From Telluribacter roseus (GTDB taxonomy: Bacteria; Bacteroidota; Bacteroidia; Cytophagales; Spirosomataceae): a stretch of 64,000 nt of DNA. The DNA is taken from assembly GCF_017355915.2 (NCBI RefSeq), contig NZ_JAFEUV020000003.1, forward strand, positions 256,858-320,857, given 5' to 3'. Shown here one piece after another: positions 1-64,000 of this stretch (positions within the stretch are counted from its first letter, which is position 1; every line of letters starts with the position of its first letter). Under the pieces are notes generated by a model. That model was not told the DNA's origin. It did not search any database and worked only from the letters and a program-made list of their open reading frames with translations. The position numbers and the translations under genes are program-made.

Positions 1-96
1 GCCATTATCCGTCCTGTCGAAAAGCCGGGCACCATTACCCTCAAAGCCACGGCACCCGGACTGGCACCAGCCACCCTTACGGTCACTACGAAGTAA
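1..96 (+). CDS. C-terminal end of a secreted enzyme, probably a glycoside hydrolase family 2 protein (partial)
   Basis: The reading frame is open from the first base and stops at TAA 94-96, giving the last 31 residues of a protein that starts outside the window. The visible part reads as a beta-strand-rich Ig-like segment with a PGTITLKATAPGL stretch. From memory this is the usual ending of Bacteroidota GH2 beta-galactosidases that carry a C-terminal invasin-like Ig domain. The assignment rests on that short motif only; other secreted proteins with Big-type domains end in a similar way. Confidence 0.45.
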   Translation, partial: AIIRPVEKPGTITLKATAPGLAPATLTVTTK

Positions 97-171
97 GGAG
101 CCTCCGGTGATAACACTTTGGGCCGCAAACGGATTGTATAGGTATATAGCCACCTTTAAATACATATAGCG

Positions 172-402
172 ATGCAGGACCAGGATAAGCCTAAGGATAA
201 AGAGGAGGAGCGCGTAGAGTCCACCAAAGGTCAGGAAGCCGACTCTGCCGGTACTCCTGCGAACGCCGATCAGGGAAGTAGTGTGGAGAGTGCCGATATA
301 CTACTGTCCAGCCGCATCCAGCGCGGCATATTCGGCGCTAACGATGTGGATTACGAGGACCTGAAGCGTGAAGAAGAGGAGAACCCCGAGAAGGACGCTT
401 AG
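172..402 (+). CDS. Small acidic, Glu/Asp-rich hypothetical protein
   Basis: This 76-residue ORF starts with ATG and has no signal peptide or membrane segment. It is highly charged, with runs such as DKEEERVE and KREEEEN, and is probably disordered apart from a short central stretch (LLSSRIQRGIFG). It lies 75 bases after the preceding gene on the same strand. I recognise no family. The charge pattern and codon use look like a real small cytoplasmic protein of the kind common in Cytophagales, but nothing in the context gives it a role. Confidence 0.5.
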   Translation: MQDQDKPKDKEEERVESTKGQEADSAGTPANADQGSSVESADILLSSRIQRGIFGANDVDYEDLKREEEENPEKDA

Positions 403-523
403 TGGCGGTACTTTATTACAACTAAGGTACTTAGGTAGCCGCCGGATTTTACCGTACGGTAGCTACCTACCAACAGGTTTTGCTTTACTTGCCGGTACTC
501 ATCCACCATAACACCAACTACCC

Positions 524-886
524 ATGAAGCGATTGTACTATCTGCTTTGGCTGGGGCTGTTCTTCGCGGCCTCCTGTACCCGACAAGATAAAGACGTCTT
601 TCCCCGGGACTCTACCTACTTCCTGGGCGCCTGGGAAGTAAGTAACAAAGTCAATGTAGAGAGTAGTGGCTCTTTCAGAGCAATACTTACCTTTTTAGAG
701 AACGAAACCTTCACGACCAATCTCAATACAGATACAGGTCCCTTAACTTACAAGTGGTCGTATGACGAGTCCAACCAGGAGCTAACTCTTAAAGATGAAG
801 CCTATCAGGTGGTCCTGATGGAGAAGAACCAATTTTCTATCAGATCCTCTTATTCGGGAAACGTTCTTAGCTATATCCGAAAGTAG
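524..886 (+). CDS. Small lipoprotein with a lipocalin-like domain
   Basis: The 120-residue product begins with a lipoprotein signal (MKRLYYLLWLGLFFAASC), with the lipidated Cys at residue 18. The mature part opens with FLGAWEV and then alternates short strands (AILTFLENETFTT, YKWSYDESNQELTLKD). That order of Trp-start, strand and turn is typical of the lipocalin-like small lipoproteins of Bacteroidota. It probably sits in the outer membrane facing the periplasm. No ligand can be named. The next gene is a transposase on the opposite strand, so this is probably a single-gene unit. Confidence 0.6.
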   Translation: MKRLYYLLWLGLFFAASCTRQDKDVFPRDSTYFLGAWEVSNKVNVESSGSFRAILTFLENETFTTNLNTDTGPLTYKWSYDESNQELTLKDEAYQVVLMEKNQFSIRSSYSGNVLSYIRK

Positions 887-927
887 CGCCTGATGCAAAT
901 GGTGGTGTTGTCACCGCCAGAAGGTGT

Positions 928-1407
928 TTACTCCTGAGTATGGTACGGTACCAGCTCTTCAAAAAGGTACTGCGGATCGTACTGTACCCCAAATTTTTCC
1001 AATAGCCCAATGTACTCCTCCCGGAAGGTCTCCTTGCGGTGGTGTGCCTCCTGATTCTGTATGTAGCGGTACACCCGGTCGATGTGGGAGCGGCTGTACG
1101 AGAAAGCCCCGTAGCCCACCTGCCACTCGAAGCGGCTGGGGAGCAGTCTGCTTTCATTCACCCACTTGGACGACTTCGCTTTAGCCTGCTGCATTACCTC
1201 CGAAAGCGCTACGGTAGGTTTGAGGCCAAAGAAGCAGTGGACGTGGTCTTCAACGCCGTTGACGATGATGGTTTTGCAGCCCGTTTCATTGATGAGGTTG
1301 CCAATGACCGCCATCAACTGCTCCTTCCATTCCTTATGAATGATTGCCTCGCGGTACTTCACCGCAAACACCGCCTGTATGTAGAGTTGTGTGTAGCTGT
1401 TCGGCAT
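928..1407 (-). CDS. REP-associated tyrosine transposase (IS200-like Y1 family)
   Basis: The 159-residue protein has the hallmarks of HUH single-strand transposases: the His-hydrophobic-His motif HVH at residues 55-57 and the catalytic tyrosine motif YIQNQ at 115-119, followed by the family-typical HHRKETFREEY segment. The length matches a complete IS200/TnpA-type protein. No TnpB partner is present and no IS200 subterminal hairpins bracket the gene, which fits the domesticated RAYT subgroup rather than an active IS. Immediately upstream of its start, at 1482-1876, lies a cluster of palindromic repeats, the expected substrate of a RAYT. The start is ATG 1405-1407. Confidence 0.85.
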   Translation of the reverse strand: MPNSYTQLYIQAVFAVKYREAIIHKEWKEQLMAVIGNLINETGCKTIIVNGVEDHVHCFFGLKPTVALSEVMQQAKAKSSKWVNESRLLPSRFEWQVGYGAFSYSRSHIDRVYRYIQNQEAHHRKETFREEYIGLLEKFGVQYDPQYLFEELVPYHTQE

Positions 1408-1481
1408 AGTGCATAGTGGTGGGTAATCAATGTAGAACCTCAGAATCTACCATGAGGTTTATGCATTGGCCCCTGAATGTC

Positions 1482-1876
1482 CCAGCCTACCCCTGACTAA
1501 ACTCAGGGTGTACCACATCGGACGTTTCTACAAGATTGGTCGTGCCTCTGGCACAAGAGCGTCCAGCCTACCCCCTGACTCAACTCAGGGGGTACCACAT
1601 CGCTCGTGCCTCTGGCACTACCCGTTACCCTACATCATCCGTTTCTACAAGATTGGGCGTGCCTCTGGCACTCTGACGTGATCCACAGTGCCAGAGGCAC
1701 GAGCGATACAGCAAGCCGGGAGTTCAGTCCCGGCACGTGGCGGGGTATAGCATTACCTACCACTATCCACAGTGCCGTAGGCACGAGCGATACAGCAAGC
1801 CGGGAGTTTAGTCCCGGCACGTGGCGGAGCACGGCACGAACGATATACGCCAGACCCGGACTTCAGTCCGGGCTAC
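1482..1876. repeat. REP-like palindromic repeat cluster (BIME-type)
   Basis: The stretch is almost wholly repeats. The 13-base hairpin GTGCCTCTGGCAC, or its inverse or variant, occurs five times (1542, 1606, 1659, 1688, 1772); the first three face one way and the last two the other. A 39-40-base unit containing a CCTGA...TCAGG hairpin occurs at 1482-1520 and 1563-1602. A 32-base unit occurs at 1523-1554 and 1640-1671 with one mismatch. A 63-base unit occurs at 1681-1743 and 1765-1827 with three mismatches and contains a GCCGGGA...TCCCGGC hairpin. A final hairpin, CCCGGACT-TC-AGTCCGGG, is at 1852-1872. Open frames through this region are artefacts of the repeats. Confidence 0.85.
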
Positions 1877-1877
1877 C

Positions 1878-2897
1878 TTAAATCGTCGGGTCCTGAACCG
1901 GGGCCGGGGCTAACGCCTCGAAGAAAGCCCTGGCTTCGGCAAATCCTCGCTGGCGCATCAGCTCCATGGCAGCCGGGTCAAACAGGAGGCCACCCGGTCC
2001 GCCGCCCTCCAGCATGCGTTGCGGACGGATCTCGTGGATCGTCGTGACCGCTGTATTCGTAAAGGGATTACCGGCCTGGGCCAGGGCGTTGTCCACTACC
2101 CCGGCCGGTACACCACTGGCCAGTAGCCGGTTGCGGATAGCCTGCAGGTACTGGTTGCCCCGCTGGTAGAGGCGGGCCAGACGGTAGTCATTCTGCCCCA
2201 CATCCTCGCTGAACATATCTATCGTGCGTTCCAGGATCTGGGACGCTTTGGTAAGTGGGGCCGGCTGGGGAGGTAGGGTTTCGGGCGTGAGAGTGATGGA
2301 GATAATGGTATCGGCTCCCGCGTCGATGGCGGCCTGCAGGGGAGTCACTTCGCGTACCCCGCCATCCACGTACTGCTGGCCCCGGATCTCCACCGGCTGC
2401 ATAAATACCGGCTGGCAGCTCGACGCCAGCATGGCCCCCCGCAGAAGGTTGGCGCTGCTGATTGACTCCACATCGTAGTCGCCGCCCACCCGCAGGGGCT
2501 GCGTAGCCCAGTATACCAGGCGCTCCGTCTGCAGACTTACCGTCGTGATAAATACAGACACGCCCCGGCGCTGAATCTGCGCAAAATGAGCATCCGTGAC
2601 AGTTCGGTCGATCAGCCTCTTCAGGGGCTGGGCGTCGTGCAGCGATATACTCCGGGCCAGGTTGGTAATCCCTCCCAGTATAAGTACATCGTTCTGGCGC
2701 GTGGTGGTATACAGCCGGCGCAGCAACTGCAACTCACCACAGGCAGCCAGCGGAACAATGAGCGAGCCCGTACTGGTACCGCAGTAGATATCAAACTGGT
2801 CGACGGGGCGCACATGGTTCTGGATGTATTCCAGCGCCCCCACCGCGAAGGCCCCGCGCGAGCCGCCTCCGCTGACTACTAGTGCCGTTTTTGCCAT
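1878..2897 (-). CDS. Patatin-like phospholipase
   Basis: The 339-residue product carries all patatin landmarks: the glycine-rich oxyanion motif GGGSRG at residues 10-15, the nucleophile elbow GTSTG with Ser42, and the catalytic Asp in the DGG motif at 178-180. These give the Ser-Asp dyad of patatin acyl hydrolases. No signal peptide is present, so it is probably cytoplasmic or membrane-associated and hydrolyses acyl-lipid esters. The C-terminal 150 residues are alpha-helical and not assigned. The stop abuts the REP cluster (2 bases away), so the last palindrome may serve as its transcription terminator. The start is ATG 2895-2897. Confidence 0.85.
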   Translation of the reverse strand: MAKTALVVSGGGSRGAFAVGALEYIQNHVRPVDQFDIYCGTSTGSLIVPLAACGELQLLRRLYTTTRQNDVLILGGITNLARSISLHDAQPLKRLIDRTVTDAHFAQIQRRGVSVFITTVSLQTERLVYWATQPLRVGGDYDVESISSANLLRGAMLASSCQPVFMQPVEIRGQQYVDGGVREVTPLQAAIDAGADTIISITLTPETLPPQPAPLTKASQILERTIDMFSEDVGQNDYRLARLYQRGNQYLQAIRNRLLASGVPAGVVDNALAQAGNPFTNTAVTTIHEIRPQRMLEGGGPGGLLFDPAAMELMRQRGFAEARAFFEALAPAPVQDPTI

Positions 2898-2927
2898 GGT
2901 TATAGGATGTTAAAAATCATAGAGTAC

Positions 2928-3473
2928 TTATTCAGTCACGGGAGTAAATGGTTGGATTCGGGGCTTGGTCGGGTTAAACGATACGCCGAACTGGAAGTAG
3001 GTAACCGGCTGCCGCTGATCCCGGTGTAGTTTGAGTGATATACCAAAGAGGTCATCCAGCTCCAGTCCCACGCCGCCCCCCAGCCATTGGCGGCTGCTTT
3101 CGGCTCCGCTGCGCGTACCAAACAGGTACTCTCCCAGCAGGTGGATGTTGTACGACGAGGCCGTCAGTACCCGGGGGCCCTCCAGTACCTTCAGCGTCAC
3201 CCGGGGGCCACCCAGCCACCCAAACTGGCTCCCCTGGTAGAAGCCCCCACCGGTCGCCCCGGCCCGCAGCAACCCTGGTACCACCGTATACTGCGGAGCG
3301 ATCTGAAGGGTAGCCAGGTACAGCTTGGGGCTGCCCTGAGGCTGATTAAATCCGCTGCCCGCTTCAACCCATACCCAGGGGGAGCCGTTGCTCTTCGGGA
3401 AGCTCTGCGCCGTAGCCCGCCGGGGAGCAGCCAGCCACAGGCTCAGTACCGTTACGTAAATAAGTGCTTTCAT
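2928..3473 (-). CDS. Secreted beta-barrel-like hypothetical protein
   Basis: I start the gene at ATG 3473, which gives a clean signal peptide (MKALIYVTVLSLWLAAPRRATA, then Gln-Ser). The longer frame to 3545 adds only non-signal residues. The mature protein of about 160 residues alternates hydrophobic and polar residues (VWVEAGSGFNQ, LYLATLQIAPQYTV, VTYFQFGVSFNP), as in small outer-membrane or periplasmic beta proteins. No named family is recognised. It lies 30 bases upstream of the patatin gene on the same strand and may be co-transcribed with it. Confidence 0.6.
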   Translation of the reverse strand: MKALIYVTVLSLWLAAPRRATAQSFPKSNGSPWVWVEAGSGFNQPQGSPKLYLATLQIAPQYTVVPGLLRAGATGGGFYQGSQFGWLGGPRVTLKVLEGPRVLTASSYNIHLLGEYLFGTRSGAESSRQWLGGGVGLELDDLFGISLKLHRDQRQPVTYFQFGVSFNPTKPRIQPFTPVTE

Positions 3474-3893
3474 ACAGTCAGGAGATATGATACCAGTACG
3501 TGTTTCAAAACCTATAAGCGGGAAGTGCCGGGCCTGATCTTGCATCAGTACAGTAAAATCAACCAGAAAGCTTTCAGAGTGTTACCAGCCCAGTACAGGT
3601 ACATCGTGTAATGGCTGGTACAGATAAAGGTAGTATCCGTTTTGGTGGTAGTAAGTTACACAGATAGTCTGAGTATCCGAAGGAGTTTTTAGTGAGTGGT
3701 AGGGGAGAGGCTCGCCCTGTTTTAGTACTCATAAGGGCAGGGAGGAGGTACATATCAGCTACCGCGCTCCTGCCCAACCCTAAAAATTCTGGATCAGCGT
3801 AGGAGTGCCCTGTGGTTACTGCGTATATTGGCGGCGTTTTAACCGGGGGCGGGCTTACAGGCAGTCCCCATCCCTCCATCAAACCTGCTATCT
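3474..3893. other. Intergenic region, no gene supported
   Basis: About 420 bases between two divergent genes. A 102-codon minus-strand frame (3574-3882) exists, but it has no family resemblance and a Pro-rich composition unlike a folded protein. A loose inverted repeat TACCAGCC...GGCTGGTA lies near 3581-3618. I see no TAnnTTTG box. Confidence 0.4.
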
Positions 3894-4379
3894 ATGCTCA
3901 AGACTACGACGCTGCTATTCGTATTACTACTCCTGTTAAGTGGCTCCCGCTGTACATCCCATAAAGAAGAGGTAGAGCCGGTCAAAGAATCCAGTTGTTT
4001 TGAGGGCAAGTGGGGCAATGACTATCTGCTGTGTGGCCCCGAGAACAGCGGCCGACCGGGAAGAGGCAGCCTCGCTAAACGGAAGGAAGAAGAACTGTGG
4101 CTCACCTTCTCCGCCGATAATAAGGGCGTATTTCACTTCTATGATTGCCAGAATAAGACCCGCTTCCGCGACGGCATCCCCTTCGTCTACACCCTCAACG
4201 GCAACCAGATTACCTTTCAATGGCAGGGTGACACTGAGGAGGTACATACGTACGGGGCCATCTTTCACTTCCGCGATACCTTTCAGTACGAGTGCCGCAA
4301 CGATACGCTCTTCTTTACCGATGGGCTCATGAAAAACACCATGTACAACGGCGCTTCCTACTTTGTCCGCCGCGAATAA
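3894..4379 (+). CDS. Secreted hypothetical protein, possible lipoprotein
   Basis: The 161-residue product has an N-terminal signal (MLKTTTLLFVLLLLLSGSRC); Cys20 could be lipidated, although Ser-Arg before it makes a poor lipobox. The mature domain contains several cysteines (CFEGKWGNDYLLC, YDCQNKTRF, YECRNDTLFF) and a GKWGNDY start followed by strand-like repeats (FTFSADNKGVFHFY, ITFQWQGDTEEV), similar in style to lipocalin-like secreted domains. No function can be given. It is a monocistron between a divergent gene and the EEP-family gene 136 bases downstream. Confidence 0.55.
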   Translation: MLKTTTLLFVLLLLLSGSRCTSHKEEVEPVKESSCFEGKWGNDYLLCGPENSGRPGRGSLAKRKEEELWLTFSADNKGVFHFYDCQNKTRFRDGIPFVYTLNGNQITFQWQGDTEEVHTYGAIFHFRDTFQYECRNDTLFFTDGLMKNTMYNGASYFVRRE

Positions 4380-4515
4380 CCCGGACGTGTGCATCCAACC
4401 CAGGAGCCTCCCTAGAGGAGGAACTGAGGCGGCCGCCGCGTGGGAGGTCTAAACTATACAAATACAAATTCCCTATAAATCCCTAAACCCAATTCTCCTA
4501 ATCAAAGTACCTTGT

Positions 4516-5346
4516 ATGAATTTCAGAAGTCAATCCATTGCTTTGGCACTGGCCGCCTGGGTCAGCCTCTTCACCGGACTCACCACCGCCCAATCCTCCG
4601 CTGCCAAAGCGCAGCCTCCGGTGCTGAAAGTAATGACCTACAACATCCGCATCGCCAGTCCGCCTGCCAAGGGGTGGGGCGTGCAGGACCTACCCGCCAC
4701 GGCGGCGGTCATCAACCGGACCCAGCCCGATCTGGTGGCCCTGCAGGAAGTGGATGTATTTACCGACCGCTCCGGCAAAAACTCCCACCAGGCGCGGGAA
4801 CTGGCCGAACTTACCGGCATGCACTACCACTTTGCCAAAGCCGTCGACCGCAGCAACGGCGACTACGGCGTAGCCATTCTTTCCCGCTATCCGATCCGGA
4901 AGGCCGAGAGCTACCGGTTGACGTACCTGACCAACCACCCCGAGGCGGAGATCCGGGCGGCGGCAGTGGTCACCGTCAAAACGCCCCTGGGTAAGGTAGT
5001 ATTCATCTCCGCGCACCTGGACCACATCAGCGACCAGGACCGCGCCCACCAGATCCAGCAGCTCAACGACATCATCCGGAAGTACCGCAAGTACCCCGTG
5101 ATCCTGGGAGCGGACCTGAATGCCCGTCCCGCCAATCCGGTACTCAAAGGGCTGGAGGCGAACTTTGAACTACCCTGCACCGACTGCCCCCTGACCTTCC
5201 CGGCCGACCAGCCCGACCGTACCCTCGACTACCTGATGCTAAGCCGGAAGGCCACCCAGAAGTTTAAAAGGCTGTCCTACCAGGTCGTCCCTGAACCCTA
5301 CGCGTCGGATCACCTGCCGCTGATGATGGAGATTAGTAGGAAGTGA
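4516..5346 (+). CDS. Secreted endonuclease/exonuclease/phosphatase family protein
   Basis: The 276-residue product begins with a signal peptide ending near TTAQSS and continues with a complete EEP fold. The conserved metal and phosphate ligands are visible: Asn43 in MTYNIR, Glu78 in LQEVD, the AHLDH motif, GADLNA and the C-terminal SDHLP motif. The family hydrolyses phosphodiesters in nucleic acids, lipids or small molecules with Mg2+. Secreted single-domain members of this size in Bacteroidota are commonly of unknown substrate. No partner gene is evident. Start ATG 4516 gives the only sensible signal peptide. Confidence 0.85.
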   Translation: MNFRSQSIALALAAWVSLFTGLTTAQSSAAKAQPPVLKVMTYNIRIASPPAKGWGVQDLPATAAVINRTQPDLVALQEVDVFTDRSGKNSHQARELAELTGMHYHFAKAVDRSNGDYGVAILSRYPIRKAESYRLTYLTNHPEAEIRAAAVVTVKTPLGKVVFISAHLDHISDQDRAHQIQQLNDIIRKYRKYPVILGADLNARPANPVLKGLEANFELPCTDCPLTFPADQPDRTLDYLMLSRKATQKFKRLSYQVVPEPYASDHLPLMMEISRK

Positions 5347-5372
5347 GGTAAAATATGTTGATTAAGTTTGAT

Positions 5373-5402
5373 GCCTTTACTGCTGTTAATAGCAGTAAAG
5401 GC
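5373..5402. terminator. Perfect 12-bp inverted repeat after the EEP gene
   Basis: GCCTTTACTGCT, a 6-base loop, then AGCAGTAAAGGC, 26 bases after the stop of the EEP gene. The arms pair perfectly, but no T-run follows on either strand, so it may be a weak terminator or a boundary hairpin of the AT-rich insert that starts here. Confidence 0.4.
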
Positions 5403-5599
5403 TAAGCTCCATTCCCCGTATTGATGCCTAAGATACCGTTTGATAAAATTATGAAGTATAGAGGCAGTGCTGGAGGGCAACTGCGTATATTCGGGGATGT
5501 CATAGTAGGTCTTGGCCCCTTTGGCTTTTTCTAATACATCATTAAATAACATAACTTAAAAGCAAAATTATCGAGTTGTTCTACCACTCTACATAAGCT

Positions 5600-7381
5600 A
5601 TGGAAAGTAAGAAAATTACTAAAAACCACAGGAAAGAGTATTCCTCACGAGGAAATGTAAAGCATTATCTTGAAGTTTGGCATCATGGCCTTAATGAATA
5701 TCGTGAGTTTAGCTCATCAGACTACGATGTTCTGATGAATAAGGTAGATGCCTACGTATTGAAGCTAGAAGAAAAGTGGAAGAATCTTAAAGAAAAGCAG
5801 AACCTATTGCTTTCTAAGGAATCTAGTTTACGAGAGGCGGAGAAGAGAACCAAATCAGCCCAAGCTGATTTACGTGCAATGGATGAGCTTCTGCTATCTA
5901 CCTTGGATATAGACGATGCTATTAATTGGGACTCATTAAAAGATAAAACAATATTTAATGAGCCTAATCCACAATACTCACTAGACAAGCAGATCAATAA
6001 AGTTGATAAGCCAAGAGCTTATGTTGAGAAAGAGCTTCCAGTAAAGCCAGATTTAGAATTTATAAAATATAAGCCAAAGTTTTCCCTAGTGGATATGATA
6101 TTCCCTTTTTTGAAAAAGAAGAAGGTGGAAAGGGTAGATGCTTTATATAAAAATGATTTATCAAGTTGGGAGCAAAAGGTGCATGAGATAAGTCAAGAAA
6201 ACGAAGAGGGTAGGAGGCAATATGAAATAGATGTAAAGAAGTATGAAAAAGAGGTTGAGCGAGTGAAGCAAAAAAATAAGTTGGAGTGTAAGGACTGGAT
6301 GGAACGGGAACAGAAGTTTTATGAAAAGCAGAATTTATATAATTTGAAAGTTGATAAGCTAAAAGCAGATTATCACAATCAAGTACCTGCTGCAATAATA
6401 GAGGCTTGTGAAATAGTCCTATCTAACTCTCTTTATCCTGACTTTATCAATAAGAACTTTGAGATTGATTACAATCCGGAAAATAAAATTCTAATTGTTG
6501 AATACTCTTTGCCTGCTCCTGAACTTCTACCGACTATTCAAGAAGTAAAGTTTATGAAGAATGAGCTCAAAGAGTATCACGTATCAGAAAGTCAAAAAAC
6601 GAAAAATTATGATTCTGTTATTTACAAATTGACTTTACGTACTATACATGAACTCTTTGAGGCAGATGAGGTCGATGCTTTGAATGCAGTTACTTTTAAT
6701 GGATGGGTTAATTCTATTGATAAGTCGACAGGTCGGCGTGTCAATAATTGTATCGTTTCAATACAAGTAAAAAAAGATGAATTTGAGAAAGTTGACCTTC
6801 AACATGTTGATCCAAAGGCTTGCTTTAAAAGCTTAAAGGGGGTAGGTAGTAGTAAGCTCACTGGATTATCTGCTGTTCAGCCTATATTAAAGATTGATAA
6901 AAGTGATAAGAGATTTGTGCCTCATTATGATGTAGCAGATAGCCTTGATGATACTACTAATATTGCAAGTATGGGATGGGAAGACTTCGAACATTTGATT
7001 AGAGAGGTTTTTGAAAAAGAATTTAATCAAAGTGGTGGAGAGGTTAAAGTAACACAGGCTAGCAAAGATGGTGGTGTAGATGTTATTGCTTTCGACCCAG
7101 ATCCGATAAGAGGAGGGAAAATTGTTATTCAAGCAAAAAGATATACAAATACGGTTGGGGTCTCAGCAGTTAGAGACTTGTACGGAACGGTAATGAATGA
7201 AGGAGCAACAAAAGGTATTCTTGTGACTACTGCAGATTATGGACCTGATGCTTATGAGTTTTCAAAGGGTAAGCCAATTACCTTAATGAACGGCGCTAAT
7301 TTGCTTTACCTGCTGGAAAAGCATGGTCATAAGGCGAAAATTGACATTAGGGAGGCTAAGCTTCTTATGAAAGGGCAATAA
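5600..7381 (+). CDS. Coiled-coil protein with C-terminal Mrr-type restriction endonuclease domain
   Basis: This 593-residue protein has a charged, helical N-terminal half (about residues 40-260) rich in Lys/Glu that reads as coiled coil. The middle part (about 265-440) is not recognised. The C-terminal domain (about 460-590) is of the Mrr_cat type: GWEDFEHLIREVF, then DGGVDVIA with Asp490/Asp494, then the QAK motif at 511-513, then GILVTTADYG. This is a PD-(D/E)xK nuclease with the acidic residue and QxK typical of Mrr enzymes that cut modified DNA. The gene is clearly AT-rich (23 of 60 bases G+C at 6241-6300, against 44 of 60 at 8221-8280), which suggests recent transfer. It is alone on its strand with a strong terminator. 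Likely role: defence against foreign DNA (inference). Confidence 0.8.
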   Translation: MESKKITKNHRKEYSSRGNVKHYLEVWHHGLNEYREFSSSDYDVLMNKVDAYVLKLEEKWKNLKEKQNLLLSKESSLREAEKRTKSAQADLRAMDELLLSTLDIDDAINWDSLKDKTIFNEPNPQYSLDKQINKVDKPRAYVEKELPVKPDLEFIKYKPKFSLVDMIFPFLKKKKVERVDALYKNDLSSWEQKVHEISQENEEGRRQYEIDVKKYEKEVERVKQKNKLECKDWMEREQKFYEKQNLYNLKVDKLKADYHNQVPAAIIEACEIVLSNSLYPDFINKNFEIDYNPENKILIVEYSLPAPELLPTIQEVKFMKNELKEYHVSESQKTKNYDSVIYKLTLRTIHELFEADEVDALNAVTFNGWVNSIDKSTGRRVNNCIVSIQVKKDEFEKVDLQHVDPKACFKSLKGVGSSKLTGLSAVQPILKIDKSDKRFVPHYDVADSLDDTTNIASMGWEDFEHLIREVFEKEFNQSGGEVKVTQASKDGGVDVIAFDPDPIRGGKIVIQAKRYTNTVGVSAVRDLYGTVMNEGATKGILVTTADYGPDAYEFSKGKPITLMNGANLLYLLEKHGHKAKIDIREAKLLMKGQ

Positions 7382-7388
7382 TTTTGTT

Positions 7389-7425
7389 TAGAAAGATGCC
7401 TCTTAAGGCATCTTTCTAGCTTTTA
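7389..7425 (+). terminator. Rho-independent terminator of the Mrr-type gene
   Basis: AGAAAGATGCC (7390-7400), loop TCTTAA, GGCATCTTTCT (7407-7417): perfect 11-base arms, followed by CTTTT. It lies 8 bases after the stop codon. Confidence 0.8.
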
Positions 7426-7600
7426 ACTTATTCTATAAAGAGTATATATTTAATTAATATTTTGATTCGTTTTTGTTGATTATACCATTGGAATGTCTAA
7501 TTTATTGATATTACAGATTGCATTTATTTATTAAGCTTACACTTCGTTCCGCCCATTCTTTCTTCCCCTAATTATCTTCTCCTACCTATTGCTTCCCCTT

Positions 7601-7608
7601 TACCTTTG
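7601..7608 (+). promoter_or_regulatory. Candidate Bacteroidota -7 box of the tricorn-like gene
   Basis: TACCTTTG matches TAnnTTTG and lies 54 bases before the ATG at 7663. No clear -33 TTTG is visible at the usual distance, so the call rests on the -7 box and its position. Confidence 0.45.
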
Positions 7609-7662
7609 TAGTACTATTGCGCTGAGAGTAAGGAAGTAGCGCATTTTTAGCCATCAATAACC

Positions 7663-10600
7663 ATGAACCACATGAAAAGTATCGCCCGCCGGAGCCATAG
7701 GCCCGGCCGCGCCCGTCTGGCATCCCTGAGGCTGCTGCGGGCGTTTTCTGTTTTTGCCCTGTGTGGCCTGCTTAGTCAGGCACAAGCCTTTGCGCAAGGA
7801 ACGCGGCTGCTCCAGCAGCCTACCCTGAGTAGTACCCACATAGCCTTCGTGTACGGCGGCGACCTGTGGGTGACGGACCTGAACGGGCAGGGACTACGCC
7901 GCCTCACGAGTACCCCCGCCGTGGAGCGTGACCCCTCTTTTTCGCCTGATGGCAAGCTGGTGGCCTTTACCTCCAACCGCTCGGGCAGCAACGCAGTCTA
8001 TACCGTACCCGTAGAAGGTGGTGACGCCACCCGCCTCACCTGGCACCCCAGCGGCTCCTCCGTCCGCGGCTGGACGCCCGACGGCAGGCAGGTACTGTAT
8101 GCCTCGTCGCGCGATGCCGCCCCCACCGCCTACGAGCGCCTGTGGACGGTACCGACTACGGGTGGACCCTCGACGATGCTGACGCAGCAGTGGGGCTTCG
8201 ATGCCTCCTACGCCCCCGACGGACAGCGGCTGGTCCTCGACCGCATGGACCGCTGGGATGCGGAGTGGCGCGGGTACCGGGGCGGCCAGAATACCCCCCT
8301 GATCATCCTGAACCTCAAGGACCGCTCGGAGGAGCTGCTCCCCAACGCCTCGACGGTAGACGTACAGCCGCTGTGGCTGGGCGAAACCATCTACTTCCTG
8401 TCGGACCGCGACGGTACCACTAACATCTGGTCGTACGCTCCGGCCACCAAAGCCATTAAACAAATAACCTCCCTGAAAGGCAGCGATATCAAGTCACTGG
8501 CCGGAACGGCCCAGCAACTGGCCTACGAGCGGGACGGCTACCTGTACCTGCTCAATCCCGCGACGGGTGCCAGCCGCCAGCTTCCTATCACCATTCAGGG
8601 GGATTTTCCCTGGGCGGCTACGAAGTGGGAGGATGTGACGAAGTCGGCCCGCTCGGCTTCGCTGTCACCCGCGGGTAAGCGGGCTATCATGGAGGCCAGG
8701 GGAGAGATATTTACGGTACCGGTCGAGAACGGCGATGCCCGCAACATTACCCAAAGCTCCGGCACCGCCGATCGCGCCCCCATCTGGTCGCCCAGCGGCA
8801 ACGAGATCGCCTGGTTTTCGGATCAGGGTCGCAAGGGCTATAGCCTGATGATTGCCGCTCAGGATGGTATGTCGAAGCCCCGTTCTATCTCCATCGGTGA
8901 GTCGAAGATGGCCTGGGAGCCGTGCTGGTCGCCCGATGGCAAGTACATAGCCTTTGTGGATGATGATGTACGGGTACGGGTCGTGGACCTGAAAGCCGGT
9001 ACGGTACGCACGGTGGATGTGGGCGGTACCAACCTCGAGCGCGGCGACATGGGGCTGACCTGGTCGCCCGACTCGCAGTGGCTGGCGTACAGCAAGAGCG
9101 GGAAGAACAATTTCAGAGGTATCCACCTGTGGTCGCAGAAAAGTGCCAAAACGCAGCCCATCACCAACCCTATGGCCGATGCCTTTGCCCCGATCTGGGA
9201 CCTGGACAAAAAGCACCTGTACTTCCTGGCCAGTACCGATAGGGCCCTGGGTTCCGGCTGGGCCAACACCAGCTCCATGACCGCCCGCCCCGAGTACGCG
9301 GTCTACGTGGTGAACCTGCGCAAGGAAGACCCGTCGCCCTTCAAGCCTAAAAGTGATGAGGAAGAGGTAAAAGAAGAAAAGCCCGCCGTAGCCATGCAGA
9401 AGCCGGAGGATAAGCCCAAAGGCAAGGCGGCTAAAGGCAAAGGCTCCAAAGAAACCGCCGCCAAAGACTCCACCGCTCAAAAGCTGGACGTAGTACAGGT
9501 GGACTTTGATGGCATCGAGCGCCGGACCATGGCGCTGCCCCTGCCCAGGCGCAACTACCCGCTGCTGATCAATGGCCCGGCCGGTACGGTATTTATCGGG
9601 GAGCAGAAGCCCAATACTCCGGGCCTCACGCTGCAGAAGTTTAAGCTGGACGACCGCGAGGCCAAGGAGTACGTAGGAGGAGCCAGCCAGATATCGGTCA
9701 CCGCCGACGGTACCAAGATGCTCGCCAAGGTAGGTAACAGCTGGAAGATGATGGATACCAACAAGCCCAGCGGCTCGGACGGCAAGGAAGTAAAAGTAAA
9801 CCTGCAGATGAAGCTGGACCGGAGCGAAGAGTGGCAGCAGATGTTTGAGGAGGCCTGGCGCTACGAGCGGGACTACTTCTACGACCCCAACATGCACGGC
9901 CGCAACTGGCAGGAGGTATACGAGCGCTACGCGCCGCTGGTACCCTACATCAAGCACCGCGCCGACCTTACCACCATCCTCGACCAGGTCAACGGTGAGC
10001 TGTCGGTAGGGCACAGCTTTGTATTTGGCGGCGACTACCCCGAGGTGGATAAGCATTCGGTAGGGCTGCTGGGGGCAGATCTGGTAGCGGACAACAAGCG
10101 CTGGAAGATCAAACGCATCTACACCACCGAAAGCTGGAATCCCGAACTATCCAGTCCGCTTGACCGTCCAGGTATCAATGTGCAGGAGGGCTACTACCTC
10201 GTGGGCATCAACGGGCAGGAAATGACCGCTGCCGACGATCCGTACCGCATGCTGGATGGTACCGTAGACCGGCAGACGGTGTTGCATATCAACAAGACAC
10301 CCCAGTTTGAAGGAGCGTGGAAAGAGATCGTGAAGCCTATCGGCAATGAGAATGCCCTGCGCCAACGGGCCTGGGTGGAGGACAACCGCCGCCTGGTCGA
10401 CAAGCTCTCCAACGGTAAGCTGGCCTATATATGGGTACCCAATACGGGCGGCAATGGCTTTGTGTCCTTCAACCGCTACTACTTTGCGCAGCAGGACAAG
10501 GAAGGCGCTGTGATCGACGAGCGCTACAACGGAGGTGGTCTGCTGGACGACTACATGGTAGACCTGATGACGCGCAGCCTGCGGGCTTCCCTCACCAACG

Positions 10601-11031
10601 AGGTACCCAACGGCGCACCCATTCGCCTGCCGGCCGGTATCATCGGGCCCAAGGTACTACTCATCAACGAGCTGGCCGGCTCGGGCGGGGACTTCTTCCC
10701 GTGGGTGTTCCGGCAGCAGAAGGTAGGTCCGCTCATCGGTGCCCGCACCTGGGGAGGCCTGGTGAAGTCGTCGGTACACTACCCGCTGGTGGATGGAGGA
10801 GCTCTCACCGCCCCGGACAACGCCGTATTTGATCCGATCAACAAAAAGTGGGTGGCTGAAAACGAAGGCGTAGCGCCCGACATTGAGGTACGCCAGGATA
10901 CGAAGTCGCTGGACAGTGGCCGCGATCCGCAGCTGGAACGGGCCGTGCAGGAAGCCCTGCGCCTGCTGGAGCAGAAGGGTACCCTCAATGTCACGGTACC
11001 GGCCTACTCCACCCCGGCGGTGCATAAGTGA
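7663..11031 (+). CDS. Secreted tricorn-like protease (peptidase family S41 with beta-propeller)
   Basis: The 1122-residue product has an N-terminal signal region ending near AQAFAQG. PD40/TolB-type propeller repeats follow (DPSFSPDGKLVAFTSNR, PIWSPSGNEIAWFSD, CWSPDGKYIAFVDD). A Lys/Glu/Ala-rich linker (about 565-610) precedes the protease half: helical C1 domain, a PDZ domain (about 815-880) and the S41 core. His784 in VGHSF and Ser1007 in NELAGSGGD are the expected catalytic His and Ser, and NEGVAPDIEV fits the late Glu region. The architecture and length match tricorn. Unlike archaeal tricorn it is exported, so it probably degrades peptides in the periplasm or outside. ATG 7672 is an alternative start. 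Monocistronic. Confidence 0.9.
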   Translation: MNHMKSIARRSHRPGRARLASLRLLRAFSVFALCGLLSQAQAFAQGTRLLQQPTLSSTHIAFVYGGDLWVTDLNGQGLRRLTSTPAVERDPSFSPDGKLVAFTSNRSGSNAVYTVPVEGGDATRLTWHPSGSSVRGWTPDGRQVLYASSRDAAPTAYERLWTVPTTGGPSTMLTQQWGFDASYAPDGQRLVLDRMDRWDAEWRGYRGGQNTPLIILNLKDRSEELLPNASTVDVQPLWLGETIYFLSDRDGTTNIWSYAPATKAIKQITSLKGSDIKSLAGTAQQLAYERDGYLYLLNPATGASRQLPITIQGDFPWAATKWEDVTKSARSASLSPAGKRAIMEARGEIFTVPVENGDARNITQSSGTADRAPIWSPSGNEIAWFSDQGRKGYSLMIAAQDGMSKPRSISIGESKMAWEPCWSPDGKYIAFVDDDVRVRVVDLKAGTVRTVDVGGTNLERGDMGLTWSPDSQWLAYSKSGKNNFRGIHLWSQKSAKTQPITNPMADAFAPIWDLDKKHLYFLASTDRALGSGWANTSSMTARPEYAVYVVNLRKEDPSPFKPKSDEEEVKEEKPAVAMQKPEDKPKGKAAKGKGSKETAAKDSTAQKLDVVQVDFDGIERRTMALPLPRRNYPLLINGPAGTVFIGEQKPNTPGLTLQKFKLDDREAKEYVGGASQISVTADGTKMLAKVGNSWKMMDTNKPSGSDGKEVKVNLQMKLDRSEEWQQMFEEAWRYERDYFYDPNMHGRNWQEVYERYAPLVPYIKHRADLTTILDQVNGELSVGHSFVFGGDYPEVDKHSVGLLGADLVADNKRWKIKRIYTTESWNPELSSPLDRPGINVQEGYYLVGINGQEMTAADDPYRMLDGTVDRQTVLHINKTPQFEGAWKEIVKPIGNENALRQRAWVEDNRRLVDKLSNGKLAYIWVPNTGGNGFVSFNRYYFAQQDKEGAVIDERYNGGGLLDDYMVDLMTRSLRASLTNEVPNGAPIRLPAGIIGPKVLLINELAGSGGDFFPWVFRQQKVGPLIGARTWGGLVKSSVHYPLVDGGALTAPDNAVFDPINKKWVAENEGVAPDIEVRQDTKSLDSGRDPQLERAVQEALRLLEQKGTLNVTVPAYSTPAVHK

Positions 11032-11046
11032 GGGGCTTATCCCGGA

Positions 11047-11099
11047 CCTGTGTGGACACAGGCCCAGATACGTAATGTAGGCCCGTGGGGACACGGGCC
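11047..11099. repeat. Pair of related palindromic elements
   Basis: Two hairpins in tandem: CCTGTG-TGGA-CACAGG (11047-11062) and GGCCCGTG-GGGA-CACGGGCC (11080-11099), separated by 17 bases. They share the plan GTG-(T/G)GGA-CAC and follow the stop of the tricorn gene. They resemble dispersed REP-type repeats rather than a terminator, since no T-run follows. Confidence 0.5.
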
Positions 11100-11162
11100 A
11101 CGGACGCTCCGTAAAAAATGTAACAGCCTACTTAACTATTTCAATCACTCATCATATAATCA

Positions 11163-11206
11163 AAAGCACCCCTGCCGGCATAGGGCTGGCAGGGGTGCTT
11201 TGTTTG
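11163..11206. terminator. Bidirectional terminator between convergent genes
   Basis: AAAGCACCCCTGCC (11163-11176) pairs perfectly with GGCAGGGGTGCTTT (11188-11201). It lies between the tricorn-like gene and the convergent NmrA-family gene, with TTTG following on the plus strand and A-rich sequence before it serving the minus strand. Confidence 0.85.
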
Positions 11207-11215
11207 TGCGAAGTA

Positions 11216-12070
11216 CTAGACCAGCTCTTTGTGGGTCTCCACGTAGGTACGGAAGCTGGTGAGCTGCGGGTAGATCTGCCGGGTTTCGTCTAGCCCGAAC
11301 TGCCAGGGGCGGGTCCTGTTCCACTGCATCTGCCTATAAAATTCGCGACCAGCCAGCCAGAGCATCCAGGGGTGTACCTTGAAGCGGGACTTGTTTTTGC
11401 CGGTCACCTCCTGCACAATGGCTTTCATTTCTTCACCGGACAGGATATCGCTGGATACATGAATGGCTCGGTTTCGGTATTGGTCGGGATGGGCAATGAC
11501 CTCCGCGGCTACGGCGCCCAGGTCGTCCATGGCTATGAAGTGGTGCCCCGGCACGTGGTCGTCCAGGACGCCCCGCAGCATGGAGATGAAGCCATCGTAC
11601 TTGGGATCAAACACACTGTCCATAAAAAACACCGTACGCAGGAACGTGTAGGGGAGGCCACTGGCCCGTATCTTCTCTTCGATGTGCCACTTGGACTCGA
11701 TGTGGGGTACCCCTTTGGCGCTATCGGCCCCGGCAATGGAGCTTTGGACAAAATGCCTGACTCCGACCTGGCGGGCGGCGTCGATCATGTGCAGGGCCTG
11801 GCGTTGCTCGCCTTCCAGCCCTACACCTTTCTCCCAGTAGTTCTGCATCGAGAACACCGCGTCGCAGCCCCGCAGGGCCTGCACCAGGCTGTCGGGTTGT
11901 TCGAGATCGCCCTTTACAATAATGGCTCCCATCCGGCCCAGAGCCTCAGCCTTGGGATTTTCAGGATTACGGGTGAGGGCGCGGACGATAAAGCCCCGCT
12001 TCAGCAGGTGGCGCGCTACGGCATTGCCCTGTGAGCCGGTGGCTCCGGTTACTAGTACTGTCTTTGTCAT
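11216..12070 (-). CDS. NmrA/HSCARG-family NAD(P)-binding protein
   Basis: The 284-residue protein starts with a Rossmann motif (VLVTGATGSQGNAV, residues 5-18) and continues as an atypical short-chain dehydrogenase of the NmrA type: RALTRNPENPKAEAL, GDLEQPDSL, HFVQSSIAGA and the ESKWHIEEKI helix. NmrA proteins bind NAD(P) and act as redox sensors or as quinone/NADPH-dependent reductases. No SDR YxxxK catalytic pair is obvious, which favours the sensor-like branch. It is divergent from an AraC-type regulator gene 144 bases away and is its likely target. Start ATG 12068-12070. Confidence 0.8.
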   Translation of the reverse strand: MTKTVLVTGATGSQGNAVARHLLKRGFIVRALTRNPENPKAEALGRMGAIIVKGDLEQPDSLVQALRGCDAVFSMQNYWEKGVGLEGEQRQALHMIDAARQVGVRHFVQSSIAGADSAKGVPHIESKWHIEEKIRASGLPYTFLRTVFFMDSVFDPKYDGFISMLRGVLDDHVPGHHFIAMDDLGAVAAEVIAHPDQYRNRAIHVSSDILSGEEMKAIVQEVTGKNKSRFKVHPWMLWLAGREFYRQMQWNRTRPWQFGLDETRQIYPQLTSFRTYVETHKELV

Positions 12071-12214
12071 GGCTTTCGTATTTTATGAGTTAATTAAAAT
12101 TTTGAGGTGCCGGTCTATTCCGTCTTGTTTTTACTAATTATCTTGATACAAATTTCAGCATAACTCCGAGCCCGGTAATAGACAGTACACGCCAATCTTA
12201 CCCCATTTGATGCC

Positions 12215-13198
12215 ATGAAGGTGCAGAACTCCATCCTGCGGTTGATCATATACGGAGCTGTTAAGCACGGTGCCAACTTTCAGCAGTTGTGTCAGCGTGT
12301 GGGCATTGATCCCACGGAGCTGAATGACGCCGAAAAACTCACCCACTGGGAGATTTCGGCCGGTGCCTGGGACCATGCGCTGGACATGACGGGTGATCCG
12401 CTGCTGGCCCTGCACATGGGCGAAGATCCTAATTTTGCGGGTCTGGGGATGCTGGGCTACCTGATGCAAAGCTGCTCCACGCTGGAGGAAGCCCTCACCG
12501 TGCTGGTAAAGTACAACAATACGGTATCTACCATCTTTACGTTTTCCACCGAAAGCCACGGGACAGAATACTACTTTTACTACGAGCCGGTACCTACCTA
12601 CCGCAACAAGTACCCCGAGAGCTGTCGGCAGGCGGTAGAGCTGATGATGGCCTCGATCACCACGGGATTTCGAGTCTTTGCGGATAAGAAGGTCTCTCCC
12701 CTGCGCGCGGAGCTGGCCTACCCCAGGCGGTCGCCGCAGGAGTACGAACGGGTACTGCAGACCCGGGTGGTATTCGGAGCTGACCGCAATAGCCTGGTGT
12801 ACCGGCAGGAAGATATAGCTGCTCCCACCATTACCTACGACAAGTCGCTGTATTCGTTCTTTAACCTGCTGCTGACCGAAAAGCAGAACGCACTGGCGGT
12901 ACAAAAATCCCTGGCGGATGAGATCAAAGAGGTACTTCTGAGTCAGTTTGGCGGGCAGGTACCTCCCATCGAGGTAGTAGCGGCCCACCTGAATATGAGC
13001 CTGCGGACGTTTCAGCGAAGGCTGTCCGAGGAGAAGGTCACCTACCGCCAGGTAAGCAGCGAGCTCCGCAAAGAGCTGGCGCTGTCGCTGATGAGCAACC
13101 GCCAGTCCCGAAAGGCCGAGGTAGCCCAGCTACTCGGCTACGCTGACCTGAGCAGCTTCCAGCGGGCCTACCGCAACTGGACGCAACCTTCCGCCTAG
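12215..13198 (+). CDS. AraC-family transcriptional regulator
   Basis: The 327-residue protein has the two-part plan of OruR/ArgR-like AraC regulators: an N-terminal effector domain of about 200 residues (GITYG-like start, FAGLGMLGYLMQSCSTLEEAL, the family signature region) and a C-terminal AraC HTH (about 250-325). The HTH shows VAAHLNMSLRTFQRRL in the first helix-turn-helix and VAQLLGYADLSSFQRAYRNW in the second. It probably controls the divergent NmrA-family gene, a pairing seen often for this regulator type (inference from arrangement). Start ATG 12215 gives the complete effector domain. Confidence 0.85.
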   Translation: MKVQNSILRLIIYGAVKHGANFQQLCQRVGIDPTELNDAEKLTHWEISAGAWDHALDMTGDPLLALHMGEDPNFAGLGMLGYLMQSCSTLEEALTVLVKYNNTVSTIFTFSTESHGTEYYFYYEPVPTYRNKYPESCRQAVELMMASITTGFRVFADKKVSPLRAELAYPRRSPQEYERVLQTRVVFGADRNSLVYRQEDIAAPTITYDKSLYSFFNLLLTEKQNALAVQKSLADEIKEVLLSQFGGQVPPIEVVAAHLNMSLRTFQRRLSEEKVTYRQVSSELRKELALSLMSNRQSRKAEVAQLLGYADLSSFQRAYRNWTQPSA

Positions 13199-13750
13199 TC
13201 TGTTCCTGCTTCCAGCTATTTTTACTTTCATACGTATAAGGGGCTGTGTTCTGTAACTTCCTGTTCGTTAGATAAATATATAACGTGCTGTGCTCCACAA
13301 CGCTGGGCAACCGTTGTACCATAAGGTGACATTTTGAGGCTTTTCGACCACAATATTCTGCCGGATCAGTGTCAGCGGCGGGCACCAATCAGGGTGGGTG
13401 CTAAGGGGGCGGGAGCCTGCTTTTCTGGTGCTGAGGAGGGGATGGAGCCCAATTAGCAGCTTTTCGTGCACTTGCTGCTGTAGGTTCGTAGTCGTGGCAC
13501 TACTGGCTATGGCCGGATCCTGGTACGCAGGTACTATTTTTTATCATTTTTCTACTGTGTTGCTGTCAGTACAAAGCAGTAACCGGGTGAAAGCCAATAA
13601 TTAACTTTTGGTTCGCCTGATTAAAGGTAGTGGTAGCGAGCAGTTATAATCTGTCAGGGCGGAAAAGGATCAGTGAGGCGGATGCATGCATCTAAGTGTG
13701 CAACGGTGTATTGGACCACCACTACCAATAGTAATGTAAAACCATAAAAA
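13199..13750. other. Intergenic region, no gene supported
   Basis: About 550 bases with no convincing gene. A 68-codon plus-strand frame at 13398-13604 and several minus frames show no family features. I found no TAnnTTTG box before the EF-hand gene and no strong terminator after the AraC gene. Confidence 0.4.
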
Positions 13751-14572
13751 ATGAAAAGTATGAACAAGCAGGAAAAGAGTGTTCGGAAAATGATCATTAA
13801 TGGGATTTGTCTTTTCTTTTTGGTGGGGGCCGTTGCCTGTAACTCTTCAGAAAAGCAGGGAGATACCGCATCAGAACAAATGTCTCAGGAAGGTAGTGAT
13901 GCGGCAGCCGGAAATACTGCTGGCGGTACCTGGGATAGTAACCGCTTTAACACCACTTTTGCTTCTAACAACCGATATGGGGAGTGGGACGCAAACCGTG
14001 ATAGCTACCTGGATGAGAATGAGTATACCCGGGGCTTCTACCGTACCTGGGACACCAACCGGGATAACAAAGTAGATCAGAACGAGTGGAATACTGCCTC
14101 CAGGGACTTTGGAATGCAGAACCAGACCTGGGACAAATGGGACTCCAACCGGGATGGATCTCTGGACGAGAAAGAGTACCGAACAGGCTTTAACCAGAGT
14201 GGCTGGTACCGTGAGTGGGACGGCGATGGAGATAAGCGTCTGAGCCAGCAGGAATATAGTACGGGTCTGTTTGGCCGCTGGGACCGAAACGGTGACAGTA
14301 TGCTGGATGAAAACGAATACACCCCATATAATACCTACTATGGTAACGGTGGAACTGGTAATGGTATGAATAACGGTACTGGAACCGGCACCGGGACAGG
14401 TACGGGTACTGATAGAACCGGCACCGGCAATAATGGTACGGGTAATACAGGAACCGGAACTGGTAATGGAAATGGAACTGGTACCGGAACGGGTACTGGC
14501 AACGGAACCGGAACTGGTAATGGTACCGGAACGGGTACTGGCACCGGTAACAGACCTGGTAGTGGAAGCTAA
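13751..14572 (+). CDS. EF-hand-repeat lipoprotein with Gly-Thr-Asn low-complexity tail
   Basis: The 273-residue product has a lipoprotein signal with lipobox GAVAC (Cys at about residue 30; translation may begin at ATG 13751 or at the internal ATG 13790). Five regularly spaced EF-hand-like Ca2+ loops follow, each introduced by [50 protein letters not shown] and [12 protein letters not shown]. From about residue 200 to the end the protein is almost pure Gly/Thr/Asn with GTGTGNGT-type repeats. The first part should bind calcium in the periplasm or on the surface; the tail is probably a flexible, possibly surface-exposed extension. No partner gene is evident. Confidence 0.8.
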
Positions 14573-14656
14573 GCCGGATTTCCGGCCGACGCACGGGACA
14601 ATTTATAATCTATACTAGTGTATCCAATATAGATTATAACAACCCAATCCATTTAT

Positions 14657-14706
14657 AGAAGAGGGAGGCCCGAACTTTAACCGGTTCGGGTCTCCCTCTT
14701 TATTTT
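14657..14706. terminator. Terminator between the EF-hand gene and the response regulator
   Basis: A long stem of AGAGGGAGGCCCGAAC with GTTCGGGTCTCCCTCT (one mismatch) is followed by TTATTTTG on the plus strand. The genes on either side converge, so it may serve both. Confidence 0.8.
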
Positions 14707-14734
14707 GTTACTACATACATCAGAAGCCTTTGCG

Positions 14735-15178
14735 CTACTCTGTACCGGAGTTTGTCTGGTGTGCATCTCCAAAGTATTGTTTCAGAGCAGTATGATTTTT
14801 TAATCTATTAATCTTGATGTTTGTCAGAGGCTTTGTGATGTAGGAAATGCAGGCAGAATAGCTTTTGGCCTTTATGGCGTCTTCTATGAACAACGAGTTG
14901 GAAAGCACACAGATACGGGTAGCGGGGAATCGGGGCTGAAAACGTTGGGAATACTCATCCAGAAACTCCCAGCCCGTCATAATGGGCATGTTGATGTCCA
15001 TGATAATAAGCTCCGGCGCGTCACCGTCACCGGCACTAAGCTTTTCGAAGTAATCAATCGCTTCCTGACCATTCGTAATACTGATGATATTTTCGACAAA
15101 CTGGTGCTTGAGCATAAACCGGTTAATGATGAACAGGGTAAGTTCATCATCGTCAATGATGAGTAAATTCTTAATCAC
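14735..15178 (-). CDS. Single-domain response regulator (CheY-like receiver)
   Basis: The 147-residue protein is a complete receiver domain with no output domain. It shows the acidic pocket IDDDE (residues 8-12), the phosphorylated Asp in IIMDINMP (about 60), the switch Ser in VLSNS and the conserved Lys in ITKP. Such stand-alone receivers relay phosphate from a histidine kinase to another protein or act by protein contact. No kinase is encoded nearby, so the partner is unlinked. The start appears to be GTG at 15176-15178; no ATG precedes the first strand. Confidence 0.85.
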   Translation of the reverse strand: MIKNLLIIDDDELTLFIINRFMLKHQFVENIISITNGQEAIDYFEKLSAGDGDAPELIIMDINMPIMTGWEFLDEYSQRFQPRFPATRICVLSNSLFIEDAIKAKSYSACISYITKPLTNIKINRLKNHTALKQYFGDAHQTNSGTE

Positions 15179-15338
15179 AGGGCAGGTGGGTTAGGTACTA
15201 TTTTAACCATAGGCATAGAAACCGCTATACCGGCAGGCAGGCAAAAGTAGCGACAAAGCAGTAGGATAAAAGTGATATTGGTCACTGTTCCTAACAAATA
15301 GAGGATAGGGATATCTCTCCTCACAATCACGGAAAGTG

Positions 15339-16892
15339 CTACTTCCGGGCTGCCCTTAGCGGGTACGCCCTGCTCTCCTGCATCTGCGTAGTACCTTTGG
15401 AAACTAGCTCTACTTTGGTATAATCTTCGTTCGGGAAGAAGATACCCGTCATGACGGCTTTGCCCCCATTGGCGAATACCTCCACCGAGGCTACATCCAG
15501 CAGGAGGTGGAGCTTAAGCTTACTATCCTGTATGATGAGCGGGGCCTTGTGTACACCGGCAAAGGTATTCTTGAAGTCCAGCTTGCCCGATTGGGTGCGG
15601 TCGATGTACAGCTCTTTATTAGCTACTGAGTACCCCAGGTCAAGGTGCTCGCCTTTGGAATTGGAGAACCTGAGTACCACCTCCTGAGCCCGGGCCACAT
15701 CCAGGTCCAGATCCAGTTCCAGCAGGGAGGGGTTCAGGCCGTACTGGCCGCTGAGGTCGAGGGTTCCGCTTACCTCCTGGGCCTTCAGGCGGGTGGTGCC
15801 GGTACGTAGCTTCTGCATCTCCCTGACGGGTACGTTGGCCAGTCGTACACCCGCTTCGGTCTGGATCAGGCTGAGTTCGCGGGGTACCGTCATGGCGCTG
15901 CGCCAGGTAGAGGTAGGTACCTCGTTAGCATAGAGCCAATTGCTCATCCAGCCCAGGAACAGCCTGCGGCCGTCGGAAGCCGGTACATGGGCCCAGGTAA
16001 CGCCGGCGTAGTTGTCGGTCCCGTAGTCGAGCCAGAGGGTCGTCTGGGGCGGGTTGTCGCTGGTAAAGGTCCGGCCGTCGAAATGGCCGATAAAGTACTG
16101 CGTAGCCGAGCCACCATTAGGGCCACCCGGATTAATACTCACCAGCAGAACCCACTTCTGCTGTCCGTTGATGGTCAGCGGAAACAGATCTGGGCACTCC
16201 CACACGCCGCCGTGGCCGCCGGCGTTCTTGCCGAACTCGCTCAGCTTGGTCCAGTCTTTCAGGTTGTCGGAGCTGTAAAACTCGATATGATCCAGCACCG
16301 CCAGCGTCATGATCCATTTATTAGCCTTTTCGTTCCAAGCTACCTTCGGGTCGCGGAAGTCTTTTATACCCGGATTTTTCAGCACCGGATTTCGCTCGTA
16401 TTTTTTCCAGGTGCGGCCCTTGTCCAGGCTGTACGCAAGGCCCTGGGTCTGGTAGTCGTTACGTCCGGTTTTCTCCATAGCGGCATTGTGGTAGGTATAG
16501 ATGGCTACCATAGGCGGGTTGTCGCGGGTACCCAGGCCGGAGGTATTGTTTGCATCCACTACCGCGCTCCCCGAGAAGATGGTACCTAGTGAGTCGGGAT
16601 AGAGGGCGATGGGCAGGTGCTCCCAGTGTACCATGTCGCGGCTCACGGCGTGGCCCCAGTGCATCGGCCCCCAGACGGTACTTTCAGGGTGGTGCTGGTA
16701 AAACAGGTGGTACTCTTCATCGTGGTACACCATACCATTGGGGTCGTTCATCCATTGGGCGGGCGGTGTAAAATGGAACAACGGGCGGTGCTGCTCCCGG
16801 GCTGTGGTGGAGCTGGTCGTGTTTCGGGTGGTAGCGCAGCCAGCCACCAGCAGAGCCGCCACCACGTACGACAACAGGGTATATCTATGCAT
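15339..16892 (-). CDS. Glycoside hydrolase family 32 lipoprotein (levanase/fructan beta-fructosidase)
   Basis: The 517-residue product is a lipoprotein (lipobox VAGC, Cys19). The GH32 catalytic triad is complete: nucleophile Asp50 in WMNDPNG, Asp181 in FRDPK (transition-state stabiliser) and acid/base Glu232 in WECPD. A C-terminal beta-sandwich of about 160 residues follows, as usual for GH32. The enzyme hydrolyses beta-fructosyl linkages of levan, inulin or sucrose at the cell surface or in the periplasm. It lies 3 kb from the SusC/SusD pair on the same strand but is separated by three other genes, so a shared fructan locus is only a possibility. Confidence 0.9.
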   Translation of the reverse strand: MHRYTLLSYVVAALLVAGCATTRNTTSSTTAREQHRPLFHFTPPAQWMNDPNGMVYHDEEYHLFYQHHPESTVWGPMHWGHAVSRDMVHWEHLPIALYPDSLGTIFSGSAVVDANNTSGLGTRDNPPMVAIYTYHNAAMEKTGRNDYQTQGLAYSLDKGRTWKKYERNPVLKNPGIKDFRDPKVAWNEKANKWIMTLAVLDHIEFYSSDNLKDWTKLSEFGKNAGGHGGVWECPDLFPLTINGQQKWVLLVSINPGGPNGGSATQYFIGHFDGRTFTSDNPPQTTLWLDYGTDNYAGVTWAHVPASDGRRLFLGWMSNWLYANEVPTSTWRSAMTVPRELSLIQTEAGVRLANVPVREMQKLRTGTTRLKAQEVSGTLDLSGQYGLNPSLLELDLDLDVARAQEVVLRFSNSKGEHLDLGYSVANKELYIDRTQSGKLDFKNTFAGVHKAPLIIQDSKLKLHLLLDVASVEVFANGGKAVMTGIFFPNEDYTKVELVSKGTTQMQESRAYPLRAARK

Positions 16893-17071
16893 TGAGATTG
16901 AGAGGTAATGGTTTCGGGTCCTGTGGGTAGGACCTGTACAAGAATGTAAAGCCGGAAACAGGATGTAAGGTTTTGGGAAGAGGAGCCGAACGAGGGCCGG
17001 AGGGGGGTGAGGGCGCTGGCAAAGTAAATGAATAAAACTGTACGGGCCTGTTAGCTGTTAACCAGGTACCC

Positions 17072-17079
17072 TATCTTTG
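17072..17079 (+). promoter_or_regulatory. Candidate -7 box TATCTTTG for the DUF4468-like gene
   Basis: An exact TAnnTTTG match 33 bases before ATG 17113. Transcription should begin near 17086, so an upstream TTG at 17077 cannot be the start. The -33 region is weak. Confidence 0.55.
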
Positions 17080-17112
17080 GGTACATATACAGATGGTGCT
17101 AAACTACTTTTT

Positions 17113-17700
17113 ATGTTCAGATTACTACAATGGATGGTCTGCCTGCTACTGATCAGTACCTGCGCGTATGGTCAGACGGTGGATGAGCGGCTGGCGGAAG
17201 TCCAGGGGCTGTGGCAGACCAACAAGGATGGCTTTCTTCAGTACAAGAGGACTATACCCCTTACGGGACTTTCTAAAGAGATCATTCACCAGCGCGCCAA
17301 AGAGTACTACCTGGATAACCAGTACGATAAACTGGATGAACGGGCAGCCGGTCCGGTGGTAGTGCTGGGAGCTGCAGGTCTCTTCAAAAATGTGCAGGTA
17401 ACGGAAAACGGAGGTGTCAGGTCTACGGTGGACGCAACGCACTTCCTGCACGTATGGGTAGAAGAGGGCAAAGCGGAAGTTGTCATTACCTGTCTTCAGT
17501 ATATCTTTCAGATTGGCTCGGGGAGCGACGCTGGCCATGATGAGGTACTGATCTCTACGCTGTTTCCGGTCAATCCGCAGGCGCCCCGGAGTGACAAAAT
17601 CATCGGGGCCTTCTTAGGTACCACCCGAAGTGCCACCGCCCGGCTGGAGGAGATAGAGAAAAAAATGAAGGCCCCTCTGCGCTCAATACCGCAGGAATAG
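17113..17700 (+). CDS. Secreted DUF4468-like protein
   Basis: From ATG 17113 the product has 195 residues and a signal peptide (MFRLLQWMVCLLLISTCAYGQ). The mature part reads FLQYKRTIPLTGLSKEIIHQRAKEYYLD, then KNVQVTENGG, which resembles the TBP-like DUF4468 domain of Bacteroidota: a strand, a helix with RAKEW/Y, then strands. Its role is unknown in the family. The candidate -7 box at 17072-17079 fixes the start, because the longer frame from 17077 would begin inside the promoter. It lies 79 bases upstream of the phosphoesterase gene on the same strand. Confidence 0.65.
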   Translation: MFRLLQWMVCLLLISTCAYGQTVDERLAEVQGLWQTNKDGFLQYKRTIPLTGLSKEIIHQRAKEYYLDNQYDKLDERAAGPVVVLGAAGLFKNVQVTENGGVRSTVDATHFLHVWVEEGKAEVVITCLQYIFQIGSGSDAGHDEVLISTLFPVNPQAPRSDKIIGAFLGTTRSATARLEEIEKKMKAPLRSIPQE

Positions 17701-17779
17701 GGGGTAGCCGTATAGCCCGAATACGCGCGGGACAAGTAGACTATACGAAGCATAGCTTCACATAGAATCACTACTTGTT

Positions 17780-18967
17780 ATGAAACACCTGCTTTTGACT
17801 TTCCTATACCTGGCGCTGTTGGGTACTACGGCTTATGCCCAGACCCACGCTTCCGGGACCGTATTCAATGATATAAACAAAAACAGGGTACTTGATCGAG
17901 GCGAGCCACCCCTGGCGGGTGTATGTGTATCCAATGGGCGGGAGGTAGTCCGAACCGGAAAAGATGGCCGTTGGACCCTGCCTTCTGGAGACGACACCGG
18001 ATTTTTTGTGATCAAGCCGGCCGGTTATATGACTCCGGTCAACGCCGACATGATTCCGCAGCACTACTACATGCACAAGCCAGCGGGATCACCCCCGCTA
18101 GAGGTAGCTGGAGTTGCCCCCACCGGCAAACTACCCACCTCCATTGACTTCCCGCTCTGGCCGCAGCAGGAAGAGAATAAGTTTACAGCGCTGGTATTCG
18201 GGGATACGCAGGCTCGGGGTATGAAGGAGGTCAACTACATAACCCATGATGTAGTAGAAGAGTGTATCGGTACCGAGGCTACGCTGGGAATCAGTTTGGG
18301 CGATATTGTAGCCGATGATCCTAATCTCTTTCAGGAAATCAACCAAAGCATAGCGCAGATCGGGATTCCGTGGTACAATGTATTCGGCAACCATGACTTC
18401 AACCGCGGAGCCCGGGATGACCGCCATACCGACGAGACGTTTGAGCGTTACTATGGCCCCAGTACCTATGCCTTCGAGTACGGACAGGTGGTATTCATCT
18501 CACTGAAGAATGTCTACTTCAATCCCGAAGGCAAATACAGAGCCCACTTTACGGAGCAGCAGCTGGACTTTGTCCGGAACTACCTGGCTCTTGTACCCAA
18601 CGACAGGCTGGTGGTACTGGTTATGCATGCTCCCATTGTTTCCTGCGACAACCGGAAGGAGCTGTTTGACATCCTGAAAGCCCGCCCGTATACCTTATCC
18701 ATAGCCGGCCATACGCACACCATGGCGCATGTATTCGCCGACGAAAAGCTGGACTGGCACGGGCCAAGGCCTCACCATCATTTTATCAATGCCACGGTAT
18801 GCGGGAGCTGGTGGTGCGGGATCAGGGATGAAACCGGTATTCCGCACGCTACTATGAACGATGGCGCACCCAATGGCTATTCGCTGCTCACTTTTGACGG
18901 CAACAGCTACTCCATCCGGTTCAAGGCAGCCCGCCGACTACCAGATGAACATCTACCTGCCGGATGA
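17780..18967 (+). CDS. Calcineurin-like phosphoesterase, N-terminal and catalytic part (frameshifted)
   Basis: The 395-residue frame has a signal peptide (to AYAQ), an N-terminal Ig-like/SdrD-type domain (about 25-110, SGTVFNDINKNRVLDRGE and GVCVSNG) and a metallophosphatase core. Metal-site motifs are visible: FGDTQ, SLGDIVAD, FGNHD, VMHAP and GHTHT. The family hydrolyses phosphoesters in the periplasm. The frame ends soon after FKAARR with a sequence unrelated to the family, while the expected C-terminal domain continues in another frame (18930-19331). The shift lies within 18927-18940, near GCCCGCC. A single extra C, or two lost bases, would explain it. The product may be a truncated but still catalytic protein, or the gene is broken. 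Confidence 0.8.
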   Translation: MKHLLLTFLYLALLGTTAYAQTHASGTVFNDINKNRVLDRGEPPLAGVCVSNGREVVRTGKDGRWTLPSGDDTGFFVIKPAGYMTPVNADMIPQHYYMHKPAGSPPLEVAGVAPTGKLPTSIDFPLWPQQEENKFTALVFGDTQARGMKEVNYITHDVVEECIGTEATLGISLGDIVADDPNLFQEINQSIAQIGIPWYNVFGNHDFNRGARDDRHTDETFERYYGPSTYAFEYGQVVFISLKNVYFNPEGKYRAHFTEQQLDFVRNYLALVPNDRLVVLVMHAPIVSCDNRKELFDILKARPYTLSIAGHTHTMAHVFADEKLDWHGPRPHHHFINATVCGSWWCGIRDETGIPHATMNDGAPNGYSLLTFDGNSYSIRFKAARRLPDEHLPAG

Positions 18968-19331
18968 TGTACCTCAGGCCGGGCTGGACACCACTTCGCT
19001 GGTTGTCAATGTATTTGCAGGCTCCTCCCGTTCCAGGGTAGAGATGAAAGTAAAAGGGCGTTCGGACTGGCACGAGCTGGCCTATACCCCCATGCACGAT
19101 CCGGGCGTAGCGGCCATGCAGGTTTACAACCCTTTTCTGGAAACCAAAATCAACGGTACCGCACTGGACACCGTTTTTGGCTGGCAGATGGACCGACCGG
19201 AGATGTCATACCACATGTGGAAAGGAAAGCTGCCGGGAGGTCTCCCGGCAGGTACCCATCTGCTCCTAATCCGAACTACGGATATGTTCGGGCAGGTCTA
19301 TACCGGGCAACGGATTTTCCGCGTCAGGTAG
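18930..19331 (+). pseudogene. Out-of-frame C-terminal domain of the calcineurin-like phosphoesterase
   Basis: This frame continues the phosphoesterase with PADYQMNIYLPDD, then VVNVFAGSSRSRVEMKVKG and ends in RIFRVR. It matches the C-terminal MetallophosC-type domain expected after the catalytic core. It has no signal of its own and no start codon where the domain begins. It is best read as the displaced 3' part of the gene starting at 17780; together they give a normal full-length family member of about 515 residues. Confidence 0.75.
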
Positions 19332-19389
19332 GGACACAGCCCCCGGCATGAAAGCGTATATGTACACTGTACTTACTGAAACGCTTACC

Positions 19390-19848
19390 CTACGCTACCA
19401 CCGCCTCTTCTGATTTTTTAACAGAAGTTGTAAAGCTCAGCCGCAGGAACAGCAGGATGTACAGCAGGTCAATGAACACCGGTACTACCGAGCCGGGGCC
19501 CTGGTAGAGGGCGCTGCCGAAGGGGTTGTCAGAGGTGCGTACATCCAGCGTGAAGTACACGCAGTGCATCAGCACCAGTACCCGGGCTACCCACACCTGC
19601 TTCACCGGATTTTCGGCCAGGATGCCGATCATAGTGATCAGTACTCCGATCATAAACATGTGCAGAAACACCCAGAACATGGCGTCGTGGTAGTGGGGAG
19701 AGGCGAGGGTTTGGGCGGGTACATTGAACTCCGCCATCTTTTCCATGACGCCTCCGATCAGCATGGTACTGGCGAGGAACATGTCCAGGATACCTACAGT
19801 CAAACAGGTGGCTTTGAATCCGGGCAGAAATTTTCTAAGTGTAGTCAT
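19390..19848 (-). CDS. Four-helix integral membrane protein of unknown function
   Basis: The 152-residue product has four hydrophobic segments: about 15-35 (TVGILDMFLASTMLIGG), 58-78 (FWVFLHMFMIGVLITMIGI), 87-105 (ARVLVLMHCVYFTLDV) and 122-140 (VFIDLLYILLFLRL). It lies in the inner membrane. The family is not recognised; its size and helix count recall small DoxX- or DUF-type membrane proteins. It sits convergent to the phosphoesterase gene and has its own upstream region. Confidence 0.6.
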   Translation of the reverse strand: MTTLRKFLPGFKATCLTVGILDMFLASTMLIGGVMEKMAEFNVPAQTLASPHYHDAMFWVFLHMFMIGVLITMIGILAENPVKQVWVARVLVLMHCVYFTLDVRTSDNPFGSALYQGPGSVVPVFIDLLYILLFLRLSFTTSVKKSEEAVVA

Positions 19849-19914
19849 AGTAGTGGTATAGAGTGAGGTGAGAAACAGGGGACCTTCTCCGAAAGGGAGG
19901 AGGGGCTAAAGTAC

Positions 19915-19957
19915 AAGAGCAGCCGATTTAAAAAGTCGGCTGCTCTTATTTTTTAAC
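19915..19957 (+). terminator. Orphan terminator-like hairpin
   Basis: AAGAGCAGCCGA (19915-19926) pairs perfectly with TCGGCTGCTCTT (19936-19947) and is followed by ATTTTTTAA on the plus strand. No plus-strand gene lies just upstream: the nearest is the phosphoesterase, with a minus-strand gene in between. Confidence 0.6.
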
Positions 19958-20116
19958 TGATACTCCTTATTGCTTTTTCTTCCTGTGGTCCGGAGGTACT
20001 TTGGATAGCCACAAAATAGCTCACAACAGGCCGGTAAGTAGTAGGAGGGGCCTCATGCCGAAGGAGTGGTTCAGAGGGAGTAGTAAAAGCGTAATCAGAG
20101 AATAACAGGAGTACCT

Positions 20117-20148
20117 AACAAAAAGAGGCAGTGCGATGACTGCCTCTT
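20117..20148 (-). terminator. Terminator of the SusC/SusD operon
   Basis: AAGAGGCAGT (20123-20132), loop GCGATG, ACTGCCTCTT (20139-20148). On the minus strand the stem is followed by TTTTTGTT. It lies 28 bases after the susD-like stop. Confidence 0.8.
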
Positions 20149-20175
20149 CTGTTAGATGTGGATATAGAATAGCTA

Positions 20176-21981
20176 TTAATTGTATCCTGGGTTCTGGCTC
20201 AGTACCGAATTACCTCCCGAGCGGCTCAGGTCCAGCTGACGCTGAGGGATGGGGAAGTATTCGTTCTTACCTCTGATGAAGCGTCCGCCGCGTACATCGG
20301 TGGTAAGGGTACCCTCGTAGTTGAAGTACGCATTGAGGGTAGGCTCTGCGATATCCCAACGCACCAGGTCAAAGAAACGGTGGCCTTCCATAGCCAGCTC
20401 AAGCTTGCGCTCGAAGTAGATGGCTCTGAGAGCGCCTTCTTTACCCATCTGAGAGAACGCACCCGCCGGGTACACGCTGATCTTGTAGTTAGCAGCCGGC
20501 GTATTGGTGTAGCCCGCCAGCGGATTAGCCGGGTTAGCATAGGTGTATACGTAGTTGACAGGGTTGGCAGCGCGGGCACGTACCTGGTTAACGTAGGTCT
20601 GTGCCTGCTCCAGGTTACCCAGTTGGGCCTCTACTTCGGCAGCCATCAGCAGTACATCAGCAAAGCGGATCACGTTCCAGTTGATAGCGGTACCAGGTGC
20701 CCATGAGTGCTGATCAGCGTACAGATCCTGAGTAGCCTGCATGTAGATGTTCTTCTTGGGTGAGTAAGGACCCGCGTAGGTCTGGCCAGGGCTACGAACC
20801 CAGTCAGCGCCAGGGTGGTTACCCCAGTCCAGATAAGGAATACCACGACGGCCAATGGTCCAGTCGATACGGGGATCCAGCGGACCGGCATCCGTAGTGA
20901 AAGGCTGGTTAGAAGCTACACCCTGGTCATTCTTGACAGGCTGGTTGTTGTAACTCTCAACAATAGGTAGTCCGGTCTCGTCAGTACGGTAGGAGTTAGC
21001 CAGGTCGTGCGAAGGCTGGAAGAAGCCGCAGCAGCGGAAGGGGCTGTTTCCGTAGGGGAAGTTCAGCATATCACCCTGGTTAGCGTTGGCGATGGTGTTG
21101 GTACCATCGTTAGCTACCATCTGAATCTGGAATACCGACTCCGAGTTGTTCTCGGTAGCGGCGTTGAAATTATCATGGAATTTCGTTACCAGCGCGTACT
21201 TCAGGCCGTTGCTGGTCACACCCTGGTTGATCACCTGATCGAACAGAGGCTTGGCTTCTGCGTATTCCTTCTGGTACAGGTGGGTCTTGGCCAGGTAGGT
21301 AGCCGCCGCCCATTTGTTTACGCGTCCTACGTCCTGCTGCGTAGCGGGCAGGTTGTCCATCGCAAATTTGAAATCAGCTTCGATTTTAGGCCAGATGTCC
21401 TCGGTGTTGGACACGTAGCTGGCAGCCGCTGTTTCGACGGTTTCGTCGATCCAGGGTACATTGTTCCACATTTTCTTCAGCTCGAAGTAGTAGTGTCCGC
21501 GCAGGAAGCGAGCCTGGGCCGCAAAGCTGGCACGCTCGGCTTCGGTAACCTCGGTAGTCTGAGCGAGTACACGCAGTACCGAGTTGGTACGGTTTACACC
21601 TTCGTACAGTACGCGCCACTTGCTGTTGAAGAATCCGTTGCTGGCATCAGACGTAAACTTGGCAATCGCATCAATGGCAGGCTGGTCACTACCGTCGCTA
21701 CCCTTGTGGGCATCACCACCGGCTATGCTGCCGTACACCCAGTTGCTGGGGGAGGCTTCCCAGGCGTTGGTACCCGCCAGGTTCAGAGCGCCTCCGTTGT
21801 TGAACTGACCGTCCAGCGCGGCATAGGCTCCGTTGAGCAGGGCATCCACTCCACTGCGGGTGGCAAGTACCTGGTCGCTCAGGGCACCCTGAGCAGGTAT
21901 ATCAAGACTTTCTTTGCAGGAGTCGAGGGTTAGACTTATGGTCGTAACCGCCAGGACTGCTATATATTTCTGAAATCTCAT
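20176..21981 (-). CDS. RagB/SusD-family outer-membrane nutrient-binding lipoprotein
   Basis: The 601-residue product has a lipoprotein signal with the SLTLDSC lipobox (Cys22), TPR-like helices in the N-terminal part (FAAQARFLRGHYYFELKKMW is the usual SusD motif) and the C-terminal family signature (GHRFFDLVRWDIAEP, FPIPQRQLDLS). SusD proteins form the lid over a SusC channel and bind glycans or other oligomers on the cell surface. It lies 24 bases after the susC-like gene and is co-transcribed with it, ending at the hairpin at 20117-20148. The substrate cannot be read from the sequence. Confidence 0.95.
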   Translation of the reverse strand: MRFQKYIAVLAVTTISLTLDSCKESLDIPAQGALSDQVLATRSGVDALLNGAYAALDGQFNNGGALNLAGTNAWEASPSNWVYGSIAGGDAHKGSDGSDQPAIDAIAKFTSDASNGFFNSKWRVLYEGVNRTNSVLRVLAQTTEVTEAERASFAAQARFLRGHYYFELKKMWNNVPWIDETVETAAASYVSNTEDIWPKIEADFKFAMDNLPATQQDVGRVNKWAAATYLAKTHLYQKEYAEAKPLFDQVINQGVTSNGLKYALVTKFHDNFNAATENNSESVFQIQMVANDGTNTIANANQGDMLNFPYGNSPFRCCGFFQPSHDLANSYRTDETGLPIVESYNNQPVKNDQGVASNQPFTTDAGPLDPRIDWTIGRRGIPYLDWGNHPGADWVRSPGQTYAGPYSPKKNIYMQATQDLYADQHSWAPGTAINWNVIRFADVLLMAAEVEAQLGNLEQAQTYVNQVRARAANPVNYVYTYANPANPLAGYTNTPAANYKISVYPAGAFSQMGKEGALRAIYFERKLELAMEGHRFFDLVRWDIAEPTLNAYFNYEGTLTTDVRGGRFIRGKNEYFPIPQRQLDLSRSGGNSVLSQNPGYN

Positions 21982-22005
21982 AATTAGATTAAGTAGGATA
22001 AAAAA

Positions 22006-25000
22006 TTAGAACGTTACATTCAGACCGAACAGGAACTGACGCTGGTTGGGATACACCCCTTCGTCGATACCAAATGAGGTAGTTGACGAGAAAGACTGGT
22101 TGAGGCTACCACCGGCGCTGTTGTTGGTGTTGGCAGTTGTACCGATTTCGGGATCCAGACCTGAGTACTTGGTGATAGTAAACAGGTTGGCTGCCTGTAG
22201 GTATACCCGCAGACGCTCTACACCCAGTTTCTTGAGTGAACCAGCGGGCAGTGTATAACCAAGCTGTGCATTCTTGGCACGCAGGTAGGAGCCATTCTCT
22301 ACGAAGTACGAGTTAGGTACACTGGCCGAGCTGAATGAACCGACTGTTTCCTGGATAGGAGCCTTGGCATTGGGGTTCTCAGGAGTCCATGAGTCGTACA
22401 GCGCCGTGCGGCTCTTGGCACCCTGGAAGTTGGCGTTGAAGTCAGTCCACCATCTTACGTTGTTCCAGATATCGTTACCCTGCGTACCGTAGAAGAAGAT
22501 GCTGAAATCAAACTGCTTGTAGGTAGCACCCAGGTTCAGACCGTAGCTGAAGTCAGGGTTAGGGTTACCGATAAAGGTACGGTCTTCGTCGGTGATCTGT
22601 CCGTCGCCGTTGATGTCGGCGTAGCGGAAACGACCTACGGCTACGTCATTCTGGTATACGGCATTGGCATTACCGGAAGCCTGCTGAGCCTGTGCATTGG
22701 CTGTGTTGATCTCTTCCTGCGAGTTCCAGAAACCATCTACTTTGTAGCCGTAGAACTGACCAATCGAGTGGCCTACCGCGTTGCGCACAATGTAGCTACC
22801 GTTGAAACGACGTCCTTCCTGATCGAAGTAGTCGATACCTTCGGCCAGTGAAACAATCTTGTTGTTGTAAGTAGTGAACGTAAGGGTAGCGTTCAGTTTC
22901 AGATCGCTGGTGATGTCGAAGCTGCTGGAAGCGGCCAGGTCCACCCCGGTGTTACGCATACGGGCTACGTTTACAGAAGGAGGTGTTCCCTGTCCGGCCG
23001 TACCGGCGAGTTCGAGCGTGTACAGCAGGTCACGTACTTCTTTGTGGTAGTAATCGGCAGTGATATCCAGTTTACCTTTCCACAGGCTGGCGTCAAAACC
23101 AATGTTCGAGTTGATGTTCTTTTCCCAGCGGGCATTGGGGTTACCGATGCGGTTGCGCTGGAAGCCCAGCTGCGTCAGTGAGTTAGAGCCGGTGATGGCG
23201 TAGTACGACGAGGTACGGTTACCACCGTAGGTAGTGTAGGCGTTAGCCGGGTCTACGTTGAGCTGGTTACCCATGATACCATAACCCCCGCGGATTTTCA
23301 GGTCGCTCAGCCAGTTGATGTCCTGCATGAAGTCCTCTTCCGACAGACGCCATCCCGCACTGATTGCCGGGAACCATCCGTACTGGTAGTTCATGAAGCG
23401 TGACGAACCATCGCGACGGATCGTAGCGCCGAGCAGGTACTTGTCTTTCAGGGTATAGTCCAGACGACCGATCAGCGAGAACAGTGCGTCAGCGTAGCGG
23501 TTGCTGTAGTTGGTAGGCGTACCGGCACCGGTCGACAGGTTAGTAAAGTTAGGGTCAAACGAGAAGTAGTTCTGCGTAGTACCCCCTACGTTACGGCCCT
23601 GGTTCTGGTAGGCTTCGGTACCTACTACCACCCGTACATCGTGGATGTCGTTGAACAGGTGCTGGTACTGTACGGTGTTGGTCCAGGTCCAGTTGTAGCC
23701 ACTGAAGGTATTCTCGGTATAGGAGTTGGTAGTTGTATTCTCCTGGTTTTCGTAAGCAGGATAAGCAAACGAGTTGAAGTTACCCATGAATACCTCTCCC
23801 CCGAAGCTGGTACGGGCGGTGAAGTCTTTCAGGAAGTCAATCTCGGCGTACATGTTACCGAACAGACGGTTGTTCATACCACGGTTGTTAGCCGTACGCT
23901 CCTGAATAGCCACCGGGTTAAGTGCGTTACCCAATCCCTGACCGAAACCACCGGCGTAGTTGCCCATGATGTCACGTACCGGGATGATCGGCTGCTGACG
24001 GAACGCGTGACCAATGGAGCTACCTTCCTGCAGAGCGTTGATACGTGGGTTGTCTGTTACCGAGAACGCCAGGTTTTCACCTATACGGATGTTTTCGCGA
24101 ACGTTGTACTGGCTGTTTGAGCGGATGGTATAACGCTTCAGATAGGTGTTGCTGAGTGTACCCTGCTGGTTGAAGTAGTTGAACGAGAACAGGTAGTTAC
24201 CCTGCGGGGTACCACCACTCACGGCGATGTTGTGGCTGGTCATAGGAGCCGGCTTGAAGATCTCGTGGAACCAGTCAGTACCTTCCTTGTTGGCCCGTGT
24301 AATACGGTAGAACTGGTTGTACTGATCAACGCTGGTATAGAACGGGTTCAGGTTGTAACGGGAAGGATCCACCGAAGGATCGCCTTCTTTAGCGCCCTGA
24401 GGAGCGATATAGTCGGGCAGAACAGGCGTAGGTCCGCTGCCGTACAGAGGGTCGTTGATTACCGCGTTGGGGTTGGAGTTACGGATCGCGTTGAATTTGA
24501 GCTGAGCCGTTTCCTGAGGATTCAGCAGGTCCCATACGTTGCCGCTCTTGGGGAACTGCATACCGGTATAGGTATCGTACTGTACCTTCACCTTACCTGT
24601 ACCACGACGGGTAGTGATGATGATTACCCCGTTAGCCGCGCGTGAACCGTAGATAGACGCCGCACCGGCATCTTTCAGTACCTGCATAGAGGCTACGTCG
24701 TTCGGGTTGATGTCGTTGATGTTCTGGGTAGGTACACCATCCACTACGTAGAGAGGCTGGTTGTTACCGAATGTATTCAGACCACGGATACGTACCTGAG
24801 GAGCTTCACCGGGCTGACCCGATCCCAGTACGGTAACCCCGGAAGCACGTCCCTGCAGCTGGTTGGTAACCTGCGCAGTAGGCTGCGACTGGAGTTCCTG
24901 TACGTCTACTACGGCTACGGCACCGGTCAGGTCTTTCTTACGCTGGGTACCATACCCCACTACTACCACTTCGTTCAGTGACTTTACGTCCGAACCCAGT

Positions 25001-25665
25001 TTGATATCGGGTATAGTAGTACGGTTGTTGATTTCGATTTCCTGCGTTGAATAGCCAATTGACGAAACGATCAGGGTACCATTACCATCAGGAACGTTCA
25101 GGGAGAAGTTTCCTTCGATATCGGTAGCGGTACCAATGCTCGTGCCTTTCAGCAGTACGGTAGCGCCGGGTAGTCCTTCGCCTTTCTCGTCAGTTACGCG
25201 GCCCTTTACGGTAATGGGGGCGTTGGCTTTGCTGACGTTTGGGCTTGTCACCTGCTCGCCGGGCTTCGCGTTATCAGCGGCCCGCTTCAGGATGATGGTG
25301 TTGCCGCCCAGCTCGTACGTGATCGCCGCCGGACTCAGTACCTTATTCAGTACATCCGAAAGCTTCTCGTTGGCCACTTTGAGTGTGCCTATGCGTTGTT
25401 GGGTGAAGATGCGCGGGTTGTACATAAACTTCACGTCTGCTTCTTCACCGATGCGTTTGATTGCCTCCTCTATCGTCGGGTTAGCCAGTTGTATACTCAC
25501 TCTCTGGTTGAGTAACTCCTGCCCGTATGAGTCTTTTGCCTGTGTAATCGTCGCAAACGCTGTTACTACGAAAAACAGGTAGAAACTGACTTTCATAATT
25601 TTGAGCAGCCGTTGCTGCATTTGTATTCGAATTTTCATAAATTTGGTTTGGTTGTCGGTTTTCAT
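22006..25665 (-). CDS. SusC/RagA-family TonB-linked outer-membrane transporter with STN signalling domain
   Basis: I start at ATG 25665 (1219 residues); the frame extends to a GTG at 25731 that gives no better signal. Order of parts: signal region ending near TITQAKDSYG; an STN domain (about 50-125, VSIQLANPTIEEAIKRIGE) that can contact a FecR protein; a carboxypeptidase-regulatory-like domain (about 150-230, GRVTDEKGEGLPGATVLLKG); the plug (VVVGYGTQRKKDLTGAV, VRIRGLNTFG, YVVDGVP); and a 22-strand barrel ending in LFGLNVTF. It imports oligomers using TonB energy. The STN domain and upstream fecR and sigma genes indicate surface-signal-controlled expression. Confidence 0.95.
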   Translation of the reverse strand: MKTDNQTKFMKIRIQMQQRLLKIMKVSFYLFFVVTAFATITQAKDSYGQELLNQRVSIQLANPTIEEAIKRIGEEADVKFMYNPRIFTQQRIGTLKVANEKLSDVLNKVLSPAAITYELGGNTIILKRAADNAKPGEQVTSPNVSKANAPITVKGRVTDEKGEGLPGATVLLKGTSIGTATDIEGNFSLNVPDGNGTLIVSSIGYSTQEIEINNRTTIPDIKLGSDVKSLNEVVVVGYGTQRKKDLTGAVAVVDVQELQSQPTAQVTNQLQGRASGVTVLGSGQPGEAPQVRIRGLNTFGNNQPLYVVDGVPTQNINDINPNDVASMQVLKDAGAASIYGSRAANGVIIITTRRGTGKVKVQYDTYTGMQFPKSGNVWDLLNPQETAQLKFNAIRNSNPNAVINDPLYGSGPTPVLPDYIAPQGAKEGDPSVDPSRYNLNPFYTSVDQYNQFYRITRANKEGTDWFHEIFKPAPMTSHNIAVSGGTPQGNYLFSFNYFNQQGTLSNTYLKRYTIRSNSQYNVRENIRIGENLAFSVTDNPRINALQEGSSIGHAFRQQPIIPVRDIMGNYAGGFGQGLGNALNPVAIQERTANNRGMNNRLFGNMYAEIDFLKDFTARTSFGGEVFMGNFNSFAYPAYENQENTTTNSYTENTFSGYNWTWTNTVQYQHLFNDIHDVRVVVGTEAYQNQGRNVGGTTQNYFSFDPNFTNLSTGAGTPTNYSNRYADALFSLIGRLDYTLKDKYLLGATIRRDGSSRFMNYQYGWFPAISAGWRLSEEDFMQDINWLSDLKIRGGYGIMGNQLNVDPANAYTTYGGNRTSSYYAITGSNSLTQLGFQRNRIGNPNARWEKNINSNIGFDASLWKGKLDITADYYHKEVRDLLYTLELAGTAGQGTPPSVNVARMRNTGVDLAASSSFDITSDLKLNATLTFTTYNNKIVSLAEGIDYFDQEGRRFNGSYIVRNAVGHSIGQFYGYKVDGFWNSQEEINTANAQAQQASGNANAVYQNDVAVGRFRYADINGDGQITDEDRTFIGNPNPDFSYGLNLGATYKQFDFSIFFYGTQGNDIWNNVRWWTDFNANFQGAKSRTALYDSWTPENPNAKAPIQETVGSFSSASVPNSYFVENGSYLRAKNAQLGYTLPAGSLKKLGVERLRVYLQAANLFTITKYSGLDPEIGTTANTNNSAGGSLNQSFSSTTSFGIDEGVYPNQRQFLFGLNVTF

Positions 25666-25826
25666 CGGCAATAAAATTCCCTTACCCCCACCGGGGTGCT
25701 TTTGGAAGAGAGCATGTAGGGGATTGATCACGAGTCAGTGATGTTGCAGCATTGCTGACTCATTTTTTTGTAGGTCTTTTTACATTGATTGGTTTTTAGG
25801 CATAGGCAACAACAGGTGTTTAGGTT

Positions 25827-26948
25827 TTATCTACATCCTTTACTACTTATTATTATTTTTCCATCCATTTGCTCATACTGAGCGTCCAGCGTTCTGCATA
25901 TCATGGAGAGCTTTTCGAACAGCGGCTCGTCGTCCAGTGAGGCCGTCAGGTAGCAGTTCTTCATGACCTCCTCGTCAAATACTATCTCCACGCCGTAGGC
26001 CTTTTCCAGCGAGGCGAATACCCGGCTGATGGGCGTTCCGCTGAACTCGAACATTGCCCGCTGTATGGGCATGTCCAGGATCGTGGGTGTATCCACCAGC
26101 GACCTCAGGAGACGCCCTTCGTCCTGGTCAAATACTACCCGCTGATTGGGCGTCAGCACCAGGCCGGCTAGCTGCTTCGACTGCTGCTTTTCAACCCTTT
26201 CCTTATCTGAGCGGGTGAATACCGATACTTTACCGGTTTTGACAATAACATTGACCTGATCGTTGCCGCTGGCCTTCACCGTAAAGCTCGTGCCCAGTAC
26301 CTTCGTGATCAGGTTATTGGCGTATACAAAAAACGGCTTCTCCGGATTTTTGGCTACTTCAAAGAAAGCCTCCCCCGTTAGGTACACTTCCCGCTGCGCG
26401 TGCTGGTTGAAGTTGCGGGGAAAGCTGATCCGGCTGTTAGGCAGCAGCAGTACCGAACTTCCATCCGTAAGCATGACCAGCTGGTTGTCCGACGAGGTAT
26501 TGGTGATCTCTTCCAGGGGAGTAGCCGCCTGGCTTACCAGCTCCTGGTAGATACGGGCCGACGGATTGGTCGTACGCTGGTACTGGTCCCAACCCAGCCA
26601 GGCCATTCCGATCAGCACCATGGCTGCCGCCCACCACCAGACGGGGTAGGTTAGTCGGCGCACCGGCGGGGTAGCTGCGGCAGGTGGGGAGGCTACGGCA
26701 GGCCGGGTGGCCTGGGTAATCTGCCGGATGTTCTGCCGGACTCTGGCCGGAGGTAAGGTAAAAGTGTCTCCCTGTAGGGCCAGCAGGGCTTCTCTGGCTT
26801 TGTGATAGACAGGCGCTTTGTCAGGATACAGCAGCGGAAACTGCTCCCACCATTGAGCTACTTCGGGAGTAGCCCCTCCGAATACCCACATCCGGAAAGA
26901 GTCATCCTCAAGAAAATCCCGTAGCTCCGAATGGTTAAATGTTTTCAT
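25827..26948 (-). CDS. FecR-family anti-sigma factor
   Basis: The 373-residue product has a cytoplasmic N-terminal part of about 108 residues that binds the sigma factor, one transmembrane helix (about 110-128, VWWWAAAMVLIGMAWLGW), the periplasmic FecR domain (LTDGSSVLLLPNSRISFP, REVYLTGEAFFEVAKNPEKPF, VLGTSFTV) and a C-terminal DUF4974/STN-like domain (about 300-370, ISRVFASLEKAYGVEIVFD). It transmits the state of the SusC transporter to the ECF sigma factor. It lies 161 bases before the susC-like gene and 98 bases after the sigma gene, all on the minus strand. Confidence 0.95.
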   Translation of the reverse strand: MKTFNHSELRDFLEDDSFRMWVFGGATPEVAQWWEQFPLLYPDKAPVYHKAREALLALQGDTFTLPPARVRQNIRQITQATRPAVASPPAAATPPVRRLTYPVWWWAAAMVLIGMAWLGWDQYQRTTNPSARIYQELVSQAATPLEEITNTSSDNQLVMLTDGSSVLLLPNSRISFPRNFNQHAQREVYLTGEAFFEVAKNPEKPFFVYANNLITKVLGTSFTVKASGNDQVNVIVKTGKVSVFTRSDKERVEKQQSKQLAGLVLTPNQRVVFDQDEGRLLRSLVDTPTILDMPIQRAMFEFSGTPISRVFASLEKAYGVEIVFDEEVMKNCYLTASLDDEPLFEKLSMICRTLDAQYEQMDGKIIISSKGCR

Positions 26949-27046
26949 TGAAAAACGCTATTTATCTGCCTCTCTATACAGACAATTAGCCAGGTCGATT
27001 TACATACCCTCCATTTTAGACTTTTTTTTAATTTTTTTTGAAGCTT

Positions 27047-27661
27047 TTAGAGAAAGGGCCCAAATACGTATAATAATAGCACGGGAATAGTGGAATCTTC
27101 CCAGTGCTCCCTCAGAAACGTAAGGGCCTTATGGAGGTGATTAGAGACCGACTGGCGGTTAATAGTCATGATATGGGCGATCTGGTCCACGTCCAGGCCT
27201 TCGAAGTAGCGTAGGTACAGGGCTTCCTGCTGCCGGATGGGCAGCTGGTTAACGACATGCTTAATCTTATGAACAGTGAGCTGCTCTTTTTCCAGCAGAA
27301 ACAGCACATCCTGGAAGTTCTGCTCGGAGGGTAGTTCCGAGGCCTCATCTTCCGAAACCCAGCCGCGACGATGCACGCGCTGCAGCTCCAGAAGCATCTT
27401 GTGCCGGAACGACTTGAACAGGTACTTACGGATGGAATCAGTAGCACTCAGCGACAGGCGCTTCTCCCACAGGTATACAAACAGATCGTGCAGGCAGTCC
27501 TCAATCAGGCCTACGTCTTTGGTAAACCGGGTACCAAAGCGGAATAAAATGTCGTAATGACGCTCGATGATCTGCTCAAATGCTTCATGATTTCCTTCCT
27601 TAAACTGTTGCCATAATTGCTGATCAAAAGGACTATCGTTAAGAGGAGCAGTTTCAATCAT
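27047..27661 (-). CDS. ECF RNA polymerase sigma-70 factor (FecI/SigV-like)
   Basis: From ATG 27661 the protein has 204 residues. Region 2 contains FEQIIERHYDILFRFGTRF and DCLHDLFVYLWEKR; region 4 is LPIRQQEALYLRYFEGLDVDQIAHIM with the HTH NRQSVSNHLHKAL. The two-region architecture without an N-terminal region 1 is that of ECF factors. Its gene order with fecR, susC and susD is that of Bacteroidota trans-envelope signalling loci, in which it would switch on the transporter when ligand is bound. A 14-base palindrome lies about 170 bases upstream. Confidence 0.95.
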   Translation of the reverse strand: MIETAPLNDSPFDQQLWQQFKEGNHEAFEQIIERHYDILFRFGTRFTKDVGLIEDCLHDLFVYLWEKRLSLSATDSIRKYLFKSFRHKMLLELQRVHRRGWVSEDEASELPSEQNFQDVLFLLEKEQLTVHKIKHVVNQLPIRQQEALYLRYFEGLDVDQIAHIMTINRQSVSNHLHKALTFLREHWEDSTIPVLLLYVFGPFL

Positions 27662-27827
27662 ATTAAATCCTACAATATCGCTTTCAGTGTGCCTAATAAA
27701 ATGCCAAGTTAACAAATCCTTAAACTCCTAAGATACTCCCAAACGAGGTTAATGGCCTATTTTGGGGATTATGCGGCGCTTTAGGCATATGTTACAAAAA
27801 GTTACAAACAAAGTACAAAACGTAGTT

Positions 27828-27841
27828 GGACCGTACGGTCC
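27828..27841. promoter_or_regulatory. Perfect 14-base palindrome GGACCGTACGGTCC
   Basis: A self-complementary GGACCGTACGGTCC between the sigma gene and the lytic transglycosylase gene, next to a run of related short A-rich repeats (TTACAAAAAGTTACAAAC and AGTACAAAACG). It has the form of a dimeric regulator site, but no protein can be assigned. Confidence 0.35.
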
Positions 27842-27957
27842 TTTTAGGACTGACGTAGGTGCCGCATTGTACTTTACCAGTTATGTGTACATACCCAACG
27901 GCTATGTAACCACCGGTATTGTATCATTAGTTCTTTTTACGACCCCTCATTTAGCTA

Positions 27958-28902
27958 TTAATCAGCGGCCTCTTCACCCCGGTCGGGTACCCGTATTTCG
28001 TAGCCCTTGGCACTGGCGGGCAGATAGTAGTTGGAGGTGTTACTGAACCACGGATTAAGTTCCCGCAGTTCCTTATAGGTAGAGTTGTGCTGCTTGGCGA
28101 AGTCGATAAGGTTGATGCCCTTTTCTACCCGCACGGTCTTGAACCGGTAAGGCTTGTACTGGTCTTCGGGACGTATAAAGTACCCGTAGGCCTGCGGGTT
28201 TTCCATGATGAGCTTGAAGGCAATGAGCCGGTATACGTAGCGGGCGGTTTCGGGGTTGAGGTACAGGTCCCAGAAGTTGTTGGTCTTCTGTACGTCCAGT
28301 ACCCCCTTTACGCCACTTACGCCCCGGTTGTACGAAGCGGCCACCAGCGACCAGCTGTTGAGGTTGCGGTAGGCCCACTTCAGGTAGCGGCTGGCCGCCT
28401 CGGTAGCCAGCTTGGGGTCCTTGCGCATATCCACGTCGCTGTTGATGGTCAGGCCGTAGTCGCGGGCGGTAGCCGGCATAAACTGCCACATGCCTACGGC
28501 GCCGGCGTAGGAGCGGGCCGTATTCTGAAACTCACTTTCGGCTACGGCCAGGTAGATAAAGTCGGTAGGTACGCCATTTTCCTGCAGGGTCTTCTCGATC
28601 AGGGGGCGCCAGCGCTCGATGCGTTTAAGGATAAATATAGTGTTGGAGTGGCGAAAGGTATTGATGATCAGTTCCTGCTCCAGCCCTTCGCGCACGTCAT
28701 CCCGTTCCAGGGGGACTCTTTCGCCGGCAAAGGTCAGGTCCTTCGGAATGGGAGGCATGCTTACGTACTGGGGGCGGTCCGGAGCGTCAGTACCAAAGTT
28801 GGCCTTTGTAACTACAGAGTCTTTTTGTTCCGACCCGGAAGACTTATCCCTGGAGCTGCAGCTGATACAGAAAAGTAACCCAAAAAAGAATATATAACGC
28901 AT
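27958..28902 (-). CDS. Membrane-bound lytic murein transglycosylase (MltD-like lipoprotein with LysM)
   Basis: From ATG 28902 the product has 314 residues, with a lipoprotein signal (MRYIFFFGLLFCISC, Cys15). The SLT/goose-lysozyme fold shows the catalytic Glu in VAESEF, then GAVGMWQFMPATARDYGL and the AASYNRG motif. A LysM-like segment follows near the C-terminus (KGINLIDFAKQHNSTYKELRELN). It cleaves the glycan strand of peptidoglycan with formation of 1,6-anhydroMurNAc, anchored in the outer membrane. A TTG at 28911 is a less likely start. Monocistronic. Confidence 0.9.
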   Translation of the reverse strand: MRYIFFFGLLFCISCSSRDKSSGSEQKDSVVTKANFGTDAPDRPQYVSMPPIPKDLTFAGERVPLERDDVREGLEQELIINTFRHSNTIFILKRIERWRPLIEKTLQENGVPTDFIYLAVAESEFQNTARSYAGAVGMWQFMPATARDYGLTINSDVDMRKDPKLATEAASRYLKWAYRNLNSWSLVAASYNRGVSGVKGVLDVQKTNNFWDLYLNPETARYVYRLIAFKLIMENPQAYGYFIRPEDQYKPYRFKTVRVEKGINLIDFAKQHNSTYKELRELNPWFSNTSNYYLPASAKGYEIRVPDRGEEAAD

Positions 28903-29212
28903 CGTATACAAGAAGAGTAAGTGGTAAAAATTAACTAAGGCCGGAGGCTTTTGTTCATGGCGTTTACTCTATAGTCGCGGAAAGACGGAAGCGGCCGGAC
29001 GAAAACAGGAGCCTGCCGGGAAAGCCTACCGGAGCTAAAACAGCTCAGATTTCGGCCGCGGGAGTGTATTAGAAAAACCTTAAAGTTGCTCAGGAGGGGT
29101 AACCATTGAAAATGGGCCGAGTTACTTAATGAACAATGAGCGCATAGGAGCAGGGACGGCCGATGAACGGAGCTGCCTAAAGGTTTGTGAGGGATTCAGT
29201 AATGATAGAATT
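28903..29212. other. Divergent intergenic region
   Basis: About 310 bases between the lytic transglycosylase gene and the next plus-strand gene. I see no gene, clear promoter box or strong hairpin. Confidence 0.4.
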
Positions 29213-30097
29213 ATGAAGTGGAGTATACTTACCATTTTCCTAACGGTACTTTACCAGGTTGCGGCAGGTCAGGACACAACCCATACTTTTTCCTACGCTT
29301 CCGGTACCTTCCTCGCTTCGGCTGATGATCGCCTGCCTGATACCTATACCCGTATTCTGAACCGGGAGTGGCAGCAATGGCGTCAGGAGAACCTTGAACC
29401 CCAGGTACGTCCCTTCATCACCGACGACGCCCGCGTGGTAGGAGCCCGGCTGGCCCAGCTGGAAACCTGGTTCAGGGGGGATCGTGAAGCGAGCCAGCAA
29501 TGGGTAATGGCGGCCTACGGACCTAACAACAGGCTTGAGGTATCCATCGGGGGCGTGTTTGGGATAGAGCGGCACGAGGAGAATCGGGGAGGTACATTTG
29601 CCTACGCGCTGCCTCTGCTGCAGGCCAAGTACCTGATCCGGCCGTACGCCCCCGGCCGAGGCCCCGGCTTCGGTATCGTGGCGGGTAGTTTTCTGCCAGC
29701 CGGCAAGGGCTCGTTCCGACCCACGGGCTACGGTACCTTTAGCTTCGCGACCATCTCGCAGTGCTTCGGTGAAGAAGAAAATGTGCTCCTGCACCTGAAC
29801 ACCGGATTCAACTACCTGCACGTGGATGGAGCCAACGAGGTACTGCCCACCTGGGGATTCGGTACCCAGATCAAAACCATCGGAGGCTTTCATCTGGTGG
29901 GGGAGATCTTCTCCGGTGACCCCTATGTACCCGGAGCCGGTATGTCGTACCAGGCGGGCTACCGGCACTTCTTTAGCGATTTATTTCAGATAGATATGAC
30001 ATTCGGCAAGGGACTGGCGGGGGCTAATCCGCTACCGCTATGGTTCAGTGCCGGTGCAAGAATAGTGTTCACTCATTTTCAAAAGAAGGCGTACTAG
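29213..30097 (+). CDS. Secreted, probably outer-membrane beta-barrel hypothetical protein
   Basis: ATG 29213 gives a proper signal peptide (MKWSILTIFLTVLYQVAAGQ); the frame extends 28 residues upstream to 29129 without signal character. The product has 294 residues. The N-terminal part (about 30-95) is helical and charged; the rest alternates strands with Gly and aromatic residues (LEVSIGGVFGIE, GFGIVAGSFLPAG, FHLVGEIFSGD, QAGYRHFFSDLFQID, FSAGARIVFTHF) as in a 10- to 12-stranded barrel. The C-terminal Phe lies close to the end. No family is recognised. Confidence 0.6.
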   Translation: MKWSILTIFLTVLYQVAAGQDTTHTFSYASGTFLASADDRLPDTYTRILNREWQQWRQENLEPQVRPFITDDARVVGARLAQLETWFRGDREASQQWVMAAYGPNNRLEVSIGGVFGIERHEENRGGTFAYALPLLQAKYLIRPYAPGRGPGFGIVAGSFLPAGKGSFRPTGYGTFSFATISQCFGEEENVLLHLNTGFNYLHVDGANEVLPTWGFGTQIKTIGGFHLVGEIFSGDPYVPGAGMSYQAGYRHFFSDLFQIDMTFGKGLAGANPLPLWFSAGARIVFTHFQKKAY

Positions 30098-30128
30098 CTG
30101 GGGTGGCCTTGTGCCGCATAGGCTAGTG

Positions 30129-30163
30129 AGTCCGCAGCGCCAGCGCTGCGGACTTTTATTTTG
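30129..30163 (+). terminator. Terminator after the barrel-like gene
   Basis: AGTCCGCAGCG (30129-30139), loop CCAG, CGCTGCGGACT (30144-30154), then TTTATTTTG. It also serves as the downstream boundary of the convergent DUF3037 gene. Confidence 0.85.
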
Positions 30164-30210
30164 TAGTAGTGTAAGTACAATGATAAGTACCTCTTGTGGT
30201 GAGGCCGGGG

Positions 30211-30594
30211 CTACTGAACCAACTGGCTGTACAGTCGGTCAAGTGTATCGGGGGCACTGTCACACAGGCCCGGATGCACCGCCGAGGTCTGTACGATGGT
30301 ACTGCGCGCAGCCGTTAGCCAGCGGAAGCGCCCGGCTATGGGTAGCTGACCGATGGGACCGCCCTCGCGGCGTCCGGCACAGATGCGCTCGAAAGCCCGC
30401 AGGCGTTCTTTCAGCTCGGGCAGGTCTATCTCCGGCGAAAAGGCCCGCAGCCGCTGCTCGTTCAGTTCGTAGCGCGTTTGCAGAAATCCCTGCGAAGAAC
30501 AGTAGAGGATGACGCCAACATTCATAAACTCCTCGCGTTCGACCCGCGGTACTACTCGTATGACGGCGTATTCAAATAATTGCTTTTCTGGCAT
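30211..30594 (-). CDS. DUF3037 protein, partner of the HipA-like kinase
   Basis: ATG 30594 gives 127 residues; a TTG at 30612 is the only longer start. The protein has the DUF3037 pattern FEYAVIRVVPRVEREEFMNVGVILYC near its N-terminus, then the GFLQTRYELNEQRLRAF and RFRWLTAARSTIVQTS segments. The first 23 bases overlap the end of the HipA-like kinase gene, so the two are translationally coupled. DUF3037 genes regularly follow a HipA_2-type kinase gene, but the molecular role of the pair is not established. Confidence 0.85.
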   Translation of the reverse strand: MPEKQLFEYAVIRVVPRVEREEFMNVGVILYCSSQGFLQTRYELNEQRLRAFSPEIDLPELKERLRAFERICAGRREGGPIGQLPIAGRFRWLTAARSTIVQTSAVHPGLCDSAPDTLDRLYSQLVQ

Positions 30595-31372
30595 CCTTTG
30601 CTCCGTTGACAAAAATTTCTGAATGGGCGAGGCGGGTGGTCAGAAACTGCACGTACACCTGCCGTTGTTCCTCGGGCTCACCTTCCAGTAGCCACTGATC
30701 GGGCACCAAAGATACAATAGATCTGATTTTCTCTTCGGTAAGTACCTGCCTAAACTCCGCGTCGACCGCGTCGAGCTCCGTAGCCAGGGGCAGCAGTACG
30801 TGGTCTTTGATCTGGGGGAAGGGGCGTCGGGCCTGCTCTTCCCACGGCTGACCTGTATGGTGAAAGTACAGCGCAGCACCGTGGTCGATCAGCCAGAGCT
30901 CCCGGTGCCACATCAGCATATTGGTATTGCGGGCGGTGCGGTCTACATTGGTTGCCAGGCAGTCCAGCCACACGATCTGCGAGGCCAGCCGCGCATCTAC
31001 CGTAGTGACCAGTGGGTCAAACGTGATGGCGCCCGACAGGTAGTGGAGCGCCAGGTTGAGTCCCTCGCTGGCCCGCAGCAGGTCCTGGATCTCCTCGTCG
31101 GGCTCAGTACGGCCAAAAGCCTCATTGAGCTCAGCGAATACTATCTCGGGTATGCGGAAGCCCAGCAGGCGGGCGATCTCGCCGACGATTAGCTCGGCGA
31201 CCAGTACCTTGGGGCCTTGCCCGGCCCCTCTGAACTTGAGGACGTACAGAAAGTCGTCGTCGGCCTCGGCAATGGCCGGCAGGGAACCACCTTCGCGCAA
31301 CGGCGTGACGTAGCGGGTCACCTGCACGGTTCGGAGTTCGGGTTGGTAACTACTCACAGGGGTATCATTCAT
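30572..31372 (-). CDS. HipA-like (HipA_2 type) kinase-fold protein
   Basis: The product (266 residues from ATG 31372; a TTG lies at 31381) has the HipA-type kinase fold in short form: LYVLKFRG with the nucleotide-binding Lys, VAELIVGEIARLLGFRIPEIVFAELN, the catalytic-loop pattern NVDRTARNTN and the metal-binding LIDHGA that takes the place of DFG. The N-terminal subdomain of classical HipA is missing, and there is no HipB antitoxin. Its partner is the overlapping DUF3037 gene. Likely a Ser/Thr or small-molecule kinase; substrate unknown. Confidence 0.8.
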   Translation of the reverse strand: MNDTPVSSYQPELRTVQVTRYVTPLREGGSLPAIAEADDDFLYVLKFRGAGQGPKVLVAELIVGEIARLLGFRIPEIVFAELNEAFGRTEPDEEIQDLLRASEGLNLALHYLSGAITFDPLVTTVDARLASQIVWLDCLATNVDRTARNTNMLMWHRELWLIDHGAALYFHHTGQPWEEQARRPFPQIKDHVLLPLATELDAVDAEFRQVLTEEKIRSIVSLVPDQWLLEGEPEEQRQVYVQFLTTRLAHSEIFVNGAKDARKAII

Positions 31373-31687
31373 CTTGTACAACTCCGGATGCTACCGGCAG
31401 TAACTTACTAACCAGTTCCGGCGGGAGTTGTCCTGAAAGGTAGGGCAATTTTCTGATAAAACCGGACGTCGCCTCACCCTCGGCCTAATACTTAGTCGCC
31501 GGAAGAGCCGTCCTGTCTTCCCGAAATGTGCAATTATTTACCAGCCTTCTTCTTCATGACACCTTTAAAAATGCCAGGAACGTATGGCGCGCTTTTTTCT
31601 CTGTACAAAATGAAAAGGGCCTTAACAGGCTTGAATGGGTGCTTCCGGAGAGAGAGCATGCAGGGTGAGGACTAAATGCAATGAGCC
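31373..31687. other. Intergenic region, nothing recognised
   Basis: About 315 bases between the HipA-like gene and the L,D-transpeptidase gene. I see no gene and no exact TAnnTTTG box on either strand. Confidence 0.4.
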
Positions 31688-32710
31688 ATGAAAATCAATC
31701 ACAAAGTAAAAAATACAATAAAGATCTTATTCGTCGCGGTACTGGCGGTAGTAGCTGTCAGCTACAGGAGCAACCAGAGTCAGCAGGTTGTTTCGCCGAT
31801 GTATGCGCTTAGTGGTAACGATATGTCCAGTGAGGCTGATACGTTTAGTACAACTGATACATTGGGTACCGATAGCCTGACAGGTAGTCTGGTGGATAGT
31901 ATACCGGCAGAGCCCGCCTGGATGGCGGTGGAGCCGACGGATATCCGCTACCGTTGGATAAAGAACAGTGACTCATTGAGAAAGAACCTGAGCGGAACCG
32001 CCCGTAAGCTGGTACTGGCCCTGAACCGGATCAGTGAAAACCGCCTCCGACGGGTGGACTCGCTGATCGTACCGGATACCGTAGCTTATGACTACATGGC
32101 TTACTCGCCTTTTCCCTGGCGGCTGGAACGGGCAGCAGAAATAGACAAGATTATCTTCTTTGACTACCGCATACAGGCTTTTGGCGCCTACGAGCAAGGA
32201 AGACTGGTGCACTGGGGACCCGTTAGTATGGGAGGCAAGAAAAGCCTGACGCCAACGGGGCAATACCATACCAACTACCGGACCCGCCAAAAGGTAAGTA
32301 CTGTAGACAGTGAGTGGGTATTGGACTGGTACTTCAACATTATCAACTCCGAGGGTATAGCCATCCATGAGTACAGTCTGCCGGGCTACCCGGCCAGCCA
32401 CGGTTGTTTACGTTTGATTGAGCGCGACGCCCGCTGGGTCTACGATTGGGCCAGTCAGTGGAGACTTTCGGCAGATAGAAACCGGGTGATTGCCCACGGT
32501 ACGCCGGTAGTGATCTATGGGGAGTACCCTTTCGGAAGCCCTCGCCCCTGGTTTGAGGTAGTACAGGACCCGAAGGCCATTGATGTACCGGTCGCTACCC
32601 TGGATAGCCTTTTGGATAAGTACCTGCCTAAGGTACTGGAGCGGCAGACGGTGCGTGACTCAGTACTGGTAGCCCGAAGGGATACTGTACAGGGGCTGAT
32701 GAGTCTATAA
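31688..32710 (+). CDS. L,D-transpeptidase (YkuD domain)
   Basis: The 340-residue product has an N-terminal signal/anchor (residues 11-26), a Ser/Thr/Asp-rich linker (about 40-75) and a YkuD domain at about 150-275. The catalytic motif is complete: His227 in AIHEYS and Ser-His-Gly-Cys240 in PASHGCLRL. The enzyme forms 3-3 cross-links in peptidoglycan or attaches proteins to it, in the periplasm. A C-terminal helical tail of about 65 residues (LDSLLDKYLPKVLERQ) is additional to the usual domain. A good terminator follows at 32731. Confidence 0.9.
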   Translation: MKINHKVKNTIKILFVAVLAVVAVSYRSNQSQQVVSPMYALSGNDMSSEADTFSTTDTLGTDSLTGSLVDSIPAEPAWMAVEPTDIRYRWIKNSDSLRKNLSGTARKLVLALNRISENRLRRVDSLIVPDTVAYDYMAYSPFPWRLERAAEIDKIIFFDYRIQAFGAYEQGRLVHWGPVSMGGKKSLTPTGQYHTNYRTRQKVSTVDSEWVLDWYFNIINSEGIAIHEYSLPGYPASHGCLRLIERDARWVYDWASQWRLSADRNRVIAHGTPVVIYGEYPFGSPRPWFEVVQDPKAIDVPVATLDSLLDKYLPKVLERQTVRDSVLVARRDTVQGLMSL

Positions 32711-32730
32711 AATTAGATTTAGCCCAAAGC

Positions 32731-32766
32731 AGAAAAGCAGCCCTATAAGGTTGCTTTTCTTGTATA
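32731..32766. terminator. Terminator of the L,D-transpeptidase gene
   Basis: AGAAAAGCAGCC (32731-32742), loop CTATAA, GGTTGCTTTTCT (32749-32760) with one G-U pair, then TTGTAT. It lies between convergent genes. Confidence 0.8.
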
Positions 32767-32784
32767 GTATGCAATTGGGTACTA

Positions 32785-34215
32785 CTAGTTGGCAGTCGCC
32801 TGTAGTGAATTGATATTTTTCAGGGCGCCCATGTTAGACGGATTCAGGTACAGCAGCATGGCGTAGCACTTGCGGGCATTGGCCTTGTCGTTCTGCAGAG
32901 TGTATACGTGTCCTAGTACATCCCAGGCAACTTCGTAGTTCGGATATTTTTCGGTAGTATAGGTAAGGATCTGCGTAGCCAGTTTCAGTTCAGCTTTATC
33001 GGCAAGGGCGCGGCTTAGCAGTACCAGGTCACGCTGGCGCAGGGTGTAGTTATTCTGGGTAAGTACCTCTTCCATACGTGGCTTCAGCGACTCCCAGCCC
33101 TGCGCCTGTATCTGCTGATAGATGAAGTTGCTGGTGGGCATCCGGATAGGTTCCACCTTCTGGCCATACAGGCAGTTGATCAGATTATCCGTTATAAGGG
33201 AGGCGGCAGGTCCCTGATTGGAGGCGAGCACGAGCGTATAACCGTCAGGAAGCATGTTCAGTCCTGCGGAGAATCCCCATACATTCCCTCCTTTACCCAC
33301 TACCTTCCGGCCGGCAGTTTCGGATATTTCCCAACCCAGTCCCATTTTGCATTGAAGCATATCCAATTGTCCATACTCTTTTAGCATCAAAGCCTCCATG
33401 CGAGTGCTCAGAATCTTGTGCGTACGGATGGCTTCGCTGAATTTGAAAAGATCCAATGGAGTAGAGAAAAGTCCACCATCCGGATAGGGCATAGGGTCAG
33501 TAGCACTAACGTCCTGGTACTCGCCCATGGGGGTATAGAAATACCCTGAGGCTTTATTGGCAGAGGCTTCGCCGGGAAGCAGACGTTTGGTGCTGGTCAT
33601 GCCGGCGGGACTGAAAATATGTTTTTGGAAATAGTCTAGCCAGTACATTCCGCTCTGCTTTTCAATGATCCGCCCCAGTACTACAAAGGCTGAGTTGGAG
33701 TAGGCATTGCCCTTGCCCGGTGTTTCAAAGTCCAGCGGTAGCGTAGCAATCAGCTTTACCAGCGCGTCCAGCGAATGGTCCTTGCTGCCGTCAAAGCCGG
33801 GAGCCCGCATGTACAACCCCAATCCGGACTGGTGGGTTAGTAAGTGCGTAATTGTGATCTTATCAGCATTAGGCAGATTATACTCCGGTAAGTAAGTCTG
33901 TATGGGTTCATTCAGCGACAGTTCGCCCCGGTCCACGAGTTGCATGATAGCTACGGAGGTGAACATCTTACCAATGGAGCCTACATTGTGCAGATCGGTA
34001 GGGGCGGCGGGTACCTTATTGGCTACGTTGGCCATGCCAAAAGCTTTGTTATACAAGACTTCTCCATTGTGGGCTAGTAGTACGGTACCCATGTATTGCT
34101 GGGCCTTTTCGTAGGCTTTCAGGAGGGAGTCCAGGCGCTGGACCATTCGGGTGTCCTGAGCCAATACAGTTTGCAGGGACAAAAGGAGTGCGGCGGCAAG
34201 TAATTTAATTTTCAT
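32785..34215 (-). CDS. Serine beta-lactamase-like hydrolase with C-terminal TPR region
   Basis: The 476-residue product has a signal peptide (to VLAQD), then a class C beta-lactamase/esterase-type domain (about 25-345). The catalytic Ser80 and Lys83 lie in GSIGK, the Tyr is in YSNSAF and the third motif is GKGGNVWGF in place of KTG. The last 100 residues form TPR-like helices (YEVAWDVLGHVYTLQNDKANARKCYAML). Likely a periplasmic esterase or D-aminopeptidase rather than a true antibiotic hydrolase. It lies 33 bases after a marR gene on the same strand and is very likely controlled by it. Confidence 0.85.
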   Translation of the reverse strand: MKIKLLAAALLLSLQTVLAQDTRMVQRLDSLLKAYEKAQQYMGTVLLAHNGEVLYNKAFGMANVANKVPAAPTDLHNVGSIGKMFTSVAIMQLVDRGELSLNEPIQTYLPEYNLPNADKITITHLLTHQSGLGLYMRAPGFDGSKDHSLDALVKLIATLPLDFETPGKGNAYSNSAFVVLGRIIEKQSGMYWLDYFQKHIFSPAGMTSTKRLLPGEASANKASGYFYTPMGEYQDVSATDPMPYPDGGLFSTPLDLFKFSEAIRTHKILSTRMEALMLKEYGQLDMLQCKMGLGWEISETAGRKVVGKGGNVWGFSAGLNMLPDGYTLVLASNQGPAASLITDNLINCLYGQKVEPIRMPTSNFIYQQIQAQGWESLKPRMEEVLTQNNYTLRQRDLVLLSRALADKAELKLATQILTYTTEKYPNYEVAWDVLGHVYTLQNDKANARKCYAMLLYLNPSNMGALKNINSLQATAN

Positions 34216-34248
34216 GGCTAATAGATGTTTACGTTGATTGGCGGCTAC

Positions 34249-34689
34249 TTACTGACAGTTGTTTATGATTTTGGCTAACAGATGCTTGGCGGCTTTGATA
34301 TCTGATTCATTGATCCCTTCCAGAGCCTGAGACCGGTTCCGTTCACTTACTTTCTGGACCGCCTCCAGTACCTGTTTTCCCTCTTCAGTAAGCGTGACTA
34401 CAAAGCGGCGGCGGTCCGTGGTGGAGAGCTCACGGTGCAGAATCCCCTTGCTGACCAACAGATCAATAATACGGGTAAGGGAAGCGGTGTCCTTGAAGAC
34501 AGCCTCGGCTATTTCGTGCTGGGTCGCTTCTGGATGCTGCGCCAGGGCATTCAGTACCAGCCACTGATCAATGGTGATGTTCAGACCAGCCTCGTTGATG
34601 TTGCGTTGCGCAAACTGGCGGTACGTCTTGATGCTTTTGTCCAGAAAATAAAAGATCGTCTGATCTATCTGTACGGATGTATCTACCAT
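34249..34689 (-). CDS. MarR-family transcriptional regulator
   Basis: The 146-residue protein has the MarR winged helix-turn-helix: QHPEATQHEIAEAVFKDTASLTRIIDLLVSKGILHREL, with the wing STTDRRRFVVTLTEEGK, flanked by dimerisation helices. It is first in an operon with the serine hydrolase gene. Two palindromes of the MarR operator kind overlap and flank the -7 box in its promoter (34711-34755), so it very probably represses itself and the hydrolase until an effector is bound. The effector is unknown. Confidence 0.9.
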   Translation of the reverse strand: MVDTSVQIDQTIFYFLDKSIKTYRQFAQRNINEAGLNITIDQWLVLNALAQHPEATQHEIAEAVFKDTASLTRIIDLLVSKGILHRELSTTDRRRFVVTLTEEGKQVLEAVQKVSERNRSQALEGINESDIKAAKHLLAKIINNCQ

Positions 34690-34710
34690 GGCTTACTATT
34701 TCAGTTGTTA

Positions 34711-34755
34711 TTGTTGATACAAATGTAATTGATATTTATAATATTGATGTATCAA
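34711..34755 (-). promoter_or_regulatory. marR promoter with two palindromic operator sites
   Basis: On the minus strand the -7 box TACATTTG lies at 34727-34720, about 30 bases before the marR ATG. The palindrome TTGT-TGAT-ACAA (34711-34722) overlaps it, and the palindrome TTGAT-GT-ATCAA (34744-34755) lies just upstream. The two centres are 33 bases apart, close to three helical turns. The outer arms GTTGATAC (34713-34720) and GTATCAAC (34749-34756) are also inverted repeats. Confidence 0.6.
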
Positions 34756-34860
34756 CTAAATATTTTTAAAATAAATTTCTGTAATAACCAGAGTGTAGCT
34801 ATGCTGTGAATAGTTAAAGTATTGATATGTAGATAACTTAATATAAAAATTGCTTTCTCC

Positions 34861-37065
34861 TTAACCCGCTACCTCCTCCGGCCGGACGGGCAGGTGCCGG
34901 ATGCGTTTGCCGCTGGCGCGGTAGATAGCGTTGACAAGGGCCGCTGCTGTAGGGCCCTGCGCGGCTTCGCCGGCACCAAGGGGCTCGTCGTGGGGGCGGG
35001 GGATTAGGGTTATCTCTACGGTAGGTACGTCGCTGTACCGGAAGATGGGGTAGGAGGTCCAGTCGCGGCTGCTGACGTGCTGCTGGTTAAAGAGTACCTC
35101 TTCTTTGAGCGTCCAGCTCGCCGCCTGCACCATACCGCCCTCCGTCTGGTTGATGATGCCGTCGGGGTTAATAACTTCGCCCGCGTCGATGACGGCCCAC
35201 ATCCTCTCTACCTGTACCTGACCGCTGGCCTTGTCCACGGCTACCTGAGCGGCTACGGCGCAGTAGGTAGCGGTGTTCTTATAGCGGGAGAACGCTACCC
35301 CTATTCCTTCGTTAGGTCCGGTTTTGACAGATCGTACTATTTCTTTCAGTTTCTGCATCACGGCTACGGCCCGCTCGTCGGTAGAGTGCATGATGCGGAA
35401 GTCCAGCGGGTCTTTCTTCGCCTTTACCGACAGCTCATCCATGAATGACTCGATAGCGAATACATTGCCATAGGCCCCCAGGCTCCGCAGCGCCGACACC
35501 CGCAGCGGCCCCTCGAAGGTATGGACGTCTATCTTGTAGTTGGGAATGGCGTAGTAGGGCTCGGAGTTGCGGAAGGCACCTCCGGCGTAGCCCGAGCCGG
35601 GCGGGTTGAAAGGCTTCGCCAGGTACCGCGCCGCCAGCAGATTACCCGGATTACCACCGGGGCGGGAACTGTGCGAGTCGGACCAGAGGGCGTAGCGCCA
35701 GTGGGTGATCCGGCCCGCGTCGTCCAGGCGTGCTTCGGCTTCCAGGCGCATGGCGCTGCCGTAGGGCTCCCAGGCGTGCTCGTCCTCCCGCATCCACTGC
35801 ATCCTGACGGGCTTGCCGGGGTAGGCCACGGCGACCAGCGCCGCATCGGCGGCTACATCATCGGCCCCGTTGTGGCCGTAGCAACCCGATCCGGGTACGC
35901 CCTTGAGGTGTACCTTGTCCGGGTCCATGTTGAGCATTTTGGCAATGGCGTCGCGCAGCGGGTACACACCCTGCGTGTGGGTCCATACGTGCAGGGTATC
36001 CCCCTCGTACAGCGCCACGGCGCAGGAGGGGCCAATGGAGCCGTGCATCTGGTACGGCTTGAAGTAGCTGGCCCGCAGCGTGCGGCCGTCCGGCTGGTCC
36101 AGCGGGCTAACAGTACCCTGGCTCTTGACGTTCTGGCTCCGGGTGGGGAGCGTTTTGATATAGGCTTCCAGGTCCTGCCCCGTGGGGAGTGGCTCGGTAC
36201 GCGACCAGCGGGCGTGCTCGCGTGCCTGTTGCTGAGCCTGTACCGCCTGGTACTCCTGCTCCGTGACTACTGCCACAAAGCTTCCGTTGACCACCGTCTT
36301 CAGCAGACCGGGTACTTTAAAGGTACTCTGATCAAAGCTTTCCAGCCGGGCGCGGTAAGCAGGGGGCCGCACTACCCGCGCGTGTACCATGCCCGGCAGC
36401 CGGAGGTCGTGTACGTACACCGATTCACCCCGTACCATCTGCTCTATGTCGGTGCGGTGGATGGGCTTGCCCACGTAGCGGTACTCATTTTTGGGTTTCA
36501 GCTTTACCGAGGGCTTTACTTCTTCTTCCAGCTGTTTTCCATTCAGGAGCTCAGCAAAAGTCAGTACCTGACCGGTACCTCTCCGGCTGATCTTTCCCTG
36601 AGTTATCTGTAATTGCTCCGGCTGGGTACTCCAGTGTCGGTCGGCCAGTTCCAGCAGGCGCTGGCGGGCGGCGGCCGCCGCGTGGCGTACGGCCATGGCG
36701 CTGTGCTCGATGGAGCCGCTACCGGCGGTGTAGCCTTCATTAGGCGTGCGGCCGGTTTCGGCCAGGTGTACTTCTACCTGCCCCAGGTCCAGATCCAGCT
36801 CCTCGGCCGCTACCTGCGCGATAGCCGTCCGGATGCCCTGTCCCAGCTCCATCTTACCCGTCAATACCCGGACACGACCATCGGCCAGTACTTCCAGCCA
36901 GGCATTGATCCGGTCTTCCAGAGCCAGACTACCGGGTAGGGCCGGGGTAGAGGGAGTAGCTTCCGCCCAGCGGGTACCCGTCAGCGAGAAGCCGATGGTG
37001 AGGCAGCCGAGGCTGTTGATGAACTTCCGGCGCGACTGTTGCGGATTATAAGCTGATTCTTTCAT
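34861..37065 (-). CDS. Molybdopterin-binding subunit of a xanthine dehydrogenase/aldehyde oxidase-family enzyme (IorB-like)
   Basis: The 734-residue product begins with a twin-arginine signal (SRRKFINSLG, residues 11-20), which indicates export of a folded, cofactor-loaded enzyme. Aldehyde-oxidase domain motifs follow: GKMELGQGIRTAIAQVAAEELD, GCYGHNGADDVAADAA, GGAFRN, and the active-site Glu in GAGEAAQGP near residue 700. Together with the 2Fe-2S subunit 24 bases upstream it forms a two-subunit hydroxylase of the isoquinoline oxidoreductase/aldehyde dehydrogenase type, which lacks a FAD subunit and passes electrons to a cytochrome. The substrate is unknown. Confidence 0.9.
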   Translation of the reverse strand: MKESAYNPQQSRRKFINSLGCLTIGFSLTGTRWAEATPSTPALPGSLALEDRINAWLEVLADGRVRVLTGKMELGQGIRTAIAQVAAEELDLDLGQVEVHLAETGRTPNEGYTAGSGSIEHSAMAVRHAAAAARQRLLELADRHWSTQPEQLQITQGKISRRGTGQVLTFAELLNGKQLEEEVKPSVKLKPKNEYRYVGKPIHRTDIEQMVRGESVYVHDLRLPGMVHARVVRPPAYRARLESFDQSTFKVPGLLKTVVNGSFVAVVTEQEYQAVQAQQQAREHARWSRTEPLPTGQDLEAYIKTLPTRSQNVKSQGTVSPLDQPDGRTLRASYFKPYQMHGSIGPSCAVALYEGDTLHVWTHTQGVYPLRDAIAKMLNMDPDKVHLKGVPGSGCYGHNGADDVAADAALVAVAYPGKPVRMQWMREDEHAWEPYGSAMRLEAEARLDDAGRITHWRYALWSDSHSSRPGGNPGNLLAARYLAKPFNPPGSGYAGGAFRNSEPYYAIPNYKIDVHTFEGPLRVSALRSLGAYGNVFAIESFMDELSVKAKKDPLDFRIMHSTDERAVAVMQKLKEIVRSVKTGPNEGIGVAFSRYKNTATYCAVAAQVAVDKASGQVQVERMWAVIDAGEVINPDGIINQTEGGMVQAASWTLKEEVLFNQQHVSSRDWTSYPIFRYSDVPTVEITLIPRPHDEPLGAGEAAQGPTAAALVNAIYRASGKRIRHLPVRPEEVAG

Positions 37066-37089
37066 AGCAGGTGGAGTGGGGGGACAGGC

Positions 37090-37557
37090 TTAGGATTCCT
37101 TCGCGGCTCTTCGGATGGCTTTCATGATGCGCGTCTGGGTACCGCAGCGGCAGAGGTTACGCTCCATACCCGCCCGTATGGCCGCATCGTCGGGTTGCTT
37201 GTTGGCTTCCAGCAGGGCTACAGCGGCCATGACCATACCGTTGAGGCAGTAGCCGCATTGCGCAGCCTGCTCCTCCACAAAGGCCCGCTGTACCGGATGC
37301 AACGTACCGTCGGGGCGGGTGAGGCCCTCGAGGGTGGTAATCTTCCGGCCTTCCATGGACTCGACGGGTATCTTACAACTGGGCATAGCCACACCGTCCA
37401 GCAGTACCATGCAGGCCCCGCATACCTCATGTCCGCAGCCGTACTTGGGGCCGTTCAGCTCCAGCTGGTTGCGCAGTACGTACAGCAGGGGTGTAACTGG
37501 GTCTATCCGCACGGTATGCTGCTTTCCGTTGACGTGTAGCGTGAGGTCTTTTTCCAT
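37090..37557 (-). CDS. 2Fe-2S subunit of the molybdenum hydroxylase (IorA-like)
   Basis: The 155-residue protein contains both cluster sites of the family: the plant-ferredoxin-type site Cys41, Cys46, Cys49 and Cys61 (CGHEVCGACM) and the second site Cys101, Cys104, Cys136 and Cys138 (CGYCLNGM, CRCG). No signal peptide is present, as usual, because it is exported bound to its Tat-borne partner. It is the first gene of the operon; the large-subunit gene starts 24 bases later. Confidence 0.95.
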   Translation of the reverse strand: MEKDLTLHVNGKQHTVRIDPVTPLLYVLRNQLELNGPKYGCGHEVCGACMVLLDGVAMPSCKIPVESMEGRKITTLEGLTRPDGTLHPVQRAFVEEQAAQCGYCLNGMVMAAVALLEANKQPDDAAIRAGMERNLCRCGTQTRIMKAIRRAAKES

Positions 37558-37806
37558 GGGCGGGGGATTTAGGAAGTACTATACAGATAACAACCTGTGC
37601 CTCTGTTTATTGTTGAAAAGCCAGCGTGAGCGTGGATTTACCTCCTGTTTAGCCCCATCCTGACCGTACAATAAATGTTTACCATGCTTTTAGGTAGTAG
37701 TTAGTGAAATGCAACTAGGGTTGGATTAAAAGCGATAATTTGCCTCCGCGGAGATAGCCTAAAATCCGATACAGACAGAGTAGGCATAGCTATACCCCCT
37801 TATCCA

Positions 37807-38289
37807 ATGCTATTTAAAAGAAAGCCCCTTCTGCTGAGAAAACAACTCCGACCCCTCTTCCTATTTCTAATCACCACTGGTACCAGCCTTACTCACTGGG
37901 CCTGCGATCCCTGTTCAATGAATAGCGGGGGAATTTTTTATCAGAGCTCAGAGGGTACCTGGCAACTGGTACGTGTGGAGTCACCAACCAGAATACAGAC
38001 ACAGTTTCCAGAACCGCAGACGCTGATGATTGCTCTTGAAGCAGATCGTAGAGGTAACTCTGTGACCCGTGAAACGCTCCGCAGCGATACCACTACCGTA
38101 GAAAGGCTGGAATGGGATGTGTTGGATGCGAATTGTCGTAAGCAAAGCTTCGTTGTTATCTATGATAACCAGCTACGACGGAAGTACTGGTTGAGCAAGG
38201 GGTCGCAGACGCTACGGGCAACGGGTTACGTAGACGAGTTAGGTGGTAAGGCCGATACGCTCATGTACTTCTATGAGCGGGTACCGTGA
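37807..38289 (+). CDS. Hypothetical secreted protein, probable lipoprotein
   Basis: The 160-residue product has a long basic N-terminus, a hydrophobic segment (LFLFLITTGTSLTHWAC) and a possible lipidation Cys at residue 33, followed by Cys36. The mature part has strands (EGTWQLVRVESP, LTMIALEADRRG, FVVIYDNQLRRKYWL) and Trp at the lipocalin-like start position. The family is not recognised. It precedes another lipoprotein gene on the same strand by 171 bases. Confidence 0.55.
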   Translation: MLFKRKPLLLRKQLRPLFLFLITTGTSLTHWACDPCSMNSGGIFYQSSEGTWQLVRVESPTRIQTQFPEPQTLMIALEADRRGNSVTRETLRSDTTTVERLEWDVLDANCRKQSFVVIYDNQLRRKYWLSKGSQTLRATGYVDELGGKADTLMYFYERVP

Positions 38290-38460
38290 AGGGGGGAGGA
38301 GATAATATTTGTGTGACTAACCGCTGATTAAAACGTCAGCCATGGGGCAAAACCATGACGATTGGAAATGGTTACTACAAGGAGTCGTCCAGAGCAGTAA
38401 GGCAGAAGTATCAGCTAGTAGGCAAACGGTCGATCGAATAGCTATTTTAAAAAGTCTGCG

Positions 38461-39255
38461 ATGCGACTCCATCCACTCCTTGTATTGATCGGCATCAATG
38501 CTTTGTTAAGCGGTTGTTCCCGTGTTAACACAGGTTCTGAAATCATGGAGCTTGACAGGATCTACCGGGTGCGAGCCGGACAAACCCTGTATGTCAGCAA
38601 TAGCGAGGGCCAGGTGACGGCCAAACGCCTGAATCGGGCTGCTGATGCCGCACTCTACCAGCGGGAGGATACCCTATACGCGGCTTTTGTTCCTCAAACA
38701 TTACCACCTGCCGACGCTGATCCGCATACACTCGACCAGGCTGATTCGGCACTGGTCATGTTTGTAAGCTATAATCTTAAGCAGCAGAATGCCGAGGAGA
38801 TCAGTCCCTGGTTTTACTATCAGATGACCTCCTTTGATATTGACCTGTTTACTACTCCCTTCAAGTACCGGTTTAGTACAGCCGGAATGCCGGGATCTCT
38901 TTCAACTAGTGCAAATATCGGGGTATATACGGGTATACGCTATGACCTGGGCCGCTACCGCAACCTCTACTTCAGAGGACAGCAACGGTCAGACATGGAG
39001 TCGTTCAGCTTTGGGATGGGTACTATAGCCAGCATCAGCTCGGTACCTATTAATGAATATACTACCTCGGGCCTTGTACCCTACGAATACGACGCCCTGG
39101 GCCTTAACTATGGATTGGCTGGTATTGTAGGCTATAAAAACGTAACAACCGGCCTCGCCCTAGGCTTTGAGAATCTGGCGGATCGTAACAACAAACATTG
39201 GATATACCGGCAAAAGCCCTGGTTAGGTATTTTCGTAGGTATCAATATCAATTAA
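38461..39255 (+). CDS. Hypothetical lipoprotein with beta-rich domain
   Basis: The 264-residue product has a clear lipoprotein signal (MRLHPLLVLIGINALLSGC, Cys19). The mature region starts with short strands (IYRVRAGQTLYVSN, GQVTAKRLN) and from about residue 105 alternates Gly/aromatic strands (FTTPFKYRFSTAG, GLNYGLAGIVGYKNVTTGLALGFENL, WLGIFVGINI) reminiscent of small barrel proteins. No family is recognised. Transcribed separately from the convergent DinB gene. Confidence 0.6.
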   Translation: MRLHPLLVLIGINALLSGCSRVNTGSEIMELDRIYRVRAGQTLYVSNSEGQVTAKRLNRAADAALYQREDTLYAAFVPQTLPPADADPHTLDQADSALVMFVSYNLKQQNAEEISPWFYYQMTSFDIDLFTTPFKYRFSTAGMPGSLSTSANIGVYTGIRYDLGRYRNLYFRGQQRSDMESFSFGMGTIASISSVPINEYTTSGLVPYEYDALGLNYGLAGIVGYKNVTTGLALGFENLADRNNKHWIYRQKPWLGIFVGININ

Positions 39256-39311
39256 GTGGGGGATGCTAAACAGCCCATCTGACTACGTGTACTGATAGTG
39301 AATAAGACCAA

Positions 39312-39758
39312 CTACCCCGCCAACGCCTGCCGGATCTGCTCCAGGTGGTGGGCATTGTGCCAGGCTATCTTCTCGAACTCATCTTTCAGGGTACGCAGGC
39401 CCGTTTCGCTGTGGACGAAGGTCTTACTGGCGGAGGTGTCGTAATGGTACTTAGCCAGGTGGATGACGCCCTCCCGTACTGAGGCGTAGATGCTTTTGTT
39501 GACCGCCAGCGGAAAGGTAGCGTAGTCCAGGTGCTGGCTCCACCTGTCCTGATCAAAGGCCCAGACTACCGGCTTCGGCTCCGCAATCACGCGCCGGACC
39601 CGCTCGTAAAGCACCGTTTCGGCATCGGCCAGGTGGTTGAGGAGCTGCCGGACGTTCCACTTACCGGGGGCGTAGGATCTGACAAGGTCCTCCTCGGGCA
39701 GGTCAAAAAGGGGCAATGTCTGCTGGCGGGTAGCTTCCAGTTGTTCGAGCAGAGGCAT
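39312..39758 (-). CDS. DinB-superfamily protein
   Basis: From ATG 39758 (148 residues; the longer frame to 39803 adds only an unlikely N-terminus) this is a four-helix DinB/YfiT-type protein. The metal-site histidines are visible: LNHLADAE in helix 2 and WHNAHHLEQI in the last helix. DinB-fold proteins are metal-dependent thiol-using enzymes (for example bacillithiol transferases) or of unknown function. No partner gene is evident. Confidence 0.8.
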   Translation of the reverse strand: MPLLEQLEATRQQTLPLFDLPEEDLVRSYAPGKWNVRQLLNHLADAETVLYERVRRVIAEPKPVVWAFDQDRWSQHLDYATFPLAVNKSIYASVREGVIHLAKYHYDTSASKTFVHSETGLRTLKDEFEKIAWHNAHHLEQIRQALAG

Positions 39759-40034
39759 AGTTGTGGTAGGTTTGAGATGGCAGGCAATTCCATAAATATA
39801 CATAAAATTGTGTCGAAATGGCTGTTCCCACTTTGGTGACTTGTAGAGATAAAGTACCAGGCGGCTAATGTAATATGTGGTGTAACTACTTGTTGTACAA
39901 CGGTATATAAGTAGCCGGTAGGGGTGGTGTAATGTAAAATTTATGTTCTGGCATTAAACTTTTATATAAGGGTTATGTCCAACTGATGAATTACCTGAAA
40001 AGGACATTCTGGTACTTAACCAAACTTTTAGAAC

Positions 40035-40799
40035 ATGAAACGAATCGCAAGCATATTCATACTGGTAGGTGGGTTGTTGACCATGCCCGAGACCTACGCG
40101 CAGAACGGTGCCGCCCACGCCGCACAGGCCGGAGTTGATGCCATTACTTCCTTTACTCTGACTAATGCCCAGGTGGCGCAGTACTCACGGCAGGCGGTCC
40201 AGCAGATGGACGCCCAGAATCCGGTAGCCGGTCCCAACGATCCTTATACCAAGCGACTGAACCGTATAGTAGGCCGTCACCGTACCGTAAGTGGTATACC
40301 CATCAACTATAAAGTATATCTGGTGCCCGAAGTGAACGCCTTTGCCACCGCCGATGGTAGTGTGCGGGTATTCAAAGGACTAATGGACATTATGACTGAC
40401 CAGGAGATTCTGGCGATCATTGGCCACGAGATTGGCCACGTAGTCAACAAAGACTCTCATGACGCCATGAAGAGCGCACTTCGTCGCTCGGCAGTACGCC
40501 ACGCGGTGGCTTCGCAGGGAGGTACTTTGGGTGAGTTATCAAGATCGCAGATCGGTGGAGTAGCTGATTACATGCTCGGAGCATCATTCAGCCGTAAACA
40601 GGAAACCGAGGCGGATGATTACAGCTATGAGTTCCTGAAGAAAAACGGGTATAGTGTACTGCCCCTGGCTACCTCTTTCGAGAAGCTTTCCAAGGCCGGG
40701 GGAGGAAAAGGAGTGCCCCAGTTCCTCTCTACCCACCCCGACAGCAAGACCCGCGCCGCCCGTATCCGGGATCGCGCCCGCAAAGAGGGAAGAAGGTAA
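40035..40799 (+). CDS. Secreted M48-family metallopeptidase
   Basis: The 254-residue product has a signal peptide (to ETYAQ) and an M48 domain with zinc ligands His131 and His135 and catalytic Glu132 in HEIGH, plus the downstream ETEAD site (190-194) as third ligand. The C-terminal part contains the typical LSTHPDSKTRAARI motif. It resembles YcaL/LoiP-type periplasmic peptidases without transmembrane helices. Such proteins degrade misfolded outer-membrane proteins. It stands alone and ends in a strong terminator. Confidence 0.9.
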   Translation: MKRIASIFILVGGLLTMPETYAQNGAAHAAQAGVDAITSFTLTNAQVAQYSRQAVQQMDAQNPVAGPNDPYTKRLNRIVGRHRTVSGIPINYKVYLVPEVNAFATADGSVRVFKGLMDIMTDQEILAIIGHEIGHVVNKDSHDAMKSALRRSAVRHAVASQGGTLGELSRSQIGGVADYMLGASFSRKQETEADDYSYEFLKKNGYSVLPLATSFEKLSKAGGGKGVPQFLSTHPDSKTRAARIRDRARKEGRR

Positions 40800-40851
40800 G
40801 TAGTTGTTAGGTATTAGTAGTTAGGTTTTAGCTATTAGTTTATTCATAAAG

Positions 40852-40890
40852 AAGCCGGTACTACCCAGGCAGGTAGTACCGGCTTTTTGT
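40852..40890. terminator. Terminator after the M48 gene
   Basis: AAGCCGGTACTACC (40852-40865), loop CAGGCA, GGTAGTACCGGCTT (40872-40885), then TTTG. Lies between convergent genes. Confidence 0.9.
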
Positions 40891-40922
40891 CATTTAGAAC
40901 CGATAATTTTATATAAAAGGTC

Positions 40923-41594
40923 TTAAAATGATACTCCGGTCACTACCTGCAGCGTACTCGTCTGTACTTCTTTGAAAGGGGAGTGGCTTGTGCCGGAGTT
41001 ATCCAGGCGGTAACTGCTAACGCTCTGATTGACCCGAACCGTGATGGGGATGCGTACCGAGCCCAACGGGAGTTCGGCACCGACGCCAGCCAGCAGTGCT
41101 ACGCTGCCCCGGGGGGAAGCAGACACAAGATCCGTTTCGTAGGGAAGGTTACGGCAGGGTGTTGCAAAGGGACAGATAATTGTATAGCCTTTGTACTGAT
41201 GTTTTATTGCGACTCTGTACCCGGCACCCACTTCTACAAAGGGGCGAAAGCGGGAGTGGCTGGATAGCTGAAAGCGAAGCAGGATAGGTAGGTTGATGGA
41301 CTGATGGATCAGTTCGTTACTCAACTCTCCGCTACGATTGTGGTAGTGGGCCTTCTCCCAATGGGGCTGGAAGTGCAGGGATAGTCTGGGCGCGTTTTTG
41401 AAAAGCGGGTAGTTGAGGTCTACACCAACCAGTCCTCCGCCTACACCGCGCCAGGGCGCCTCAGATTGGTAGGTACCCAGGAGGCTTTTCCCTACTACTA
41501 CGCCTACTTTTACATCACGTTCCTGGGGAGTTTGAGAAAATGCCGGATAGCCAGCCAGCGCCGCCATCCATACGAAAAGCAGAATTTTGTTCAT
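40923..41594 (-). CDS. Outer-membrane beta-barrel (porin-like) protein
   Basis: The 223-residue product has a signal peptide (MNKILLFVWMAALAGYPAFSQ) and repeats amphipathic strands (VKVGVVVGKSLLG, RLSLHFQPHWEKA, RFRPFVEVGAGYRV, SVALLAGVGAELPLG, STLQVVTGVSF), ending in Phe. That pattern is the PorT/OmpW-like outer-membrane barrel with beta-barrel domain of about eight strands. Two Cys in an external loop (CPFATPC) may form a disulphide. No substrate can be named. Confidence 0.75.
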   Translation of the reverse strand: MNKILLFVWMAALAGYPAFSQTPQERDVKVGVVVGKSLLGTYQSEAPWRGVGGGLVGVDLNYPLFKNAPRLSLHFQPHWEKAHYHNRSGELSNELIHQSINLPILLRFQLSSHSRFRPFVEVGAGYRVAIKHQYKGYTIICPFATPCRNLPYETDLVSASPRGSVALLAGVGAELPLGSVRIPITVRVNQSVSSYRLDNSGTSHSPFKEVQTSTLQVVTGVSF

Positions 41595-41646
41595 AGAGTG
41601 GGTTTTGTGTGAGGTGGGGGATCAAACGTAGCAGGTACTTTACCAG

Positions 41647-41683
41647 AAGGCCTGTTCCACTCCTTGAGGGTAGAACAGGCCTT
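41647..41683 (-). terminator. Terminator of galU
   Basis: AAGGCCTGTTC (41647-41657) pairs with GAACAGGCCTT (41673-41683), 25 bases beyond the galU stop. There is no long T-run, so termination may be partial. Confidence 0.55.
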
Positions 41684-41707
41684 TGCGATATCTTATGATT
41701 GTTCTTT

Positions 41708-42580
41708 CTACACTTCCTGCGCAGCCAGCAGCTCTTCCAGGAACTTCCGGAACGGCGCGGCAAACTCCTTACGCTTAAGGGCAAACTCAACGGTAGTCTT
41801 CAGGAAGTCGAGCTTGTTGCCAATGTCGTGGCGCTTACCCTCGATCAGGTGCGAGTAGATGTTCTCACGCTTGAGCAACAGGAGCAGCGAGTCGGTAAGC
41901 TGGATCTCGTTGTTCTTGCCCTTGGGCGTCTGCTCGATGGCCTGGAATATCTCGGGCGACAGCACATAACGTCCGGCAATGGCGAGGCTGGAAGGCGCTG
42001 ACTCTACAGCAGGCTTCTCTACCAGTGTATTCAGCTCCATGATGGTGTCGCTCAGAGAGGCTCCGCCTACGATGCCGTAGCGATTGACCTTATCGGCCGG
42101 TACCTGCTCTACGGCTATCACTGATCCACCGTACTGCTCGTAGGTATCCACCAGCTGCTGCGTCACGGGTATCACCGAGTCCATGATGGTATCGCCCAGC
42201 AGTACCGCGAAAGGTTCGTTACCTACGTGGTGGCGGGCGTAGTAGATGGCATCACCGAGGCCATTGGCTTCCTTCTGACGCACGAAATGTACATTGGCCA
42301 TGTCGGCCAGGCGGCGCATTTCGTTGTACCAGGCCTGGTCTTCCTTCTCTTCCAGGCGGGCTTCCAGCTCGAAGTTGCGGTCGAAGTGGTCTTCGATGGC
42401 ACGCTTGCCTTTGCCCGATATAATCAGAATATCTTCAATACCCGAGTCTACCGCTTCCTGCACGACGTACTGAATAGTAGGAATATCTATAATAGGAAGC
42501 ATCTCTTTGGGCATGGACTTCGTCGCGGGCAGAAAGCGGGTACCGAGTCCGGCGGCGGGTATAACGGCTTTGCGAATCAT
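41708..42580 (-). CDS. galU: UTP--glucose-1-phosphate uridylyltransferase (GalU-type)
   Basis: The 290-residue protein has the GalU signature IPAAGLGTRFLPATKSMPKEMLPI at its N-terminus (residues 7-30), VLLGDTIMD for metal binding, EKP in LVEKPAVES and the GRYVLSP segment. It makes UDP-sugar from UTP and sugar-1-phosphate in the cytoplasm. It lies 256 bases downstream of a glucuronokinase-like GHMP kinase gene on the same strand. This raises the possibility that it uses glucuronate-1-phosphate as well as glucose-1-phosphate (inference). The usual product, UDP-glucose, feeds envelope polysaccharide synthesis. Confidence 0.93.
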   Translation of the reverse strand: MIRKAVIPAAGLGTRFLPATKSMPKEMLPIIDIPTIQYVVQEAVDSGIEDILIISGKGKRAIEDHFDRNFELEARLEEKEDQAWYNEMRRLADMANVHFVRQKEANGLGDAIYYARHHVGNEPFAVLLGDTIMDSVIPVTQQLVDTYEQYGGSVIAVEQVPADKVNRYGIVGGASLSDTIMELNTLVEKPAVESAPSSLAIAGRYVLSPEIFQAIEQTPKGKNNEIQLTDSLLLLLKRENIYSHLIEGKRHDIGNKLDFLKTTVEFALKRKEFAAPFRKFLEELLAAQEV

Positions 42581-42836
42581 TTTTTAAGGTGTGTTAGTTA
42601 GTTTGAGGTAATAAAGGAGGAAAGCAGGAAGGGAGAAAAGTAAATGCTTTGTATTTCTCTTCCTTGCATCCGCCGTTTTTTAACTTAATTACTATTTAAG
42701 GTTTCTAGATTGAATTATCCTTTACAAAAGTTTCTATTATCCCTTTTGTCCTTCCAACTTTTCGTTCTTCGGTTTGTGCTATTCACTACTACATTTCCTT
42801 TCGTACCTTTCCTCCTTTCTCACCCTTTCTCCTGCA

Positions 42837-43832
42837 TTAAACTATATACGGCCGGATGACGCGGGCGTTGTATCTCTTCAGCTCCACGAAGAGGCGGTTG
42901 AGCATTTCATCGTCGCGGTAGGTACCTATGATGGTACCCCCCGAGCCGGCAAACTTGGCGGATGCGCCGCAGGCGCGGGCAGCCCGGATGAGCTGCTTAT
43001 TGGTATCTGATACGTTGTAGATCGTGCAGCGCAGGTCGAAGTTCCTGTTCATCAGGTCGTGCAGGTCGTCGGGGCGGCCGTCCAGCAGGGCGGTACGGGC
43101 CTGTTCGGCCAGGTTAGCTATCTGCCCCATGGTCTGTACTACATCGGTGTCGCCCCGGTCGAAGCGCGCCCGAACATCGCTGTGTACCTTACCCGATACC
43201 TTGCTGAGCTGGGTGTTGTAGGCCACGTACAGCTTGGGCAACAGGGCCGGGTCAATACGCTCGTACTCACCGTATCCGCGCTGGGTCAGTAGTTCCTTAT
43301 CGAAGTTCATGTACACGCAGCCCTCGTAGCACTGGATCACCCGGTCCTGCAGACCGGCCGCAATACCCAGCTCCTCCGACTCGCACGACAGCACCAGGCA
43401 GGGGAGTATCTCGAGGGGGATGTCTACCCGATAAAACTGCATCAGCCCCCGGAACAGCGCCACCAGAATAGCACTGGATCCCGACATACCTACCTGGCGG
43501 GGAATGGACGAGCGGTAGCGAACGGTGAAGTTGCGGTTGGGCAGGCGAATGCCCTGCTCTTCGCAGTAGTCGCCAAATCGCTTGATACCCGCTTTGATGA
43601 GTGGAATGCCTCCGTTGTACCCCAGCATGCTGACTGAGTCGCGCAGGTGGTAGATACTCTTGAAGGTACTGCCATCCTGAGGCTCTGGCTCTATGTGGAG
43701 CTCAGGGGACTCATACAGGGAGATGGATGCGCCAAAATTGCGTACTGAAATGGATAGGGTTTTGCCAAAAAAACCATCAGATGGGTTGCCCAACAGACCG
43801 GCCCGGGCGTAGGCTCGCTTCTCTATAATCAA
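42837..43832 (-). CDS. GHMP-family sugar kinase resembling plant glucuronokinase
   Basis: The 331-residue protein starts with the GHMP N-terminal motif (ARAGLLGNPSDGFFGKT), has the ATP-binding loop SIPRQVGMSGSSAI at about 110-123, then EELGIAAGLQDRVIQ and the C-terminal KFAGSGGTIIG motif. From memory this combination (RAYAR-GLLGNPSD, IPRQ-G-SGSSA, AGLQDRV, SGKVHS-VR) matches plant glucuronokinase closely. That enzyme phosphorylates D-glucuronate at C1, so with a UDP-sugar pyrophosphorylase it would make UDP-glucuronate. No ATG fits the N-terminus; the start appears to be TTG 43830-43832. Confidence 0.75.
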   Translation of the reverse strand: MIIEKRAYARAGLLGNPSDGFFGKTLSISVRNFGASISLYESPELHIEPEPQDGSTFKSIYHLRDSVSMLGYNGGIPLIKAGIKRFGDYCEEQGIRLPNRNFTVRYRSSIPRQVGMSGSSAILVALFRGLMQFYRVDIPLEILPCLVLSCESEELGIAAGLQDRVIQCYEGCVYMNFDKELLTQRGYGEYERIDPALLPKLYVAYNTQLSKVSGKVHSDVRARFDRGDTDVVQTMGQIANLAEQARTALLDGRPDDLHDLMNRNFDLRCTIYNVSDTNKQLIRAARACGASAKFAGSGGTIIGTYRDDEMLNRLFVELKRYNARVIRPYIV

Positions 43833-44407
43833 TGGTAAATCAGTTTTTTTGCCAATAATACTACTAAATGACGATAGATGCTTTCCCTTCCCTTATACCG
43901 TAGGATAAAAAGCCGTTGTACTTTTGCCGTAAGTTTAAGCAAAAAAAGGAGGAATAGCGCTCAGTGGAGGGATGGAAGGTAACATTTTACTTTTTATTCC
44001 ATAATTTTGCCCTGCATAGATCAAAGTTATGTACCACACACTACTCCTGCTGATACCTGGAAGTTATTGTAAGCCAGGAAGGAGTAGGAGCACATACAGT
44101 GCTTTTTTTCTTAAACTATGTCTGAATTATTTCTCTATCTCGACAAGTCCCCCCTGCGGAGTGGATGCTCACGGAGAAATACCCACCCCTACAAAGAGAC
44201 GATTGTCATTGCTTCGGAACGTATCCTTTGCTCTGGATTTCTCTTTGCTGTACCCCCAGTTACTCTCTTTTCTTTACCTGATATTTCTGGCCTTAGTGTA
44301 ACGTATCCGGGATAGGTATGTCCTGCTGATAAGGACTGCGTTGTGTAGGTGGTAAGGTAGAGTTGAGGTTGCTGGAATACTAAATGATGTTTCCAATATA
44401 TCTGTGT
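43833..44407 (+). other. Long leader region with two candidate promoters
   Basis: The 575-base gap before the glycosyltransferase gene holds two exact plus-strand -7 boxes: TACTTTTG (43919-43926) and TAATTTTG (44002-44009). Two short frames start soon after them (44029-44301 and 44118-44315), but neither resembles a family. If the promoters are used, the glycosyltransferase mRNA has a leader of about 390-480 bases. Confidence 0.4.
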
Positions 44408-45136
44408 ATGAATACTATTAAGAAGCTGTCCATAATTATTCCCGCTTATAATGAAGGTAAAACGATTACTACGGTTCTGGATAAAGTAAGGTATGTGCAA
44501 TTGATCCACTCCATTGCTAAGGAAATCATCATTGTGAATGACTGCTCACAGGATAATACCGAAGAGCAGGTGCTGGCCTATCAAAGACTGCACCAGGAAA
44601 CGCTGGACATCAGGTATTTCAAACACGACGTAAACAGAGGCAAGGGAGCGGCTTTGCGCACAGGTTTTCAGCAGGCTACCGGTGATGTATGCATCGTGCA
44701 GGATGCGGACCTGGAGTATGACCCTCATGAGTTTAACCTGTTGCTGAAGCCCATGATCGATGGATTTGCGGATGTAGTGTACGGCTCACGTTTTATGGGC
44801 GGACGCCCGCACCGGATCCTGTTTTTCTGGCACACCATCGGTAACAAGTTCCTGACGTTTGTGTCCAATATGGCTACCAATCTGAACTTGACGGACATGG
44901 AGACCTGCTACAAGATGTTTGATACCAAGCTGCTGCAAGGAATTAAACTGGAGGAAAACCGCTTTGGATTTGAGCCGGAGGTAACCGCCAAGATCGCCCG
45001 CGTTAAGGGGATCCGTATCTACGAAATAGGCGTGTCGTACTATGGACGTACCTACGCCGAGGGCAAGAAAATAAACTGGAAGGACGGGTTCCGTGCCCTG
45101 TACTGTATCTTGAAGTACGGCTTCCTCAGAATGTAA
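44408..45136 (+). CDS. Family 2 glycosyltransferase (dolichol-phosphate mannosyltransferase-like)
   Basis: From ATG 44408 the 242-residue protein has the GT-A fold motifs of the Dpm1-like GT2 branch: SIIIPAYNEGKTI, IIVNDCSQDNT, NRGKGAALRTGF, the metal-binding DADLEYDP and GSRFMGG, then TDMETCYKMF and EGKKINWKDG at the end. It has no membrane helices, unlike DPMS-type proteins with C-terminal anchors. It transfers a hexose from a nucleotide sugar (UDP-glucose or GDP-mannose) to polyprenyl phosphate or a similar lipid. The adjacent galU could supply the donor. Confidence 0.88.
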   Translation: MNTIKKLSIIIPAYNEGKTITTVLDKVRYVQLIHSIAKEIIIVNDCSQDNTEEQVLAYQRLHQETLDIRYFKHDVNRGKGAALRTGFQQATGDVCIVQDADLEYDPHEFNLLLKPMIDGFADVVYGSRFMGGRPHRILFFWHTIGNKFLTFVSNMATNLNLTDMETCYKMFDTKLLQGIKLEENRFGFEPEVTAKIARVKGIRIYEIGVSYYGRTYAEGKKINWKDGFRALYCILKYGFLRM

Positions 45137-45152
45137 AAACCGTATAGTAGCA

Positions 45153-45195
45153 ATAAAGCCCCTCCAGCTTCTTTTGTAAGCTGGAGGGGCTTTAT
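45153..45195. terminator. Bidirectional terminator
   Basis: Perfect 18-base arms: ATAAAGCCCCTCCAGCTT (45153-45170) and AAGCTGGAGGGGCTTTAT (45178-45195), loop of 7. Located between the convergent glycosyltransferase and cytochrome genes. Confidence 0.9.
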
Positions 45196-45211
45196 TGTAG
45201 GGGAGAGATGG

Positions 45212-46210
45212 CTACTTCATTGCTACGGGATCAAGGATAGAGAACTTCTCTACTTTGTTGTTTACCGGCTTCACGGTACGCAGGTACGCATAGATAGCTT
45301 TCAGATCCTCCTCCTTCATGTTTGCATACATGATCCAGGGCATGTTGGTCTGGAAGTCTTTCTCACCCACTGTCGCTGGTTTAAAAGAGCTGTCGGCGTA
45401 GGCCTTAAACCGGGCTACAAACGCTTCTTCGCTCCAGTTGCCTAGGCCGGTTGCCTTGTCGGGGGTCAGGTTGGCAGTGCGTACTACGCGTCCGTTGCCC
45501 ATGCCCATTTCCCAGCCACCGGCCAGGTCCATGCCCTCGATCTTGTTGCCCTGGGCATCGGGCTTGGTATGGCACTCAAAGCAGCCTGCTATGTTGATCA
45601 GATAACGACCATACGCTACTTTGTCACTTGGGTCGGGACGCTTGCCTCCGGGGGCATTCTGAGGAATGGTATTCAGGATGAAGTTGAAGGGGAACGAAGG
45701 ATTGGACTCGGGTACCTCGCTGTCGATGGGCTGGAGACTTCTCAGGTACGCTATAACATCTTTGATATCTTCGGGGTCAGCCTCGGCGTAGTACTTATAG
45801 GGCATAACCGGAAATATGGTCTTGCCGTGCTTGTTGACACCGGTGGTAATGGTGCGGTATATTTCACCGTCGGTCCAGTCTTTCAGGCGGGCTGGAGTAA
45901 TATTGCGTGAATAAAACGTACCGGGGAAGCCCAGAGTCTCATCGAACACTTCACCACCGGCGCCATAGGTATTCATTTTGAGCGGACCAGCAAACTTCGT
46001 AAAATCTCTCTGGCTATGGCAGTCCATACATACCATTACGTTGTTGGCCAGGTACCGTCCGTGTTCGATGCGTTCGGGAGTTGCCTGGACGGTTAGCACG
46101 GGAGCATCATCTACGTCGGGCAGGACGTAAGTAGTGTAAGCCGCCGCTCCCGCGACAACTATTACCACAAGGGCCAGAAACCAGCCGGCGATTTTTAAAA
46201 GTGTTTTCAT
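45212..46210 (-). CDS. Dihaem c-type cytochrome
   Basis: The 332-residue protein has an N-terminal membrane anchor (residues 5-27) and two haem-binding motifs: CMDCH (about residue 61) and CFECH (about 211). The spacing gives two cytochrome c domains, each with downstream Met candidates (FPVMPYKYY, TNMPWIMYAN). It acts in the periplasm as an electron carrier. This type often accepts electrons from FAD-less molybdenum hydroxylases like the one at 34.9-37.6 kb, but the two are 7.6 kb apart and on separate transcripts. Confidence 0.88.
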   Translation of the reverse strand: MKTLLKIAGWFLALVVIVVAGAAAYTTYVLPDVDDAPVLTVQATPERIEHGRYLANNVMVCMDCHSQRDFTKFAGPLKMNTYGAGGEVFDETLGFPGTFYSRNITPARLKDWTDGEIYRTITTGVNKHGKTIFPVMPYKYYAEADPEDIKDVIAYLRSLQPIDSEVPESNPSFPFNFILNTIPQNAPGGKRPDPSDKVAYGRYLINIAGCFECHTKPDAQGNKIEGMDLAGGWEMGMGNGRVVRTANLTPDKATGLGNWSEEAFVARFKAYADSSFKPATVGEKDFQTNMPWIMYANMKEEDLKAIYAYLRTVKPVNNKVEKFSILDPVAMK

Positions 46211-46302
46211 TCAGAATGATGGTTAAGGTGGTAAAGAGGCAGGAATAATGGTATTATTCAGCAGTATCGTATTGATTAATAAAGATATAGATACTAATAA
46301 AC

Positions 46303-46340
46303 AAAAAAAAGCACGGCCCTCAGAGCCGTGCTTTTTTTTA
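46303..46340 (-). terminator. Terminator, strong on both strands
   Basis: AAAAAAAAGCACGGC, loop CCTCAGA, GCCGTGCTTTTTTTT: perfect stem with a T-run on both strands. It lies between the cytochrome promoter region and the YceI gene end; on the minus strand it terminates the YceI gene. Confidence 0.9.
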
Positions 46341-46369
46341 TTAAGCGGTAGATTATTATGTAGGTATGG

Positions 46370-46909
46370 TTACTGCTTTGCTACCTGTACGTTGATTACC
46401 AGCTTCACTTCGTCAGCTACTACCACGCCACCTGCTTCGGTTACGGCGTGCCAGGTCAGCCCAAAGTCCTTGCGGTTAATCTTGCCATTGATCTCAAATC
46501 CTGCCTTGTTGTTGCCGTAGAAGTCGACCATGCTGCCACCGTACTCAGCAGTAAGTACTACTGGCTTAGTGACACCCTTAATGGTCATATCTCCCGTGAT
46601 CTTGTAGGTATCACCACCGGTTTTTTCAACGGCAGTTGATACGAAAGTAAGTTTTGGGTGGTTTTCGGCATCAAAGAAATCCGCCGAGCGCAGGTGCTGG
46701 TCGCGCTGCTCCTGGTTGGTATCAATGCTGGCTACATCCGCCGAGAACTGGATCTGGGCCGTAGTGAAATCTTCACCTTCGGTTTCGACGGTACCTTCGA
46801 ACTGCTTGAAAGATCCGGTTACGGTAGAGATAACCAGGTGCTTTACCTTAAACTGAATTTCGGAGTGGGTGGGATCAATAGCCCAGGTAGTTTTTACTGC
46901 AGCTTCCAT
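46370..46909 (-). CDS. YceI-family lipocalin-like protein
   Basis: From ATG 46909 the product has 179 residues with the YceI fold: WAIDPTHSEIQFKVKHLVISTVTGSF at the start, DTNQEQRDQHLRSADFFDAENHPKLTFVS in the middle and GLTWHAV near the end. YceI proteins bind isoprenoid-type lipids. No signal peptide is present, so this member is cytoplasmic. The frame extends upstream to 47002 without signal character. A 12-base palindrome lies about 50 bases upstream of the start. Confidence 0.9.
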   Translation of the reverse strand: MEAAVKTTWAIDPTHSEIQFKVKHLVISTVTGSFKQFEGTVETEGEDFTTAQIQFSADVASIDTNQEQRDQHLRSADFFDAENHPKLTFVSTAVEKTGGDTYKITGDMTIKGVTKPVVLTAEYGGSMVDFYGNNKAGFEINGKINRKDFGLTWHAVTEAGGVVVADEVKLVINVQVAKQ

Positions 46910-46958
46910 AGTAGTGTTAAGTAAATTTTTTAGAAAATTGCGTATGTTTTTACATTTA

Positions 46959-46970
46959 ATGTATATACAT
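46959..46970. promoter_or_regulatory. Perfect palindrome ATGTATATACAT upstream of the YceI gene
   Basis: A 12-base self-complementary AT-rich site 50-61 bases before the YceI start codon. It could be an operator or just AT-rich promoter sequence; no exact TAnnTTTG box is adjacent. Confidence 0.3.
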
Positions 46971-47000
46971 ATAATGTTGCTATTATAGTTCCGCTTGATC

Positions 47001-47029
47001 AAAAAAAAACCGCACCGTGTAAGTGCGGG
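47001..47029 (-). terminator. Terminator of the small acidic-protein gene
   Basis: On the minus strand CCGCAC, a 7-base loop and GTGCGG are followed by nine T residues. It lies 31 bases beyond the stop of the 62-codon gene at 47060-47248. Confidence 0.75.
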
Positions 47030-47059
47030 ATTATATGGAATTGAAAATGAGAAAGAAAA

Positions 47060-47248
47060 CTATTCTTTTTCATCAGTGGTATTTTCTTCGTCATTATCCT
47101 CATTGTCCCTACTACTGTGGTTGATACTAGGATCCTCCGCTGGAGGAGTAGTAGGGACAGTATTAGTAGGATAGGAAGTAAAAACAGGTGCCTCAAAGGC
47201 TTCCTTCTCAACACCTGGTATGGCTGGTTCTCCTCTTCTGCGTACCAT
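47060..47248 (-). CDS. Small acidic hypothetical protein
   Basis: A 62-residue product (MVRRRGEPAIPGVEKEAFEA at the start, then a Pro/Thr stretch and an acidic tail DNEDNDEENTTDEKE). No signal peptide or membrane helix. The family is unknown and the protein is probably disordered. The ATG, A-rich leader and well-formed terminator directly downstream argue for a real, transcribed gene. Confidence 0.5.
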   Translation of the reverse strand: MVRRRGEPAIPGVEKEAFEAPVFTSYPTNTVPTTPPAEDPSINHSSRDNEDNDEENTTDEKE

Positions 47249-47392
47249 AATCGTATTTTTTTTAGTTTAACAACTATTTGCCTTGTATAGCTAAACAATC
47301 ATTCCACGCATACGGGGCCTGCCTATGCCTGCCAAATGGGGAATTACTTCTATCCCTGTGGATTAGGGGCACAACAGGCCTATTCAAACAGA

Positions 47393-47419
47393 AAGCACCG
47401 GCTCTCTGAGCCGGTGCTT
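47393..47419 (-). terminator. Terminator after the LolA-like gene
   Basis: AAGCACCGGCTC (47393-47404) pairs with GAGCCGGTGCTT (47408-47419). On the minus strand the stem is followed by TCTGTTT. It lies 31 bases beyond the stop at 47451. Confidence 0.75.
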
Positions 47420-47450
47420 GTACTACTGTTGAATACGATAAGAGCTAGTA

Positions 47451-48182
47451 TCAGTTCTTAGGCATTGCAAAGATGCTTTCGTCTATCTTGGGGTTCACCT
47501 GCACGGATTTCACTACCATGGTAATGGCACCAGGCATAGCGGGCGACTCGATTTCGGCCGAGAAAGGATAAGTAATGCCATCCACCTTCTTGAAGTTAGA
47601 CTGGGACATCTTGGTTTCTACATCCTGGCCATTTACGTTTGCTTTGACCAGCGTGCGAACGATGTAGTACGTATCTTTAGAGATGTAGTTGGTGAGGGTA
47701 ACACCATTGGCGTTGGTAACTTTTACCAGATACACCGGAGCGCCTTCCAGCGTCTCCTGCCCTATGAGCTCGGCCTTATATCCCTTAGCCTTGTAGTTGT
47801 AGAGGCCGGTCAGATCAACCTGTCCTGACATAGCTTTGACCATCTCATCGGGTAGGGGCGTAGCAGTACTCTGTCCCGTCATAGGGTTGATGGTCCAGCC
47901 GGTAGTACCATCCAGCGCCTGGATGACCTTCGTACCCTGGATATCGGTTTCGCTACGGAAGCCGCGCTGCTGTACAATGGTTGTAGTGGTAGGTATTTCC
48001 ATGCCCATCACCTGCATGGCCGCGTCTATTTTCATACTCTTCAAATTGGATAATTTGGCGGCTCCTCCCATAGCCTCCACGTGTTTATTGATGATTTCGT
48101 CCACATTCTGAGCCGAAGCGCCAGTGAAAACCAGGGCGATAAGAGCCACTACAAGCGCCCGGAAAATCTTTTGATTAGCCAT
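47451..48182 (-). CDS. LolA-like outer-membrane lipoprotein-sorting-type protein
   Basis: The 243-residue product has a signal peptide (to TGASAQ), then DEIINKHVEAMGGAAKLSNLKSMKI, a sequence start common to secreted Bacteroidota proteins annotated as outer-membrane lipoprotein-sorting or LolA-like. Strand motifs of the LolA half-barrel follow (GYKAELIGQETLEGAPVYLVKV, TYYIVRTLVKANVNGQDVETKMS). It probably binds a lipid or lipoprotein in the periplasm. It is not a true LolA, which is smaller and lacks this N-terminus. Upstream of it lie the atpG/atpA genes, but they terminate before it. Confidence 0.7.
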   Translation of the reverse strand: MANQKIFRALVVALIALVFTGASAQNVDEIINKHVEAMGGAAKLSNLKSMKIDAAMQVMGMEIPTTTTIVQQRGFRSETDIQGTKVIQALDGTTGWTINPMTGQSTATPLPDEMVKAMSGQVDLTGLYNYKAKGYKAELIGQETLEGAPVYLVKVTNANGVTLTNYISKDTYYIVRTLVKANVNGQDVETKMSQSNFKKVDGITYPFSAEIESPAMPGAITMVVKSVQVNPKIDESIFAMPKN

Positions 48183-48349
48183 AAAGTAATTAGGTATAGT
48201 AAAAGTTAGGTTGACAGAGCTCCAAGGCTCTGCTGCTTAGGTAAAACGCTTTTATAAAGGTAGCATTATACAGGAGTCAGAATAACATTGCCTGATGTTA
48301 AATTATTCAACTAGTTTGTTTGAAAGCTAAGGGGGCCAGAGCCAGGATG

Positions 48350-48393
48350 TGCGGAAACAAAAACGGGACGGATCTGTAAGACCCGCCCCGTTA
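48350..48393 (-). terminator. Terminator of the atpA-atpG operon
   Basis: On the minus strand ACGGGGCGG pairs with CCGTCCCGT (one G-U pair), followed by TTTTTGTTT. It lies 23 bases after the atpG stop. Confidence 0.75.
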
Positions 48394-48415
48394 TAAGATA
48401 TACTCTTCTGAGCTA

Positions 48416-49303
48416 TTAAGCTGATAGTGCTTCGGCACCCCCTACGATTTCGAGGATTTCCTTCGTAATTGCCGCCTGACGGGTACGGTTGTACACGAGG
48501 CGCAGCTCCTTCAGTAGCTCCTGAGCGTTATCGGTAGCTTTATCCATCGCTGTCATGCGAGCTCCGTGTTCCGAAGCATTGGACTCAAGTACCGCCCGAT
48601 ACAGCTGAATTTTCAGTGTCTTGGGGATCAGTTCACTCACTATCTGGGCCTCCGAAGGCTCGAATATATAGCTGACATTGGATGCCTGCGTGCTGGTAGT
48701 ATCTTCCTGAGCCGAAGCAATCGGCAGGAAAGGCTCCGTGCGGATAATCTGAGTAGCTACGTTTTTGAACTCGTTGTACACCAGTTCGACCGCATCATAA
48801 CGTCCCTGCGAGAAGGAGTTCATGATATCCTCGGCAACTTCCTTTACGGCTACGAAGCTAAGGCGGGTGAAGACATCCGCGTAGCGGGTATCAACCTTGA
48901 AGCCACGACGTGCCATGGCTTCTCCTCCTTTTTTACCGATAGCCAGGATCTCGACATTGCCCCGGCCTGCCTGCTCGGCATACTGGGTTCTGATACGTTC
49001 AATAGTCGCCTTGATAATATTGCTATTAAAGGCACCGGCTAGTCCGCGGTCGGAAGTAACTACTACAAACAGTACATTCTCAACCGGACGTACTCTGGAA
49101 AAGGGGCTTTCGGTGGCGGTTTCGGTACCGGCCGATACCGTAGCCAGCATCTCACCTAATTTTTGCGCGTAAGGGCGCATCTGAAATATACTATCCTGAG
49201 CTCGCCGCAGTTTGGCCGCTGACACCATCTTCATTGCTTTGGTGATCTGCTGCGTAGAATTGACCGAGACGATCCGGTTACGTACTTCTTTTAAGCTTGC
49301 CAT
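48416..49303 (-). CDS. atpG: ATP synthase F1 subunit gamma
   Basis: The 295-residue protein has the gamma hallmarks: the N-terminal helix ASLKEVRNRIVSVNSTQQITKAMKMVSAAKLRRAQ, the Rossmann-like middle (VVVTSDRGLAGAFNSNIIKA) and the C-terminal helix MTAMDKATDNAQELLKELRLVYNRTRQAAITKEILEIVGGAEAL. The subunit is the rotor shaft in the catalytic hexamer. It follows atpA by 101 bases on the same strand and ends at a terminator; no atpD, atpC or atpB is present here. Confidence 0.98.
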   Translation of the reverse strand: MASLKEVRNRIVSVNSTQQITKAMKMVSAAKLRRAQDSIFQMRPYAQKLGEMLATVSAGTETATESPFSRVRPVENVLFVVVTSDRGLAGAFNSNIIKATIERIRTQYAEQAGRGNVEILAIGKKGGEAMARRGFKVDTRYADVFTRLSFVAVKEVAEDIMNSFSQGRYDAVELVYNEFKNVATQIIRTEPFLPIASAQEDTTSTQASNVSYIFEPSEAQIVSELIPKTLKIQLYRAVLESNASEHGARMTAMDKATDNAQELLKELRLVYNRTRQAAITKEILEIVGGAEALSA

Positions 49304-49404
49304 ACGTAGACTAAAAGTGGAAGGCTAAAGCAGAAGAGAGCGAAATGCAGGATTGCACGTACCACTCTCTTCTGGCTATTGTCTTATATATTAGGTTTTT
49401 CTAA

Positions 49405-50985
49405 TTAGGCTGCGTACTTGGTCGCAACGTCCTTTGCTACTCTCTCAAGAACCCCGGTGATGGTATCGTCAAACTTACCAGCACGCAGTGCAGACAGCGT
49501 ATCGCTATGCTGAGCAGCCAGTACAGCCAGGAAGTCTTTTTCGAACTCACGAACCTGAGCTACGGGTACTCTATCCATCAGACCTTTGGTAGAAGCGTAG
49601 ATGATAGCCACCTGCTGCTCAACGGTTACTGGTGAGTACTGAGGCTGCTTCAGAACCTCGAGGTTACGGCGTCCCCGGTCGATTGCCAGCTTGGTAGCGG
49701 CATCAAGATCCGAACCGAACTTAGCGAAAGCTTCCAGCTCACGGAACTGAGCCTGATCCAGCTTCAGCGTACCGGCCACCTTCTTCATTGACTTGATCTG
49801 AGCGTTACCACCCACGCGTGATACCGAAATACCTACGTTGATAGCGGGACGGATACCTGCGTTAAACAGGTTGGACTCAAGGAAGATCTGACCGTCCGTA
49901 ATCGAGATTACGTTGGTAGGGATATAGGCAGATACGTCACCAGCCTGGGTTTCAATGATCGGAAGAGCCGTCAGTGAACCACCTCCTCTAACCTTACCAG
50001 CCAGTGAAGGTGGCAGGTCGTTCATTTCGCGAGCGATGGAGTCATCAGCAACGATCTTAGCGGCACGCTCCAGCAGGCGGCTGTGCAGGTAGAATACGTC
50101 ACCAGGGTACGCCTCACGTCCGGGAGGACGACGCAGCAGCAGAGATACCTCACGGTAAGCTACCGCCTGCTTGGAAAGGTCATCATATACAACCAGGGCA
50201 GGGCGTCCGGTATCGCGGAAGTACTCACCGATGGCAGCACCCGTAAACGGAGCAAAGAACTGCATAGGTGAAGGATCAGAAGCCGCAGCAGCTACGATTA
50301 CAGTGTAATCCATAGCTCCGTAACGACGAAGTGTAGCTTCGATCTGCTTGATCGTAGAAGCTTTCTGACCACAGGCTACGTAGATACAGAATACAGGCTG
50401 TCCTTTATCGTAGAATTCTTTCTGGTTGATGATCGCGTCAATCGCAACGGCAGTCTTACCAGTCTGGCGGTCACCGATGATCAATTCGCGCTGGCCGCGG
50501 CCGATAGGAATCATAGCATCGATCGCCTTGATACCTGTCTGCAGGGGCTCATTTACGGGCTGACGGTAGATAACACCCGGTGCCTTACGCTCCAGAGGCA
50601 TCTCGTACAGCTCTCCCTGGAGAGGACCCATACCATCGATAGGCTCAGCCAGAGTATTTACTACACGACCCACGATCTGATCACCTACTCTTACGGAAGC
50701 AATCTCGTTGGTACGCTTTACAGTGTCACCTTCTTTAATCTCACTATAGTCGCCCAATAGTACGGCTCCTACGTTATCCTCTTCGAGGTTTAGGGCCAGG
50801 GCTTTCAGTCCATTTTCGAATACAAGCAGCTCACCGGCTTGTACTTTTGAAAGGCCATAGATACGCGCAACCCCGTCACCGACCTGGAGTACCGTACCTA
50901 CCTCTTCGAGTTCGGCCTCTGTTTTAGCGCCCGCAAGCTGCTCGCGCAAGATAGCCGAAACTTCGTCTGGTCTTACAGATATCAT
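49405..50985 (-). CDS. atpA: ATP synthase F1 subunit alpha
   Basis: The 526-residue protein is a full-length alpha subunit: N-terminal beta barrel with [11 protein letters not shown], the Walker A motif GDRQTGKT (about 172-179), [15 protein letters not shown], the [29 protein letters not shown] block and the C-terminal helical domain. It forms the non-catalytic nucleotide sites of F1. Its start is preceded by a minus-strand -7 box and not by atpH, so atpA-atpG form a two-gene unit here. Confidence 0.98.
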
Positions 50986-51035
50986 AGTATAATTGACTTA
51001 TTTTAAGTGTAGAAGAAACTTACCCAAAAGTGCCG

Positions 51036-51043
51036 CAAATTTA
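51036..51043 (-). promoter_or_regulatory. Candidate -7 box (TAAATTTG) for atpA-atpG
   Basis: CAAATTTA on the plus strand is TAAATTTG on the minus strand, an exact TAnnTTTG match 51 bases before the atpA ATG. The -33 element is not clear. The region is AT-rich and shared with the divergent FKBP gene. Confidence 0.45.
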
Positions 51044-51273
51044 CGGCATTATTTTCTTATAATAGACATTAACTACAAAAAACATTGGTGTTAAAAATTA
51101 GATTTTTCTTAGTTAATCTCCGGACCCCCGCTTATCCGTCCCAAAAACCGCCAATCAACACTAATTATCACTTAACCAAACTTTTTTAGGTACAAACTGT
51201 GTTTTTTAAGTAATTGATTTCGTTTTTTACCAATCAATTACAAATCTATTTTTTATCGATTTAAAAAATCCGA

Positions 51274-52032
51274 ATGTACATCAATTTGAAAGCAATGCTT
51301 GCCACAGTAGCCTGCGCTACCTTGCTGGCTACAAATGGGATAGCACAGACTACCAAGAAAACAACCAAACCTGCACCCACCAAACCTGCAACTACTGCTC
51401 CCAAGGCTGCAACAGCCAGTGCTACTCCGACTCTCAAGACCAACGTTGATTCTGTGGCGTACGCGATAGGCGTCAGTGTAGCCGGATCAATCAAATCACA
51501 GGGACTTTCGGATATTAATACGGAGCACCTGGTAAGGGCTATCAATGAAACACTGAAAGGTGGTACTACCGCCATGACGCCTGAGCAGGCTAACCAGGTC
51601 ATTGGTGAGTACTTCCAGAAGCAGTCTTCCGTGAAAGGACAGGCTAATAAGCAGGCAGGTGAGAAGTTCCTGGCCGAGAATAAGAAAAGACCTCAAGTAA
51701 AGACAACTGAAAGTGGGCTACAGTACGAGGTGATCAAAATGGGGGACGGTCCTAAGCCGGCGGCAACGGATCGCGTAAAGACTCATTATCACGGTACTTT
51801 AACCGATGGAACAGTATTTGATAGTTCAGTAGAACGGGGCGAACCAGTAGAGTTCCCGGTCAATGGTGTAATACAAGGCTGGCAGGAAGCTCTACAGCTG
51901 ATGCCGGTTGGCTCCAAGTGGAAACTGTACCTTCCATCCGAGCTGGCGTACGGTGAACGTGCCGCCGGACCAACGATCGGACCAAATTCTGCTCTCGTCT
52001 TCGAAGTGGAATTGTTAGAAATCCTTAAATAG
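51274..52032 (+). CDS. FKBP-type peptidyl-prolyl isomerase (Mip/FkpA-like)
   Basis: The 252-residue product has a signal peptide (MYINLKAMLATVACATLLATNGIAQ), a Thr/Pro/Lys/Ala-rich linker (about 27-52), an FKBP_N dimerisation domain (about 55-140, SVAYAIGVSVAGSIKSQG) and an FKBP domain (150-252) with VKTHYHGTLTDGTVFDSS, GVIQGWQEALQLM and LPSELAYGE. It speeds up proline isomerisation and acts as a chaperone in the periplasm. It is 11 bases upstream of the processing-protease gene, so the two make a periplasmic protein-quality operon. Confidence 0.93.
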   Translation: MYINLKAMLATVACATLLATNGIAQTTKKTTKPAPTKPATTAPKAATASATPTLKTNVDSVAYAIGVSVAGSIKSQGLSDINTEHLVRAINETLKGGTTAMTPEQANQVIGEYFQKQSSVKGQANKQAGEKFLAENKKRPQVKTTESGLQYEVIKMGDGPKPAATDRVKTHYHGTLTDGTVFDSSVERGEPVEFPVNGVIQGWQEALQLMPVGSKWKLYLPSELAYGERAAGPTIGPNSALVFEVELLEILK

Positions 52033-52043
52033 TATTTTTGAAT

Positions 52044-54152
52044 ATGAGAAAGTACCTGATCACCCTGATACCTGTGGTGTTGCTGGGATGGCAACAGCGG
52101 CCGGTGCTTGAGCACGGCGTAGAACTGTCGCCATCGTCAAGTACTGCTATGGAGGAGGAGTTGCAACCCACCGCGTCTCAGTTTCGCGCGGAGGCATTGG
52201 TAACCCGTATTTTAACCAATTATCATTACCGCAAAACGAAGCTGAATGACTCCCTCTCTTCAGTAGTCTTTGACAAGTATCTGGGCGATATTGACCACAA
52301 CCGGTTGTACTTTCTGGCGTCGGATGTGGCCCAATTTGAAAAACACAGGTACTCATTTGATGATTTTCTGACCAAAGGTGAGCTGCAGGTACCTTACGAT
52401 ATGTACAACCTGTTCCGGAAGCGGTACAAGGAGCGCAGCGAGTATATTCAGAAGCTTCTGAGCCAGCCTAAGCCATTTGACTTCAGTGTCGACGAAACGC
52501 TGAATACAGATCGTGAGAAGGTGGCCTGGGCCAAAACGAACGATGAGCTCAACGATATCTGGCGCAAGTACATCAAGAGCGAGGCTCTGGATCTGAAACT
52601 GACCGGTAAGGCCGACTCCGCGGTGGTAACTACCCTGCGTGACCGCTACAAGAACCGTGATCGCGGTCTGGAGCGTATCCGCACCGAGCAGGTATTCCAG
52701 ATGTACATGAATTCCTTTGCCGAGTCGCTTGATCCGCACACCAATTATATGTCGCCTACCTCGGCCGATCGTTTCAAGCAGGACATGAGCCTGTCGCTGG
52801 AAGGTATTGGGGCGTTGTTGAGAGAAGAGGACAACTATATCAAAATTGTGGATGTTATTCCCGGCGGTCCCGCTTTTAAGGGCAAGCAGCTGAAGAAGGA
52901 AGATCGCATTATTGGTGTGGCTCAGGGAGATGAAGGAAAAATGACTGATATTGTGGGTTGGTTTGTGGATGATGCTGTCAAACTGATCAAGGGACCCAAA
53001 GGAACTGTAGTACGTCTGCAGGTACTTCCGGTCAACGCACTGCCTAATACTCCTCCCAAGGAGATTCGTCTGGTGCGTGAAAAAGTAAAACTGGAAGAGC
53101 AGGGTGCCAAGAAAGAGGTAGTGACCATCAACCAGGGCAACCACAACTATAAGATTGGAGTAATCGATATCCCTACCTTCTACCGTGACTTTGAAGGAGC
53201 GCAGCAGCGCGAGAAGGAGTTCTCGAGTACTACCCGTGACGTACAGAAGCTGATCGACGAGCTGAAGGCTGAGAAAGTAGACGGTATCGTGATAGACTTG
53301 CGTAACAACGGAGGTGGATCGCTGACCGAAGCTATTTCATTGACCGGCTTGTTTATCAACAAAGGCCCTGTGGTACAGGTGAAGGAGTCGATGGGAGATA
53401 TCGAAGTACAGGCTGATACCGATCCGTCGGTAGCTTATACAGGTCCGCTGGCGGTAATTGTAAACCGTTTTAGCGCCTCGGCTTCTGAGATTTTTGCGGC
53501 GGCTATCCAGGATTACAAGCGTGGATTGATCGTAGGCGAGCAGACGTATGGTAAAGGTACCGTTCAGACGCTGATCGACCTGAACCAGTGGATGCCGAAG
53601 GAAAGCGAGCAGCTGGGACAGGTTAAAATGACCGTGGCTAAGTTCTACCGGATTAATGGTAGCAGTACCCAGCTTCGTGGTGTAATGCCGGATGTAGAGC
53701 TACCTACTGCCTTTAAGATAAATGAGTACGGGGAAGGCTCACAGAAGAGTGCACTACCCTGGGATCAGATAGCTTCTACCCGCTTTGAGATCACAGACAA
53801 CATCAGCGATAAGCTGGTGAGCCAGGTCAAAGACAAGTATAATCAGCGTCTGCGTAGCGACGAGGAGCTGAAAAAACTAGCCGAAGATCTAGAGTCGTTC
53901 CGTAAGGCCCGTGAAGATAAGACGGTATCGCTGCAGGAGTCGAAGCGTAAAAAAGAACGCGAAGAAGCCGAGAAGAAGCGGGCTGCTCTTACCAAACTGG
54001 GTGAAACTGATTTGGACGCCGAGGAGGAAGACACAACCGCGAAAGCTGATACCAAGAAGAAGGATGTGTATATCACCGAAACCGGACGTATTCTGGCTGA
54101 CCTGATTACTTTTTCGAAGGAGCCTAGCCTGGCAGGCACCAAGAAGAAATAA
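52044..54152 (+). CDS. Carboxy-terminal processing protease (Prc/Tsp type, S41)
   Basis: ATG 52044 is chosen over a TTG six bases upstream. The product has 702 residues: signal-like N-terminus, helical N-terminal domain (about 50-230), PDZ domain (about 240-330, SLEGIGALLREEDNYIKIVDVIPGG), the S41 core and a Lys/Glu-rich C-terminal helical DUF3340-type part (about 580-690). The SASASE box (477-482) contains the catalytic Ser, and the GEQTYGKG motif supplies Lys. It degrades or trims periplasmic proteins from the C-terminus. It is co-transcribed with the FKBP gene. Confidence 0.95.
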   Translation: MRKYLITLIPVVLLGWQQRPVLEHGVELSPSSSTAMEEELQPTASQFRAEALVTRILTNYHYRKTKLNDSLSSVVFDKYLGDIDHNRLYFLASDVAQFEKHRYSFDDFLTKGELQVPYDMYNLFRKRYKERSEYIQKLLSQPKPFDFSVDETLNTDREKVAWAKTNDELNDIWRKYIKSEALDLKLTGKADSAVVTTLRDRYKNRDRGLERIRTEQVFQMYMNSFAESLDPHTNYMSPTSADRFKQDMSLSLEGIGALLREEDNYIKIVDVIPGGPAFKGKQLKKEDRIIGVAQGDEGKMTDIVGWFVDDAVKLIKGPKGTVVRLQVLPVNALPNTPPKEIRLVREKVKLEEQGAKKEVVTINQGNHNYKIGVIDIPTFYRDFEGAQQREKEFSSTTRDVQKLIDELKAEKVDGIVIDLRNNGGGSLTEAISLTGLFINKGPVVQVKESMGDIEVQADTDPSVAYTGPLAVIVNRFSASASEIFAAAIQDYKRGLIVGEQTYGKGTVQTLIDLNQWMPKESEQLGQVKMTVAKFYRINGSSTQLRGVMPDVELPTAFKINEYGEGSQKSALPWDQIASTRFEITDNISDKLVSQVKDKYNQRLRSDEELKKLAEDLESFRKAREDKTVSLQESKRKKEREEAEKKRAALTKLGETDLDAEEEDTTAKADTKKKDVYITETGRILADLITFSKEPSLAGTKKK

Positions 54153-54168
54153 TACAATAAACTAATGC

Positions 54169-54210
54169 AAAAGCGACCGCTCCGGATCTTGCCGGGGTGG
54201 TCGCTTTTGT
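54169..54210 (+). terminator. Terminator of the FKBP-protease operon
   Basis: AAAAGCGACC (54169-54178) pairs with GGTCGCTTTT (54199-54208) around a 20-base loop that itself contains GC-rich pairing. T-run in the second arm. The next gene starts only 27 bases later. Confidence 0.75.
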
Positions 54211-54234
54211 AATTTATCAGCTCATAGCTACTGT

Positions 54235-54969
54235 ATGCGCCCCGGCTTTATAGTTAAAGATTTCCTCCATTTTCTTCGCAATCCTACCTATTCGCTGGCT
54301 GACGTGCCCGTGCGGCTGCGGGTAGTTTTGGGACTTTTTGTAGCTCTGACCATTTTCAGAGCCGCCGCCATTGTGGCCGATGTGTGGCTGATTAGGCCGA
54401 TAGCCAAGCTGCTCAGCCATCAGGACCTGGCCCGGCAGACGGTTTATTCGACGAGTCTGCTGGAACTGGTGGTGGGTTCTCTGGTAATGGCGCCACTGGT
54501 TGAAGAACTGGCCTATCGCTGGGGGCTTCACTACTCACCGGCGCGTATTGCCCTGTCGCTGGGACTGATCGTGTTTTACTGGCTGCCGTTTGGAGGGACC
54601 TATTCGACCAACATTATTCAGGTACTTAATCAGCCGGGCTTCTATCTGATGGTCGTTATGGCTGCCGTAGCGGGGCTTACTGCCTTTGCTTTGCTAAGCG
54701 TCCCGCTCCTGGAGGCTTCTTTTCGCCGGCGCTGGCAGCAGCAGTTTGGTCTTATTTTCTACCTGTCGTCGCTGCTCTTCGGCCTGATGCATATCTTCAA
54801 TGTAGCCGAACTGACGTGGAGTGTATGGCTGCTGGCCCCCTTTATTACGGTACAGCAGATTGTATTTGGCTTGTTCAATGGCTATGTACGTATGCGCTTT
54901 GGCTTTATGCATGCGGTAGTGCAGCACGCTCTATTCAACCTGATCCCCCTTTTACTACTGTATGTATAG
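54235..54969 (+). CDS. CPBP-family intramembrane metalloprotease
   Basis: The 244-residue protein has about six hydrophobic segments and the three CPBP motifs: EE-x3-R at Glu90-Glu91-Arg95 (VEELAYRW), the F-x3-H motif SLLFGLMH and the His/Asn motif HALFNL near the C-terminus. It is an inner-membrane protease of the CAAX-prenyl-protease/bacteriocin-processing superfamily. Substrate unknown; no bacteriocin gene is nearby. The stop is 5 bases from that of the convergent MATE gene. Confidence 0.88.
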   Translation: MRPGFIVKDFLHFLRNPTYSLADVPVRLRVVLGLFVALTIFRAAAIVADVWLIRPIAKLLSHQDLARQTVYSTSLLELVVGSLVMAPLVEELAYRWGLHYSPARIALSLGLIVFYWLPFGGTYSTNIIQVLNQPGFYLMVVMAAVAGLTAFALLSVPLLEASFRRRWQQQFGLIFYLSSLLFGLMHIFNVAELTWSVWLLAPFITVQQIVFGLFNGYVRMRFGFMHAVVQHALFNLIPLLLLYV

Positions 54970-54974
54970 TAGCA

Positions 54975-56342
54975 TCAGTGGCCAGTCACTGCCTCAGGCT
55001 TTACCTCGTCCAGCCTGACCCGTCGGAGTTTCCGGAAGAATCGGATGGTGAGCAGCAGCGCTGATACCGTCAGACCTACCGATAAGCCGATCCACACGCC
55101 CGTCACATCCATGCCCAGCGGGAAAGCAAATACATAGCTCATGGGTAGTGCCAGTCCCCAGTAGGCAAACAGCGTAATAACCGTAGGAATATTGACATCG
55201 GCGATACCTCGCAAGGTACCCAGCCCTACTACCTGTATACCATCCGAAAGCTGAAAGAAGCCGGCAATGATGACCAGACCTGCGGCAATGGTAGCTACTT
55301 CTGGAGAGTCCCGTATGTAGAGGCTCACCAGCCAGTCGTTGGCTGTAAGGAAGAGGATGCAGCAGAGCCCCATAAATGCCGCTACCAGCAGGAAGGCAGC
55401 CGTACCTGCTCTACGTACAGCCTGTATACTGCGTTGCCCCACGGCCATACCCACCCGGATACTCCCCGCGGCGGCAATACCCGTAGCCATCATATAGGTA
55501 GTAGAGGCCATGTTGATGGCTATCTGGTGAGCGGCCAGTTGGGGCTCGCCCAGCCAGCCAATCATGATCACGGCCAGTGAGAAGGCGGCAATTTCAAAGA
55601 AAAACTGAAATCCACCCGGGAGCCCCAGCTTCAGGATTTTGGTCCGGAGGGCCTGTAACGATGATCCAGGGGCGAAAGCCGTGAAGTAAGGCCGAAAGAA
55701 GACGTCCCGCTTCACGTAGAACCAGATGGCTACGGCCATATAGATCCGGGAAAGCAAAGTACCCACGGCGGCACCCAGGAATCCCATGCTCAGGATGAGA
55801 GCGTAGTTGAGGATAGCGTTCAGTGCAAGGGCCGACATGGTAATATACATCGCTACCCGCGGGCGCGAGAGGCCATCGCAAAGCTGCCGCACGGCCACGA
55901 ATAGCAACAGAGGTATATTGGAAATGGTAATAATAATCATGAACGGACGGGCCAGTTCGGTTATATCAGCCGTCTGGCGGAAGATTTCGAACTGCCAGGC
56001 AAGCAGCAGGCCGATTACCCCCAGTACTATCCCCAGTAGCCACGCCACCTGGGTACCTGCTTTGTACAGGCGGCTTATTTCGGCTTTTTCGCCCTGTCCG
56101 TTGGCTCTAGACACCAGTGCTGATACGATGGAAAGCCCGCCTACTCCGATGCTACCGATCAGGAAGGTGACCGAGTTGGCAATACCGGCGGCCCCCAGCG
56201 GCACCGCGCCCAGCAGCCGCCCGATCATGAGGTTGTCGGTTACGCCCATAAGTACCACTCCCAACTGAGCCACCACGATGGGAATGCTTAACTCAAAGGT
56301 CTTTTTTATATCACGTTGGTATAGTCGCACTAAAGGATGCAT
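54975..56342 (-). CDS. MATE-family multidrug/Na+ antiporter
   Basis: The 455-residue protein has 12 predicted membrane helices in two halves, with the family start LSIPIVVAQLGVVLMGVTDNLMIGRLLG and the second-half equivalents (LKLGLPGGFQFFFEIAAFSLAVIMIGWLG, AHQIAINMASTTYMMATGIAAAGSIRVG). It exports cationic drugs or metabolites in exchange for Na+ or H+. It resembles NorM. The start ATG 56340-56342 lies divergent to the DUF4290 gene. Confidence 0.93.
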   Translation of the reverse strand: MHPLVRLYQRDIKKTFELSIPIVVAQLGVVLMGVTDNLMIGRLLGAVPLGAAGIANSVTFLIGSIGVGGLSIVSALVSRANGQGEKAEISRLYKAGTQVAWLLGIVLGVIGLLLAWQFEIFRQTADITELARPFMIIITISNIPLLLFVAVRQLCDGLSRPRVAMYITMSALALNAILNYALILSMGFLGAAVGTLLSRIYMAVAIWFYVKRDVFFRPYFTAFAPGSSLQALRTKILKLGLPGGFQFFFEIAAFSLAVIMIGWLGEPQLAAHQIAINMASTTYMMATGIAAAGSIRVGMAVGQRSIQAVRRAGTAAFLLVAAFMGLCCILFLTANDWLVSLYIRDSPEVATIAAGLVIIAGFFQLSDGIQVVGLGTLRGIADVNIPTVITLFAYWGLALPMSYVFAFPLGMDVTGVWIGLSVGLTVSALLLTIRFFRKLRRVRLDEVKPEAVTGH

Positions 56343-56450
56343 ACACTCTTTCTAATCTGCTGATTTTGATTTGGGCCTGCAAAAGTACAAAAACAAACCC
56401 GGACCAGCTGCTTCTGGGTTACATCAACTTTTTTCTCAGAAAAAACTTCT

Positions 56451-56458
56451 TAATTTTG
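56451..56458 (+). promoter_or_regulatory. -7 box (TAATTTTG) of the DUF4290 gene
   Basis: Exact TAnnTTTG match with a T-run (56428-56434) at the -33 distance. Transcription should begin near 56465, 17 bases before the TTG start at 56482. Confidence 0.6.
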
Positions 56459-56481
56459 TCTCTCTAAAAATCTTCACGCTC

Positions 56482-57216
56482 TTGAAAGAATACGGTAGCA
56501 ACGTACAGAAACTCGCGGATCACATCACTGCCATGCAGGATCGCGACAAGCGCAATCTCTACGCGCATATTTTGGTGGAGCTTATGCGTCAGATTCATCC
56601 TAACATGAAGGATAATCAGGACTACTACAATAAGCTTTGGGATGATCTTTATATTATGTCGGGTTTTGAACTGGATGTTGATAGTCCCTATCCACCGCCG
56701 TCCAAAGAAGTACTGGGCCGCAAACCATTAAGAGTGGATTACAATCAGCAGAACCTTAACTTCCGCCACTACGGCCGGAACGTGGAGCTACTGGTAGAGA
56801 AAGCCATCCAGACCGAAGACAAGGATGACCGTCTGGCTTTTGTATCGTACCTGTTCAGGCTGATGCGCTCATTCTATAATACCTGGAATAAGGATAATCC
56901 GGAAGATGTCGTGCTCCTGGAGCATCTGGAGATCCTGGCGGATGGGCAGCTAAATGATGAGATTGCCTATATTCGTCAGAATGGACCGATAGAATCTTCG
57001 CCCAAAGATCGGAACAGCAATCCGGAGCGTGGCCGCAATACCCAACCTACCGGCTACCAGGCTCAGACGAATAACTACAATGCCGGAAATGACCGGTCTC
57101 AGAATAACTCCAATACTAATCGTAACCGGCACAACAACAACAACAACAACAATAAGTACTCAAACCGGCATAATAACAACAACAATAACAATAATAACCG
57201 AAACCGCAGGAAGTAA
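56482..57216 (+). CDS. DUF4290 protein with Asn-rich tail
   Basis: The start is set at TTG 56482, giving LKEYGSNVQKLADHI at the N-terminus, which matches the family's usual beginning. The in-frame upstream TTG at 56371 lies before the promoter, so that start is excluded. The DUF4290 domain covers about residues 3-180 (HPNMKDNQDYYNKLWDDLYIMSGFELDVDSPYPPP is the family core). A low-complexity tail follows, with two Asn runs of seven and nine residues. The family is confined to Bacteroidota and often sits by murA; its role is unknown. Confidence 0.8.
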   Translation: MKEYGSNVQKLADHITAMQDRDKRNLYAHILVELMRQIHPNMKDNQDYYNKLWDDLYIMSGFELDVDSPYPPPSKEVLGRKPLRVDYNQQNLNFRHYGRNVELLVEKAIQTEDKDDRLAFVSYLFRLMRSFYNTWNKDNPEDVVLLEHLEILADGQLNDEIAYIRQNGPIESSPKDRNSNPERGRNTQPTGYQAQTNNYNAGNDRSQNNSNTNRNRHNNNNNNNKYSNRHNNNNNNNNNRNRRK

Positions 57217-57423
57217 CGATCACATCCGATTTAAGTTACTTTTTACACACTACTGGTCCGGATCTCCCAACCAAAGCGGGTTTAGGTAGTTTGGTACTTA
57301 GGTTACAATACATTCACCATCGAGAGCTTTTGCAGTCAGCAAATGTAAAACCATACGCTGACTGAGCCGGTTATTTCGATAGCCAAGACTTTTACGGCAT
57401 TTTCTAAGACTTTACAATTACAT

Positions 57424-58731
57424 ATGGCTTCATTCAAAATAGCAGGCGACTGCCGCCTTAAAGGAGAACTAATACCCCAGGGGGCTAAAAACGAGGCGCT
57501 GCAGATCCTGTGCGCAGTACTACTCACCAAAGAACCCGTTACTATTCATAATATCCCTAATATCCGCGATGTAAATCAGCTTATCGATCTATTGAGGGAT
57601 CTGGGGGTCCGGCAGACCCGCCTGAGCGAATCATCCATCCAATTTGAAGCCAGTGATGTAAACGTGGAGCATCTGGAGTCAGACTCCTATCGTCAGAAAG
57701 GATCCGCACTACGTGGTTCGGTAATGCTGCTGGGGCCCATGCTGGCCCGCTTCCGGAAGGGGCGTATACCCCGCCCGGGTGGAGACAAGATTGGCCGCCG
57801 CCGCATGGATACCCACTTTATCGGGTTCGAGAAGCTGGGAGCTAAGTTCTCTTTTTCGAGCGATGACGACGGGTTCTATAAAGTAGATGCTACCAACCTC
57901 AAAGGTACCTATATACTACTGGACGAAGCCTCTGTGACGGGTACGGCCAACGTACTGATGGCTGCTGTCATGGCCGAAGGTACTACTACGATCTACAATG
58001 CCGCCTGCGAACCTTACCTGCAGCAACTGTGCCGGATGCTCAACCGCATGGGAGCTAAGATATCCGGTATAGGCTCTAACATGCTGATCATTGAAGGTGT
58101 AGCCGAACTGCACGGAACGGAGCATACGATGCTTCCCGATATGATCGAGATTGGTAGCTTCATCGGCCTGGCTGCCATGACCCAGTCGGAGATCACCATC
58201 AAAAACTGCCAGATCCCGATGCTCGGAATCATCCCTGATATATTCAAAAGACTGGGTATCCAGATGGAGTTCCGGGGCGACGATATATTCATCCCGGCGC
58301 AGGAGCGCTACCGCATCGAGACCTTCCTCGATGGCTCTACCATGACCGTTGCCGATGCTCCCTGGCCGGGCTTCACGCCTGACCTGCTCAGCATTGTACT
58401 GGTGACGGCCGTACAGGCCGAGGGAACAGTGCTGATTCACCAGAAAATGTTCGAGAGCCGCCTGTTCTTTGTAGATAAGCTGATCGAGATGGGAGCGCAG
58501 ATTGTACTTTGCGATCCGCACCGTGCCATCGTAGTAGGTCTTAACCGGGCCACGCAGCTACGGGGTATCCGGATGACTTCGCCTGATATCAGAGCCGGTG
58601 TAGCCCTGCTGATCGCTGCCATGTCAGCCAAGGGCGTAAGTATCATTGATAACATTGAGCAGATAGACCGTGGTTATCAGAATATCGATACACGTCTGAA
58701 CGCCATCGGTGCCGAGATCGTACGGTTATAA
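57424..58731 (+). CDS. murA: UDP-N-acetylglucosamine 1-carboxyvinyltransferase (MurA)
   Basis: The 435-residue protein has the two-domain EPSP-synthase-like fold. The substrate Lys22-Asn23 lies in PQGAKNEALQILCAVLL, and the C-terminal half ends with GVALLIAAMSAKG and DRGYQNID. It adds PEP to UDP-GlcNAc, the first committed step of peptidoglycan synthesis. The flexible active-site loop reads RPGGDKIGRRRMD: Asp121 stands where most MurA proteins have the Cys attacked by fosfomycin, so intrinsic fosfomycin resistance is expected. It follows DUF4290 and ends at a strong hairpin. Confidence 0.97.
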   Translation: MASFKIAGDCRLKGELIPQGAKNEALQILCAVLLTKEPVTIHNIPNIRDVNQLIDLLRDLGVRQTRLSESSIQFEASDVNVEHLESDSYRQKGSALRGSVMLLGPMLARFRKGRIPRPGGDKIGRRRMDTHFIGFEKLGAKFSFSSDDDGFYKVDATNLKGTYILLDEASVTGTANVLMAAVMAEGTTTIYNAACEPYLQQLCRMLNRMGAKISGIGSNMLIIEGVAELHGTEHTMLPDMIEIGSFIGLAAMTQSEITIKNCQIPMLGIIPDIFKRLGIQMEFRGDDIFIPAQERYRIETFLDGSTMTVADAPWPGFTPDLLSIVLVTAVQAEGTVLIHQKMFESRLFFVDKLIEMGAQIVLCDPHRAIVVGLNRATQLRGIRMTSPDIRAGVALLIAAMSAKGVSIIDNIEQIDRGYQNIDTRLNAIGAEIVRL

Positions 58732-58752
58732 TTTAGTCTTTATATCATAAAT

Positions 58753-58785
58753 AAAGGCGAGCTCCGGAAGGTAGCTCGCCTTTGT
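58753..58785. terminator. Terminator between murA and the Wzi-like gene
   Basis: AAAGGCGAGCT (58753-58763) pairs perfectly with AGCTCGCCTTT (58773-58783), then TGTCTTTT. Convergent genes on both sides. Confidence 0.85.
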
Positions 58786-58788
58786 CTT

Positions 58789-60381
58789 TTAAAAGGGTAG
58801 CCGGTGAAGCAAATCAGGTGCTGGTCGGGTACTCCATCCGGTAGTTCTAAGGCCCAGGTACATGCCCAACGCCGTTGGGTATAAGTCTCCGCGATCATAC
58901 GCCACCTGACCTATCAGTCGGGTATTGCCCCAGGTGAAGGCAGGAAGCTCAAAGCCCAGGAACGAAGACAGCTGACTCACTTCCGGATTGAAGGCGACAT
59001 TATGGTTACCAAAGTTCTGGCTGTAGGAAACCTTCGCTCGCAGCAGCACCTGGTTGGCGACAAGCGCTTCGGCCCCCACGTGGTACACAATCATGCTGTT
59101 GTTCGGGAAAAATTCACCGTTGCCACCCACTTCCGGGCGGATCTCAGCCCGTGGCGCGATGAAGGGAGTACCCAGTCCTCGTCCGAAGTACGACCATCCC
59201 TCGCGGTATTGTCCGTGGTTAAAGTAGTTGTCGTTGCCCATAAAGCGCGAGCCGGGTACTACAAACGTCGCTCCTGACTGACTTCGGGTATAGAGCCACT
59301 CCAGGAGGGCTCCCCGAAGCTGGAAGAATGGCTTGTAATCGGGAGTAGCTCTGGACCTCCACCTTAGTCCGTATAGCCCGTCCGGGAAGTTACGGAATAC
59401 CAGTCCCGAGGCATCTTCAAACGGGTGCTGATGGTACAGGAGCAGGGTACCTCCCGAAAAGCGGTAGTCCATCGCCATGTCGTAGTGGCCTACGTGGTTG
59501 CCGACGCGGTTGGTCCCGTCAAATACGGTGTAGCGGTCATTCTTAGCCTGCTTGGGCAACTTGCCCAGCAATATTCCCCACACAAAATCTTCGAAAGTTC
59601 GGGTGAGCTTACCGTTGACGGCCACCGGGTTGTTGAGCAGGTACTCGGCTTCTCCTCCCCAGGTAGCATGGTGATTTAGTCCTACAAAGATGTGAAACCG
59701 TCCACGGTCCGGCCCGAAGCGGGCAGCTATGTTCTTTTGATGCAGCAGGGCCTTCTGAATATAGGGCGTGTTGAACCAGCCGTGCGAAAAAGTACCCTTG
59801 ATGCCAACAAAGTCGTGCAGAAAAGGCAGGGATACGTAGTCCGGTATCCGGATTTGTACCTTGGGTATCGGTAAGGCATTACCAGCCCAAGAGTAGGAGC
59901 CGGAGGTAAGGGTAGTATCCATCACCCCGAATACCTCGCGGCGACGTCCGGCCATAACTTCAATAAACCGCCAGCCCACCTTGGCGTAGGCTTCGGGTAG
60001 AAGTACCTGCGGATCGGCACCGATATTCAACACCCCCTCGACGCCCGCGCCCCAGCTCAGCGAGCGGGTACTGGTACGGGTAATAGTATCCGTGGTGGCC
60101 AGTCGGGAGTCATAGTGAAGGCCCAGTAGAGCCGACGCAGTAGGAGTAGACCGTGGTACGCGTCCCCACTGGTTGGCTCTAAGCCAGAAAGGAGTCGCAA
60201 CATCTGACGAGACGTACCCTCCGGCCTGGCCGTAGGTATACAGGCCCGCGGGTTGTGCCGCAGCAAAAGCCTGCACCAGCAGCACCAGCATAACTGAACT
60301 AATCCAGCGATATCGGTAGGGGAGGCGGGGCAATCTGTTGGCGGAGGGAAAAAGTGGAGCGTAGAGACATGCCATAGGCAT
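58789..60381 (-). CDS. Capsule-assembly Wzi-family outer-membrane protein
   Basis: From ATG 60381 (530 residues; the frame extends to a TTG at 60447) the product has a signal peptide ending near AFAAAQ and a large barrel. The Wzi-type pattern is visible: TPFWLRANQWGRVP near the N-terminus, FEDFVWGILLGKLPKQAKNDRY, DMAMDYRFSGGTLLLYHQHPFED and NGEFFPNNSMIVYHVGAEAL. Wzi proteins are outer-membrane lectins that anchor capsular or exopolysaccharide to the cell surface. No other capsule genes are adjacent. Confidence 0.85.
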   Translation of the reverse strand: MPMACLYAPLFPSANRLPRLPYRYRWISSVMLVLLVQAFAAAQPAGLYTYGQAGGYVSSDVATPFWLRANQWGRVPRSTPTASALLGLHYDSRLATTDTITRTSTRSLSWGAGVEGVLNIGADPQVLLPEAYAKVGWRFIEVMAGRRREVFGVMDTTLTSGSYSWAGNALPIPKVQIRIPDYVSLPFLHDFVGIKGTFSHGWFNTPYIQKALLHQKNIAARFGPDRGRFHIFVGLNHHATWGGEAEYLLNNPVAVNGKLTRTFEDFVWGILLGKLPKQAKNDRYTVFDGTNRVGNHVGHYDMAMDYRFSGGTLLLYHQHPFEDASGLVFRNFPDGLYGLRWRSRATPDYKPFFQLRGALLEWLYTRSQSGATFVVPGSRFMGNDNYFNHGQYREGWSYFGRGLGTPFIAPRAEIRPEVGGNGEFFPNNSMIVYHVGAEALVANQVLLRAKVSYSQNFGNHNVAFNPEVSQLSSFLGFELPAFTWGNTRLIGQVAYDRGDLYPTALGMYLGLRTTGWSTRPAPDLLHRLPF

Positions 60382-60463
60382 CGGTGATTCAGGGTTAAGG
60401 ATTATTTTCCGGATACATGCAGGGGAAGTGCAGTATGTAAAAAGCAATTCAGAGCCGTTTTGT

Positions 60464-61207
60464 TTAGACTTCTTCCCGACTCCCTATACGCAGGAGCAGG
60501 GGGAACTCAACGCTACGGACTCCTTCAATCCAGTAAGGAACTAGCATCTCTTCCAATCCGGCTACCGGATCGTACTGTTTAACTCGCTGAAAATGACGCA
60601 CTGCTGACCAGGTACGCAGGTAGTTGGTAAAGGTAGGGAGCGACCAATCATACTGTATTTTATAGGCTCCCATCAGATTTATTTCTTTGTATGGGAAAGG
60701 AATGGTAACGTATTCTTCATCCAGGTAGCGGCGCTCGGCATCCCAGTAGGGGCCTACGGTATGGGTATAAAAGTAGTCGATGATCGGATCTATATCGGGT
60801 GCAACGCGGCACAGGCCGTACCCTATCACCGCCAGCAGGCCGCCCGGCCGCAGTACACGGTTAACTTCTCCGTAGAACTTCTCAAAACTAAACCAGTGAA
60901 TGGCCTGTGCTACGGTAACCAGGTCGAAGGTGCTATCGGGGGCAGAAGTACGCTCCGCGGGCTCAACAAGGTAGGTAATGTTGTGTTTTTGGGGCGCTTC
61001 CAACAGTTGCTGCGCACTGATATCGGTAGCAATTACTTTGTCGAAATTCTCCGACAGGAGTACGGCCAGTTGTCCATTGCCGGTGCCGCAGTCCCAGGCG
61101 GTGTGCCGGGCGGGAGCCAGTGAAGCGAGTTCCTCTACAAGGGCAGTCGGGTAGGTGGGTCTGTATTGTGCATAGTGTGCGGCCTGTTCTGAAAAAAGGT
61201 CCTTCAT
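60464..61207 (-). CDS. Class I SAM-dependent methyltransferase
   Basis: ATG 61207 gives 247 residues starting MKDLFSEQAAHYAQYRPTYP, the common beginning of the Methyltransf_11 type. The SAM site is DCGTGNGQLAVLL (motif I), with IATDIS (motif II) and AQAIHWFSFEKFYGEVNRVLRPGG (motif post-II to III). Substrate unknown. Divergent from the DUF3267 gene, 94 bases away. Confidence 0.88.
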   Translation of the reverse strand: MKDLFSEQAAHYAQYRPTYPTALVEELASLAPARHTAWDCGTGNGQLAVLLSENFDKVIATDISAQQLLEAPQKHNITYLVEPAERTSAPDSTFDLVTVAQAIHWFSFEKFYGEVNRVLRPGGLLAVIGYGLCRVAPDIDPIIDYFYTHTVGPYWDAERRYLDEEYVTIPFPYKEINLMGAYKIQYDWSLPTFTNYLRTWSAVRHFQRVKQYDPVAGLEEMLVPYWIEGVRSVEFPLLLRIGSREEV

Positions 61208-61301
61208 AGGCTCAATAATTAGTGTGTGGCTATGAAAGATAAATAATTTTTGCACATCTTGTTGCAACTCTCCTCCTTAACTAAATAATATCATCTACGA
61301 G

Positions 61302-62030
61302 ATGATCAAACCCTCTATCCAGGATCTGTACGAGTCGGATCGGTACCGGCTTGTCGAATCGTTTTCAATTGATGAGATGGCTGAGTTCTTAGCTCGTGAA
61401 GCTCATACCAGCCGACTCAGTCGTACTCAGTCACGCCGCTCCAAAGGCTACGGGCTGGTATTGATTCTTATGGCTTCTATTGGGGTAGGGGGAGTGATCG
61501 GATGGCTGGTAGGTACCATGCTGAAAGCCGGCGAATTTATAATGTCCCCGTTGTGGCAGGTAGCCCTGGCTTTTGTACTGTTTTTTGCGGTGGTGTTGCC
61601 GGTGCATGAAGCTATCCACGCCCTGGTGTTCAAGTACCTGGGGGCCCGGAAGGTAGGCTTTGGGCATTCGCTGAAAAGCCTGATGGTGTACTCCTACGCG
61701 CAGCGCTTCGTCATGACGCTCCGCGAAAACGCCCTGGTAGCCGCTATGCCATTTATAGTCATCTCATCCCTGCTCATTATCCTGCTTGCCGCCGTACCCG
61801 GGCTCCGGATACTCTGGTTTTTGCTACTCATTCTGCACTCGGTGGGCTGCTTAGGCGATTTTATGCTGATCAGGTACTCCTACCGCAACCAGGACCGCCT
61901 CATGTATACCTACGACGATCTAGACGAAAGACGAACGTACTTTTTTGAAGAAATCCCTGCCGAACCTACCCGAATGGCAGTCGACAGGGATAAAGAGAAA
62001 GGAGCCGTACTCCTTCAGAAACAGGTCTGA
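61302..62030 (+). CDS. DUF3267 membrane metalloprotease-like protein
   Basis: The 242-residue protein has membrane helices at about 51-73, 86-103 and 145-190. The zincin motif HEAIHAL at 102-108 (His102, Glu103, His106) lies at the end of the second helix, with GHSLKSLMVY downstream as in DUF3267/M50-like proteins. Probably an integral membrane protease. Its stop is 4 bases from that of the convergent DUF1080 gene. Confidence 0.8.
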   Translation: MIKPSIQDLYESDRYRLVESFSIDEMAEFLAREAHTSRLSRTQSRRSKGYGLVLILMASIGVGGVIGWLVGTMLKAGEFIMSPLWQVALAFVLFFAVVLPVHEAIHALVFKYLGARKVGFGHSLKSLMVYSYAQRFVMTLRENALVAAMPFIVISSLLIILLAAVPGLRILWFLLLILHSVGCLGDFMLIRYSYRNQDRLMYTYDDLDERRTYFFEEIPAEPTRMAVDRDKEKGAVLLQKQV

Positions 62031-62034
62031 GAGC

Positions 62035-62907
62035 TTACTTCTTCTTGTTCTTACCGTAGGTACAAAGGGTATTATCAGCCTTTACGTAGTATGACTTAAA
62101 GTTGGTAGCCTTAGGGTCCATGCAGCCTTTCAGGTCCAGTAGCTCTACCTTCCGGAATTCAACCGGATGGCTTTCGCTTTGCAGGGAGATGGAGCCCTCC
62201 GCCAGCAGCTTACCGTCGGTCTTGAACTGCGGGTCAAATCCGCTTACTACGCCTCCACCAATTTGTGGCTTCTGGTATTCGAGTACCTGCTCGCCATTGA
62301 TAAAGTGCCGGATCAGCGAGTCGCCCAGTACAAGTACTTCGGCACGTACCCACTGGTCGCCGTTGTAGGTTTTGGAGGTAGAGTTGATACAGTGGCGGGT
62401 ATCGAGCTTGCCTTCGTATACGACGTGCGTACCGGGCGTACACAGGTTACAGGTAGTACGTTCGCCTTTATCCAGTCCACCCAGCAGTTGCACTTCGATG
62501 GAGATCGGGAAATCCTGATCCTTGCCCATGGTAGCGGCGGGTTGTCCGTGTACCATGATACCGCTGTTGCGCTGGGCCCAGCCTTCGCCTCCTTTGGGCT
62601 GCTCACCCACAAAGCGGTACTCTACCGCAACGCGGTAGTACGAGAAGGGCTGCTTGTAGAAGATATGTCCGTACTTGAACTTGAAGTCGTCGTACTGATC
62701 GTAGCTGACTACCATCTTACCATCCTCGACCCGGAAGGTATTGCCAAAATTTTCGTTGAGTTCATGGCCCCGGATCTTAATGTCCCAGCCACTCAGGTCT
62801 TTGCCGTTGAATAGTTGCTTCCACTCTTCTTTGCTTTTAATCTGCTTTTTCTGCGCGGAGGCTGCAAGGGCTATCAAACTAAACAGGATGCTGAACGCTA
62901 ATTTCAT
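62035..62907 (-). CDS. DUF1080 (3-keto-disaccharide hydrolase-like) secreted protein
   Basis: The 290-residue product has a signal peptide (to AASAQ), then the DUF1080 concanavalin-like fold: WKQLFNGKDLSGWDIKI, FSYYRVAVEYRFVGEQP, NSGIMVHGQ, SIEVQLLGG and GEGSISLQSESHPVEFRKVELL. The family hydrolyses 3-keto-glycosides in the periplasm or acts as glycoside-binding. The extra C-terminal CMDPKATNFKSYYVKADNTLC segment is a short Cys-rich repeat found in some Bacteroidota secreted proteins. Not in an operon. Confidence 0.88.
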   Translation of the reverse strand: MKLAFSILFSLIALAASAQKKQIKSKEEWKQLFNGKDLSGWDIKIRGHELNENFGNTFRVEDGKMVVSYDQYDDFKFKYGHIFYKQPFSYYRVAVEYRFVGEQPKGGEGWAQRNSGIMVHGQPAATMGKDQDFPISIEVQLLGGLDKGERTTCNLCTPGTHVVYEGKLDTRHCINSTSKTYNGDQWVRAEVLVLGDSLIRHFINGEQVLEYQKPQIGGGVVSGFDPQFKTDGKLLAEGSISLQSESHPVEFRKVELLDLKGCMDPKATNFKSYYVKADNTLCTYGKNKKK

Positions 62908-63027
62908 AAGTAGGTAAGGTATAGTAGTAATTGTTGGGATAGCAAAGATGAACGATATTTTAAAGGTAGAGAAGGATAATTCCGAATTTAACCACGCGAG
63001 TACCCGAAAAGGTGCAGGAGCCGCGGA

Positions 63028-64000
63028 TTAGCCCGGGGCTATGATACTCCAGAGGCGGCTGACCATCTCGGCAGGTGCAACAGACAGGTCAACGGGTATC
63101 AGGTACAGCGGCAGTTGAGCATCGTAATAAAATGGAGCTGGAGCTTCCTGAAATGTAGCGGTACGAGGATACAGCAGCACCAGCGTTACCTGATCGGCCT
63201 CACTGAGGTAGCGCTGCCCGTAGGCGTACAGTTGATACAGATCCCCCTGGTCAATGCCATGCTGACGGAAGGATGATAGCTGTTTCCACTTGGTATCCAG
63301 TACCCACAGTGCATTGCCCCGACGTATGACTACATCGGGTTTTAGTTTGAACTGAGGCGTACCGCGGGGGTCGCTCAGTAAGTGGTGCAGGGCTTCCTGC
63401 GTTTGTACGGCATAGTCGGCAGACATATGGCGCTTCAGGCTAGCGGCTACGTACATTTCAAAGAGGCGCGCCGTCGGGAAAAGCATGCCGGGCAACTGAC
63501 TGCTACCGGCCGATGTACCCGGAGCCTGGCCTCCCAGCAGCCACTGTACCCACGGCCACAGCCAGCTGTAGATCGCAAACGTGCGGTTGGTTTTCTGGGC
63601 CAGTACCAGATCCGCCTGCCAGTCGGACGAAGCAGGTATGTCATCCATCGCAAACAGGTACTGTCGCACCCGGCCCGACACGTAGCCCCGCTGAAGCTGC
63701 TGCAGGCACGCTTTCAGCAGGCGGTTTGGCGCATTGTCACGGGTGCGCTCATCGTGCACGACTGGTAGCCGCTCCGGATAGAGTACCCGTCGGTGCGGTT
63801 GCCGGTGCAGTTGTAATCTGCCCTTTACAAACGATTGCTCACGATCTACCGAGATATAGTCCGTCTGCAGGCCCTGGTGCAGGAGCTTTTCGGCCTGCTG
63901 CAGGAAAAGCGTAGCAAGTAGCTCGGGGAGGGGCCGCGAAGTAAACTGGTGGAGGTGTGCCTCCGGCAACAGCCGGAACGGTACCTGTGGTACCGCCCGA
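63028..64000 (-). CDS. McrC-family restriction-system protein (partial, runs off the right edge)
   Basis: The frame is open through 64000; the apparent start at 63969 is a TTG inside it (preceding residues VPQVPFRL), so about 100 N-terminal residues lie outside the window. McrC landmarks: VKGRLQLHRQ, the RDNAPNRLLKACL region, LFEMYVAASL and the C-terminal PD-(D/E)xK site FKLKPDVVIRRGNALWVLDTKWK, with Asp and the DTKWK motif. In McrBC systems McrC is the nuclease subunit of a GTP-driven complex that cuts methylated DNA. The McrB partner would normally lie upstream, beyond this window. Confidence 0.8.
   Translation of the reverse strand, partial: RAVPQVPFRLLPEAHLHQFTSRPLPELLATLFLQQAEKLLHQGLQTDYISVDREQSFVKGRLQLHRQPHRRVLYPERLPVVHDERTRDNAPNRLLKACLQQLQRGYVSGRVRQYLFAMDDIPASSDWQADLVLAQKTNRTFAIYSWLWPWVQWLLGGQAPGTSAGSSQLPGMLFPTARLFEMYVAASLKRHMSADYAVQTQEALHHLLSDPRGTPQFKLKPDVVIRRGNALWVLDTKWKQLSSFRQHGIDQGDLYQLYAYGQRYLSEADQVTLVLLYPRTATFQEAPAPFYYDAQLPLYLIPVDLSVAPAEMVSRLWSIIAPG

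Follow-up and report, generated by a model that had tools for sequence, protein, structure and literature searches.

MspJI and AspBHI couple an Mrr-type nuclease domain, with a D..(D/E/Q)xK motif, to an SRA-like N-terminal domain, while EcoK Mrr combines an Mrr_N domain with a C-terminal Mrr_cat domain; MspJI and EcoKMrr carry the same Mrr-cat motif, (D/E)..(D/E/Q)xK, according to an excerpt of PMC3874153. The PADLOC model mREase_IV (PDLC03663) collects type IV candidates, and our literature searches returned no study testing whether this family depends on modification. SNIPE is a single-gene membrane nuclease with DUF4041 and GIY-YIG domains; excerpts of PMC13190303 describe conservation that falls from the C-terminal nuclease through a middle recognition domain to a variable N-terminus, and a predicted transmembrane segment that is missing in 34% of homologues. 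Ter systems have been discussed as anti-phage (excerpts of PMC7824862 and PMC3710099) and TerD as a protein that may bind nucleotide derivatives (excerpt of PMC7159879).

Here we describe a nuclease gene of Telluribacter roseus within a window of 64 kb, the whole stretch of DNA that was analyzed. In our assessment, its product is probably a mobile, stand-alone, sensor-gated DNA nuclease directed against phages or other foreign elements. The nuclease itself belongs to a class that PADLOC already lists; the new part is the homology of its middle domain, referred to below as MID.

Domain Architecture and Conservation of the Nuclease

The gene (5600..7381, forward strand, as are all features of the protein given below) starts with ATG and encodes 593 amino acids, arranged as a small N-terminal domain, a coiled coil, MID, and Mrr_cat. 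The N-terminal domain (residues 6-60; 5615..5779) comprises three strands and the start of a helix, shows low conservation with a few near-invariant residues, and has no Pfam match of note. A search for Mrr_N or another known reader at this end, with Pfam matches accepted up to E 5 in 24 members, returned one chance-level hit in a single member, and an AP2/integrase-arm-like fold, guessed from the strand order, found no support. The long coiled-coil half that had been proposed from the sequence is supported by predicted long helices at residues 42-95 and 169-259, joined by a Pro-rich linker (residues 42-262; 5723..6385); a short hydrophobic/basic stretch within it, around residues 160-175, recurs in homologues. 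MID, a putative sensor, follows at residues ~228-446 (6281..6937).

The Mrr-type nuclease is supported as well, with Mrr_cat, a PD-(D/E)xK nuclease domain, matched at E 3e-32 over residues 456-571 (6965..7312). Its active-site codons lie at 7079-7081 (D494), 7130-7132 (Q511), and 7136-7138 (K513). Together with E464, these residues are invariant in all 32 rows of an alignment that includes the Telluribacter protein, and the same holds for each of the 32 rows in a second set, which has some genes in common with the first (e.g., the Runella gene). Given this family membership and these invariant residues, Mrr_cat would be expected to cut DNA. Among 12 Bacteroidota homologues, conservation decreases from the nuclease (0.80) through MID (0.46) to the N-terminus (0.24). 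These homologues came from whole-protein or MID searches rather than from nuclease-domain patterns; the high conservation of the nuclease is thus not an artifact of the 8-residue patterns used elsewhere, as it persists in sets found otherwise.

The nuclease part was modeled with modest confidence (block means of ~47-70 in a full model, and of 52-93 from the linker onward in a second model). Its nearest solved counterparts are the nuclease domains of AspBHI (Z 11.1, rmsd 3.1) and MspJI (Z 10.7, rmsd 2.8), over 124 residues each, with AF1548 and LlaBIII tied with them within one Z unit. Mrr_cat-like folds in these lists also occur in repair enzymes (EndoMS-type nucleases) and in non-nucleases (RPB5), and a Foldseek comparison with viral proteins returned mainly Mrr-type nucleases and RPB5-like proteins.

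Comparison With Type IV Restriction Enzymes and SNIPE

The original prediction held that this architecture matches no named system. We reject that claim because mREase_IV matches residues 233-579, i.e., MID plus nuclease, at E 9.9e-60 and detects 32 of 32 aligned proteins, the Telluribacter protein included, although the first 184 of the 544 model positions are unaligned with the latter. The name of this model, the proximity of the nuclease to AspBHI and MspJI, and the motif shared by MspJI and EcoKMrr all speak for classical type IV restriction, in which MID or the N-terminal part would read a modified base and Mrr_cat would cut nearby, as in MspJI. However, Pfam matches over cut-offs are limited to Mrr_cat and the related NA-iREase1, with no base-reading domain recognized, and MID recurs both in ter-cluster DUF4236 proteins and next to a DUF4041 nuclease, settings with no obvious need for base reading. 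We regard type IV restriction as unlikely. The SRA-like domain of MspJI and AspBHI is not recognized in the Telluribacter protein, which has a long coiled coil; for an SRA-like 5mC-binding domain there was no Pfam sequence match, and MID is barely covered by the fold lists. Like EcoK Mrr, the protein ends in Mrr_cat, but Mrr_N is not found in it by a Pfam search extended to E 1, whereas the same Pfam library detects Mrr_N at 5e-24 in a gene neighboring one homologue and DUF4041 at 2e-19 in a partner of a MID protein from Kocuria.

The likeness to SNIPE lies in the single gene, the variable N-terminus, the middle domain, and a C-terminal nuclease that is the most conserved part. The Telluribacter protein differs in having Mrr_cat instead of GIY-YIG and in giving no Pfam hit to DUF4041 at E 1 or below. 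No clear membrane segment is seen in it (highest 19-residue Kyte-Doolittle mean, 1.09). It also contains no NTPase domain, and the adjacent genes encode an Exo_endo_phos protein and a tricorn-like protease rather than a McrB-type GTPase or McrC partner as in CoCoNuT or McrBC.

An AT-Rich, Mobile Gene and Its Probable Transcription Unit

The Exo_endo_phos gene (4516-5346) lies 253 bp upstream and the tricorn-like protease gene (7663-11031) 281 bp downstream of the nuclease gene. A near-perfect 30-bp palindrome (5373..5402, forward strand) separates the former from the nuclease gene; RNA spanning 5365-5410 is predicted to fold into a hairpin of -22.7 kcal/mol (z -6.0 vs shuffles), which probably marks the end of the upstream gene's transcript. 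A terminator-like hairpin (7388..7419, forward strand; z -5.9 vs shuffles) stands directly 3′ of the nuclease gene. Since both hairpins fold far better than shuffled sequences, the nuclease gene looks like its own transcription unit. On the other hand, a simple terminator scan gave two sites, against 1.5 in shuffles, and promoter-like sites were about as frequent as expected by chance (10 vs 7.9). No RNA elements reached gathering scores in 3500-8000. The claim that the gene has no operon partners stands for the T. roseus locus; it does not extend across the family, since helicase genes or phage repressors accompany the gene in some relatives.

The nuclease gene has a GC content of 0.359 (GC3 0.31), and its flanking intergenic regions have 0.375 (5347-5599) and 0.317 (7382-7662). 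Both neighboring genes reach 0.613, with GC3 of 0.80 upstream and 0.77 downstream, and the lowest 1-kb GC of the whole window (0.341) falls inside the nuclease gene. The proposed AT-rich island is therefore real, as gene and flanks are far AT-richer than the neighbors, but the segment (5347..7511, GC 0.353) stops at about 7511 rather than extending to 7662. A GC content below that of the surroundings characterizes the family: across 38 loci, two of which were dropped for want of flanking genes and two of which (L050 and L074) are near-copies, the gene has a lower GC than the mean of its flanking genes in 35 of 36 and a lower GC3 in 34 of 36, and it has the lowest GC among flanking ORFs of at least 200 amino acids in 23 of 36 (5.0 expected).

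In a congeneric genome, the stretch 3712..7511, which includes two genes of host-like GC, has no counterpart at the same site. The matching flanks there enclose other AT-rich cargo of a defense type, a DRT-type reverse transcriptase pair whose reverse transcriptase is UG36-like (PADLOC, E 9e-173); a contig break lies inside, so the adjacency of these flanks across the DRT cargo is inferred. Our literature search on UG36 returned nothing relevant. No convincing target-site repeats bounding the insertion were found. The absence from the congener and the GC contrast of 0.359 against 0.613 support the horizontal acquisition that had been proposed for the gene. Far from recurring with the same neighbors and matching GC in many relatives, it is absent from the congener, and a match beyond the nuclease part was found in five of the 99 genomes searched, its own included.

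Distribution and Neighborhoods of Relatives

Within its phylum, 11 of the 395 genomes carry the gene, its own included. In a tree of 32 homologues, 13 phyla are mixed, and the starred branches force at least four label changes for Pseudomonadota and at least three for Bacteroidota; homologues nevertheless cluster partly by phylum, with 19 changes where shuffled labels average 21.9, and 6 of 200 shuffles come as low. This scatter over phyla, together with the patchy occurrence among the 99 genomes, indicates that the gene is mobile. Among 50,697 phage records, just two show a match, confined in each case to the nuclease part, suggesting that sequenced phages rarely if ever carry the gene.

Upstream genes were tested at eight of 12 loci on viral contigs, which come from IMG/VR. 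Five (L116 and L121-L124) have a co-oriented CI-like repressor close upstream, and three (L117, L118, and L119) have no repressor there: the upstream gene is a divergent anti-repressor at L118, and it has no match at L117 (divergent) or L119 (co-oriented, 581 bp away). The last of these carries a separate Mrr_N+Mrr_cat gene, the one with Mrr_N at 5e-24, directly behind the homologue. On one plasmid, a homologue follows an HTH/S24 repressor at a distance of 32 bp, in a region resembling the early region of a phage, and helicase genes precede the homologue in two Agrobacterium records and one Xanthomonas record. At 15 loci, inspection by eye of the N-terminal 70 residues encoded by the ORF upstream gave no evident repressor; one of these ORFs, at L064, is a fragment of the homologue itself. 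A conserved operon partner did not emerge, as no neighbor family occurs in more than three of 37 loci compared (391 proteins).

A solitary gene with no recurring partner, nearly absent from phage records and carrying a domain whose fold lists include repair nucleases of the EndoMS type as well as RPB5, a non-nuclease, might also be an ordinary non-defense gene, such as a hitch-hiking nuclease that serves DNA repair or is accessory to a mobile element. Against this stand the patchy distribution, the repressor-adjacent position in several viral contigs, the DRT cargo at the congener's site, and the fast evolution of the non-catalytic half, and we give such a role little credence.

MID Is Homologous to Part of Ter-Cluster DUF4236 Proteins

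The original prediction described an unrecognized middle domain of about 170 residues. It still has no trusted known fold: a lone CamS-type row (Z 6.6, rmsd 3.2, 99 residues) falls below the trusted level, the best match in PDB sequence searches had E 0.12, and no housekeeping fold appeared, in a weak test in which matches to the nuclease domain took up the fold lists. It is no longer without relatives, because MID, with part of the preceding helix, shares homology with the C-terminal part of the DUF4236 proteins found in ter clusters, as judged by sequence profiles. Profile-profile comparison with three DUF4236 proteins by hhalign gave 98.6% and E 1.1e-15, and an HMM search matched four of four such proteins and none of 1200 shuffles. 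DUF4236 proteins differ from the nuclease in their N-terminal DUF4236 domain and in having no nuclease, and they are set in plasmid ter clusters in three of four records looked at; on an E. coli plasmid, the DUF4236 protein ends the ter biosynthetic gene row, and around a Polaromonas DUF4236 gene annotated ter genes are absent over ~5-6 kb. Relatives of the DUF4236 C-terminal part occur on 2,487 of 72,556 plasmid records, many surely near-copies, mostly in Klebsiella, Escherichia, Enterobacter, and Salmonella.

In Kocuria, a MID protein without Mrr nuclease overlaps by 1 bp the DUF4041-T5orf172 (SNIPE-like) gene mentioned above, with GmrSD_N and HEPN genes nearby. MID is thus a separable module, common to DUF4236 proteins and also found beside another nuclease. 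Two actinomycete members combine MID and Mrr_cat with a C-terminal TerD domain (E 6e-24 and 6e-23). The literature searched, which did not cover the 2012 study of Ter by Anantharaman et al., gives no function for the middle domain; the excerpt on DUF4236 deals with a Salmonella insertion without naming a function, and excerpts on TerD with Mrr do not describe the MID-Mrr_cat-TerD fusion.

These links raise the prospect that the nuclease is an effector arm of Ter-type stress signaling, in which MID would sense the proposed nucleoside-like product of ter operons and free the nuclease. The homology to the protein of the E. coli ter row, the TerD fusions, and the discussion of TerD and Ter cited at the outset are consistent with such an arm. 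However, TerD is present in none of 13 Bacteroidota carrier genomes and in one of 14 non-carriers, and the Polaromonas gene stands apart from annotated ter genes; dependence on TerD is unsupported in these carriers, and we consider a Ter effector arm improbable.

Proposed Function and Implications

We favor a self-contained defense nuclease, as originally suggested, and judge it probable from the mobility of the gene, its invariant active-site residues, the DRT cargo at the congener's site, and the repressor-adjacent viral cases; our literature searches found no experiment on any family member. Such a protein would protect the cell, a resident prophage, or a plasmid from incoming phage or plasmid DNA. 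The coiled coil may assemble the protein, the fast-evolving N-terminal part and MID may recognize an invader-associated cue, and the conserved Mrr_cat (D494, Q511-x-K513) would then cleave DNA, as its family and invariant residues suggest. A cue of infection, whether a protein, an entry event, or a nucleotide signal, is a possibility that we slightly favor over a modified base, which was part of the original suggestion and seems the less likely cue. More tentatively, MID might be a general receptor for infection or stress cues that is plugged into different outputs, namely DUF4236 in ter clusters, DUF4041-T5orf172, and the covalently attached Mrr nuclease.

The homology of MID joins a widespread solitary nuclease, a ter-cluster DUF4236 protein, and a SNIPE-like gene pair. 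If MID is such a general receptor, the gene would represent a SNIPE-like class of nucleases that tell self from non-self through the infection they sense and not through modification of the DNA. It would also provide a way to learn what is detected by the plasmid ter cluster. Should MID be the sensor, a one-gene nuclease would be far easier to study in a laboratory strain challenged with phages than the many-gene ter cluster, and the action of ter against phages would become directly testable.

Cargo at the site upstream of the tricorn-like protease gene

The nuclease gene is an ORF of 593 codons on the plus strand (5600-7381), present in one copy in the 6.3-Mb genome. With a GC content of 0.359 and a GC3 of 0.31 it is, as originally predicted, far AT-richer than its neighbours: GC is 0.613 in both the upstream Exo_endo_phos protein gene (4516-5346; GC3 0.80) and the downstream tricorn-like protease gene (7663-11031; GC3 0.77). 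The gene is probably transcribed alone, because hairpins before it (5373-5402; z -6.0) and after it (7388-7419; z -5.9) fold far better than shuffled sequences; plain promoter and terminator scans around it gave about chance level. An 80-residue minus-strand ORF (5310-5552) straddles the left boundary of the AT-rich DNA and may be a gene remnant. Elsewhere in the window, 35 bp between two genes (4417-4451) have a 91% copy on contig C6 of the same genome, and the protein encoded at 13751-14572 shows, by eye, repeats of an EF-hand-like D-x-N-x-D pattern and a long tail rich in Gly, Thr and Asn.

This nuclease gene is absent from the congener (G001). On the left, contig C23 of the congener aligns with the window in pieces of 73-82% identity as far as position 3711; on the right, contig C2 takes up the match at 7512 (91%), 200 bases in from the end of that contig. 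Beyond the left-hand match lies a stretch of C23 of about 3.1 kb with a GC of 0.383 (flanks 0.52 and 0.55) and two genes, encoding 322 and 550 residues (L101:8433-11043). The 550-residue protein hits RT_UG36, a model of DRT-class reverse transcriptases (E 9e-173), and, under that family's cut-off, Pfam RVT_1 (1.4e-5); its 322-residue partner has just a weak RT_UG35 match. Each of the two contigs stops in this region, so we infer that the flanks adjoin across the cargo. In the next genus (G004), no comparable cargo precedes the tricorn homologue, and the ORF at that position resembles an arylsulfatase by eye. The AT-rich cargo in front of the protease gene thus appears to differ between sister species: a defence-type reverse transcriptase in one and the nuclease in the other. 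The proposed horizontal acquisition is supported by the gene's absence from the congener and the different AT-rich cargo apparently at the corresponding site. An IS200-like Y1 transposase gene (159 residues; 928-1407, minus strand) is not tied to the island, since its stretch matches the congener too.

Distribution and mobility of the nuclease gene

Of 99 genomes searched (own included), 18 had matches, and just five (G000, G049, G007, G012, G031) reached past the nuclease domain, Mrr_cat. A search with the middle domain (MID, residues ~228-446) gave matches in 11 of 395 genomes from the phylum (own included), in G403 solely in broken pieces. A scan of a species-genome collection yielded 37 loci across many phyla, including one archaeal MAG; this is a lower bound because exact 8-residue patterns were needed. 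Phyla are mixed in the tree built from 32 homologues with 13 phylum labels (587 columns), where starred branches force at least four label changes for Pseudomonadota, three for Bacteroidota and three for Bacillota, many rows being MAGs whose labels may in some cases be wrong. Some clustering by phylum is present (19 changes versus a shuffled mean of 21.9; as low in 6/200).

The gene is mobile. Its GC lies below the flanking-gene mean in 35/36 loci (mean difference -0.093; L058 and L067, with no flanking genes, were dropped), and it is the lowest-GC gene among flanking ORFs of at least 200 residues in 23/36, versus 5.0 expected; its GC nonetheless tracks host GC (r 0.87). Matches occur in 206 of 72,556 plasmid records, five of which cover 80% or more of the protein, and in just 2 of 50,697 phage records, both in the nuclease part alone. 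In two Planctomycetota MAGs, the full gene has another, shortened copy downstream of it, which covers residues 346 onwards and is 69% identical (L050:10514-11185, where it runs off the contig, and L074:10098-10874).

Genomic settings of the nuclease gene

Twelve IMG/VR viral contigs carry MID-nuclease genes, one of which (L115/L022) is apparently the same Runella gene as G049/L047. The upstream gene was compared with PHROGs in eight of the 12 (L115, L120, L125 and L126 were left out). In five of them (L116, L121, L122, L123, L124) this gene encodes a CI-like repressor and reads in the same direction, at a distance of roughly 5 to 160 bp; in L118 it is a divergent anti-repressor, and in L117 (divergent) and L119 (same direction, 581 bp apart) it had no PHROGs match. 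L119 also has a separate Mrr_N and Mrr_cat gene (6824-7690) immediately after its MID-nuclease gene. On a Pseudochrobactrum plasmid, the gene begins 32 bp behind an HTH_3/S24 repressor, in a region that resembles a phage early region and has genes for DnaB and RecT. Superinfection-exclusion genes sit where their expression accompanies that of the lysogenic repressor. In two Agrobacterium records and in Xanthomonas, an AAA_11/AAA_12 helicase-domain gene precedes the nuclease gene (Pfam basis: the A. pusense and Xanthomonas proteins), and in Xanthomonas a NYN-LOTUS gene follows. This plasmid row of helicase, MID-nuclease and NYN-LOTUS genes (L132:1954-7863) may represent an expanded form of the system. 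These settings suggest a role in defence. Against a simple defence picture stands the lack of a common partner: no neighbour family occurred in more than three loci (391 neighbour proteins, 37 loci; L074, a near-copy of L050, was left out).

Domain architecture and nuclease active site

An AlphaFold2 model built on a 32-row alignment (pLDDT 80.5, pTM 0.60) places three strands and then helices 42-95 and 169-259 in the N-terminal half, followed by a compact MID (a helix, four strands, a long helix at 330-355 and two long strands) and then the nuclease; the linker between these two is poorly predicted. In a second model (residues 257-593; pLDDT 83.1, pTM 0.52), the nuclease domain aligned over 124 residues with AspBHI (Z 11.1, rmsd 3.1) and MspJI (Z 10.7, rmsd 2.8); AF1548 and LlaBIII came within one Z unit of these. 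E464, D494, Q511 and K513 are invariant in all 32 alignment rows, window included, and equally in all 32 members of another set, made up of 12 Bacteroidota, 11 viral-contig and 9 plasmid sequences, which shares some genes with the first.

Identity to the query drops from the nuclease (456-589) through the MID core (263-400) and coiled coil (61-227) towards the N-terminus (6-60): 0.80, 0.46, 0.27 and 0.24 in the Bacteroidota set, 0.78, 0.43, 0.26 and 0.27 in the viral set, and 0.57, 0.30, 0.19 and 0.09 in the plasmid set. The paper on the nuclease SNIPE reports this order of conservation for SNIPE as well (PMC13190303). The protein differs from SNIPE in that neither DUF4041 nor GIY-YIG was found in it, and from EcoKMrr-type enzymes in that Mrr_N was not found. 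As for the SRA-like domain of MspJI, Pfam gave no sequence match to it in the protein, and the fold comparisons scarcely reached MID. The original prediction that the architecture matches no named system did not hold: the gene falls within PADLOC's mREase_IV.

MID as a shared module and its possible cue

MID is a module. It had been described as unrecognised; by homology it corresponds to the C-terminal part of DUF4236 proteins. Profile-profile comparison with three of these gave 98.6% probability (E 1.1e-15, 193 columns), and the MID HMM found 4/4 DUF4236 proteins and 0/1200 shuffled sequences. The helix preceding MID seems to be shared as well, because the E. coli hit, at 1.5e-9 with the shorter profile, reached 1.1e-16 with an unfiltered one lengthened to start at residue 140. 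In Kocuria rosea, a 415-residue protein combines a coiled coil and MID (MID HMM 1.5e-34) without a nuclease; its gene shares one base with a DUF4041-T5orf172 gene, with GmrSD_N and HEPN genes nearby.

Several DUF4236 genes accompany ter genes. The MID-containing protein of Pseudomonas nitroreducens (4e-14) is encoded behind TerD, TerB and TerC genes; an E. coli IncHI2 plasmid has the order ATP-grasp, phosphoribosyltransferase, StiP-family, HpcH/HpaI, DUF4236 gene, terW; and a K. aerogenes plasmid has the DUF4236 gene between HpcH/HpaI and terW. A Polaromonas plasmid had no annotated ter genes within ~5-6 kb on each side of its DUF4236 gene. These four records are those viewed; relatives of the C-terminal part of the P. 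nitroreducens protein occur on 2,487 of 72,556 plasmid records, many surely near-copies, with 2,472 matching over at least 80% of the query. Two plasmids, one from Streptomyces and one from Kitasatospora, encode a protein in which a TerD domain (E 6e-24 and 6e-23) comes after MID and Mrr_cat. TerD was found in none of 13 tested Bacteroidota genomes carrying the nuclease gene and in 1 of 14 without it, and its absence from carriers speaks against a simple Ter reading of MID.

In the working we propose, the coiled coil would assemble the protein, MID together with the N-terminal part would sense, and Mrr_cat would cut DNA. The conventional reading is type IV restriction, because of the PADLOC name mREase_IV and the MspJI-like nuclease. 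An infection cue is at least as likely, because MID is shared with ter-cluster DUF4236 proteins and pairs with a DUF4041 nuclease; the DUF4041 domain of SNIPE binds the phage tape-measure protein, according to two reports (PMC12904381, PMC13190303). We rate the gene as a known nuclease class joined to an uncharacterised, putative sensor module of wider occurrence.
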